From Patescibacteria group bacterium (lineage in GTDB: Bacteria > Patescibacteriota > Patescibacteriia > UBA11705 > JABHMO01): a DNA stretch of 40,281 nucleotides. Location of the stretch: contig JAHIRY010000017.1 in NCBI GenBank assembly GCA_018818405.1, forward strand, positions 71,563-111,843. The letters run 5' to 3'. The notes beneath the pieces are model-generated. The model saw only the letters and a list, made by a program, of their open reading frames with translations. It was not told the DNA's origin and ran no database searches. Below are positions 1 to 40,281 of the stretch, in pieces. Both the position numbers and the translations under genes were made by a program. The first letter of the stretch is position 1. Every line of letters begins with the position of its first letter.

Positions 1-1125
1 CCGCACCGCCAATTCGGTTTTATCACCATTCTCTTTTTTTTCCTTTTCTTCTGGCTGTTCAATAATTCGGTAAATGAAAAATTATTTGCCAATTTTCTCA
101 AAATAAATCTGTTCACCGCTTTTATAATCGGTTCATACGCGATTCTCCAACATTTTGGTATTGATTTCTGGCCGGCCGGATATGTTGAAACAATCAAAGG
201 AACTCACATAATTCGTTCAATTTCAACGATCGGAAATCCGAATTATCTCGGCGCTTTTATTGCAATGACCTTGCCGTTCACCTACTTGTCGATAATAATC
301 GCTCGAGGAAAGCAGAAAATTTTACCGATTGTCATATTTCTGATTCAAATCACCTCATTGTATTTCACTTACAACAGAGGCGGATGGTTGGCGGCCTGCG
401 GCGGACTTGTCTGCCTTGTCATTCTGCAATTAGTCCGCCAAAACCGTCCGACAGACAAAAACTTCCGGTTCAAAACGATTGCCCAACTAACTTTTATAAT
501 CGCAATTTTCGGAATATTTTTCTTCGCGCCTCCGGATCAGGGAGGACGATTGCGGCAAACTGACATTGGAGTTGGCAATGACGGCGGATCCATGTTCATC
601 CGCTTGCAGGATTATAAATTCGCCTTGGAAAAAATTCCCGAAAAAATACTTTTCGGCTACGGACCTGAAACTTACCAATACTTGGCGGAAACAAGAATTA
701 TTTCCGAGGAAGAAAGCAAAATCGACAACCGGCTGAGCGATCGCGTACACAATTTTTTTCTGGACAATCTGATTTCCATCGGATTTTGCGGTTTGTTGAT
801 AATCATTCTTATTTTCATCTCAGTATTTCGCTCTTCCGCAAAATTATTGCTGAACAATGAGACCGATATTCGCAAAAAACAAATGATCATTGCGGCAAAT
901 TCTTCTCTTATCGCCTATCTCATCGCAATGCAATTGCACTTTGACACAATAACAACTTCATTTATTTTATTTTTCAATTTCGCGCTCATTCATTCCATTG
1001 CAAAGGAGCATAAAAAAACAGCTTTCATTCCCGAAAAAACAAGCAAGCCCATGTTTATCTTCGCGACCGCGATTCTGCTGATCTGTCTGGCATTCAATTT
1101 GTCGCAAATATTTTATAATCTTTAA
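1..1125 (+). CDS. O-antigen ligase / polymerase family membrane protein (5' end missing)
   Basis: The reading frame is open from base 1, so the N-terminus lies outside the window; the first internal ATG (265) is not the real start. The visible part is about 374 residues, very hydrophobic, with many membrane segments. Typical Wzy/WaaL-family signatures are present: GNPNYLG, a TYNRGGWLA segment (family norm close to SRGAWL) and a large loop with GYGPETY. Such proteins join or polymerise lipid-linked sugar chains on the outer face of the cytoplasmic membrane. The gene ends at a hairpin terminator and faces the minus-strand cvpA gene. The family call is firm; the substrate and the choice between ligase and polymerase are not readable here. 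Confidence 0.85.
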   Translation, partial: PHRQFGFITILFFFLFFWLFNNSVNEKLFANFLKINLFTAFIIGSYAILQHFGIDFWPAGYVETIKGTHIIRSISTIGNPNYLGAFIAMTLPFTYLSIIIARGKQKILPIVIFLIQITSLYFTYNRGGWLAACGGLVCLVILQLVRQNRPTDKNFRFKTIAQLTFIIAIFGIFFFAPPDQGGRLRQTDIGVGNDGGSMFIRLQDYKFALEKIPEKILFGYGPETYQYLAETRIISEEESKIDNRLSDRVHNFFLDNLISIGFCGLLIIILIFISVFRSSAKLLLNNETDIRKKQMIIAANSSLIAYLIAMQLHFDTITTSFILFFNFALIHSIAKEHKKTAFIPEKTSKPMFIFATAILLICLAFNLSQIFYNL

Positions 1126-1149
1126 AGCCGTTTTTGTTAAATAAAAAAG

Positions 1150-1170
1150 AACGGCTTGCCAGCCGTTTTT
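1150..1170 (+). terminator. Rho-independent terminator after the O-antigen ligase gene
   Basis: The stem AACGGCT / AGCCGTT has a 4-base loop and is followed by a T run. A-rich sequence precedes it, so it may also stop transcripts arriving from the minus-strand cvpA gene at 1187. Confidence 0.8.
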
Positions 1171-1186
1171 CCGTTTATCCGCGAAT

Positions 1187-1684
1187 TTAAATATAACTCT
1201 TCAACTTTGTCAGCGCTTCGGGAAAAAACGGAACGAAAATCACAACCAATTTCAATAAAACTCCTGAAACAACGGAAATGGATATTTGCAAAGTGAACCA
1301 ATCATTGATCGGATATTTTGCCAGAAAATATAAAAGAACTGACAAAACGAAAATTCCTTCCACCATTCCGAGTACCAATCCCAAAGTTTTGTCCAAGCCG
1401 GATATAAACGGTAAAACAGTGACAACCTGGAAAACCTTTCCCACAATCCAGAAGAGCAAACTCACGAGTTTGATTGTAATTAAAAACAAAAGCACGAACG
1501 CGACCGCCTTGGCGAAATTAGTATCGCTGAACCAATGGGCAATAGGAAGATAAAATCTGCTCGCGACCAATACGGCGATTATCAAGCCGAACAATGAACC
1601 CAAAACGGAAAGAAATCCGCGTCGGAATCCCAAAATCGCAAAGCCGATAATCAATAATAATAAAATATAATCAAGAACTACCAT
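1187..1684 (-). CDS. CvpA family membrane protein
   Basis: The 165-residue product has four predicted membrane segments. It opens with the pattern usual for the CvpA/colicin V production family: an N-terminal helix, then GFRRGFLSVLGSLFG. Length fits the family (about 160-180). CvpA-like proteins sit in the inner membrane; in E. coli CvpA is needed for colicin V export, and elsewhere its role is poorly defined. The ATG at 1684 has no clear Shine-Dalgarno sequence. The gene is separated from the ATP synthase group by a terminator at about 1738-1763, so it is probably transcribed alone or by read-through. The family call is good; a specific function cannot be inferred. Confidence 0.85.
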   Translation of the reverse strand: MVVLDYILLLLIIGFAILGFRRGFLSVLGSLFGLIIAVLVASRFYLPIAHWFSDTNFAKAVAFVLLFLITIKLVSLLFWIVGKVFQVVTVLPFISGLDKTLGLVLGMVEGIFVLSVLLYFLAKYPINDWFTLQISISVVSGVLLKLVVIFVPFFPEALTKLKSYI

Positions 1685-1737
1685 ATTGAAATATTAGTGC
1701 AATCAAATTATAACAAAAAACAACATTTCCAACAAAT

Positions 1738-1763
1738 AAAAAATCCTGAGGATAAACTCAGGA
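1738..1763 (-). terminator. Terminator at the end of the ATP synthase / carbonic anhydrase-like operon
   Basis: The stem TCCTGAG / CTCAGGA has a 6-base loop. Read on the minus strand it is followed by a T run; the plus strand also has a T run (1764-1771), so it can work both ways. It lies just past the carbonic-anhydrase-like stop codon. Confidence 0.8.
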
Positions 1764-1770
1764 ATTTTTT

Positions 1771-2196
1771 TTACATTTCATTGAACGAAACTTCGCCGTT
1801 TTCATTGAAACTCAACAAAAGTTTCATGACTTCCATTTCCGGATATTTTTCTTTGATGATCGCTTCAGCTGTTTTCATTTCCTCATTGTATTTTTGATTT
1901 TCTTGTTCCAACGAATCAAACGCTTTGCTACCACCGTAAGCGCCGCAATCCTGATGCGCCATCAATATTACTCTTTTCGCATGATGCAGATCATGGGAAA
2001 TTCCCACTTGCTTCATCACTGCGCCGCGAGTATCTTCGTCAACGATCGACTTTTGCGCGCCGGCGAGAGAAATCAAATCATAATTTCCCGCGTAGCCGTT
2101 CTCTTCCAGCCATGAGTAAATATCCTTTCGAAAACGAAAATCCATGCAAGTTAAAACCAGATTGTCGCAAGAATGCTTTGAAATAAATTCATTCAT
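1771..2196 (-). CDS. Beta-carbonic anhydrase-like protein
   Basis: The 141-residue protein has the zinc-site layout of beta-class carbonic anhydrases: Cys17-x-Asp19-x-Arg21 (CMDFR) and His81-x2-Cys84 in HQDCGAYGG. True beta enzymes (about 200 residues) interconvert CO2 and bicarbonate with a Cys/His/Cys-bound zinc and an Asp-Arg dyad; all of these residues are present. The protein is shorter than the family, with a reduced C-terminus, so activity is not assured. It begins 13 bases after the atpC stop and ends at the shared terminator, so it is probably the last gene of the ATP synthase transcript. No Shine-Dalgarno site is seen before its ATG. Confidence 0.75.
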   Translation of the reverse strand: MNEFISKHSCDNLVLTCMDFRFRKDIYSWLEENGYAGNYDLISLAGAQKSIVDEDTRGAVMKQVGISHDLHHAKRVILMAHQDCGAYGGSKAFDSLEQENQKYNEEMKTAEAIIKEKYPEMEVMKLLLSFNENGEVSFNEM

Positions 2197-2209
2197 AATT
2201 TTATTTTAA

Positions 2210-2683
2210 TTATTCTTTCTTCTTCATTTTTTCATCCTGATATTTTCCTATTTCCGCTGCCTGTTGTTCGATGGAAGTTCTTCTCCTTCGCCCGACTCTA
2301 ATGCGAGCGAACTCTTTTTCGATCTTTGCCGACAGCATGGCGAATTCTCTCGCGTCAACCATTCTTTTTTCTTTCAATTCCTGCGCTCTTTTTATCGCTT
2401 CTTCCGCTCGGCGAATGTCAATTTCCTCCGATCGTTCGGCCGTGTCAGCGAGAACAACGACTTTGGTGGACAAAACTTCAATAAATCCGCCGGAAACAGC
2501 CATAAACTTTACATTCTTTCCCATTCTCACTTGAATTTCTCCCGGAACCAACACAGCTATCAATGGAATATGATTCGGCAAAATCGTAATCTCGCCTTCC
2601 ATTGTGGGAAGCGTAATTGAATCAGCTTCGTCTCTTAGAACGACTTTTTCCGGAGTGACAATTTTTAGATTTATTTTTTCCAT
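2210..2683 (-). CDS. atpC: F-type ATP synthase subunit epsilon
   Basis: The 157-residue central-stalk subunit starts with the classic beta-sandwich sequence KIVTPEKVVL and has TMEGEITILPNHIPL, both diagnostic of AtpC. The C-terminal helical domain (about residues 88-157) is present and ends in a highly charged tail, making it somewhat longer than the usual 130-140 residues. Epsilon couples rotation to the catalytic head and can inhibit ATP hydrolysis. It follows atpD by one base, so the two are translated as neighbours in one transcript. Confidence 0.95.
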   Translation of the reverse strand: MEKINLKIVTPEKVVLRDEADSITLPTMEGEITILPNHIPLIAVLVPGEIQVRMGKNVKFMAVSGGFIEVLSTKVVVLADTAERSEEIDIRRAEEAIKRAQELKEKRMVDAREFAMLSAKIEKEFARIRVGRRRRTSIEQQAAEIGKYQDEKMKKKE

Positions 2684-2684
2684 A

Positions 2685-4055
<1,371 letters not shown>

Positions 4056-4075
4056 TTAAGTTATGTATATCCTAA

Positions 4076-5032
4076 TTATTTTGAAGAAAGCGATGCTGCG
4101 CCCGAACTGATCTCCGTAATTTCCTGAGTAATGCCCGCTTGCCGCGCTCTGTTGTAGTAAAGAGTCAAATCATCGATCATGTCTCCGGCCGCGTCGCAAG
4201 CTTTTTTCATTGCCACCATTCGCGCGCTGTGCTCTGACGCTTCTGATTCCAGCACTGCCTGGTAGATTTGCATTTCAATCAATCGCGGAAGCATTTCCTC
4301 CAACACCTTGTCCGCTGACGGCTCAAAAGTGTATTCATAAGTGAAATCGCCCCGCGTCAAATATTTTTCTTTTTTTTCTTCAATGAATTCTTTGGTTGTT
4401 TCAATTCCCGCGCTCTTTCCGACAACGCCGATATATTCGTCCGGCTCAGCTGTCATTGGCAATAATTGCCTGACGCGCGGAATCTGGCTCAGGGTTGAAA
4501 CAAAATCAGTGAACGCGATAAAAACCTTGTCATACTTTTTTCCCACAAAATCCTGAAGCACCAAACGAGAAAGCGATGAAACATCAGCTGTATTCAAAGT
4601 GATATCCTGCTTTGGAAAATCAGCCATGATCGAATAGCCGAAATTGTGAATAATGTCTCTCCCCCGTTTTCCGAGAGTTAAAATTTCCGTTTGCTTCACA
4701 GTCAATTCATGCTTTTTTATCGAAGAAATAGCTTTGTTCACCACCTGCATATTAAATCCGCCGCAAAGGCCTCTGTTCGATGTAATCAAAATCAATCCGA
4801 CGCGTTCGACTTTTTCTTTTTTTTGCAGGAGCGGATGCAGATTCGGATCGGTTTTTTCCGACAGATGCAGAATGGTTGTCCATGCAAGATTCGCATAATC
4901 GCGCGTCGCCAAAACAGAAGCGATCGCTTTTCGCATTTTTGACGCAGCCACCATTTGCATTGCCTTGGTGATTTTCTTTGTGTTGCCAATGGCTTTTATT
5001 CTTCGCCGCAAATCTCTTGTTCCGCTTGGCAT
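4076..5032 (-). CDS. atpG: F-type ATP synthase subunit gamma
   Basis: The 318-residue protein begins PSGTRDLRRRIKAIGNTKKITKAMQMVAA, shown here only as the family hallmark start PSGTRDLRRRI, and has the conserved ITSNRGLCGGFN segment. The C-terminal helix contains EHSARMVAMKKACDAA, which pairs with the N-terminal helix to form the rotating shaft. It is slightly longer than the E. coli protein (287), with an insert before the C-terminal helix. It transmits rotation of the c-ring to the alpha/beta head. Confidence 0.97.
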   Translation of the reverse strand: MPSGTRDLRRRIKAIGNTKKITKAMQMVAASKMRKAIASVLATRDYANLAWTTILHLSEKTDPNLHPLLQKKEKVERVGLILITSNRGLCGGFNMQVVNKAISSIKKHELTVKQTEILTLGKRGRDIIHNFGYSIMADFPKQDITLNTADVSSLSRLVLQDFVGKKYDKVFIAFTDFVSTLSQIPRVRQLLPMTAEPDEYIGVVGKSAGIETTKEFIEEKKEKYLTRGDFTYEYTFEPSADKVLEEMLPRLIEMQIYQAVLESEASEHSARMVAMKKACDAAGDMIDDLTLYYNRARQAGITQEITEISSGAASLSSK

Positions 5033-5044
5033 ATATTACAAAAA

Positions 5045-6592
5045 TTATTTATTGGTTGCTTCCTTCTTTACCAGCAATTCCTCAACCGAGGATTTATAAT
5101 CTTCCAGCGCTTTTTTCAACGCTTCTTCGGTTTCCGTCGTCAAGTCTCCTTTTGTGAGAATGTCTTTTAAAATATCTTTTGAATTAACCGCCATATACTT
5201 CATCAATCCGGTTTCAAACTCAGCCACCTTTTCCACCAAAACATTGTCCAGGAATCCATTGACAGCCGCGTACAAAATAGCAACTTGATTTTCCACCGGC
5301 ACTGGCGCGTATTGTTCTTGTTTCAAAATTTCTGTGATCCTTTTCCCTCTTTCCAATTGTTTCAAAGTTGATTCTTCCAAATCAGAACCGAATTGGGCGA
5401 ACGCCGCCAACTCGCGGTATTGCGCCACTTCCAGACGCAAACGGCCGGCAACTTTTTTCATTGCTTTGATCTGAGCGCTCGAACCGACGCGCGATACTGA
5501 CAATCCGATATTCACCGCCGGTCTGATGCCCTGATAAAACAAATCCGACTCCAAAAATATTTGTCCGTCCGTAATTGAAATGACATTTGTCGGAATGTAA
5601 GCTGAAATATCGCCGGCCTGCGTTTCAATGATCGGCAAAGCGGTCAATGATCCGCCGCCAAAATCATCATTTAATTTTGCGGCTCTTTCCAACAATCTTG
5701 AATGCAAGTAAAATACATCTCCGGGATAAGCTTCTCTGCCCGGCGGGCGTCTCAGCAAAAGTGAAATTTCTCTATATGCGACCGCGTGTTTTGACAAATC
5801 ATCATAAACCACCAAAACATCTTTTCCCTGATCCATGAAATATTCGCCGATTGAACAGCCGGTAAATGGCGCGAGATAATTGATGGCAGCCGGCATTGAC
5901 GCGCCGGCAACAACCACGATTGTATGTTCCATTGCTCCGTTTTCTTCCAATCTGGCAACCAACTTTGAAATTTTAGATTCTTTCTGTCCTATTGCCACGT
6001 AAATGCAAATAATATCTTTTCCTTTTTGATTGATAATGGTATCAATGGCAATCGCTGTTTTTCCGGTTTGCCTGTCCCCGATAATCAATTCGCGCTGTCC
6101 GCGTCCGATCGGAATTATGGAATCAATCGCCTTTATTCCCGTCTGCACCGGCTGATGCACTGATTTTCTGGTAATAACTCCCGGAGCGATTTTTTCCAAC
6201 GGATAAAATTTATTTGTTTTCACTGCGCCCTTTCCATCAATCGCTTCTCCCAGCGGATTTACCACTCTTCCGATCATGCTCTCGCCAACCGGCACTTCCA
6301 ATATTCTTCCGGTTCCTTTTACGGTCATTCCTTCGCTTACCTTGTTCCAATCACCCAAAATCATTGCGCCTACAAAATCCGTTTCCAAATTCAAAGCAAT
6401 GCCAATGATTCCTTGGCCGAAATCAATCATTTCCGAATACATCACATCCGACAAACCGGAAATTTTCGCGATTCCGTCGCCGACTTCCACCACTCGGCCG
6501 ACAGCTTCCACTGAAACATATTCTTCGAAATCGCTTATCTGCCGTTTTAATGTTTCAACTACATAATTTTTACTATTTTTGGATTCGCTCAT
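5045..6592 (-). CDS. atpA: F-type ATP synthase subunit alpha
   Basis: This 515-residue regulatory nucleotide-binding subunit of F1 has the Walker A motif GDRQTGKT (about residues 172-179), [22 protein letters not shown] and the SRVGSSAQ motif. The length matches the family (about 500-515). The subunit alternates with beta in the F1 hexamer and contributes the arginine finger (in [10 protein letters not shown]). The C-terminus ends in a lysine-rich stretch. It lies between atpH and atpG in the usual order. Confidence 0.98.
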
Positions 6593-6619
6593 ACTGAATA
6601 TTTTCTAAGGATTTATGTA

Positions 6620-7159
6620 TTATTCAAATTCTTGTATTTGTCGTTTAAGCCGTTCCAGCTTTCCGCGGATACTGCAATCCAATTCCGTATCGCCAACCGT
6701 CACTTTCAACCCGCCGATCAATCCGGGATTTATTATATTTCTTAAAACAATTTGCTTGTCGATTTTTTCTTTAATGACTTTCACCAATGCTTTTTCCTGA
6801 GTCGGAGTAAGCGCGATCGCTGATTCCACCAGCGCTTCATGAATGCCGTCATGCTCGAAATTTATTTTTTTCGCGTGCGCAATAATTGAATCAAGATGAA
6901 GCAGCTGCTGATCTTTTATCAAAAGAAAAACAAAATTATATGTTCGCTTTCCGATAAAATCGCGAAAAATATCTTTCATTGACTCTTTCTTCTTTGTCAT
7001 TGTGACATGCCGATCGACCAAATATCTTTTCAATTCCAAAGATTCATTCAGCTTCTCCGACACTGTCTTCAAATCAGCCAGCAATTCATCCCAGCAATTA
7101 TTTTCCCGGCAAATTTCCACCAGCGCGCGCGCGTAATGCGTTAATTTTTTTTCTCTCAT
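6620..7159 (-). CDS. atpH: F-type ATP synthase subunit delta
   Basis: This 179-residue protein forms part of the peripheral stalk that holds F1 to the membrane stator. The N-terminal domain begins HYARALVEI and the C-terminal region contains INPGLIGGLKVTVGD, the most conserved part of AtpH. Length is normal (about 175-180). Unlike most neighbours it has a usable Shine-Dalgarno sequence (AAGGAG about 9 bases before the ATG). Confidence 0.95.
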   Translation of the reverse strand: MREKKLTHYARALVEICRENNCWDELLADLKTVSEKLNESLELKRYLVDRHVTMTKKKESMKDIFRDFIGKRTYNFVFLLIKDQQLLHLDSIIAHAKKINFEHDGIHEALVESAIALTPTQEKALVKVIKEKIDKQIVLRNIINPGLIGGLKVTVGDTELDCSIRGKLERLKRQIQEFE

Positions 7160-7183
7160 AAAATTCCGCTCCTTTTCAAACTT

Positions 7184-7696
7184 TTATTTTATTTTTTTCT
7201 TGTTAATTTCCTCGAGCGCTTCATCGATCAATTTCTCATGCGCTTTTTTGCCGATTCCTTCCTTTGATATTTTTCCCAGCGCCAGCAAAACCAAATCTCC
7301 CAATTCCGTTTTCACGGCTTTCACCATTTTCTCCCGTTCGCTGTTGATTTCGCGCCGGGCTTCTGCCACGATTTTCTGAACGCCGAGCCGAGTCTCTTCC
7401 TCTTTTGCTTCTTTCACTTTTTCCGCTTCAGCTGTCGCGTTCTCAATGATAATCTGAGCTTCCCTTCTTCCTTCAACAACTTTTTTCTTTTTTTCCTGTT
7501 CCGCCTCTGCCATTTTTTGTTCAACTTTGTCCGCGTTTTCCAGTCCTTCTGAAATTTTCTTTTCTCTTGTTTTCAAAAGTTTCATGATTGGTTTCATCGC
7601 GAAAAACCAAAGAACCGACAACACAATGCAAAAATTCAATATTTGCGCAATCAATAATTTCCAATCAATGTGAAAAATTTTTATTAATTCTTCCAT
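7184..7696 (-). CDS. atpF: F-type ATP synthase subunit b
   Basis: This 170-residue protein has one N-terminal membrane helix (about residues 13-33) followed by a long charged coiled coil rich in Lys, Glu and Ala, as expected for the stator b subunit. The membrane-proximal segment includes AMKPIMKLLKTREKKI, a usual AtpF feature. Only one b-type gene is present, so the stalk is probably a homodimer. A hairpin lies between this gene and atpE. Confidence 0.93.
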   Translation of the reverse strand: MEELIKIFHIDWKLLIAQILNFCIVLSVLWFFAMKPIMKLLKTREKKISEGLENADKVEQKMAEAEQEKKKKVVEGRREAQIIIENATAEAEKVKEAKEEETRLGVQKIVAEARREINSEREKMVKAVKTELGDLVLLALGKISKEGIGKKAHEKLIDEALEEINKKKIK

Positions 7697-7766
7697 ATTT
7701 TATTTTACTTTAATACGAACCTCAAGTCTGATTTTCGTATTCATCTAATAATTAACACGCTTAAAT

Positions 7767-7789
7767 CTGCCGAGAATTTTTCTCAGCAG
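7767..7789 (-). promoter_or_regulatory. Hairpin in the atpE-atpF spacer
   Basis: CTGC and GAGA pair with TCTC and GCAG across a 5-base loop, with one mismatch. No T run follows on the minus strand, so it is not a normal terminator. It sits just after the atpE stop, where a 3' hairpin could protect the c-subunit message, which is needed in excess. That role is inferred. Confidence 0.5.
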
Positions 7790-7800
7790 GAAAAAGAATG

Positions 7801-8085
<285 letters not shown>

Positions 8086-8094
8086 TTATAAGTT

Positions 8095-8142
8095 CAAAGT
8101 CAAATGTCCAAAGCTTATTGTCGCCTTAGGCTTTTGACTTTG
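8095..8142 (-). promoter_or_regulatory. Inverted repeat between atpB and atpE
   Basis: CAAAGTCAAA (8095-8104) is an exact inverted repeat of TTTGACTTTG (8133-8142) with a 28-base spacer. It fills much of the 111-base atpB-atpE gap, the largest in the operon along with the atpE-atpF gap. It could form an RNA stem upstream of the atpE start; a translation or stability role is inferred from position only. Confidence 0.55.
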
Positions 8143-8148
8143 TCCTGA

Positions 8149-9030
8149 TCAATGTTCTTCTTCGGTAATGGCGATCGAAAAATAAACCAATGTTAACATG
8201 GCGAACACCAGCGCCTGAATCACGCCGACCAGCAATTCCAAAAACATAAACGGAATGGGCAATCCGAACGCGAAAATCACCGCCAATGAAGAAAGCAAAA
8301 CTTCGCCGGCAAAAACATTTCCAAAAAGACGAAATGACAATGACGCGACTTTTGCGATTTCACTGACCAATTCGATCAAACCGACAAAAAATTTAATGGG
8401 ATTTACCAGCAGCACGGACGGATCTTTCGCCACTTTAAAAGGAATTTCCGCCAGAGCGCGCAGATTGATGAATTTATTGAAATATTTCCAACCGCCGACA
8501 GCAATAATTCCAAAAATATTTGAAATAAAAACCGCGACCAAAGCCAATCCCAAAGTCGTGTTCATGTCCGCTGTTCCTCCGCGCAAATATGGAATAAAAA
8601 CGGAGTGGCTTCCGGAAATTTCATTGAAGCCTATCGAACCGATTCCCGGCAGGAGTCCCATCCAATTATTTATCAAAATAAAAATAAACAAAGTAAACGC
8701 GATCGGAAAAATTTTCAATGATTTATCTCGCGATCCGGTGACAGAATCGCACAGCTTGATTCCATTCTCCACTATCATTTCAAAAATGTTCTGCAATACT
8801 TTCGGCACTTTCCGTATTTTAGATTTTAAAACAAGAGAAAATATTATTATCAAAAAAACAACCAACCATGTGTTTAACAAAGAGTTGGTGACATTAAAAG
8901 CCCCGATATGAAAAATTGGTTCAGCTGCCAGCGAAACTTCATGCTCGGCTTGAGTTATTTCCGAGTGCGTTTCAGCGATTGCCTCGACAGGAATCACAAT
9001 TTCATTATTTCCCAATGCTTCTTGAGCCAT
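8149..9030 (-). CDS. atpB: F-type ATP synthase subunit a
   Basis: This 293-residue membrane protein forms the proton half-channels next to the c-ring. The essential arginine lies in the conserved segment ASLSFRLFGNVFAGE, and ELLVGVIQALVFAMLTLVYF is the typical last helix. Several membrane segments are visible. The N-terminus (about 50 residues) is longer than usual and acidic. It begins right after the atpZ/I-like gene. Confidence 0.96.
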   Translation of the reverse strand: MAQEALGNNEIVIPVEAIAETHSEITQAEHEVSLAAEPIFHIGAFNVTNSLLNTWLVVFLIIIFSLVLKSKIRKVPKVLQNIFEMIVENGIKLCDSVTGSRDKSLKIFPIAFTLFIFILINNWMGLLPGIGSIGFNEISGSHSVFIPYLRGGTADMNTTLGLALVAVFISNIFGIIAVGGWKYFNKFINLRALAEIPFKVAKDPSVLLVNPIKFFVGLIELVSEIAKVASLSFRLFGNVFAGEVLLSSLAVIFAFGLPIPFMFLELLVGVIQALVFAMLTLVYFSIAITEEEH

Positions 9031-9035
9031 AATTA

Positions 9036-9323
9036 TTATTTATCTTCATTTTTATTTTTTTCCAAACCTTCTTTTCCGATTTTATCTATTTTTTTCATCG
9101 CAATCATCGATTGTCTGATCATTCCGACAATGCTAATGACAAAAGCGATGCCAACGCACGCGAGATAAAGCGTTGGCGCGGTATTGAACTTTTTGTCCAG
9201 CCACTGGCCGAGAACAAGAGCAATCAAAATAGGAAACACCAGCCAGCCGGCAATCTGCGCAAACAATTCAAGCGGTTGCTGCCACCAGGAATTCTTTTTT
9301 TGTTGTTCTTTGTCGCTCAGCAT
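9036..9323 (-). CDS. AtpZ/AtpI-like membrane protein
   Basis: The 95-residue protein has two membrane helices (about residues 26-44 and 52-70) joined by a short loop with LGQWLDKKF, the layout of AtpZ/AtpI proteins encoded at the start of atp operons. These proteins help c-ring assembly or Mg2+ supply; which role applies here cannot be told. The likely promoter ends only a few bases before the ATG, so the transcript may be almost leaderless. Confidence 0.8.
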   Translation of the reverse strand: MLSDKEQQKKNSWWQQPLELFAQIAGWLVFPILIALVLGQWLDKKFNTAPTLYLACVGIAFVISIVGMIRQSMIAMKKIDKIGKEGLEKNKNEDK

Positions 9324-9335
9324 AAAAACATCTAT

Positions 9336-9364
9336 ATACTAACACGATTATTTTATAATTTCAA
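9336..9364 (-). promoter_or_regulatory. Probable promoter of the ATP synthase operon
   Basis: On the minus strand, TTGAAA is followed after 17 bases by TAGTAT. The expected start site falls about 6 bases before the ATG of the atpZ/I-like gene, and there is no Shine-Dalgarno sequence. Confidence 0.5.
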
Positions 9365-9492
9365 GTATTTTCAAACTAAAAATGTTGACAAGTTTCCATG
9401 ACAACAATTTTTTGAACTGACACCGCGAAAAAATACCATCGCAAAATTTATAATCAAAATCTTTTGTCGCAAACGGTTGAAACTGATAACAT

Positions 9493-9520
9493 TGACAAAA
9501 ATATAATAATTTGATATATT
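9493..9520 (+). promoter_or_regulatory. Sigma-70-type promoter of the 73-residue orphan gene
   Basis: TTGACA (9493-9498) and TATATT (9515-9520) are separated by 16 bases. Confidence 0.75.
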
Positions 9521-9547
9521 TGCATGTCTTTATCACGGAGGTAAGGC

Positions 9548-9769
9548 ATGGCGGAAAAAACATTCTTCCTCTCTCGCGGCATCGCGGCGGAACGGCTACA
9601 TCGAGTGGCCGAGTTCACGTCGTGGGGAGGATTTCCGGAGGACATCACTCCGGAAGAAATGGGAGAAGCAGTCTCCCGAGCGCTCATCAACTGCCCAATC
9701 GGAGAAACTCTTGCTGAGAAATTCGACGCGTTCTGCATCGGATTCTGGCGAGGCCGACGCCGAAAGTAG
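9548..9769 (+). CDS. Small orphan protein (73 aa)
   Basis: I do not recognise the 73-residue product. It has no membrane segment, is mixed in charge and ends in a basic RGRRRK tail. The gene is a self-contained unit: a consensus promoter, a strong GGAGGT Shine-Dalgarno sequence 7 bases before the ATG, the coding region and a long hairpin terminator. It is more GC-rich than its neighbours. Strong initiation signals on so short a gene argue that it is really translated. Other genes of this style in the window start at 16659 and 31772. Confidence 0.7.
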   Translation: MAEKTFFLSRGIAAERLHRVAEFTSWGGFPEDITPEEMGEAVSRALINCPIGETLAEKFDAFCIGFWRGRRRK

Positions 9770-9791
9770 CAGACTCTCTCACATAAACGCG

Positions 9792-9830
9792 AAACTCCCG
9801 GTCGATCTCATCGACTGGGAGTTTCTATTT
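9792..9830 (+). terminator. Long hairpin terminator after the 73-residue gene
   Basis: AAACTCCC and inner GTCGA pair with TCGAC and GGGAGTTT around a 5-base loop, giving about 14 pairs including one G-T, followed by a T-rich tail. Confidence 0.85.
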
Positions 9831-9847
9831 TATCAAAATTTTTCTTT

Positions 9848-10681
9848 TTACAAACCAAACAACCTTTGCGCGTTTTCATCTGTTATTTTTTCAACTTCTT
9901 CCAATTTCAATCCTTTGATCTCCGCTATTTTTCTCGCGATATATTTCACAAAAGCCGGCTCATTCCTCTTTCCGCGTAACGGAACGGGCGTCAAATACGG
10001 ACAATCCGTTTCCAACAGAATTTTTTCATCCGGCGTTTCCCGCAAAATTTTTTCCACTTTTCCTGTTTTATCAAAAGTAATAATTCCGTTGAAACTGATA
10101 TAAAATCCCAAATCGGTAAAAGATTTCACCAGCTCAACCGCTCCGCCGTAGCAGTGCATGATTCCGCGCTTTTTCGGCAGATCGTTTTTCAATTCCGCTA
10201 AAATTTGTTTGTACGCTTCATCGGCATTCTCTTTTGTTCCTCTGCAATGAACAATCAGCGGAAGATTTGATTCATTGGCCAACCGAATTTGATCATGAAA
10301 AACTTTTTTTTGCTTTTCAATCGCCGCTTCCCTGTCAACATTTTCCGGAATATGATAAAAATCCAATCCGGCTTCGCCGATCGCCACCACTTTTTTATTT
10401 TTCGTCAATTCAAAATATTTTTCAAAATCAAATTCTTCTTTGCGCGTGGAAAAAGTCTCGCCTTCTTCCACAATGTCCGTCTCTTCCAAATGAACCGGAT
10501 GAAGTCCGATTGCAGCATAAACATTTTCAAATTGTTCCGCCAGTTCCACCGCACGCCGGCTGGTGGAATATTGCGAACCGACATTAACCATTGAAATGTT
10601 TTTTACTTGCGCTCTTTTTATAACTTCGGAAAAATCATCCTTAAATGCGTTGAAATTAACATGCGCGTGCGTGTCAAACAT
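9848..10681 (-). CDS. tatD: TatD family metal-dependent deoxyribonuclease
   Basis: This 277-residue protein has a TIM-barrel metal-hydrolase pattern: DTHAHVNF at the start (His5, His7), GEAGLDFYH with the bridging Glu, LIVHCRG, MHCYGG and LETDCPYLTP near the end. All usual TatD/YcfH metal ligands are present. Family members act on DNA as Mg2+-dependent 3'-5' exonucleases, and related proteins act in tRNA quality control. It follows metG directly on the minus strand (14-base gap), a common metG-tatD pairing. Confidence 0.95.
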   Translation of the reverse strand: MFDTHAHVNFNAFKDDFSEVIKRAQVKNISMVNVGSQYSTSRRAVELAEQFENVYAAIGLHPVHLEETDIVEEGETFSTRKEEFDFEKYFELTKNKKVVAIGEAGLDFYHIPENVDREAAIEKQKKVFHDQIRLANESNLPLIVHCRGTKENADEAYKQILAELKNDLPKKRGIMHCYGGAVELVKSFTDLGFYISFNGIITFDKTGKVEKILRETPDEKILLETDCPYLTPVPLRGKRNEPAFVKYIARKIAEIKGLKLEEVEKITDENAQRLFGL

Positions 10682-10695
10682 ATTTGTATGAAATT

Positions 10696-12207
10696 TTATT
10701 TTCGCAAAAACAATGCCTCTCCTTTTTCAATCGTTTGGCCGGATTTCAATCCGCCGACAACTTTCGCTTTTTCATAATCAATATTTTCCTCGCCCAGCCG
10801 CCGCAATATTTCTTTTCCGGTTTCCGGCAAAATCGGCAAAACAAAATACGCCAAATGCCGAACAACTTCCAGCGAATTGTACAAAACTTGTTCCAATTCA
10901 TCTTGCTTATTTTCTTTTGCCAGTGTCCACGGCTTTTTTTCGGCAACATAACCGTCGCACCAAGCTATAACATTCCAAATCTCTTTCAAATTTTCAAAAA
11001 TTTTATAATCAGCATAATTCTTATCCAGAGTTTCCCGAATTTTTTTCAAATCAATCACGGCGTTAAATTCTTTTTCCGGAACTTTTCCCTCGCAATATTT
11101 TTCCACCATCGCCAAAACTCGGCTAACCAAATTTCCCAAGCCGTTCGCCAAATCAGCATTGAATTTCACTTTAAATTCCTCGGCTCTGACATCGCCATCC
11201 TGTCCGAACGCGAATTGAGAAATTATCAAATATCGCGCCGCGTCAACTCCGAATTCATTTACCAAATCATTTGAATCAATCACATTGCCGATCGTTTTGC
11301 TCATCTTCTTTCCGTCAATCGTGAAATATCCGTGCACAAAAAAATCCTTTGGCAATTCGATTCCCGCGGCAATGAGGATTGCCGGCCAGATAATGCAATG
11401 AAATTTTAAAATATCTTTTCCCAGCAATTGAATATTCGCCGGCCAAAATTTCTTGAAATTTTCTCCATCCGGAAAACCAAGCGCTGAAATATAATTTATC
11501 AGAGCGTCGACCCATACATAAATCGTTTGCGTGTCATCAAACGGCAATGTTATTCCCCACTTCACCTGCTCTCGGCTGATCGCGATATTTTCCAATCCTT
11601 GATCAATAAATCCCAGCACTTCCCTCTTTCTCTCGTCAGGCAAAACGCGAATTTCATCATTTTCAATTTTCTCACGAATCATTTCCGCAAAATCGGACAA
11701 ACGAAAATACCAATTTTCTTCCTTAAAATATTCAGGCTCAATATTGTGATCAGGACATTTCCCATCAATCAAATCTTCCGGTTTTTTGTAAGACTCGCAA
11801 CCCACGCAATACAATCCTTCATAAATATCCTTGTAAACAAAATCATTTCCTTTCGGCGTTTTCGAGTCTTTCAACTTCAGTAAAATTTCATTCACAACTT
11901 TTTCATGGCGCGATTCCGTGGTTCTGATAAAATCATTATTCGAAATATTCAAATTTTCCCAAGCGGTTCTGAATTGCGCCGACACTTCATCAACGAATTC
12001 CTGCGGAGTTTTCCCCGCTTTTCCCGCCGCTTGCCCGACTTTTGCTCCATGTTCATCGGTTCCGGTCAGAAAAAAAACATTTTCATTTCCCAATTTCAAA
12101 CGATAATAACGCGCCAAAACATCGGCGACGATTGTGGTGTACGCGTGTCCGATATGCGGCACGCTGTTCACATAATAAATCGGAGTTGTGATGTAAAATT
12201 TATTCAT
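10696..12207 (-). CDS. metG: Methionine--tRNA ligase
   Basis: This 503-residue class I aminoacyl-tRNA synthetase charges tRNA-Met. It has HIGH (residues 18-21) and KMSKT (301-305) signatures, the methionine-site segment ITTPIYYVNS and a C-terminal anticodon-binding helical domain. The zinc knuckle is Cys134-x2-Cys137 and Cys151-x2-His154, where many relatives have a fourth Cys. It lacks the C-terminal EMAP-like tRNA-binding extension found in longer forms. Its start overlaps the end of the Nudix gene by 8 bases, so translation is probably coupled. Confidence 0.98.
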   Translation of the reverse strand: MNKFYITTPIYYVNSVPHIGHAYTTIVADVLARYYRLKLGNENVFFLTGTDEHGAKVGQAAGKAGKTPQEFVDEVSAQFRTAWENLNISNNDFIRTTESRHEKVVNEILLKLKDSKTPKGNDFVYKDIYEGLYCVGCESYKKPEDLIDGKCPDHNIEPEYFKEENWYFRLSDFAEMIREKIENDEIRVLPDERKREVLGFIDQGLENIAISREQVKWGITLPFDDTQTIYVWVDALINYISALGFPDGENFKKFWPANIQLLGKDILKFHCIIWPAILIAAGIELPKDFFVHGYFTIDGKKMSKTIGNVIDSNDLVNEFGVDAARYLIISQFAFGQDGDVRAEEFKVKFNADLANGLGNLVSRVLAMVEKYCEGKVPEKEFNAVIDLKKIRETLDKNYADYKIFENLKEIWNVIAWCDGYVAEKKPWTLAKENKQDELEQVLYNSLEVVRHLAYFVLPILPETGKEILRRLGEENIDYEKAKVVGGLKSGQTIEKGEALFLRK

Positions 12208-12625
12208 AATTATTTTTTAATGATTCAAATCCTTTTTTAATCATTTCTTTCGCTTTCGGCCAAACGAATGAATAATCATCCAAATCTTCAACGGAAATCC
12301 ATTTATATTGCAAATGTTCAGCGCTTAATTTTATCTCATCATTATCATTGCGGATAAAATTTAAAATCGCGCAGATCGGCGCATGCTTGTTTGCCGTGTA
12401 CCAAATATCATAACCGATGACATTAAACCTTTCAAATTTTTCAAAACCGATCTCTTCTCGCAATTCTCGAGCAAATGCGGCTTCTCCAAGTTCATTTCTG
12501 TCCACTCTGCCTCCGGGCAAAAGCCAGAATCCCGGCTTAGCCGCGTCTTCCAAAATCAAACATTTGTTGTTTCTGATCAGTAATGCAACCTGAGAAATTT
12601 GAAATCTTTCGAAATTATCATTCAT
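12200..12625 (-). CDS. Nudix hydrolase
   Basis: The 141-residue protein carries a complete Nudix box at residues 39-61 (G-x5-E-x7-REL-x-EE-x-GF), including the metal-binding glutamates. It therefore probably hydrolyses a nucleoside diphosphate linked to another group; the substrate cannot be read from sequence. It lies between rsmI and metG with an 8-base overlap into metG. A house-cleaning role (for example on oxidised nucleotides) is possible but unproven. Confidence 0.93.
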   Translation of the reverse strand: MNDNFERFQISQVALLIRNNKCLILEDAAKPGFWLLPGGRVDRNELGEAAFARELREEIGFEKFERFNVIGYDIWYTANKHAPICAILNFIRNDNDEIKLSAEHLQYKWISVEDLDDYSFVWPKAKEMIKKGFESLKNNYE

Positions 12626-12639
12626 ATTTTAATTCAAAA

Positions 12640-13293
12640 TTATTTTTTCTCCACAATAACCACAAATTCTCCTTTTGGTTTTACCTGTTTCAAAATTTCC
12701 TCCACGCTCCCGCGATAAACGGTTTCAAACTTTTTTGTCATTTCTCTCGCGACAACAACTTTTCTCTCAGGCTCCAAATAATTTTTCATTTCTTCCAATG
12801 TTCTCAATATTCTGTGAGGCGATTCGTAAAACGCGACCGTGTATTGCGAATTTTTTATTGCTTCAAAAATTTTACCTTTGCCTTTGTGAGGCATGAAACC
12901 GAGAAATACAAATTTGTCAGTGGGAAATCCGGCGATGCTCAACGCGGAGATGACAGCTGAAGCGCCGGGAATCGGAAAAACATTTTTGCCCAGTTCAATC
13001 GCCTTTGCCACGAGCTTGTTTCCCGGATCGGAAATTCCCGGAGTTCCTGCATCTGAAATGTAAGCGATATTTTTGTATTCATTCAACATTCGCAAAATTT
13101 TTTCATCTGATGAATGCTGATGCAGGCTGATCATTTTTTTTTCAATTTGATAATGATCAAGCAATTTTTTCGACTGCCGGGTATCCTCGCACAGGACAAC
13201 ATCAACGCTTTTCAAAACATTAATCGCCCTAAAAGTAATGTCTTCCAGATTTCCGATCGGCGTGGCTACCAAATATAAATTTTCATTATTCAT
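12640..13293 (-). CDS. rsmI: 16S rRNA (cytidine1402-2'-O)-methyltransferase
   Basis: The protein is about 217 residues from the ATG at 13293 (a TTG at 13311 would add six). It begins LYLVATPIGNLEDITFRA, with CEDTRQSKKLL and YISDAGTPGISDPG, all diagnostic of RsmI in the tetrapyrrole-methylase fold. It methylates the ribose of C1402 in the decoding centre of 16S rRNA using S-adenosylmethionine. It is shorter than E. coli RsmI (286) because the C-terminal extension is missing. First gene of the rsmI-nudix-metG-tatD group. Confidence 0.95.
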   Translation of the reverse strand: MNNENLYLVATPIGNLEDITFRAINVLKSVDVVLCEDTRQSKKLLDHYQIEKKMISLHQHSSDEKILRMLNEYKNIAYISDAGTPGISDPGNKLVAKAIELGKNVFPIPGASAVISALSIAGFPTDKFVFLGFMPHKGKGKIFEAIKNSQYTVAFYESPHRILRTLEEMKNYLEPERKVVVAREMTKKFETVYRGSVEEILKQVKPKGEFVVIVEKK

Positions 13294-13316
13294 AAATTTA
13301 TCAATTATCAACTAAA

Positions 13317-13346
13317 AGTATATCAACAAATCATGATCATTGCCAA
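13317..13346 (-). promoter_or_regulatory. Possible promoter of the rsmI-metG-tatD group
   Basis: On the minus strand TTGGCA and TATACT are separated by 18 bases. It is back-to-back with the plus-strand promoter at 13351. Confidence 0.45.
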
Positions 13347-13350
13347 TGGC

Positions 13351-13379
13351 TTGACAAACGAATTAGTATAGATTATATT
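13351..13379 (+). promoter_or_regulatory. Promoter of short transcript 1
   Basis: TTGACA (13351-13356), 17-base spacer, TATATT (13374-13379). The expected start site is about 13386. Confidence 0.75.
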
Positions 13380-13385
13380 TTACTT

Positions 13386-13473
13386 ACATCCGTTGGGGGT
13401 CGCATCTCCCCCCGGCAGACTCTCTTCTCTTAGCCCTAGAACGACCACGGTCGGATCTAGGGCACTTTTTTTT
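13386..13473 (+). ncRNA. Candidate small RNA 1 (about 88 nt)
   Basis: A consensus promoter lies just upstream and no open reading frame with a start signal is present. The predicted RNA has a GGGGG/CCCCC hairpin near its 5' end. It ends in a very strong terminator: GCCCTAGA with inner CGACC pairs with GGTCG and TCTAGGGC, followed by eight T. The loop region (AGAACGAC...) closely matches the terminator of the next unit, suggesting duplication. Not matched to a known RNA family by eye. Confidence 0.6.
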
Positions 13474-13543
13474 GAGGGAAAGGCGCTGTTTGCAATTCAT
13501 TGACTTGTAATTACAAAATAAATCAACACAAACTCACTACTGA

Positions 13544-13572
13544 TTGACAACCTTGTTAATTTACTATATATT
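13544..13572 (+). promoter_or_regulatory. Promoter of short transcript 2
   Basis: TTGACA (13544-13549), 17-base spacer, TATATT (13567-13572). Confidence 0.75.
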
Positions 13573-13578
13573 TGAATC

Positions 13579-13640
13579 ACGCTTCTCCAGCGGGGTCATC
13601 GCCTCAGAACGACAACTGTCGTATCTGAGGCACTTTTTTT
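13579..13640 (+). ncRNA. Candidate small RNA 2 (about 62 nt)
   Basis: Same design as the preceding unit. A consensus promoter leads to a short RNA ending in GCCTCAGA + CGAC pairing with GTCG + TCTGAGGC, followed by CACTTTTTTT. The hairpin shares AGAACGAC, GTCG and the GGCACTTTTTTT end with unit 1, but the outer stem has changed with compensating substitutions, a sign of conserved pairing. No reading frame is apparent. Confidence 0.6.
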
Positions 13641-13672
13641 AAAACTATATTTCCTTTGATGAGATCTTGTTA

Positions 13673-13701
13673 TTGACAAATTAAAGAATAAATGATATCA
13701 T
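13673..13701 (+). promoter_or_regulatory. Promoter of short transcript 3
   Basis: TTGACA (13673-13678), 17-base spacer, TATCAT (13696-13701). The expected start site (about 13708) falls at the 5' strand of a stem. Confidence 0.7.
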
Positions 13702-13706
13702 ATAGT

Positions 13707-13814
13707 TGAGCCTGCAATTCTCGCGGTAACTGCAGAAAAGGAGGAAAGGTCATGAGACTCATAGCTCCCGGCTCATCAACATCGCGCTGTCCAAAAGGAT
13801 GGCGCGTTTTTTTT
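13707..13814 (+). ncRNA. Candidate structured RNA 3 with an enclosed ribosome-binding site
   Basis: About 107 nt. The very 5' end TGAGCC (13707-13712) pairs with GGCTCA (13770-13775), closing a loop with a small CTGCA/TGCAG hairpin, an AGGAGG (13739-13744) and an ATG (13752). A 10-pair terminator (13783-13806, AAAA loop, eight T) follows. The frame from the ATG runs through the terminator and stops only at 13838, so a terminated transcript would lack a stop codon. Either the RNA is non-coding with a decoy-like Shine-Dalgarno sequence, or it is an attenuator for a short peptide. Function unknown. Confidence 0.5.
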
Positions 13815-13936
13815 ATTTTTTTCCAATTTAAAATCTGAATATTTTATTAAATTTTGCATCAATTCTTTTGATAGAATGTATTAGCTAAATTTAGACAATT
13901 ATTTCTTAAATTCAACGACACCCCTTGTTATGCTAG

Positions 13937-13965
13937 TTGACAATATTTTAATAATATGCTATAAT
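13937..13965 (+). promoter_or_regulatory. Perfect consensus sigma-70 promoter
   Basis: TTGACA (13937-13942), 17-base spacer, TATAAT (13960-13965), with a TGC extended -10. It is the best promoter in the window and drives the large RNA candidate. Confidence 0.85.
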
Positions 13966-13971
13966 AATCTT

Positions 13972-14589
13972 TCACAAGCATTCACGCCGTCAGCATAAGC
14001 CGGCGGCGAAAGGAGAATGTGATGGCAGAGGAGGGTCAGAGGAAGCGGACAGGCTGACAGTCGCCTGTAGCGTGGATGAAATGAAGACTGTCCGGCGTAT
14101 CATGCGCGAGGATTGAGCTGACCGGGGGTGGGAAAGGGAAACCGAGTACCATGATCTAGTCAGTCAGCGGAGAGATCCGTGAATCGATCCTCCCCTGCGA
14201 GTGGGAACATTCGCAGGACGCCGAAGGCCAACGGCCAAAAAAAGCATGAAAGAACCTGAAGCGCGGACCAGTTGACCGCGCCGGCATTCGCAGGCAGTAC
14301 ACTTGCGAATTGTCGTGCAATCCAGGAAATGCTTGAGCGCTGGCTCTCAACAGGAGTCGCCGTACCTGGATTTCAGTACATTTCAAAAAACCCCAAAAAA
14401 AAAGGAGGGCGAGCATGCGCTTCGCGCCATGCTACAACTTCTACTAAGGTGGGAAACCGGGCGCGGACCGTATTCGGTCTGGGCTAAGGCGACGGACAAG
14501 GGTTCTGACAGGACTGATGCCCGCGCTCGGTTCCATCACCGCCCAACGAGACGCCGATCTGCAGTAGCAGGCTGGCGTCTTTTCTTTTT
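13972..14589 (+). ncRNA. Candidate large structured RNA (about 615 nt)
   Basis: This GC-rich stretch stands out from its AT-rich surroundings. It starts at a perfect promoter and ends at a strong terminator (AGACGCC..CTGC / GCAG..GGCGTCT, T tail). Many helices are readable: CGGACAG or GACAGTC (14046-14061) with CTGTCCG/GACTGTC (14086-14094), CCTGCGA/TCGCAGG (14194-14217), GCGCGG/CCGCGC (14261-14281), ATTCGCA/TGCGAAT (14286-14310), AATCCAGG/CCTGGATT, GCATGCGC/GCGCATGC with a bulge, and an 11-pair ACCGGGCGCGG/CCGCGCTCGGT (14456-14466 with 14521-14531). Only tiny reading frames occur, including a 10-codon one at 14414 after AGGAGG. RNase P, tmRNA and SRP RNA landmarks were looked for and not found. 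Confidence 0.6.
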
Positions 14590-14604
14590 AAAAAACTTTT
14601 TTAT

Positions 14605-14613
14605 TGCTATAAT
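14605..14613 (+). promoter_or_regulatory. Extended -10 promoter of the DNA methyltransferase gene
   Basis: TGC-TATAAT with no good -35. The expected start site is only about 14 bases before the ATG at 14634, and there is no Shine-Dalgarno sequence. Confidence 0.55.
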
Positions 14614-14633
14614 ATGCTTGAATTCGCAACACT

Positions 14634-15491
14634 ATGACTTCAACTCGCAATAAAACGATTTTTGTAGAAAAAAATGATGCAAAGCACTTCCCTATTTTTC
14701 GTTTGCCAGCGATTACAGAAAAACAAAACAATGATTTCTTCAATAAAATTTATTTCGGCGACAGTATCGTTGAAATTAAAAAACTTCCAACTGATTCCGT
14801 TGATTTGATTGTGACTGATCCTCCGTACACGATTCGAAGAAATTTCGGTAGCGGAACAATTTCAACAAACGAAAAAAAATTTGCCGACTGGTGCGAACGC
14901 TGGATTTCGGATTGCGCGAGAATTTTAAAACAAAACGGTTCCATCTACATTTGCATCAATTGGGAAGCTTCTTCAATAATTGAATCAATTCTAAAAAAAC
15001 ATTTCATTATTCAAAATAGAATCACCTGGAAGCGCGACAAAGGACGCGGCGCGAAAAAAAATTGGAAAAACAACTTGGAAGACATCTGGTTCGCGACAAA
15101 GTCGGATGATTACACTTTCAATTTAAATTCAGTGAAAATAAAAAAAACGGTTATTGCTCCGTATGTTGACAAATCGGGAAAACCGAAAGATTGGATTGAA
15201 AAAAACGGCGAAAAATTCCGCTACACCCACCCGTCAAACATTTGGACCGATCTGGTGGTTCCATTCTGGTCAATGCCGGAAAACACGGAACATCCGACGC
15301 AAAAACCGGAAAAACTGATTGAAAGAATAATTCTGGCAAGTTCCAATGAAAACGATTTGGTATTTGATCCGTTCATGGGATCGGGAACAACAGCGGTTGT
15401 CGCGAAAAAACTAAAACGAAATTATCTCGGATTTGAAATCGAAAAAAAATTCTATATTCTGGCGCAAAAACGATTATCATTAACAAAATAA
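14634..15491 (+). CDS. Site-specific DNA methyltransferase (N4/N6 type, beta class)
   Basis: This 285-residue protein carries the catalytic motif DPPY (residues 62-65) ahead of the AdoMet-binding motif FDPFMGSGT (244-252); that order marks the beta class of N6-adenine/N4-cytosine methyltransferases. The region between, with a lysine-rich segment around WKRDKGRGAKKNWKN, should hold target recognition. PSNIWTDLV and EHPTQKPEKL are typical supporting motifs. No restriction endonuclease is nearby, so it seems to be an orphan enzyme that may mark or regulate DNA. It is followed by the pyrophosphatase gene after two bases. Confidence 0.93.
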   Translation: MTSTRNKTIFVEKNDAKHFPIFRLPAITEKQNNDFFNKIYFGDSIVEIKKLPTDSVDLIVTDPPYTIRRNFGSGTISTNEKKFADWCERWISDCARILKQNGSIYICINWEASSIIESILKKHFIIQNRITWKRDKGRGAKKNWKNNLEDIWFATKSDDYTFNLNSVKIKKTVIAPYVDKSGKPKDWIEKNGEKFRYTHPSNIWTDLVVPFWSMPENTEHPTQKPEKLIERIILASSNENDLVFDPFMGSGTTAVVAKKLKRNYLGFEIEKKFYILAQKRLSLTK

Positions 15492-15493
15492 TT

Positions 15494-16081
15494 ATGAAAC
15501 TCCTAATCGCAACGCACAATCAAGGAAAAATAAAAGAATTTTCAGAACTTTTGAAACCGTATAATACTGAATGCGTAAATTTGTCGGACTTGAATATTCA
15601 CGAAAATGTCGAAGAAACGGGAAATACATTTGCGCAAAACGCGTTGATCAAGGCAAAAACTTATTGCAACCTCGCGAACATGCCAACGCTCGCCGATGAC
15701 GGCGGAATAATGATCGACGCGCTGAACGGCGAACCGGGAGTGAAGAGCCGGCGCTGGAAAGGATATGAAATGAGCGATGAAGAAATGGTTGATTACACTT
15801 TGGAACGCTTAAACGGAATTCCGACTGAAAAACGCACAGCGCACTTGGTTGTAAATCTGGCGTTAATATTTCCCGACGGTCGTGAATATTCCAGCGAAGC
15901 GGCGATTGACGGCGTAATCGCCGACAAACAGCTTATTCCGATAATCAAAGGCTATCCGTTCCGTTCGATTTTCATTGTTTCGGGGATAAACAAAGTTTAC
16001 GGAGAATTAACCGAAGAAGAACATCGTCAATACGCGCAACGAGTCAAAGCGCTAAAAAACTTACTTACCCATTTACAATAA
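15494..16081 (+). CDS. rdgB: Non-canonical purine NTP pyrophosphatase (RdgB/HAM1 family)
   Basis: The 195-residue protein starts LLIATHNQGKIKEFSELL, with ETGNTFAQNALIKAK, LADDGGIMIDALNGEPG and the SRRW segment, all characteristic of ITPase/HAM1 proteins. It hydrolyses dITP, dXTP and ITP to monophosphates, keeping deaminated purines out of DNA. One difference is visible: the usual ADDSGL reads ADDGGI. The C-terminal third is less conserved than usual but ends with EHRQYAQRVKAL, close to the family's SHRG/RxxALxxL tail. It probably shares a transcript with the methyltransferase. Confidence 0.93.
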   Translation: MKLLIATHNQGKIKEFSELLKPYNTECVNLSDLNIHENVEETGNTFAQNALIKAKTYCNLANMPTLADDGGIMIDALNGEPGVKSRRWKGYEMSDEEMVDYTLERLNGIPTEKRTAHLVVNLALIFPDGREYSSEAAIDGVIADKQLIPIIKGYPFRSIFIVSGINKVYGELTEEEHRQYAQRVKALKNLLTHLQ

Positions 16082-16086
16082 AAATC

Positions 16087-16109
16087 CGCGCCTTTACGGC
16101 GCGTTTTTT
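16087..16109 (+). terminator. Terminator after rdgB
   Basis: The stem CGCGCC/GGCGCG with a 5-base loop is followed by TTTTTT. It lies between convergent genes and overlaps the 3' end of the minus-strand gene at 16094. Confidence 0.85.
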
Positions 16110-16540
16110 ATTTTATTCACTTTGTCGTAAACTTCTTTTCCGGTTTCATAAATTTCTTTTGCTTTGTCAATATCGCTCTGAACTTCATTCACGGATTTTT
16201 CCGCTTCATCGTACAAAGTCTGACCCTGCTCCAAACTTTTTTCCAATTCCGCTTTTGCCGGCGGCAAATTTTGTTCAAGCAAATTCTTCTTTTCCAGAAA
16301 ATCATTGTAAACATCATCCTTGATATTTATCACAAAATAATAAATGACCGCAACGGAAAAAATAAATATAAAAAAAACAAACAGACAGCAATAAGTCTGA
16401 GCTTTTGATTTTTGCTTTTCTTTCCTTTCAGATCTCTCGTCAGCTGATGATTCGACTTTCGCGCGCTTTTCCAGCAAATACCGCTCATTCTCAGCCGCGT
16501 ATTCAAACTCATGCTCGCTCTGTCGATTTGTATGTTCCAT
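16094..16540 (-). CDS. Membrane-anchored coiled-coil protein of unknown function
   Basis: I do not recognise this 148-residue protein. It has a charged N-terminal region (about 1-47), one strongly hydrophobic membrane segment (about 49-71) and a C-terminal part rich in Glu, Lys and Leu that reads as a coiled coil (about 75-140). The topology would leave one helical domain on each side of the membrane. The ATG at 16540 has no clear Shine-Dalgarno sequence. It is convergent with rdgB and divergent from the orphan gene at 16659. Confidence 0.7.
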   Translation of the reverse strand: MEHTNRQSEHEFEYAAENERYLLEKRAKVESSADERSERKEKQKSKAQTYCCLFVFFIFIFSVAVIYYFVINIKDDVYNDFLEKKNLLEQNLPPAKAELEKSLEQGQTLYDEAEKSVNEVQSDIDKAKEIYETGKEVYDKVNKIKNAP

Positions 16541-16588
16541 ATTTTTGCAAATTTAGCTTCTTTTGTAATATTCAAACAAAACGAGCCA

Positions 16589-16617
16589 TTGACAAAAAGC
16601 AAATTTTCATCTATATT
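16589..16617 (+). promoter_or_regulatory. Sigma-70-type promoter of the 184-residue orphan gene
   Basis: TTGACA (16589-16594), 17-base spacer, TATATT (16612-16617). Confidence 0.75.
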
Positions 16618-16658
16618 ATACCAAACATCAGTTCATTGAATTCACACGGAGGAAGAAA

Positions 16659-17213
16659 ATGGGCAAAAGCGAAAAGCGAAGATATCCCGCGATTTCCGCG
16701 TGCATGCGAGTGCTTAAAAAACATGTCAGCCTTTTCAACATGGAGGCGACAAATTCACCTGCCAAACAACTCAGCTTCGAATGCGTTGCTTCGGCTCTTA
16801 CACTTTTCGCAATGATCCGAGTTGATTCCGCAAATCGAGATGCAGTTAATGATTTCATTGACAACACTTACACTCGAGTACGGCGGTGGGACACTGAAGG
16901 AGTATTGTTGAAAATAATTATGCAAACGAGAGAACCGGAGTTTCTCGGCGAGACGCCGTTCAACGCGTGCATGGATCTGATTAGCGAGTTGACAAACCAT
17001 ATTTCAAGTCATGACGGCAAGAATATTGATGCAAAACTTGCATTCTTATTCCCATTGCAATATTGGCTGACGCTGGCTGAACTTTCCGAAGAAGAAAAAA
17101 GAAAAGGCGCGTTCGCCGTTCGAGTGGCGATCGATACGGCTGAAGCCAAGAATTCCAGCTGGAAAGAATTTTATAACGATCGACAAGAAATCGTCAACAA
17201 CATTATGGGTTGA
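16659..17213 (+). CDS. Orphan soluble protein (184 aa)
   Basis: No family is recognised. The 184-residue product has no membrane segment; it is probably mostly helical, with a basic N-terminus. Like the gene at 9548 it is a stand-alone unit: consensus promoter, GGAGGA Shine-Dalgarno sequence 6 bases before the ATG, and its own terminator. Those signals are much stronger than those of neighbouring core genes and support real, possibly high-level, expression. Confidence 0.75.
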   Translation: MGKSEKRRYPAISACMRVLKKHVSLFNMEATNSPAKQLSFECVASALTLFAMIRVDSANRDAVNDFIDNTYTRVRRWDTEGVLLKIIMQTREPEFLGETPFNACMDLISELTNHISSHDGKNIDAKLAFLFPLQYWLTLAELSEEEKRKGAFAVRVAIDTAEAKNSSWKEFYNDRQEIVNNIMG

Positions 17214-17219
17214 CGAAAA

Positions 17220-17256
17220 GGACTCCCAGTCAAGAATGCGGAGTCCTATTTTTTTA
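17220..17256 (+). terminator. Terminator after the 184-residue gene
   Basis: GGACTCC pairs with GGAGTCC across a 13-base loop (itself partly paired), followed by TATTTTTTT. Confidence 0.8.
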
Positions 17257-17832
17257 GCTGATATTTCTAATGCTGATATCATACAAAATTTCTTCCGCTT
17301 TTCTCAAATTATTTTTCGACTGATCAAACTTTGTGCGCAAATATCCGATGAAATTGTATTGCATCAATTCATGAATGATATTGTGAACCGCCTCATTGGC
17401 TTTTTTCACTTTTTCAATTTCTTTTTTCGTCGTCCAAATAACCATCATTCTGATAATTTCTCCGGTCGTATCCGACAATCCTCCGATATATTCATCAGCT
17501 TCAATATTAAAATCTTTTATCTCATCCAAATCTCTTTCCAAATAAAAATCCAAAAACAATTTCGCTTCGACAAATTCTTCAACCGCGGCTTTCCAAGAGC
17601 CTTCCATTCTCAAACGAAAATTATCGCCATATCGTTCATCCAAACTTTTCAAAACCTTTCGAGCGGATTCCAATTTTTCTTGCGCTTCATTTTCATTTTC
17701 CCTCTGAATCGAAAATATCGCCTGCTTCGACGCCTGAAGCGCGTCGGAACTTTCTTTGATTATCAAAAATCGAGACGCATCAAAATCTTTTTGTTTTTCA
17801 AAAACCGTTTTCCAGAATTCATTGTTCAACAT
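17254..17832 (-). CDS. Translin family RNA-binding protein
   Basis: The 192-residue all-helical protein matches the translin superfamily: an N-terminal segment where residues near 20-60 alternate charged and hydrophobic positions, a central DEYIGGLSDTTGEIIRMM motif (family pattern Y-x-x-G-x-x-D-x-x-GE-x-x-R) and the C-terminal LRTKFDQSKNNLRKAEE motif. Translins bind single-stranded nucleic acid as octamers, and the eukaryotic translin/TRAX complex is a ribonuclease. Members are known mainly from archaea and eukaryotes. Whether catalytic acidic residues of the TRAX type are present cannot be settled by eye. Last gene after mltG on the minus strand. Confidence 0.82.
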   Translation of the reverse strand: MLNNEFWKTVFEKQKDFDASRFLIIKESSDALQASKQAIFSIQRENENEAQEKLESARKVLKSLDERYGDNFRLRMEGSWKAAVEEFVEAKLFLDFYLERDLDEIKDFNIEADEYIGGLSDTTGEIIRMMVIWTTKKEIEKVKKANEAVHNIIHELMQYNFIGYLRTKFDQSKNNLRKAEEILYDISIRNIS

Positions 17833-17852
17833 AGTTATTTATGATTATTTAA

Positions 17853-18851
17853 TTAGTAATACTTGCGAGCATTCCGCAAATGTTCGTCATAAGTTCGGCT
17901 GAAAATTATTTCATTTTCCGGAGTTGTCAAAAAATACAAATAATCGGTGTCAGCCGGATAAATCACCGCTCGTATCGCTTCAATGCTCGGATTGCAAATC
18001 GGTCCGGGCGGCAAACCGTAATATTTGTAAGTATTGTACGGATTATCTATTTTCGTGTCATCCAGACTCGGACGCGTTGTTCCTTTTTTTGTAATGTAAT
18101 TCACGGTCGCGTCCGATTGCAACGGAATTCCTTTGTCAATTCTGTCCCAAAAAACTTGCGCCACCACCCGCCTGTTTTCATAACCAAACATTTCCTTTTC
18201 CACAATGCTGGCCAAGGTCACCACTTTGAAAATCGATTTTTTTTGCTTTTTAATTTCCGCTCGCATTTCATCAGTCAATTTATTGTCAAAATTGAACAGC
18301 ATTTTCTCGACAATCGCATCGAGCGAAGTCTGCTTGAAAACGCGATAAGTGTCAGGATACAAATATCCTTCCAAACTCGCATCCTTTGCCCGATCGAACA
18401 AAAAATCCCAATCTTCCGAAGAATAATCCTTACCGTATTTCACCAATTCATTTCTTTCAATCAGATTTCCCTCGGCTAAATATTCATCAATATCATCCAC
18501 CGACCAGCCTTCAATAATTTTTATTTCCGTTTCTTTCGTCCGCTGTCCTGTCATGAATTTTTCCAATAATTGTTTCACGCTCAAATCGGTTCGAAGATCA
18601 TACTCGCCATCCACAAATCTTGTTTCATATCCCATTTTCCAAACATACAATTTGAACCAAAAAGGCTGTTCCAAAAAACCTTCGTCAACCAAATTCCGAG
18701 TAATTGTTTCAACGCCCTGTCCCTTTTCGATTATAAAAGTCTTGTCGCCGTATTGATTTGAATTTACCGCATTTATTTCATGAAAATATAAAAACAATCC
18801 GGCAATTCCCGCCAAAATGATTAAAGAAAATAAAATTTTTATTTTTCGCAT
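17853..18851 (-). CDS. mltG: Endolytic murein transglycosylase MltG (YceG-like)
   Basis: The 332-residue protein has an N-terminal membrane anchor (about residues 5-24) and an extracytoplasmic catalytic domain. The catalytic glutamate lies in TLASIVEKE (Glu218), with QSDATVNYI and YNTYKYYGLPPGPICNPS downstream, all diagnostic. MltG cuts nascent peptidoglycan strands and is thought to set their length. Its start overlaps the end of the dedA-like gene by 13 bases, so the two are probably co-translated. Confidence 0.96.
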   Translation of the reverse strand: MRKIKILFSLIILAGIAGLFLYFHEINAVNSNQYGDKTFIIEKGQGVETITRNLVDEGFLEQPFWFKLYVWKMGYETRFVDGEYDLRTDLSVKQLLEKFMTGQRTKETEIKIIEGWSVDDIDEYLAEGNLIERNELVKYGKDYSSEDWDFLFDRAKDASLEGYLYPDTYRVFKQTSLDAIVEKMLFNFDNKLTDEMRAEIKKQKKSIFKVVTLASIVEKEMFGYENRRVVAQVFWDRIDKGIPLQSDATVNYITKKGTTRPSLDDTKIDNPYNTYKYYGLPPGPICNPSIEAIRAVIYPADTDYLYFLTTPENEIIFSRTYDEHLRNARKYY

Positions 18852-19477
18852 AATGATTTATTTTGTAATTTCTTTTTAAATATTTTTGTAAAAATTAACG
18901 GAGAGACAGTCAACATAATCACAAAGACGATGAAAATCGCAAACACGCTCATCATGTTTCTCAAAAGTTCATAGGATTTCCCAAACACAAATCCGATCAA
19001 AAGATAAAACATCGCCCAAATAATAATTCCCAAAATATCGTAAAAAATAAATTTTCTTTCTTTTTCACCGGCAGCTCCCATATAAAACGGAACAAAGGCT
19101 CTGGTCGGTCCGATAAATCTGCCGATTACAATGCTGAGTCCGCCGCGGTTCAGGAGAAAATCTCCGGCTTCCGGCAAATACAAAAATCTGAATAATTTTT
19201 TTTTGCCGATTTTCAAATCCAATCCCTTGTATCTGCCCATATAATAACTCAGAATATCCGCCACGCCCGCGCCCAGAACTGCCATGGCAAAAGAAACAAA
19301 AATATTGAACTGACCGGTATAGCAAAAAAATCCGAACATAACGATTATTACGGTTCCCGGGAAAATCGATCCCACAAAAGCCAACGCTTCCAAAAACGCG
19401 CACAAAAAAATTATAAAGTATCCGAAATTCGGAAAAATTCCAAGCCAATTTTGAATTTTAAATAATATTTCTTCCAT
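18839..19477 (-). CDS. DedA / VTT-domain membrane protein
   Basis: This 212-residue membrane protein has the DedA signature GRFIGPTRAFVPFYMGAAG, the re-entrant ALAFVGSIFPG segment and several membrane helices. DedA proteins act as lipid flippases, for example recycling undecaprenyl phosphate, and affect proton-motive force and division. The neighbouring uppP gene makes an undecaprenyl-phosphate role attractive, but that is inference. Confidence 0.93.
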   Translation of the reverse strand: MEEILFKIQNWLGIFPNFGYFIIFLCAFLEALAFVGSIFPGTVIIVMFGFFCYTGQFNIFVSFAMAVLGAGVADILSYYMGRYKGLDLKIGKKKLFRFLYLPEAGDFLLNRGGLSIVIGRFIGPTRAFVPFYMGAAGEKERKFIFYDILGIIIWAMFYLLIGFVFGKSYELLRNMMSVFAIFIVFVIMLTVSPLIFTKIFKKKLQNKSLCEK

Positions 19478-19482
19478 CTTTA

Positions 19483-20565
19483 TTACAAATAATCGTGTTT
19501 GTTATCGGTTTTCATTTTTTCCAGCAATTTCTTTATTTCCTGCGCTTTTGTTTTCGGACAAATGAGCAGAGCATCGTCGCTGTCCACTATCACCAAGTCA
19601 TCAATTCCAAGCGTGGCGACAATTTTATTTTTCTTGCCGTAAATAATGCAACCCGAAGTGTCTTCTCCCGCCCAATCCGCGAAAATCAAATTTCCGGAAT
19701 TGTCTGTTCTCGCCTTTTGCGCGTCATACAAAACATCAAACGCTCCCAAATCGCTCCAGCCGAAATCTCCTCTGACAATCAGAACTTCTTTCGGATCTAT
19801 TTTTTCCGTAATGGCGTAATCAAATGAAATTTTTTCCATTTGAGAAAAAGCCTTTTCCACGGTTTCCGCGCTTCCGTTCGCCAATGCGCCGGAAATTTTA
19901 TTCAACAATTCATAATGCGCCGGACTGTATTGTCTGAAAGCCTGCAAAATTTTTCGCGGCGTCCACATATAATAACTCGCGTGCCAAAGATAATTTCCAT
20001 TTTCCAAATACGCTTTCGCGGTTTCAAAATCAGGCTTTTCCGTATGGCCGAGAAATTCATAAATAGCGATACTATCAACGGTTTCCAATTTTTTTCCGAT
20101 CCGCGTATAGCCGAGAACCGTGCTGGCGAATGTCGGCCAGATCGCAATGTCCACCATTTTTCCGGTTTGCCGAATCATTTTATCAGCCAGATTGATTATT
20201 TTCAAAAATTTTTCTTTTTCCGCGATAAAATGATCGGACGGAATGTACGCGATCGGTTCATCGGGAAATGAATTGAACAAATATGCAGCCGCAAATCCCA
20301 TTGCCGGAGCAGTGTCTCTTTTTTCCGGCTCGATTATAAAATTATTCTCGGGAATTTCCGGCGCCAGCGCTCTGGCTGTGGCAAGCAAATCTTTATTCAA
20401 AGAAACATAAATATCATTAACCGAAAAATCACGCAAAAATCGATCAACCGTTTGCTCGAACATTGTCCTTTCTCCGATGATGCGGGAAAATTGCTTCGGC
20501 TGTTTTTCCCTGCTCAACGGCCAGAGCCTGCTCCCGCCGCCGCCGGCCAGAATTACTATTTTCAT
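19483..20565 (-). CDS. manC: Mannose-1-phosphate guanylyltransferase
   Basis: The 360-residue nucleotidyltransferase begins VILAGGGGSRLWPLSREKQPKQF, the sugar-nucleotide binding motif; it also has FIIEPEKRDTAPAMG, IAYIPSDHFI and RGDFGWSDLGAFD, all typical of GDP-mannose pyrophosphorylases. It lacks the C-terminal mannose-6-phosphate isomerase domain found in bifunctional forms. It would make GDP-mannose for surface glycans. It sits between uppP and dedA in a group of envelope genes. Confidence 0.94.
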   Translation of the reverse strand: MKIVILAGGGGSRLWPLSREKQPKQFSRIIGERTMFEQTVDRFLRDFSVNDIYVSLNKDLLATARALAPEIPENNFIIEPEKRDTAPAMGFAAAYLFNSFPDEPIAYIPSDHFIAEKEKFLKIINLADKMIRQTGKMVDIAIWPTFASTVLGYTRIGKKLETVDSIAIYEFLGHTEKPDFETAKAYLENGNYLWHASYYMWTPRKILQAFRQYSPAHYELLNKISGALANGSAETVEKAFSQMEKISFDYAITEKIDPKEVLIVRGDFGWSDLGAFDVLYDAQKARTDNSGNLIFADWAGEDTSGCIIYGKKNKIVATLGIDDLVIVDSDDALLICPKTKAQEIKKLLEKMKTDNKHDYL

Positions 20566-20586
20566 AATTTTAATATTTTCAAAACG

Positions 20587-21405
20587 CTATCTTGCTAAAA
20601 ACATTCCGATTGCCAAAAACATCGCCAGACAAATTCGATACCAAGCGAAAATTTTCAACGAATGATTTTGCAAATATTTCAATAAATGTTTTACCACAAA
20701 AAAACCGAGAACAAAAGAGGACGAAAAACCGATCAAGAAAAACGCAATATCCTGCGACGATAAATAATCAAAATTTATTTTTACGATTTTGAACAACGCG
20801 GCTCCGAAAATTATCGGAATTCCCATCAAAAAAGAAAACCGCGCCGCCTCGCTCCTCTTCAATTTCAAACTCATGCCTGCTACAATGGTAATGCCGGATC
20901 GAGACACGCCGGGAATGAGCGCCAGAGCTTGCGCAATTCCGATATAAACAGATTTCCATCCGCTCAGTCCGGAAAAATCGCGAGTCTTTTCGAAAAATTT
21001 CTCGGCAATGAAAAATAAAATCGCGCCCAACAGCAGAGTAATTATTATTATCTCGGTTGAACGCACATACTTTTCTATTATCGATTCAAAAATAACGCCC
21101 GCGCATCCGGCCGGAATCGTAGCGTAAAAAATATTCAGCGCGACTTTCAAATCGCTCTGAACAATGGATTTTCCCGGGATAAAAATTTTAATTACAGCCC
21201 AAAAATATTTTTTCAACTCTTCGCGAAAATAAATCACCAGCGCGCACGCTGTTCCCAGATGAAGAGCCAGATCAAACGCGACATTTTGCTCTAAATTGAA
21301 ATTTAATATATTATGAAGAATAACCAAATGTCCGGAGCTGGAAATCGGCAAAAATTCGGTAATCGCCTGGACAATTCCCAGAATCAACGCGTATATATAA
21401 ACCAT
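20587..21405 (-). CDS. uppP: Undecaprenyl-diphosphatase
   Basis: The 272-residue polytopic membrane protein has the BacA/UppP signatures: AITEFLPISSSGHLVIL near the N-terminus and ALIPGVSRSGITIVAGM in the middle. It dephosphorylates undecaprenyl diphosphate so the lipid carrier can be reused in cell wall and glycan synthesis, and is linked to bacitracin resistance. Its ATG is only 11 bases from the ATG of the divergent gene at 21417. Confidence 0.97.
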   Translation of the reverse strand: MVYIYALILGIVQAITEFLPISSSGHLVILHNILNFNLEQNVAFDLALHLGTACALVIYFREELKKYFWAVIKIFIPGKSIVQSDLKVALNIFYATIPAGCAGVIFESIIEKYVRSTEIIIITLLLGAILFFIAEKFFEKTRDFSGLSGWKSVYIGIAQALALIPGVSRSGITIVAGMSLKLKRSEAARFSFLMGIPIIFGAALFKIVKINFDYLSSQDIAFFLIGFSSSFVLGFFVVKHLLKYLQNHSLKIFAWYRICLAMFLAIGMFLAR

Positions 21406-21416
21406 AATTTATTTGT

Positions 21417-21854
21417 ATGATTATTGAATATCAATTTATCGTCCTGCCGCTCATCGCGGTTATTTGCGCCCAATTATTAAAACTCGCAATCAATGGAATT
21501 CGCGGAAAATTTTCCTGGAAAGATCTAGTTTCATACGGAGGAATGCCCTCATCCCACACCGCTTTTGTTACCGCTCTCGCCGCCATTGTCGGATATTTTG
21601 AAGGGTGGAATTCTCCAATTTTCGCGATCGCCTTTATTTTCGGCATCATCGTCGTCAGAGATGCCGGCGGATACAGGCGGATGATGGGAAAACAAGCGAA
21701 AACTCTCAACTCAATAATACAGCAAATCCCGGCCGAATTGAGCTGTCAATTTCCGCATCTGGATGAACGGATCGGACACACTCCCAAACAATTATTTTTC
21801 GGCTCGCTCATCGGACTACTAACAATTGTAATATACATTTTAATAATTTCCTAA
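21417..21854 (+). CDS. Divergent PAP2 (DUF212 / YuiD) family membrane protein
   Basis: The 145-residue membrane protein has GGMPSSHTAFVTALA, VRDAGGYRRMMGKQA and LDERIGHTPKQ, the conserved blocks of this divergent acid-phosphatase family. It probably acts on a phosphorylated lipid; the substrate is not known. It faces away from uppP and converges with mutM with a two-base gap, so no terminator separates it from mutM. Confidence 0.9.
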   Translation: MIIEYQFIVLPLIAVICAQLLKLAINGIRGKFSWKDLVSYGGMPSSHTAFVTALAAIVGYFEGWNSPIFAIAFIFGIIVVRDAGGYRRMMGKQAKTLNSIIQQIPAELSCQFPHLDERIGHTPKQLFFGSLIGLLTIVIYILIIS

Positions 21855-21856
21855 AA

Positions 21857-22720
21857 TCATTTCTGGCAGACCGGACAAAAGCAGGAACTGCGTCCGCCAA
21901 GTTTTATTCTTTTTATAATGCTTGTGCATTTTTTGCACTTCATTCCTTCTCTGCCGTAAACTTTCAGCAACTTTTGAAAATTTCCGGTTTGTCCGCCGAC
22001 TCGGACATAAGTATCAACAGAAGTGCCGCCATGGCCAATGGCTGATTTCAGCACTTCTTTTATTTTTTTAAATAACTTTTTTCTTTCAGCAATTGAAATG
22101 TCGCGGATCAATCTGAAAGGAAGAATGCCGGAAGCAAAACAAATTTCATCAGCGTAAATATTTCCAATACCGGAAATCAACTTCTGATTCATCAAAAAAA
22201 TTTTAATTTTATTATTCGGCCGTTTGTCCATAATTGAATTGAAATGCGCGAAATCAAATTCTTTTTCCAGCGGATCCATTCCGTATTTTTCCAATTCTTT
22301 GTCCAATCCCTTCCTGTCCGTTAATTTCATAAATCCGAATTTGCGCAAATCATTGAAATATAAATTCGTTCCATCGCTGAATTTCAAAATCGCGCGCGTA
22401 AATTTGTTCGGAACCTCGGTAGCGCCGACAATTTCATGTCCGCCGGAAACAATCTGTCCTCTCTTCGGTTCAAAAACCAATTGTCCGGTCATTTTCAAAT
22501 GAATCAACAAAAAAAGCTCTTGATCAAAAGTAATAATCAAAAGTTTTGCTTTTCTATCCACTTTTTCAATTGTCAATGCTTTTAATTTTCTTTTTATCGA
22601 AGCTGAAGGAAAAACATTTTTCTTGAATCCCTGATCGAGCCAAACTTCTTTTATTTTCTTTCCGATTATCCGCTCCTTCAAATCGTTTTTCACTGTCTCC
22701 ACTTCCGGTAATTCGGGCAT
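21857..22720 (-). CDS. mutM: Formamidopyrimidine-DNA glycosylase
   Basis: The 287-residue protein starts PELPEVETVKNDL, so after Met removal Pro is the catalytic nucleophile and Glu2 follows. The helix-two-turn-helix region has GIGNIYADEI, and the C-terminal zinc finger is Cys-x2-Cys-x16-Cys-x2-Cys. It removes oxidised purines such as 8-oxoguanine from DNA and nicks the strand. Length is normal (about 270-290). Confidence 0.98.
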   Translation of the reverse strand: MPELPEVETVKNDLKERIIGKKIKEVWLDQGFKKNVFPSASIKRKLKALTIEKVDRKAKLLIITFDQELFLLIHLKMTGQLVFEPKRGQIVSGGHEIVGATEVPNKFTRAILKFSDGTNLYFNDLRKFGFMKLTDRKGLDKELEKYGMDPLEKEFDFAHFNSIMDKRPNNKIKIFLMNQKLISGIGNIYADEICFASGILPFRLIRDISIAERKKLFKKIKEVLKSAIGHGGTSVDTYVRVGGQTGNFQKLLKVYGREGMKCKKCTSIIKRIKLGGRSSCFCPVCQK

Positions 22721-22775
22721 AGTTTTATTTGTTGAATATTATTTTAATTCAATGAAACGTTTGCGCGAATAAACG

Positions 22776-22798
22776 ACCCCGCAGCAAGCTGTCGGGGT
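22776..22798. repeat. Hairpin at the right end of the IS200-like element
   Basis: ACCCCG + CAG pairs with CTG + CGGGGT. It contains CGCAGCAAGC (22780-22789), which recurs at the other end (23269-23278), matching the subterminal hairpins of IS200/IS605 elements. Confidence 0.6.
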
Positions 22799-22799
22799 A

Positions 22800-23249
22800 T
22801 TAACGAAACAACGACATCTGCTCAGTGTATAATTGCTTATAATTTTTCAAACCCTGATTCTTTATATAATTACTTATACTATTCTCATTCCCCCGTTGCC
22901 CTGCCGTATTTACAAAATATCCATCAGACCAAAATTCTCCACCCCACAATTATTTCTTTACCTCAGGACAACTCTTAAATATCTCTCTCGCTGTTATACT
23001 TTTTATTGTTTGTACTATCTTTTTAGCACTATACATCGGCACAGACTGCACGAAAAAATGAACATGATTCTTGTCCGTACCAATTTCCATAAATCTTATC
23101 TCATATCTCTTGCTTATCTCTAAACAGACTTTCTTTAACTCCGCATCCACTTCTTCCAACTCGAAAACTGAACTCCTGTATTTTGCCGGACATACAAAAT
23201 GATATAACAGAACCGACACATTATGAATTTTATGTAGATATTCGCTCAT
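22800..23249 (-). pseudogene. tnpA: IS200/IS605-type TnpA (Y1 transposase) broken by an in-frame stop
   Basis: The frame from the ATG at 23249 encodes an HUH single-strand transposase: YHFVCPAKYR, then the HUH metal site in NHVHFFVQS. A TAA at 22950-22952 then stops it. Reading on in the same frame gives 49 more family-like residues (LWGGEFWSDGYFVNT...) to the next stop at 22800. The catalytic tyrosine (in DGYFVN) is therefore lost from the truncated product, so the gene is almost certainly inactive. A Gln codon (CAA) is the likely ancestor of the TAA. Confidence 0.88.
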
Positions 23250-23262
23250 CCCTCCATTGTAC

Positions 23263-23295
23263 CACTTACGCAGCAAGCCGCGGGGAATTTACCCC
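23263..23295. repeat. Left-end palindromic sequences of the IS200-like element
   Basis: Contains CGCAGCAAGC (shared with 22780-22789) and the GGGG-AATTTA-CCCC hairpin. It lies upstream of tnpA on the minus strand and directly abuts the integrase fragment, marking the element boundary. Confidence 0.55.
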
Positions 23296-23298
23296 AAA

Positions 23299-23805
23299 GC
23301 GATTAAATATGTGCCTAAACTTGTGGAAAATAAGCAATATTACCAATTTACAGCCATTGACTGCGCTACTCGATGGCGATATTTGGAAATCTATGATGAC
23401 CACTCCAACCTTTCATCAATAAAATTTTTAGAGAAAGTAATATCGATAGCTCCCTTTAGAATAAAAGCGATCAAAACAGACAATGGCAGTAATTTTACCA
23501 ATCGCTACACCGGTTATTTGAAAAGTTCTGATCCGATAAATCCTAAATTGCATGAATTGGATATTGTTTGTCAAAAATATAACATTATCCACTACCTCAT
23601 TGATCCGGGCAAACCCGCTCAAAATGGCAAGGTGGAACGTAGCCACAGATCAGATCAAGAGATATTTTACAACCGCGTGATGTTTACTAACTTACTTGAA
23701 CTTAACCGCAAAATTAAAATTTGGAATAAGCAATATAACAACTTAGAGCATTGCGGTCTTAATGGTAAAACACCAAACGAAATGTTAAAATTATTAACAA
23801 ACTAA
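23299..23805 (+). pseudogene. N-terminally truncated DDE integrase/transposase (IS481-like rve domain)
   Basis: Homology-like sequence begins at IKYVPKL (about 23302) with the rve core: YYQFTAIDCATRWRYL, IKTDNGSNFTN (second Asp), PAQNGKVERSHR (Glu) and a C-terminal NGKTPNEML. The N-terminal helix-turn-helix half and the first catalytic Asp, which would precede IKYVP, are absent; the upstream frame is IS200-end sequence. This is a transposase remnant, probably cut by insertion of the IS200-like element or a linked deletion. Confidence 0.85.
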
Positions 23806-23907
23806 AACCGCCAAATGTGTGCGCTTAAAACAAAACCTCAATTGCACCTTTACGGTAATCCGGGTGTATAGGTAATAAGATATCACTAAATTTACAAAAA
23901 TTCACTT

Positions 23908-24126
23908 ATGATAATAAACGTAAAAGTCACGCCCAGAGCTTCGAAAAACGAGGTGGTGAAAGTTTCTGACAACATATATAGAATCAAAGTGACTGTTCCG
24001 CCGGAAAAAGGAATGGCCAATGAAATGGTAATTCAGTTGCTCGCAAAGGAACTGAAAGTACCGCGCTCAAACATTTCTATAAAAGCGGGCGCAGGAGTCC
24101 GAGAAAAATTAATTGAAATAAAATAA
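23908..24126 (+). CDS. DUF167 / YggU family protein
   Basis: The 72-residue protein has the family's VTPRASKNEV start, a central VTVPPEKGMANE and the closing KAGAGVREKLIEI. Structures of relatives show a small alpha/beta fold; function is unknown. It follows the transposase remnant by about 100 bases and has its own terminator. Confidence 0.88.
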   Translation: MIINVKVTPRASKNEVVKVSDNIYRIKVTVPPEKGMANEMVIQLLAKELKVPRSNISIKAGAGVREKLIEIK

Positions 24127-24156
24127 AAAAAGCTCTGAATTCACAGAGCTTTTTAT
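24127..24156 (+). terminator. Terminator after the DUF167 gene
   Basis: AAAAAGCTCTG pairs with CAGAGCTTTTT across a 6-base loop; it is symmetrical and may act in both directions. Confidence 0.85.
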
Positions 24157-24228
24157 TTCAAAAAATCTTTTTCTCCACTTTGACAATAATTTTATTCATT
24201 TCACAAGTGTCGTAAAACACAACAACAT

Positions 24229-24244
24229 TGTTCCACGTGGAACA
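24229..24244. promoter_or_regulatory. parS: parS-like ParB-binding site 1
   Basis: TGTTCCACGTGGAACA is a perfect 16-bp palindrome that fits the bacterial parS consensus TGTTNCACGTGNAACA. The palindrome extends by two bases on each side. ParB loads at such sites, normally close to the origin. Confidence 0.8.
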
Positions 24245-24554
24245 ATGCAACTGCGCACATTCCCCGCGCAATTTTTTTTTGTAAAATTCCGGCGAAATTA
24301 AAACCTTTTCTTTTCCACTAAACGCAATCCAGTCGCCGCTTCATCATTCCCCAACATTACAAAAAAAAATTTAAATCACAAAATCGTTCAACCGCTGACT
24401 TTCACCAAAACAAACACCGAAAAACTTCCTTAACTTGTTTATTACAAAACAATTCAACGATCCGCAAACTTTCTCACACTAACCCAAAACTACAATTATA
24501 TTTCCACAAAGAAAATCTCAATATATTTTAAATAAAAAATCAAAAAAAAATCGA

Positions 24555-24578
24555 ATTGTCTAGACTGGTGTGTACAAA
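24555..24578. repeat. 24-bp imperfect palindrome, copy A
   Basis: Pattern TTGTCTAGAC-TG-GTGTGTACAAA. It matches copy C (33473) at about 19 of 24 positions, and a DnaA-box-like cluster follows within 60 bases. Confidence 0.6.
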
Positions 24579-24607
24579 CGCAGACAAATTACCCACTTTT
24601 CAACAAC

Positions 24608-24647
24608 TTATCCCCAGTTTACCACGCATTTTCCACACTTATTCACA
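24608..24647 (+). promoter_or_regulatory. DnaA-box-like cluster 1
   Basis: TTATCCCCA (24608, one mismatch), TTTTCCACA (24629) and TTATTCACA (24639); the last two fit TTWTNCACA exactly. Confidence 0.55.
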
Positions 24648-24872
24648 AAATCAACATAAATAAACACAACACAATTCCAAAAAAAATTCACCGCCCACCA
24701 AAAATTTCAATCCGAAAAACAACATCATTGGAACCGAAACAAAAAATATTGAAATCAACAACAATTAATTTTCAACAAAAGGAACTGAATCCTTCTTCTC
24801 AATAAAACAAAAAAAAATCAGCATCCCTGCTGTTTCCAAATCATCACTGAAATTCCGAACCCCCTAAAATCG

Positions 24873-24974
24873 GTTAATGGCTCGCCAGGAACCAACAAAA
24901 CCTTCGCTTATCCGAATCCAAGTTAATGGCTTGCCATGAACCAACGCAAACTTCGCTTATCGTCCATTCTCAAC
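24873..24974. repeat. Two tandem degenerate units downstream of tRNA-Arg(CCT)
   Basis: Units starting GTTAATGGCTCGCCAGGAACC (by parts GTTAATGGC / GCCA / GAACCAAC) at 24873 and GTTAATGGC at 24922 share the pattern TTAATGGC-GCCA-GAACCAAC-CTTCGCTTATC. The second unit forms part of the long hairpin repeat at 24928-24996. Confidence 0.6.
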
Positions 24975-24996
24975 TTAAAAAGCGTTTGGTTCATGG
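24928..24996. repeat. 69-bp tRNA-flanking hairpin repeat, copy 1
   Basis: CCATGAACCAACGC pairs with GCGTTTGGTTCATGG (one bulge) around a loop of about 30 bases, directly after the tRNA CCA end. It differs from the copy at 27412-27480 at three positions. Confidence 0.8.
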
Positions 24997-25068
24997 TGCT
25001 CTCGGGCGGAATCGAACCACCATCGTATCCTTAGGACGGATCCGCTCTATCCATTGAGCTACGAGAGC
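24994..25068 (-). tRNA. tRNA-Arg (anticodon CCT)
   Basis: A full cloverleaf is readable on the minus strand: acceptor GCTCTCG/CGAGAGC, D arm GCTC/GAGC, anticodon loop GTCCTAA with CCT at 25033-25035, T arm with GGTTCGATTCC, and an encoded CCA. It reads the rare AGG codon. Confidence 0.95.
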
Positions 25069-25093
25069 ATTCACCCCAGACCAACCAGCAAAA

Positions 25094-25109
25094 TGTTCCA
25101 CGTGGAACA
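25094..25109. promoter_or_regulatory. parS: parS-like ParB-binding site 2
   Basis: TGTTCCACGTGGAACA, identical in its 16-bp core to the site at 24229, 865 bases away and just upstream of tRNA-Arg(CCT). Two exact copies make chance unlikely. Confidence 0.8.
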
Positions 25110-25348
25110 TTCACGCCCCACAAACTCGACACAAATCAACGTTTTGCGTAAATCTTAAGTAAACTTTGCGTCGTAAAACATTACACTAATTTCAAAATAT
25201 TATCTGTGTGCGCATCTTACAATTTTCCCCGCTTTTTTCCTGTGCTTTTTTGCCGCAACTTTTTGCTTTTTGTTCATACGCTTAATTCTTTTATTTCAAA
25301 ACCGAACAAATTAATCTTATATCAAACCGTCGCTTATAGCAATCACAC

Positions 25349-25858
25349 TTAGCGAACATACAAATACAGGGGACAATAATTTTCTTTTCTATCAATTTTC
25401 GCCGGATTCCATCCGTCAATCGGCCAAACATGAACCAATACCCTGGCTCCCGGCCTTAATTCCGATTCCAATTTTTCCCTTAATTTAGGAAATGCTTTCG
25501 GCAAAAGAAAAATAAAAACAACATCCGCATCTCGCAAATCAGCGCTCCAAAAACTCTTGAACCTGATTTTTACATTGATCTTTTTCCCGGAAAATAATTT
25601 TCTAAACTTCGCTAAAAACAAAGGAATTATTGATATTTCAAATCCCTCGGCAACCGCGCCCAGCTCTGCGGCGGGGAATAGGAGCCGGCCGTCGCCGCAA
25701 CCGAGATCATAAACTTTTTGTCCCTGTTTTATGTCAGCCAATTTCAAAAAACGCGCCACATCAAACTTTTTCGAGGGAACCCATGGCGCGCCGGATATTC
25801 CAGCGTAAGCAAAACTGCAAAGAATAACGAATATTATTAAATAAAAAATAATTTCCAT
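25349..25858 (-). CDS. Class I SAM-dependent methyltransferase (membrane-anchored)
   Basis: The 169-residue protein has a hydrophobic N-terminus (about 1-20), then VYDLGCGDGRLLFPAAELGA, the AdoMet-binding motif I, and VEGFEIS-like motif II (here AEGFEIS). The motif-IV-like region reads DLRDADVVFIFLLP. Target unknown; relatives with an N-terminal helix are often annotated only as methyltransferases. It is followed 3' by the origin-like region. Confidence 0.85.
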   Translation of the reverse strand: MEIIFYLIIFVILCSFAYAGISGAPWVPSKKFDVARFLKLADIKQGQKVYDLGCGDGRLLFPAAELGAVAEGFEISIIPLFLAKFRKLFSGKKINVKIRFKSFWSADLRDADVVFIFLLPKAFPKLREKLESELRPGARVLVHVWPIDGWNPAKIDRKENYCPLYLYVR

Positions 25859-25865
25859 GCAGTTT

Positions 25866-26096
25866 TTATTTTTTTTTACTTTTCATCAGCATACCGATGC
25901 TCAAACCCAGTGCAGCCGCGAAAAAAATCGCTCCGCCGAAGCAAGGCGTAAAAAACGGATTAACCGCATTTACCGCGCATCCGACGGAACAATCTTTCGA
26001 TTGAATCCAGCTGATCAACTCCATGACAAATACTGTCCAAGCTAATAATGTTCCGACGATCAAAACAAAAAATTGACTCAAAACTAACTTTTTCAT
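25866..26096 (-). CDS. Small two-helix membrane protein of unknown function
   Basis: The product is about 76 residues from the ATG at 26096 (an ATG-like start at 26135 would add 13). It has two membrane segments (about residues 7-28 and 45-68) separated by a loop with three cysteines (CSVGC and TPC), which could be metal- or disulphide-forming. A basic KSKKK tail follows. No Shine-Dalgarno sequence is seen. Lies seven bases upstream of the methyltransferase gene, so the two are probably co-transcribed. Confidence 0.65.
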   Translation of the reverse strand: MKKLVLSQFFVLIVGTLLAWTVFVMELISWIQSKDCSVGCAVNAVNPFFTPCFGGAIFFAAALGLSIGMLMKSKKK

Positions 26097-26178
26097 TTTT
26101 GTAATTTTATTTATTTTACCTGAATATTTTAACATTTATTTTTCGGGAAACAAAGTAATTACTCAATAATCAAAACAA

Positions 26179-26204
26179 AAATATAGCACTTGCATGCTAT
26201 ATTT
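26179..26204. repeat. Inverted repeat AAATATAGC / GCTATATTT
   Basis: A perfect 9-bp inverted repeat with an 8-base spacer in the divergent spacer 26097-26432. It could be an operator or weak terminator. Nothing else clear is seen in this spacer except the promoter at 26416. Confidence 0.45.
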
Positions 26205-26415
26205 CGTAATTCAGCTATTCAATGCTTGCAATTTTTTCCGTCCCCGGACAACGCGATACAAACAATGAAAATTGCCGACAACAAACAGATGAATGGCAAC
26301 ATGGAAAATTGGTTACTATTAACAAGCAAGCATAGCATTGCCAGGTGCGATTGTCAATGATTCCAAATTCATTCACATTGTAATACGAATCTTTTGCTAT
26401 TAACTTTCATTGTTA

Positions 26416-26424
26416 TGCTATAAT
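26416..26424 (+). promoter_or_regulatory. Extended -10 promoter of the nucleoside hydrolase gene
   Basis: TGC-TATAAT ends only 8 bases before the ATG at 26433, so the transcript should be leaderless or nearly so. No good -35 is seen. Confidence 0.6.
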
Positions 26425-26432
26425 TCAAATAT

Positions 26433-27356
26433 ATGGCAAATATTGAAAAACAAAAACTCATCATCGATACTGATCCGGGGCATGATGACGCACTGGCGAT
26501 AATGCTCTTGGAAAAATCCGGCTTGTTTGATATTCAAGCGATTACAACCGTTGCCGGCAACAGTACAATTCAAAATACCACAAACAATGCACGCTACATT
26601 TTGGATTTGCTGGACAGCAAGATTCCGATTTATTCCGGAGCAAATGCTCCGCTGACGAGAAAGTTGATTTTGGCGGAGGTTCACGGACCGAACGGATTGG
26701 CCGGAGCAAACATTACAAAACAAGAACCGCTTACCGGGACGGCGGTTGAGCGAATTATTGAATTAGTGAAAAACAATCCTCATGAAATTTCTATTCTCGC
26801 CATTGGTCCGCTAACAAACATTGCCGACGCCCTTACCCGAGACAGTTCCATTATTCCCTTGATACGAGAAATCGTAATTATGGGCGGAGCGATAGCAGTG
26901 CCCGGAAACAAGAATCGCGTGGCTGAATTCAACATCTTTGTTGATCCCGATGCCGCTGACATCATATTCCGCGCGCCAATAAAAAAAACGCTTATCCCCT
27001 TGGATGCGTGCAATAATGTATTTCTTTCAATCAATGACTTTGAAGAATTAAAAAATTCTCCGCTTTACCGACCGATCAAAGAAATGATGGCTCATTATAT
27101 ACAAGGAATTCTCAATTTTGAAAAAACAAGCGGCGCGATTATGTATGATCCTCTTGCAGCGTATTTTTTCATTAATCCGGTGGCATTTGAGACGGAAATG
27201 ATGGACATAAAAATTGAAACGCAAAGTGAACTGACCAGAGGAATGACCGTGGCGGAAAGAAGATCCTGGGGAGAAAAGAATCCCAATGTTTTAGTGGCGA
27301 AATCAGCTGACAGAGCCGAGTTCACAAAAAATTTTCTCGAGATATTAAACCGTTAA
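26433..27356 (+). CDS. Nucleoside hydrolase (IunH family)
   Basis: The 307-residue protein starts with the calcium-binding motif DTDPGHDDALA, diagnostic of inosine-uridine-type nucleoside hydrolases. It also has NAPLTR, ILAIGPLTNIADAL, IVIMGGA, EFNIFVDPDAA and MYDPLAAYFFI. It splits ribonucleosides into base and ribose, a salvage step useful to an organism with reduced nucleotide synthesis. Substrate preference is not readable. Probably translated from a leaderless message. Confidence 0.94.
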   Translation: MANIEKQKLIIDTDPGHDDALAIMLLEKSGLFDIQAITTVAGNSTIQNTTNNARYILDLLDSKIPIYSGANAPLTRKLILAEVHGPNGLAGANITKQEPLTGTAVERIIELVKNNPHEISILAIGPLTNIADALTRDSSIIPLIREIVIMGGAIAVPGNKNRVAEFNIFVDPDAADIIFRAPIKKTLIPLDACNNVFLSINDFEELKNSPLYRPIKEMMAHYIQGILNFEKTSGAIMYDPLAAYFFINPVAFETEMMDIKIETQSELTRGMTVAERRSWGEKNPNVLVAKSADRAEFTKNFLEILNR

Positions 27357-27370
27357 ACATAATAAAAACA

Positions 27371-27398
27371 AAAAAATCAGCACTTCTGCTGTTTTTTT
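27371..27398 (+). terminator. Terminator after the nucleoside hydrolase gene
   Basis: CAGCA/TGCTG with a 4-base loop, preceded by an A run and followed by seven T, so probably bidirectional; it may also end the minus-strand tRNA transcript. A similar hairpin lies about 24820-24832. Confidence 0.75.
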
Positions 27399-27411
27399 AT
27401 TAATTCTTCAC

Positions 27412-27480
27412 GGCTCGCCATGAACCAACGCAAACTTCACTTATCGTCCATTCTCAATTTAAAAAGCGTTTGGTTCATGG
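27412..27480. repeat. 69-bp tRNA-flanking hairpin repeat, copy 2
   Basis: Near-identical (three differences) to 24928-24996 and in the same place relative to a tRNA-Arg gene. The long stem directly follows the encoded CCA. Confidence 0.8.
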
Positions 27481-27552
27481 TGCCCCCGGCAGGAGTCGAA
27501 CCTACGTATCCGGCTTAGAAGGCTGGTGTTCTATCCGTTGAACTACGGGGGC
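27478..27552 (-). tRNA. tRNA-Arg (anticodon TCT)
   Basis: The minus-strand cloverleaf has acceptor GCCCCCG/CGGGGGC, D arm GTTC/GAAC, anticodon loop CTTCTAA with TCT, T arm GGTTCGACTCC and an encoded CCA. It reads AGA and probably AGG. Confidence 0.95.
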
Positions 27553-27638
27553 GTAATATAAAAACTAAAATCTCAAATAACAAATTACAAATTACAAATA
27601 AACTTCAAGCAATGTCAGCTATCAATTATCTTCACATC

Positions 27639-27697
27639 AGGCGAAGCCTTGATTGTCACCCCGAGCGCAGCCGCGCGAAGCCGAGGGGCAAGCTTCG
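27639..27697. repeat. REP-like palindrome cluster
   Basis: AGGC-GAA-GCCT, a GC-rich CACCCCGAGCG segment and CGAAGC/GCTTCG (27676-27697) occur in a row downstream of the xer gene. This resembles dispersed extragenic palindromes; other copies would be outside the window. Confidence 0.4.
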
Positions 27698-27752
27698 ACT
27701 AACGATAACATCACTTATAAAACTACTACATTTCACTCCGCTTGTCAAAAAC

Positions 27753-28697
27753 TCACTTCTTCTTTCCTCTCCTATTATGAAACGCTTTGTGCACATCGCG
27801 CAACTGTTGATCAGTAATATGCGTATAAATCTGCGTTGTTGTGATGGAAGAATGTCCGAGCATTGACTGCACTGAACGCAAATCAGCGCCGTTTATCAAC
27901 AAATCGGTTGCAAAACTGTGGCGCAATGTATGCGGAGTGACAACTTTGTTTATTCCCGCAACCTTTGCGTATTTTTCCACAATTCTCTCCACGCTTCTGG
28001 CTGTCAATCCTTTTGCTTCTTCTTTTTCCCTTTTTTCCAATGCTCTGTCATGCCCGACAAACAAAAACTCATTGTCATCTTTTCTGCTTTTCAAATATTG
28101 CCCGACCCAATATTTCGCCTGATTGGAAATAAAAATGATTCGCACTTTTCCGCCTTTTCCTCTGATGGTAAATTCATCTTTTTTCAGAGAAATGTCAGCT
28201 CTCTTCAAATTCACCAGCTCAGAAACTCGCAAACCCGTGCAAAATAACATTTCCAAAATCGCTTTGTCCCGATATTGAATGAGCTTGTTTTGTCCAACCT
28301 TGTTCGGACTTTCCAATAAATTTTCCAGATCAGCGCCTTCGAGAAAATCAACCATTCTCATCGGCATTTTTGCCAGCTCGATTTTTTCCGGAGCCAATGT
28401 TTGCACATCTATCTTTGATAAATATTTCAAAAAAGCCCTGAGCGCGATCAAATGATAATTCTGCGTATTTTTCTTCAAATTGCACTTTCGCACCGGATCA
28501 ACCAGCCGATTGAGCCACAACCTGTATTTGTCAATCATTTTCAAGGTAATTTTCGTCGGATCAGTTATTTCCCGTTCCTTCAGCCAGCCGGAAAAACGAT
28601 GCAAATAAAAATCATAATTGCGCACGGTTTTTTCCGAACGCCCTTTTGCTATCTCTATATTTTCCAGAAACTCGGTGATCAGTTTGTCGATTGTCAT
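27753..28697 (-). CDS. xerC: Tyrosine recombinase XerC/XerD-like
   Basis: The 314-residue protein has an N-terminal SAM-like core-binding domain (about 1-110) and a catalytic domain with the R-K-H-R-H-Y set: FCTGLRVSELVNL (Arg), a beta-hairpin Lys in RGKGGKVR, HTLRHSFATDL (His, Arg), LGHSSITTTQIY (His, then Tyr). Such enzymes resolve chromosome dimers at dif; no partner prophage is nearby. XerC versus XerD or XerH cannot be decided from this. Its position beside parS-like sites is notable, since dif usually lies at the opposite side of the chromosome. Confidence 0.92.
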   Translation of the reverse strand: MTIDKLITEFLENIEIAKGRSEKTVRNYDFYLHRFSGWLKEREITDPTKITLKMIDKYRLWLNRLVDPVRKCNLKKNTQNYHLIALRAFLKYLSKIDVQTLAPEKIELAKMPMRMVDFLEGADLENLLESPNKVGQNKLIQYRDKAILEMLFCTGLRVSELVNLKRADISLKKDEFTIRGKGGKVRIIFISNQAKYWVGQYLKSRKDDNEFLFVGHDRALEKREKEEAKGLTARSVERIVEKYAKVAGINKVVTPHTLRHSFATDLLINGADLRSVQSMLGHSSITTTQIYTHITDQQLRDVHKAFHNRRGKKK

Positions 28698-28744
28698 ATT
28701 TTTATAATAATATTGTACGACGCACTTGGCATTTTAACAAGCCC

Positions 28745-28773
28745 TTGCAAAATTACATTAATTATGATAGCAT
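28745..28773 (+). promoter_or_regulatory. Promoter of rpsO
   Basis: TTGCAA (28745), 17-base spacer, TAGCAT (28768). Confidence 0.55.
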
Positions 28774-28794
28774 AAAACAAGCAATAAATGAAAA

Positions 28795-28914
28795 TTGCTT
28801 CGTTTAACAAATAACGATTCTGTGGGATGCGCCATGATTATTCATAGAATACAAAGCGCTTCTGTGGAATTCCGTGATCTCTGCAATTACCTGCAGTTTT
28901 TCACCAAAAAAATT
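28795..28914 (+). promoter_or_regulatory. Possible structured rpsO leader
   Basis: About 135 nt from the predicted start site to the S15 start codon. It has a repeated TTCTGTGG(G/A)AT element and a CTGCA/TGCAG hairpin followed by TTTTT (about 28881-28901) that could attenuate. S15 represses its own message in several bacteria through varied leader structures; here the role is inferred. Confidence 0.4.
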
Positions 28915-29277
28915 ATGCTTTCTCAAAAGAAGAAACAGCAAATCATCAACAAGTTCAAGACTCACGCGACTGACACCGGTTCATCCGAAGTTCAAATCGC
29001 TATCTTGTCCGAAGAAATTCGAGAATTAACAAAACATCTGCAAATTCACAAGCACGATCATTCATCCAGAAGGGGATTGCTGAAGAAATTGGGCGAACGG
29101 CGCCGATTGCTTCGTTATCTGGAATTGGAAAATCAGGAAAGTTACAAAAAATTGATCGAAAGCCTGAAAATCAAACCGTCCAGAAGATCGCAAAAAGAAG
29201 CGGCAATTCAAAAAATTCTCGACGAAGAAGAACTCGCTGAAAAAGAATTGACAGACGAAAACATTGCGTCATTATAA
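28915..29277 (+). CDS. rpsO: 30S ribosomal protein S15
   Basis: The S15 core from the ATG at 28915 has THATDTGSSEVQIAIL, HLQIHKHDHSSRRGLL and RRRLLRYLE, all family hallmarks. An upstream in-frame start at 28795 would add 40 unrelated residues and is rejected. The protein is 120 residues, about 30 more than usual, with an acidic, lysine/glutamate-rich C-terminal tail. S15 binds 16S rRNA early in 30S assembly. It precedes pnp, a common and ancient gene pair. Confidence 0.96.
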   Translation: MLSQKKKQQIINKFKTHATDTGSSEVQIAILSEEIRELTKHLQIHKHDHSSRRGLLKKLGERRRLLRYLELENQESYKKLIESLKIKPSRRSQKEAAIQKILDEEELAEKELTDENIASL

Positions 29278-29284
29278 TACACTG

Positions 29285-29318
29285 GCCCGCCCCGCGAAAA
29301 CGGGGCTGGCTTTATTTA
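29285..29318 (+). terminator. Terminator between rpsO and pnp
   Basis: GCC + CCCCG pairs with CGGGG + GGC, followed by a weak TTTATTT tail; read-through into pnp is likely. Confidence 0.6.
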
Positions 29319-29338
29319 TCAAAATAATTTAAATAACT

Positions 29339-29394
29339 TCTGGTCGCCAGATAAGTAGATTTCACAAAAAGAAATCTAAAATTTGGCGGTCAGA
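29339..29394 (+). promoter_or_regulatory. Long double-stranded stem in the pnp leader
   Basis: TCTGGTCGCCAGAT (29339-29352) pairs with ATTTGGCGGTCAGA (29381-29394) over 14 positions with G-U pairs. Above a small internal loop lies the perfect 8-pair hairpin TAGATTTC/GAAATCTA (29356-29378). It ends 8 bases before the pnp ATG. In E. coli the pnp leader is a stem cut by RNase III for autoregulation; the same role is inferred here, and an rnc gene lies at 39396. Confidence 0.7.
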
Positions 29395-29402
29395 CACATT
29401 TT

Positions 29403-31544
29403 ATGAAGAAGAAAAACTTCGAGCTCGAATTTGCCGGCAGAAAATTAACAATCAAAACCGGCGATCTGGCTCCGCAAGCAAACGGCAGCTGTCTCGTCCA
29501 ATATGGCGATACGGTTGTATTGGCCACAGCGGTAATGAGTCCGAAATCACGCGAAGGCACTGACTTTTTTCCGCTAATGGTTGATTATGAAGAAAAAATG
29601 TACGCCGCCGGCAGAATAAAAGGTTCCCGCTTTATCAAAAGAGAAGGACGGCCGACAGATGAAGCTGTTCTCACCGGCAGAATGATTGATCGCGGACTCA
29701 GACCTTTGTTCGATGAATCAATTCGCAGAGACATTCAAGTCATTGTCTCGGTTTTGTCCATTGACGGGGAAAATGATCCGGATATTCCGGCAATCATCGC
29801 CGCGTCAACCGCGATTCACATGTCCGACATTCCTTGGGACGGCCCGCTCGCCGGCATTCGCATCGGAAAAGTCGGTGATGAATGGGTGATCAATCCGACA
29901 TACGCAGCCAGAGAAAAATCATCTTTGGATTTGACTTTGTCGGTTTCAAAAGACAAAGTGCTCATGGTCGAAGCGGGCGCCAATGAAGTGGATGAAAAAA
30001 CCGCTTTCGAAGCATTTAAATTCGCGATGAAACACTCGGGAAAAATCATTAAACTTATTGAGGAAGTCAGAGCTGAAGTCGGAAGAGAAAAAATCGTTCT
30101 GCCGGCTGACGACACTTCACTGGAAGATCTGGATGAAAACCAGAAATTCGGCGCCGAAGAATTGCTTCGCATTCAGGATGAATGCAAAGAATACTTGATT
30201 CCTAAATTGGAAGAATTCTTGTTCAACATTCCCGCAGGTTCGAAAAAAGAAAGAAAAGAAATCTTAAAAAAGATGAAAGATTTACTGGAAGAATATTTGC
30301 TCGAACGGCAAATCGGCAAAGATCGCAGAAAAAAAATCGTCACATTTTTCAATAGTTTCATTGATGAACAAATCACAAATGCAATATTGGAAAAAGACAA
30401 ACGCGTTGACGGCAGAAAATTGGATCAACTGCGGCCGATCAGCTGTAATGTCGGCTTATTGCCCAGAACTCACGGCAGCGCATTGTTCAATCGAGGAGAA
30501 ACTCAAGTTTTGTCAGTAGTCACGCTCGGTTCTCCCGGAGACGAACAAGTTCTCGACGGAATGGAAATTACCGGAAAAAAACGATACATGCATCATTACA
30601 ATTTCCCTCCATACTCAGTGGGAGAAGCAGCTCCGCTCAGAGGAACGGGAAGAAGAGAAATCGGACATGGCGCGCTCGCGGAAAAAGCGATCATCCCGGT
30701 TTTGCCGGACAAAGAAACTTTTCCTTATACAATCCGCGTTGTTTCCGAAGTTCTGAGTTCAAACGGTTCCAGTTCAATGGGATCGACTTGCGGTTCAACC
30801 TTGGCATTGATGGACGCGGGAGTTCCGATCAAAAAACCGGTTGCCGGAATCGCCATCGGCGTTGCTTCAAATGAAAAAGGCGATTTCAAAATATTGACTG
30901 ACATTCAAGATCTGGAAGACGGAAAAGGCGGAATGGATTTCAAAGTAACCGGAACCAGAGACGGCATCACCGCCATTCAAATGGACACAAAAACCGATGG
31001 ATTGACGCTCGACATGATCGAAGGCGCGCTGACTCAAGGGAAAAAAGCGATTCATGAACTTCTGGATATAATCGAACAAACAATTCCGGAACCGAGAAAA
31101 GAAATGTCTCAATATGCGCCGAGAATTGTCACACTAAAAATCAATCCGGACAAAATCAGAGCAGTAATCGGTCCGGGCGGAAAAATTATCAACGCAATCA
31201 TTGACGAAACCGGCGTAAGCATTGATATCGAAGACAGCGGATTGGTGATGATCACTTCAAACCAAGAAGAAGGAATGAAAAAAGCCATTGCCAGAATTGA
31301 AGATATTGTGAGAGAAGCGATTCCCGGCGAAGCATACGACGGTACAGTCACGAGAATAATGGACTTTGGCGCTTTTGTGGAAATATTCCCCGGAACCGAA
31401 GGAATGGTTCACATCTCGGAAATCAGCAACAAAGAACGAGTAATGGATATAAACAAATATCTCAAAGTCGGCCAAAAAGTAAAAGTAAAAGTCATGAGAA
31501 TAGATGAAAAAGGCAGAGTAAATCTGACAATGAAGTCAGCTTAA
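29403..31544 (+). CDS. pnp: Polynucleotide phosphorylase
   Basis: The 713-residue protein shows the full domain order: first RNase PH-like domain, an all-alpha linker, the second, catalytic RNase PH-like domain (MHHYNFPPYSVGE, EVLSSNGSSSMGS), a KH domain (VIGPGGKIINAI) and an S1 domain ending with KVKVMRIDEKGRVNL. It degrades RNA from the 3' end with phosphate, releasing nucleoside diphosphates, and can add tails in reverse. Length is normal (about 700). The message has a long stem in its leader. Confidence 0.98.
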   Translation: MKKKNFELEFAGRKLTIKTGDLAPQANGSCLVQYGDTVVLATAVMSPKSREGTDFFPLMVDYEEKMYAAGRIKGSRFIKREGRPTDEAVLTGRMIDRGLRPLFDESIRRDIQVIVSVLSIDGENDPDIPAIIAASTAIHMSDIPWDGPLAGIRIGKVGDEWVINPTYAAREKSSLDLTLSVSKDKVLMVEAGANEVDEKTAFEAFKFAMKHSGKIIKLIEEVRAEVGREKIVLPADDTSLEDLDENQKFGAEELLRIQDECKEYLIPKLEEFLFNIPAGSKKERKEILKKMKDLLEEYLLERQIGKDRRKKIVTFFNSFIDEQITNAILEKDKRVDGRKLDQLRPISCNVGLLPRTHGSALFNRGETQVLSVVTLGSPGDEQVLDGMEITGKKRYMHHYNFPPYSVGEAAPLRGTGRREIGHGALAEKAIIPVLPDKETFPYTIRVVSEVLSSNGSSSMGSTCGSTLALMDAGVPIKKPVAGIAIGVASNEKGDFKILTDIQDLEDGKGGMDFKVTGTRDGITAIQMDTKTDGLTLDMIEGALTQGKKAIHELLDIIEQTIPEPRKEMSQYAPRIVTLKINPDKIRAVIGPGGKIINAIIDETGVSIDIEDSGLVMITSNQEEGMKKAIARIEDIVREAIPGEAYDGTVTRIMDFGAFVEIFPGTEGMVHISEISNKERVMDINKYLKVGQKVKVKVMRIDEKGRVNLTMKSA

Positions 31545-31553
31545 CTTCTTCTG

Positions 31554-31582
31554 AAAAAGTCCTGCGCTCGCAGGACTTTTTT
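31554..31582 (+). terminator. Terminator after pnp
   Basis: AGTCCTGC / GCAGGACT with a 4-base loop, flanked by an A run and a T run. Confidence 0.88.
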
Positions 31583-31639
31583 ATTTGCATTGATTATAAA
31601 TTCAATTTACCAATGACTGCAATATGTATCTGCACATGA

Positions 31640-31670
31640 CCCCCACGTATTGAGCCGGGGATTTTTTTTT
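31640..31670 (+). terminator. Second terminator-like hairpin after pnp
   Basis: CCCC pairs with GGGG around a 12-base loop, followed by nine T. No gene or clear promoter is seen for it; it may back up the pnp terminator. Confidence 0.5.
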
Positions 31671-31708
31671 GCAATTTTTTTTCCTTTGCTAAATTTATAA
31701 CAAATCCC

Positions 31709-31737
31709 TTGACAATAAAAAATTGAAATGTTATATT
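31709..31737 (+). promoter_or_regulatory. Sigma-70-type promoter of the 84-residue membrane protein gene
   Basis: TTGACA (31709), 17-base spacer, TATATT (31732). Confidence 0.75.
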
Positions 31738-31771
31738 CACTTGTCATGCGATAGACAAGGAGGCAGAAGAA

Positions 31772-32026
31772 ATGAAAAAAGAAGTTTTCATCAAATACGT
31801 TTTTTTGTTTCAAATCTTAACGGCCATCTTCATGATCGCCAGTAGCAATGTATCCGGAAATGAATTCGCTCTATGGATCGGATTGTGGGGAACACTCAAT
31901 ATCATCAAATTCTATCTGTATGATAAAAAGCAACCGGATTATTCCATAGAAAAACAAATATTTCTTTCAATCTCAGGAACTGCATTCATTCTCATCGCAT
32001 TGGGTCAACTGTTTCTATTCAACTGA
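31772..32026 (+). CDS. Small three-helix membrane protein of unknown function (84 aa)
   Basis: The 84-residue product is mostly hydrophobic, with three likely membrane helices (about residues 8-26, 30-45 and 64-82) and a short charged loop (YDKKQPDYSIEKQ). I recognise no family. Like the genes at 9548 and 16659, it has a consensus promoter, an AGGAGG Shine-Dalgarno sequence before the ATG and its own terminator, so it is probably expressed as a monocistron. Confidence 0.7.
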   Translation: MKKEVFIKYVFLFQILTAIFMIASSNVSGNEFALWIGLWGTLNIIKFYLYDKKQPDYSIEKQIFLSISGTAFILIALGQLFLFN

Positions 32027-32034
32027 ATCACCGG

Positions 32035-32064
32035 CGTCGGCAACATTGCCGGCGTCTTTTCTTT
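32035..32064 (+). terminator. Terminator after the 84-residue gene
   Basis: CGTCGGC pairs with GCCGGCG (one G-T pair) across a 6-base loop, followed by TCTTTTCTTTT. Confidence 0.75.
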
Positions 32065-32129
32065 TAAATGAAAAAACTTTGCCTTTTCTCTAATTTACGC
32101 TAAAATGAAATAGTAATGTTGAATAACTT

Positions 32130-33368
32130 ATGAGCAAATTCATTTTCAAACAAATCTATCGGCTGTTTCCTTATGCGCTTTTTTTTATTTGTCTGATTTT
32201 CCTTTTCTGCAATCACCTCGACACGCTCGCATCCGAAATCCCGGCTCAAGCGGAAATCTATTTTCATGCCAATGCAAAGGATATTCAACAAATTCCGCGA
32301 GAACAAAAAGACATTATTCTCAACTGGCTGGAAAAGGGAAGCACTGTTTCGCGCGATTCCTGGCAAGAACTTTTCAATGCTTCAGCCGATGAAATCGGAA
32401 TTTTTACGCTAAACAAACAAATATTCGGAATAACAAAAAATAATCCGGCTGTTATTTCCATATTGCAAAATAGAAATATTGAATTCTCCCTGAATGAAAA
32501 TGCTCTTTATTTTCCTTCATTAAATGTTGCTGACAAGAAAATTTCAACTGAACCATGGTACATGGAAAGCAAAAGAAAAATCAATTTCGCGAAATACAAT
32601 CTTTTCCTCAAAAATTCCTCGGCAATTGCCATTCTCCAATCCTTCTCTGAAATAAATACGACCAAACCGGTCAGCGCGTTTGGAAAATTGGAAAACAATC
32701 ATCTGATTTTCAATATTTATGGCAATGTTGGCCAAGAAAAATTAAAATCAAGCGAACCTCATGTTATTTCTCTCGGAAATACGGCAAATTTCTATTTCAG
32801 AGGAATATTGCCGGAAACAATCGCGCAAAACGCTGATTATTCAGAAGAAAACATCAAATTTTTGTTGATTAAATCGCTCAAAGGTTCAATCGAATATCTG
32901 GACATGAGCGACCGGTTCATTATTTACGCTGACAAACAAAACAATTCCATGGAATCAATCGAAAAAAGCATTCTCACAATATTCGCGTTTCTCGATCCGA
33001 CGGAAAAAATAAAACTGTTGCCCGATGAAACAGAATCAATCCAATTGATCGCTGATCCTAGCCGCTGGCAATTTTCAAATGTTGGCAATACTGAACAACA
33101 AGTCCGAAGACTGGACAACATCAGACCAAACACAACTTTTTCAATTCATGAAAAAGACAACTTCTATATTATTGCAAAAAACATTGATTCCGCTGACATT
33201 TCACTTTTTGAAGTTGGCGCCAATGAACCTGCGAAAATCGGCGGCTGTCACTTAAATACAAAACAGATAAACGCATTCGTCAATGGAAAAATTTGGCAGG
33301 ATTCTTTCTTTCACAACCTCGTTGTATCAAATGAAAGAGCTGACAGACTATCTGTTTGTATAGACTAG
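32130..33368 (+). CDS. Exported orphan protein (412 aa)
   Basis: I do not recognise this protein. Residues about 13-33 form a hydrophobic segment that could be a signal peptide or membrane anchor (followed by LASEIPAQAE); the remaining about 375 residues are soluble, of mixed alpha/beta character, with no repeats or obvious motif. No Shine-Dalgarno sequence is present. The stop codon TAG lies inside copy B of the 24-bp palindrome, so the coding region runs right into the origin-like region. Confidence 0.75.
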   Translation: MSKFIFKQIYRLFPYALFFICLIFLFCNHLDTLASEIPAQAEIYFHANAKDIQQIPREQKDIILNWLEKGSTVSRDSWQELFNASADEIGIFTLNKQIFGITKNNPAVISILQNRNIEFSLNENALYFPSLNVADKKISTEPWYMESKRKINFAKYNLFLKNSSAIAILQSFSEINTTKPVSAFGKLENNHLIFNIYGNVGQEKLKSSEPHVISLGNTANFYFRGILPETIAQNADYSEENIKFLLIKSLKGSIEYLDMSDRFIIYADKQNNSMESIEKSILTIFAFLDPTEKIKLLPDETESIQLIADPSRWQFSNVGNTEQQVRRLDNIRPNTTFSIHEKDNFYIIAKNIDSADISLFEVGANEPAKIGGCHLNTKQINAFVNGKIWQDSFFHNLVVSNERADRLSVCID

Positions 33369-33378
33369 TGTAGACAAA
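33355..33378. repeat. 24-bp imperfect palindrome, copy B
   Basis: Pattern TTTGTATAGAC-TA-GTGTAGACAAA: 22 of 24 positions match copy C, 118 bases downstream. It overlaps the stop codon of the 412-residue gene. Confidence 0.7.
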
Positions 33379-33472
33379 TAAGTGAACAACAATTATTCAT
33401 CTTTGAAAAAGTTGTAAAAATAATTCCATTCGCAAACCGCTGTTTCACATAAAAACTACGCGAAATCCGCGG

Positions 33473-33496
33473 TTTGTATAGACCAGTGTATACAAA
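33473..33496. repeat. 24-bp imperfect palindrome, copy C
   Basis: Pattern TTTGTATAGAC-CA-GTGTATACAAA, three bases before the first DnaA-like box. Confidence 0.7.
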
Positions 33497-33498
33497 TA

Positions 33499-33548
33499 TG
33501 TGGACAACTCGCACTAATCCACATACTTATCCACAGTTTTTATCCACC
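33499..33548. promoter_or_regulatory. DnaA-box cluster 2 (best origin candidate)
   Basis: Within 50 bases: TGTGGACAA (33499, minus-strand box with one mismatch), TAATCCACA (33515, one mismatch), TTATCCACA (33527, perfect) and TTATCCACC (33540, one mismatch). Confidence 0.65.
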
Positions 33549-33607
33549 ACTTTTCTCACTAAATTCAACGATAGCAACTTAATTTAGATAAAAACTGCGA
33601 TTTTACA

Positions 33608-33636
33608 TTGACGCAACATTTTTATAATGCTATAAT
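33608..33636 (+). promoter_or_regulatory. Strong promoter in the gene-free region
   Basis: TTGACG (33608), 17-base spacer, TATAAT (33631) with an extended TGC. No credible gene follows. Confidence 0.7.
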
Positions 33637-33642
33637 ATAAAT

Positions 33643-34018
33643 GTAAGGGGCTGATCCACGCATCAGCACTGCACAAATTAATTGTTCTTTTGCTCTTTCC
33701 ATCCAATTTTTTCAAATTTGGAAAAATTCACTCTTTTTTACTCCACTTTACCGGTCTGCGTCAACCAGACCTTCGAAGTCAAAAAAAACAAAAATAAAAA
33801 CGAACTAAACATGGGGAGCTTCACGGCTAACCCCAAAGAGGGGTAAAAACAGGCTTTGTTGACGGGCACACATTTCCCTAATTTTGTTCTTATAGATACT
33901 CATATTGCGGCAAAATAAAACTTCGCTTCAATACGAGTATCTATCAGAGCTTGCAGGGTTTGGCGCGAACTGGCCACATATTAATTTCAATTGGGCTCAT
34001 GATCGCGCCTTTTTTTTT
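33643..34018 (+). ncRNA. Candidate structured RNA (about 375 nt)
   Basis: A strong promoter precedes about 375 bases without a believable reading frame. Readable helices are GCTGAT/ATCAGC at the 5' end, GGTCTG/CAGACC (about 33751-33769), AACCCC/GGGGT, a perfect ATAGATACTC/GAGTATCTAT pair (33892-33901 with 33935-33944) and a closing terminator GGCGCGA/TCGCGCC (33962-34009) with nine T. The GGGGCTGAT start recalls tmRNA, but a matching 3' tRNA-like end is missing. Identity unknown; it might also be more than one transcript. Confidence 0.45.
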
Positions 34019-34075
34019 GGAAAAAAACAACGCATATTCGTCTCGCAAATTAAAATCAATTTCGGCGGATGCAAC

Positions 34076-34139
34076 GAGGCGGGTGCAACCCGCCTCTACA
34101 CATTTCGTTTATTTAGAACCAGGCGCAAGCATTGCGCCT
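34076..34139. repeat. Tandem REP-like GC-rich hairpins
   Basis: GAGGCGGG/CCCGCCTC (34076-34096) and AGGCGCAA/TTGCGCCT (34121-34139); each is followed by CTACA(C)ATTTC. Between them and dksA there is only AT-rich sequence with short TCGTCTCGC repeats. Confidence 0.6.
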
Positions 34140-34288
34140 CTACATTTCACCGATTGCTCGTCTCGCTCGTCTCGCTTTTAAAGGTTTTGTTGTTTTCAAT
34201 GAAAAATGTTATTATTAAAAAATCCTATACAGACGATATATATTATGCTATGCTTTTCTAAAGCAATCTTACTTTTTACTAAAACACT

Positions 34289-34657
34289 ATGACAAAAGAA
34301 GACATCCAAGCAATTAAAAACAAACTGCTTTCCGACAAAGAAAATCTTGAAATGGAATTGGCAAAAATCGCGACGAAAAATCCGCACAATAATGAAGATT
34401 ACAACGCAAAATTCGATGACTACGGTTCAGATGAATCGGACAGCAGTTCCGAAGTGGTCACCTTTGGACTGAATTTGTCGCTGGAAAAAACGCTGGAAAA
34501 AAGCCTGCAAGACGTGAATAAAGCGTTAAAAAGAATCGCGGATGGAGAATACGGCATTTGCAAATACTGCAAACAAGAAATAGAAGCGAAAAGACTTTTG
34601 GCGCGTCCCACTTCCAGCGCTTGCGTCACCTGTAAAACAAAATTAAAATCATTGTAA
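34289..34657 (+). CDS. DksA/TraR family zinc-finger protein
   Basis: The 122-residue protein has an N-terminal coiled coil, then GEYGICKYC and a C4 zinc finger (Cys91, Cys94, Cys112, Cys115). DksA-type proteins bind the RNA polymerase secondary channel and, in many bacteria, act with ppGpp. The acidic coiled-coil tip is not obviously the DxxDxA of true DksA (the DDYGSDESD segment lies where it would be). Its stop overlaps the lspA start by one base (TAATG). Confidence 0.9.
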   Translation: MTKEDIQAIKNKLLSDKENLEMELAKIATKNPHNNEDYNAKFDDYGSDESDSSSEVVTFGLNLSLEKTLEKSLQDVNKALKRIADGEYGICKYCKQEIEAKRLLARPTSSACVTCKTKLKSL

Positions 34658-35133
34658 TGAAAGCAAGACTTGCATTGATTGCTCTTTTCTGCGCGATTTC
34701 GGTTGTCATTGTCGATCAGCTGTCAAAATTTATTGTTATATCAAAAATCCCGCAAAACGGGATTTTTATTTTCCACCAAAATTTCCTTACTTTCAAACTG
34801 AATACATCATTCAACGCTGACATTGCCTTCAGCCTGCACATTCCGGCGATTCTTCTGGCATCCCTGCTCCTCGCCATTTTAGTTCTCCTTCTTTGGCTTA
34901 TCGTAAATTCAAACAAAATCAACGACTTATTTTCAACTGTTTTGTTTTCTCTCATTTTCGGCGGTGCGATCTCCAATATCATCGATCGGTTTCTTCACGG
35001 CGCTGTAATTGATTTTATTTCAATATCAATTTATAATTTTAACTGGGCGTTGTTCAATCCGGCTGATTTCTTCATCACGGCCGCCGCCATTATCTTAATA
35101 ATCAAATTGGCGCTAACAAGGAAAACAATATGA
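34657..35133 (+). CDS. lspA: Lipoprotein signal peptidase
   Basis: The 158-residue protein has four membrane helices and both catalytic aspartates of signal peptidase II: Asp119 in RFLHGAVIDF and Asp137 in FNPADFFI. It cuts lipoprotein signal peptides in the inner membrane. Its start overlaps the dksA-like stop and its stop overlaps the next gene by four bases (ATGA), so the three are translationally linked. Confidence 0.94.
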   Translation: MKARLALIALFCAISVVIVDQLSKFIVISKIPQNGIFIFHQNFLTFKLNTSFNADIAFSLHIPAILLASLLLAILVLLLWLIVNSNKINDLFSTVLFSLIFGGAISNIIDRFLHGAVIDFISISIYNFNWALFNPADFFITAAAIILIIKLALTRKTI

Positions 35134-35648
35134 AAAAAATACTGGCATTACTATTATTCTCATTTTTCTTTCTTCCGTTTATTCCCGCGCGCGCGGAATC
35201 AAAACCGATCAATGTTTACGTTTTCACGGAACAAGGCTGTTCTCATTGCGCAAATGTAAAATCTTATCTGCAGACATTGACCAGAGATGAATTTCCCGGA
35301 ATAAATGTAATTGAAAAAGATCTGAGAACCGATCCGGACGCTTACCAAGGTTATGTTGATTTTGCGACAGCCTACGGAATCATGAGCGCAACGGTTAGTG
35401 TTCCCATCACTTATGTCGGAGAAAAAGCGATTCAAGGCGATGTGCTGAGGGAAATCCACTCGGCGATCGCGCTCTGCGATTTGAAAGAATGCAAAGACCC
35501 GGCTCAAGTCGTAAAAGAATACTTTGCCAATAATTCCAACGCAAAACCGACGGTCGAGACTTCTTCAAATCAAGAACTTCTCGGCTATGTTATCATCGGA
35601 ATATTAATAATCGGCGGAATCGTCATTTTCCTCAACAAAAAATCATAA
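35130..35648 (+). CDS. Membrane-anchored thioredoxin-like protein
   Basis: The 172-residue protein has a signal peptide (about 1-22, ending PARAES), a thioredoxin/glutaredoxin-like domain with a CSHC redox pair (Cys37, Cys40) in FTEQGCSHC, and a C-terminal membrane helix (about 148-168) with a basic tail. Domain and C-terminal anchor together point to an extracytoplasmic thiol-disulphide role. The cis-proline region appears as VSVPITYVG. A Shine-Dalgarno AAGGA precedes the ATG. Confidence 0.85.
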   Translation: MKKILALLLFSFFFLPFIPARAESKPINVYVFTEQGCSHCANVKSYLQTLTRDEFPGINVIEKDLRTDPDAYQGYVDFATAYGIMSATVSVPITYVGEKAIQGDVLREIHSAIALCDLKECKDPAQVVKEYFANNSNAKPTVETSSNQELLGYVIIGILIIGGIVIFLNKKS

Positions 35649-35658
35649 ACAAACGAGA

Positions 35659-35681
35659 AAACCGCCCGACGGCGGTTTTTT
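35659..35681 (+). terminator. Terminator after the thioredoxin-like gene
   Basis: AAACCGCC/GGCGGTTT with a CGAC loop and a T run. Confidence 0.88.
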
Positions 35682-35718
35682 ATTTTCATTCGCTTCTGGT
35701 AAACTGTGGAATAATCCT

Positions 35719-37233
35719 ATGTTTGTAAAAATAAATTCTTGCGCCAATGTCGGACTGGATTGCGCGCTTGTCAATGTTGAAGCTGATATTTCCGAAAGAC
35801 AACAATCGGCTTTTATTATTGTCGGCTTGCCTGACATTGCCATTCAGGAAGCGCGCGAACGCGTTCGGTTCGCCATTGTAAACAGCGGATTTGATTTTCC
35901 TCGAGGAAAAGTGGCGGTAAATCTGGCTCCGGCTGATCTGAAAAAAGAAGGTCCGTCATACGATTTGCCGATCGCCATTTGCATTTTGCGGGCGACAAAT
36001 CAAATTACCGCCGATCTGAGCGATTCCATTTTCATCGGAGAATTGGCGCTGAACGGAGAAGTGCGGCCGATCAACGGAGTTTTGCCGATCGCCATTTTCG
36101 CCAAAGAAAAAGGAATTAAAAATTTATTCATCCCGTCTGAAAACGCGGCTGAGGCGGCGCTGATTTCCGATATAAATATTTTTCCGGTCGTTTCGTTCAA
36201 TCACATGATTCTTCATTTGCAGGGAATTCAAAAAATAACGCCCGAACCGCACAACATTCTCAGCCTCTCGCAACCGCAAACTTTTGAAACTGACATGGCG
36301 CATGTGCAGGGGCAGGAACACGCGAAAAGAGCATTGGAAATAGCGGCCGCCGGCGGACACAACATTCTTTTTTACGGACCGCCCGGTTCGGGAAAAACTC
36401 TGATGGCGAGAACAATGCCGACAATTCTGCCGCCAATGGAAACAGAGGAAATGCTGGAAATAACAAAAATCTATTCCATCGCAAATTTATTGACAAAGGA
36501 AAATCCGGTTATAATGCAAAGACCTTTTCGTTCTCCGCACCACACTTCATCCGGAGCGGCGCTAGTCGGCGGAGGAAAAATTCCCCGGCCCGGAGAAATC
36601 AGTTTAGCTCACCGCGGAGTTCTCTTTCTCGATGAATTTCCCGAATTCCCGCGCGCTGTCATAGAAAATCTGCGCCAACCGCTGGAAGACGGAATTATTT
36701 CCATTTCCCGCGCGCAAGGAACGTTGACTTTTCCGGCGCGATTTACTCTGATCGCCAGCCAAAATCCCTGCCCCTGCGGTTATTACAATGATCCGGAAAA
36801 AAATTGCGTTTGTTCCGCCGGCCAAATATTAAAATATCAGAAAAAAATCTCCGGCCCGATCATTGACCGAATTGATCTGCATGTTGACGTGCCGAGAATA
36901 AATTTTGAAAAAATGCAGGAAAACCGCGACAATGAATCTTCCGCGCAAATCAGACAACGAGTCATTGCCGCAAGGAAAATACAATGCGAACGGTTTTCAG
37001 ATTCAAATATCATTTACAATGGAGAAATGTCTCCGATCCAGATAAAACGATTTTGCGAGCTTGATGCAACTTCCATTGAACTCCTGAAATCAGCGGTAAA
37101 CCGATTGCATTTGTCAGCCAGATCATTTCATCGAATTTTAAAACTCGCCCGAACCATTGCCGATCTGTCCGGAAATGAAAACATCAATTCCAATAATATC
37201 GCCGAAGCGCTGCAATATCGGCCGAAAAATTAG
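35719..37233 (+). CDS. comM: ComM/YifB family Mg-chelatase-like AAA+ ATPase
   Basis: The 504-residue protein has the N-terminal ChlI-like/Lon-like domain (GLPDIAIQEARERVRFA), the AAA+ core with Walker A GPPGSGKT, Walker B VLFLDEFPEF, FRSPHHTSS and a cysteine-containing segment (NPCPCGYYNDPEKNCVCS), then the Mg-chelatase C-terminal domain. ComM is a hexameric helicase that extends branch migration during natural transformation, which suits an organism taking up DNA. The length is normal (about 505). Confidence 0.96.
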   Translation: MFVKINSCANVGLDCALVNVEADISERQQSAFIIVGLPDIAIQEARERVRFAIVNSGFDFPRGKVAVNLAPADLKKEGPSYDLPIAICILRATNQITADLSDSIFIGELALNGEVRPINGVLPIAIFAKEKGIKNLFIPSENAAEAALISDINIFPVVSFNHMILHLQGIQKITPEPHNILSLSQPQTFETDMAHVQGQEHAKRALEIAAAGGHNILFYGPPGSGKTLMARTMPTILPPMETEEMLEITKIYSIANLLTKENPVIMQRPFRSPHHTSSGAALVGGGKIPRPGEISLAHRGVLFLDEFPEFPRAVIENLRQPLEDGIISISRAQGTLTFPARFTLIASQNPCPCGYYNDPEKNCVCSAGQILKYQKKISGPIIDRIDLHVDVPRINFEKMQENRDNESSAQIRQRVIAARKIQCERFSDSNIIYNGEMSPIQIKRFCELDATSIELLKSAVNRLHLSARSFHRILKLARTIADLSGNENINSNNIAEALQYRPKN

Positions 37234-37239
37234 CAAAAA

Positions 37240-37266
37240 AAATTTCCGGAAACGGAAATTTTTTTA
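37240..37266 (+). terminator. Bidirectional terminator between comM and the M23 peptidase gene
   Basis: AAATTTCC/GGAAATTT with a 6-base loop, an A run on one side and a T run on the other; the genes converge here. Confidence 0.82.
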
Positions 37267-37273
37267 TTCTTTT

Positions 37274-38647
37274 TTATCTTATATAGGAAAGAGGATTCCT
37301 CAAAACTCCATTTTGAATAACTTCAAAATGCAAATGATTTCCGGTTGAGCGGCCGGTTGTTCCCATTGCCATGATTGTCTGACCCTTTACAACTGTCGCT
37401 CCTTTGCTGACATACAATTTGCTGGCATGCGCGTAGCGCGTTTTTATTCCATTTCCATGATTTATCAAAATATTATAACCATAACCCGAATTGCTCCAGC
37501 CGGAAAATTCAACTACGCCGTCATCTGAAGCGTAAACCGCTGTTCCCGACGGACCGGCAATATCCAATCCTCTGTGCGTAATTTTATAATATTGCGAAAT
37601 ATATCTCACTGCCGCCGGCCAATACATTTCTCCGCTAACAACATCCGCCGCCGGAGGAATAAATAATTTTGTGATGGAAGAAACCGCCGGCACAGTCGCA
37701 CCGCTTCTCGTCGCAACATAGGTCACTTGCTTTTTTCCGCCCGGAATCAAAAGAACTTGGCTGATCTGAATATCACTCGCATCCAAAAGATTGTTCGCCT
37801 TAATGATATCATTCGCGTCAACGCCGTATTTTTTTGAAATACCGCCAACCGTTTCACCGCGGACGATCTTGTGGGAAACACCGGAAACAGGTAATATTTC
37901 CAGAGAATCTCCCGGCCGGATCAAACTTCGCGAAGTCAGATTATTCTGCCACAATATCGTTTCAACGGAAACACCGAACTTTTGCGCGATAGCGGAAATC
38001 GTTTCTCCCGGAAGAACTTTATATTGAACAACTGAAATTCTTCTCTGCGATGCAACTTCCGGCATTTCATCAATGGAAATCGGCTGAAGAATATTCGGCT
38101 TCATAATCGCGGTTCCTCCCTGAGTGATACCGGACAATTGCGATAACAACTGTTCATCCGCCTCGGTATTTTCCGTTTCAAGCATTTTCTGAGTTTCAAC
38201 ATTGCCGGTTTTATCCAGATAACTGAAAATTTGATCCTGCCCGAGAACAACCTGCGTTTCTTCGCTTAATTCTTCGTATTCTTCTTTTGAAACAATCGCA
38301 TAAATTCCTGTTTTCTCACCGAAATTTTCATCTCTGATTTCCTGCGCGTTAATATTTCCGGAAAAAACAATCAATCCAATGATAACCAAGAATACATGAA
38401 CGAGATAGCTTTTATTCAATAAATAAAAAAGCTTGCTTCTGGCAGGCGCATAAACATTCAACACTTTATATTTTATTACGTAAAATAACTTATAAACCGG
38501 AAAAAAAACAAAACGAAAACCTCCGCTTCCCAGCTTTTGAAGAGGCTTGGCGGCAAACTTTGTCAGTCGCCAAAAAAAATCTCCACATTTTACGCCAAAT
38601 CTAATGAAAATGGCTAACGCCTTGATTAGATTTCTCTTTAAATTCAT
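37274..38647 (-). CDS. LysM-domain M23 family metallopeptidase
   Basis: The 457-residue protein has an N-terminal cytoplasmic region and a membrane segment (about residues 81-100), then two LysM peptidoglycan-binding domains (about 207-253 and 257-303) and a C-terminal M23 domain (about 355-455). The zinc ligands are visible as His358-x3-Asp362 and His438-x-His440 (HLHFEV). It should cut peptidoglycan cross-links outside the cell, or act as a cell-separation activator. It is convergent with comM. A TATAAT directly abuts the ATG, so the real transcription start is unclear. Confidence 0.93.
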   Translation of the reverse strand: MNLKRNLIKALAIFIRFGVKCGDFFWRLTKFAAKPLQKLGSGGFRFVFFPVYKLFYVIKYKVLNVYAPARSKLFYLLNKSYLVHVFLVIIGLIVFSGNINAQEIRDENFGEKTGIYAIVSKEEYEELSEETQVVLGQDQIFSYLDKTGNVETQKMLETENTEADEQLLSQLSGITQGGTAIMKPNILQPISIDEMPEVASQRRISVVQYKVLPGETISAIAQKFGVSVETILWQNNLTSRSLIRPGDSLEILPVSGVSHKIVRGETVGGISKKYGVDANDIIKANNLLDASDIQISQVLLIPGGKKQVTYVATRSGATVPAVSSITKLFIPPAADVVSGEMYWPAAVRYISQYYKITHRGLDIAGPSGTAVYASDDGVVEFSGWSNSGYGYNILINHGNGIKTRYAHASKLYVSKGATVVKGQTIMAMGTTGRSTGNHLHFEVIQNGVLRNPLSYIR

Positions 38648-38748
38648 ATTATAATGCTATCACAGCATAGCAAATTCGACATGATTCGTCAAAGGAAAAA
38701 CATGCTTTTCCCGTAAAATAAAACGAATTTGTCCATCAAGCCCATTTG

Positions 38749-38777
38749 TTGCATTTTCCAGAAAAATAAGCTAGAAT
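38749..38777 (+). promoter_or_regulatory. Promoter of nusB
   Basis: TTGCAT (38749), 17-base spacer, TAGAAT (38772). The expected 60-base leader to the ATG at 38846 contains no clear Shine-Dalgarno sequence. Confidence 0.5.
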
Positions 38778-38845
38778 TAATTGGATAAACTAATTATTTT
38801 TGTTCTTTTACCGGCCTGTCCGGGAAAAAAAGATCCTTTAAATTT

Positions 38846-39325
38846 ATGTCAAACAGACATCTGGCGCGAACAATATCACTTCAAACACTTTTTGAATGGG
38901 ATGTGAAAGGCAATGATCCACAGAAAATCGATGACATTATCAATTACAATTTCAAAGCCTTCGCTCCTGAATTCGATGATCATTCATTCACGGAAAAATT
39001 GGTAAAAGGAGTAATAAAAAATCTCGAGGAAATTGATACTTACATCAAAAAATTCGCGCCCGAATGGCCGATCGAGCAAATTACCACTGTGGATCGAAAC
39101 ATTCTCAGAATCGGAATTTTCGAATTGATCTTCGATCAAAATATTCCGGCAAAAGTCGCAATCAATGAAGCGATTGAAATCGGAAAAACCTTTGGCGGAG
39201 AATCATCCGGCAAATTTATCAATGGCGTGCTCGGTTCCATTTTCAAATCTTTCGGTCCGTTAAAAAAGACAGAAGACAAAGAAATGGGCAAACCGGAAGA
39301 AAAAAAACCGGACGAAGAAAAATAA
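38846..39325 (+). CDS. nusB: Transcription antitermination protein NusB
   Basis: The 159-residue helical protein has LQTLFEWD near the start, [14 protein letters not shown] and [27 protein letters not shown], the hallmark NusB segments. It works with S10 in rRNA antitermination. A lysine/glutamate/proline-rich tail (about residues 142-159) extends beyond the usual end. It precedes rnc by 70 bases. Confidence 0.95.
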
Positions 39326-39395
39326 CCACGCAAAAAGCGGAGATTAGTAAACAATTCACCTGCTTGCTAATTTCTGTTTTCTGTTTTATCTTAAT

Positions 39396-40091
39396 ATGGA
39401 CAAAGATTTTAACGAGCTTGAAAAAAAGCTGAATATAAAATTCAATGACATTGAATTGTTGCGCCAAGCTTTCGTGCATCGGTCTTATCTGAATGAACAT
39501 CCGACATTTGAATTGCCGCACAACGAAAGATTGGAATTTTTGGGAGATGCTGTTTTGGAATTGGTTGTGACGGAAAACTTATACTTGAACTTTCCCAATC
39601 CGGAAGGCGATCTAACAAACTGGCGAGCCAGTCTGGTAAACAGTAAAATTCTTTCAAAAATCGCCGAAGATATCGGAATGGATGATTATCTGTTTCTGAG
39701 CAAGGGAGAATCAAAGGACACGGGAAAAGCAAGACAATACATTCTGGCAAATGCGATCGAAGCGCTGATCGGAGCGATTTATCTCGACAGCGGTTGGGAA
39801 TCCGCAAAATCTTTTATCAATCAATTCATCTTGTGCGAATTGGAACATATTCTGGAAAATAAATTATATATTGATCCGAAAAGTTCATTCCAGGAAGCGG
39901 CGCAAGAAAAAGAGGGCGCTACTCCGACATACAAAGTAATAAAAGAATTCGGACCTGATCATGCAAAAAGTTTTGTGGTTGGCGTTTATCTGAAAAATAA
40001 ATTGGTTGCCGAGGGCGAAGGATCCAGCAAACAAGAAGCGCAAGAAGATGCGGCAAGAAAAGGATTGGAATCGCACGATTGGGAATCATAA
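39396..40091 (+). CDS. rnc: Ribonuclease III
   Basis: The 231-residue protein has the catalytic RNase III domain with NERLEFLGDAVLELVVTE (the metal-binding acidic helix) and a second acidic site (NAIEALIGAIYLDSGW), then a C-terminal double-stranded RNA-binding domain (about 158-228, ending SSKQEAQEDAARKGLE). It cleaves double-stranded RNA, including rRNA precursors. It could act on the pnp leader stem at 29339. Confidence 0.97.
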   Translation: MDKDFNELEKKLNIKFNDIELLRQAFVHRSYLNEHPTFELPHNERLEFLGDAVLELVVTENLYLNFPNPEGDLTNWRASLVNSKILSKIAEDIGMDDYLFLSKGESKDTGKARQYILANAIEALIGAIYLDSGWESAKSFINQFILCELEHILENKLYIDPKSSFQEAAQEKEGATPTYKVIKEFGPDHAKSFVVGVYLKNKLVAEGEGSSKQEAQEDAARKGLESHDWES

Positions 40092-40107
40092 TAAAAGAAA
40101 AATTCAT

Positions 40108-40183
40108 GCAGCCGTGGCTTAATGGATAGAGCATCTGGCTTCGGACCAGAGGGTTGGGGGTTCGAGTCCCTCCGGCTGCACCA
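40108..40183 (+). tRNA. tRNA-Arg (anticodon TCG)
   Basis: The cloverleaf has acceptor GCAGCCG/CGGCTGC, D arm GCTT/GAGC, anticodon stem TCTGG/CCAGA around CTTCGGA with anticodon TCG, T arm GGTTCGAGTCC and an encoded CCA. It is the third tRNA-Arg in the window. Confidence 0.96.
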
Positions 40184-40281
40184 AAACGAAGATCTAAACT
40201 AAAGAGAGGGATGAGAAGCCTGTCCCGAACGAATCGCATGAGAGAGGGAAGTCCCTCCGGCTGCACCAAAACGAAGATCTA
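40165..40281. repeat. 32-bp direct repeat of the tRNA-Arg 3' end
   Basis: The 32 bases from AGTCCCTCCGG to CGAAGATCTA occur at 40165-40196 (tRNA 3' end plus flank) and again, identical, at 40250-40281. The spacing is 85 bases. It could be an attachment-site duplication, a remnant of a tandem tRNA copy, or an assembly effect, as the window ends exactly at the repeat. Confidence 0.75.

Follow-up and report, generated by a model that had tools for sequence, protein, structure and literature searches.

A structured orphan RNA with candidate mini-ORFs in the rsmI-methylase gap of a Candidatus Falkowbacteria genome

The gap between a probable rsmI gene and a DNA methylase gene in an uncultured Candidatus Falkowbacteria genome (1.06 Mb) was found to hold a predicted transcript, here called RNA4, which appears to form one complete transcription unit with a promoter and a terminator at its two ends. 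The reading that we favour, with slightly less than even confidence, is that RNA4 is a structured, independently transcribed and dual-function RNA specific to the Falkowbacteria lineage, which also engages ribosomes. RNA4 would then be transcribed independently and would probably be abundant and stable, its folded body would serve in its own right, as RNA, in the part of a regulator or scaffold, and one or both of its Shine-Dalgarno (SD)/mini-ORF sites would recruit ribosomes to give a peptide of 10-11 residues. The RNA half of this reading is proposed because of the transcription unit, the fold and the recurrence of the locus, and the peptide half because of SD enrichment and the RYP codons seen in relatives. 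We infer the expression, stability and translation of RNA4, and any role of the RNA or its peptides, from the DNA sequence.

The window, meaning the whole stretch of DNA that was analysed (40,281 nucleotides), corresponds to G000:C40:71563-111843 of the host genome. RNA4 was the last of four tandem units in the gap, each with a terminator hairpin and a promoter matching 11 or 12 of the 12 consensus positions. The features of the gap were as follows.

12640-13311, minus strand: flanking gene of the tetrapyrrole-methylase family, probably rsmI, used as locus anchor
13351-13475, plus strand: RNA1, about 90 nt (13386-13475), with promoter 13351-13379 and a terminator hairpin within 13430-13463
13544-13642, plus strand: RNA2, about 65 nt (13578-13642), with promoter 13544-13572
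13673-13815, plus strand: RNA3, about 105 nt (13708-13815), with promoter 13673-13701 and terminator 13783-13806
13937-13965, plus strand: sigma-70-type promoter of RNA4, TTGACA-17-TATAAT with extended -10 TG, matching the consensus at 12/12 positions
13972-14589, plus strand: RNA4, about 612-618 nt, structured, with its start placed by the position of the -10 box
13985-14008, plus strand: 5' hairpin CGCCGTC/GGCGGCG, pair probability 1.00
14009-14015, plus strand: Shine-Dalgarno 1, AAAGGAG, 6 nt before ATG
14022-14057, plus strand: mini-ORF 1 with SD-ATG start, MAEEGQRKRTG (11 aa)
14108-14192, plus strand: long helical domain of 9 + 6 pairs plus inner hairpins, pair probability 0.94-0.96
14194-14217, plus strand: 10-pair hairpin CCTGCGAGTG/CATTCGCAGG, pair probability 1.00
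14287-14309, plus strand: 8-pair hairpin TTCGCAGG/CTTGCGAA, pair probability 0.98
14402-14408, plus strand: Shine-Dalgarno 2, AAGGAGG, 6 nt before ATG, preceded by an A-rich run that is mostly unpaired in the predicted fold
14415-14447, plus strand: mini-ORF 2 with SD-ATG start, MRFAPCYNFY (10 aa)
14548-14589, plus strand: predicted intrinsic terminator-like hairpin (14548-14581) followed by a T-rich tract
14634-15491, plus strand: flanking N6/N4 DNA methylase gene, used as locus anchor

An earlier note, made from the sequence of the window, had described an RNA of about 615 nt with the best promoter of the window and a strong terminator. The promoter and terminator delimited a transcript of about 612 nt, in agreement with that description, and the promoter was the sole exact TTGACA-17-TATAAT in the window. 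Although its rank as the best promoter of the window stands, such a promoter is not rare, as TTGACA-N16-18-TATNAT occurred at 40 sites in the host genome against one for the reversed control pattern, and many of these near-consensus promoters lay upstream of ordinary genes or rRNA (16S, 23S). The terminator-like hairpin, which a simple scan missed, had a predicted energy of about -21 kcal/mol with the T-rich tract TTTTCTTTTT directly 3' of it. The G+C richness described earlier was likewise apparent, RNA4 having 56% where the window has 40% and the upstream 500 bases have 33%; of all stretches of about 619 bases in the window, the one richest in G+C started at 13951. Elsewhere in the window, all three tRNA genes were tRNA-Arg (24994-25068, CCT; 27478-27552, TCT; 40108-40183, TCG), and adjoining frames at 22950-23805 resembled, as judged by eye, an IS200-type transposase fragment and an integrase-core fragment, probably insertion-sequence remains.

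The minimum free energy of RNA4 was -251 kcal/mol, with z-scores of -4.8 from 20 shuffles and -5.4 from 40. As the reverse complement reached only -2.0, the folding excess is strand-specific. Pairing prediction gave fourteen helices of 5-10 pairs with a pair probability above 0.7, spread along the entire length; ten of them had 6-10 pairs, more than the seven stems that had been the minimum claimed.

The Rfam search that the earlier note had proposed was run. Using Rfam 15, no match to the sense strand of RNA4 could be obtained at the gathering score or with thresholds relaxed up to E = 5, and the relaxed search of the region returned weak, irrelevant minus-strand matches only. BLASTN against 5 genomes of the family, 10 of the order and 381 of the class, and against phages and plasmids, found no homologue; the matches returned were promoter fragments or stretches of about 20-40 bases only. 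The two long frames (116 and 86 aa) had no Pfam match, and no convincing coding ORF was recognised. Together, the predicted transcription unit, the fold and the Rfam negatives support an independent structured transcript without a match in the Rfam families. The suggestion of a new RNA class in the OLE/ROOL sense was not supported, since searches of the family, order and class gave no sequence homologue of RNA4, which makes it an orphan; what recurs is an architecture and a locus, not a sequence. Literature searches brought up no account of large RNAs in Falkowbacteria or CPR, or of SD micro-ORFs in them.

The host genome also contained two other RNAs of this kind, each of about 450 nt, which are orphan, G+C-rich and structured and lie behind a consensus promoter.

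G000:C28:27187 onward: L093 (L093 1530-1985), ending in GCGCCCTGAATTTTTTTTT
G000:C28:36131 onward: L095 (L095 1530-1965), upstream of a mutL-like start

These two RNAs had z-scores of -6.5 and -6.7, respectively, and neither had an Rfam match or a homologue among the 381 class genomes. The promoter scan also yielded short RNAs, and these did keep relatives across genera. They serve as a rough positive control, indicating that blindness of the method does not by itself explain why the large RNAs lack relatives. One, of about 60 nt (L055 1501-1600; L212, minus strand, from 190), read GTTGATGRTAGG...AAATYCC...GAnAACTC-hairpin-GGAGTTTTT and was conserved in the host genome and in a sister genus, the changes between the two being apparently paired. 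Another, conserved downstream of a promoter in three genomes (L094, L074, L189), read ACTACGAAA...CCC-hairpin-GGGGGCT followed by a T run. No Rfam match was found for L055 or L094.

The two SD/mini-ORF sites of RNA4 and the three other tandem transcripts go beyond what the earlier note had listed. With two strong SD/ATG mini-ORFs, RNA4 may not be purely noncoding. Nine SD-ATG mini-ORF sites occurred in 18 transcripts compared to 0.77 expected from dinucleotide shuffles (maximum 4 in 500), although the set (window transcripts, sister loci, L093 and L095) was partly picked by eye and the exact enrichment probability is therefore unreliable. In the predicted fold the SD guanines of both RNA4 sites were mostly paired, which could mean that translation is gated or that the sites are unused. 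RNA3 also carried a perfect SD and, at 13752, an ATG whose frame reached the terminator without a stop codon; in the predicted fold this SD was paired with a CUCC. RNA3 is possibly a non-stop or gated mini-message.

These sites bear on the strongest alternative, according to which RNA4 is a purely noncoding, large ornate RNA similar to OLE, ROOL or GOLLD, acting as a scaffold or an RNA-only assembly, with the SD-like purine runs being incidental. We regard this as rather unlikely. The size of RNA4, its strong promoter and strong fold would fit, no SD mini-ORF was found in the sibling RNAs L093 and L095, and ROOL, GOLLD and OLE show that large RNAs can function as RNA assemblies (PMC12286853). 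However, RNA4 belongs to no Rfam family and lacks the wide conservation of those RNAs, and the SD-ATG enrichment across the transcript set speaks against incidental purine runs.

Mini-peptides of the form M-x-x-R-Y-P and 10-12 aa in length were encoded at the sister loci of two genera (G002 and G001): MCSRYPVGVY, MRERYPVDEVRP and MCKRYPSWFT. The RYP codons of these three mini-ORFs (CGC TAC CCC, CGC TAC CCA and CGG TAT CCG) differed only at synonymous third positions, which hints weakly that the peptide is under selection. The motif was absent from both RNA4 peptides. Scanning 381 genomes for an SD followed by MxxRYP gave 11 matches compared to 3 for the reversed control; few were mini-ORFs, and most of the nine matches outside this family did not resemble true further cases. 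L237 (MHPRYPHN, with an SD and a terminator following) looks like such a case and was kept as a lead. L236 (MKHRYPD) was rejected as a probable coincidence, being antisense between two genes and beside a radical-SAM gene. The minus strand of L236 1480-1640, which belongs to a different class genome, may encode a small RiPP-like precursor (MKTAEVTPSPKKHKKARRIRLAAQKPRTSCQSG) beside a radical-SAM-like gene, as judged by eye.

The synonymous changes in the sister mini-ORFs and the perfect SDs would also suit an mRNA for a micropeptide, whose product would be the peptide, with the long structured untranslated regions serving only to stabilise it; other strong-promoter orphan transcripts of the host genome (L005, L092) do encode small proteins. 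We consider this unlikely, as the mini-ORFs make up only about 11% of RNA4, predicted helices run along the whole molecule, its peptides are not recognisably conserved, and long RNAs without mini-ORFs exist.

The rsmI-methylase neighbourhood was retained in four related genomes (G003, G009, G008 and G005), and a remnant was present in three (G001, G002 and G004). The contents were as follows.

G003 gap: two transcripts, about 180 and 295 nt
G009 gap: a transcript of about 490 nt, a small membrane-protein gene and a transcript of about 200 nt
G008 gap: several ORFs and a transcript of about 230 nt
G005 gap: 52 bases only, no RNA
G004 remnant: a transcript of about 340 nt
G002 remnant: transcripts of about 980, 485 and 190 nt
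G001 remnant: transcripts of about 107, 242 and 638 nt, beside a HAM1-like gene

These related Falkowbacteria usually had strong-promoter, G+C-rich, structured transcripts at this place, many with a perfect Shine-Dalgarno and a mini-ORF. Eight of the nine large RNAs tested, RNA4 included, folded better than their shuffles (z -3.9 to -16), and the ninth (242 nt) gave -2.1. Short-word BLASTN among the locus transcripts found no common sequence except in the transcript ends of G003/G004 and in RNA1/RNA2, and no word of 9-11 bases was common to three or more of the large RNAs. RNA2 proved to be a paralogue of RNA1 in its 3' part (80% over 45 nt), and the terminator stems of the two differed by compensatory changes (CCCTAGA..TCTAGGG in RNA1, CCTCAGA..TCTGAGG in RNA2); no relatives of either RNA were found elsewhere among the sequences compared. 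A search with the methylase anchor gave distant homologues in other phyla (GTDB contigs) and in two more class genomes.

The variability of the locus, together with the outlying G+C content and the absence of homologues, could point to a neutral or selfish G+C-rich insertion of foreign or decayed DNA that came to lie behind a promoter by chance. This explanation appears improbable, because RNA4 has both a promoter and a terminator, its folding excess is confined to one strand, sister genera share the architecture, and no protein-gene remnant was present. A strongly diverged housekeeping RNA (tmRNA, SRP RNA, 6S or RNase P), for which the size in the RNase P/tmRNA range would be suitable, is highly improbable, as ARAGORN and Rfam were negative for RNA4 even at relaxed thresholds and RNase P RNA, normally encoded by one gene per genome, was found above the cut-off on another contig (G000:C12:1972-2389, 101 bits, RF00010).

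The occurrence of unrelated RNAs of the same build at one chromosomal spot in sister bacteria suggests a class of large RNAs with fast turnover. More broadly, and tentatively enough that we would call it doubtful, Falkowbacteria and perhaps other Patescibacteria of the class may possess a category of large structured RNAs, so far undescribed and evolving very fast, which have consensus promoters and are located in hot spots such as the rsmI-methylase gap. What unites such RNAs would be their architecture rather than their sequence: a strong fold, a perfect SD, an ORF of 5-14 codons that is often M-x-x-R-Y-P, and a strong terminator hairpin. Loss of dispensable DNA is expected in genome-reduced Patescibacteria, yet here at least 1 kb per genome is spent on highly structured RNAs with consensus promoters, for which not even sister genera have relatives. 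Homology-based RNA discovery relies on covariation and would, if these RNAs are real, be blind to them; they might also supply micropeptides in organisms thought to depend on a host.

RNA4 would work much as large ornate or dual-function RNAs do. Among known systems, OLE, ROOL and GOLLD share with RNA4 a length of several hundred nucleotides, a predicted independent transcript, an extensive predicted fold and the absence of a long ORF. The likeness to OLE and ROOL noted earlier holds for size, predicted independent transcription and predicted fold, but does not extend to membership, since no Rfam covariance model of OLE, ROOL or GOLLD matched; RNA4 is moreover an orphan, lies outside a phage or tRNA-island context and has SD mini-ORFs. 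Similar to tmRNA, RNA4 is structured with an internal short reading frame, but it has SD-preceded starts and neither ARAGORN nor Rfam detected a tmRNA or a tRNA-like domain in it. The dual-function regulatory RNAs SgrS/SgrT, RNAIII and VcdRP combine structure and a short SD-preceded ORF in one independent transcript (PMC8672173, PMC4021124), as is predicted for RNA4; unlike them, RNA4 is longer than most and its peptides have only 10-11 aa, with two per RNA.
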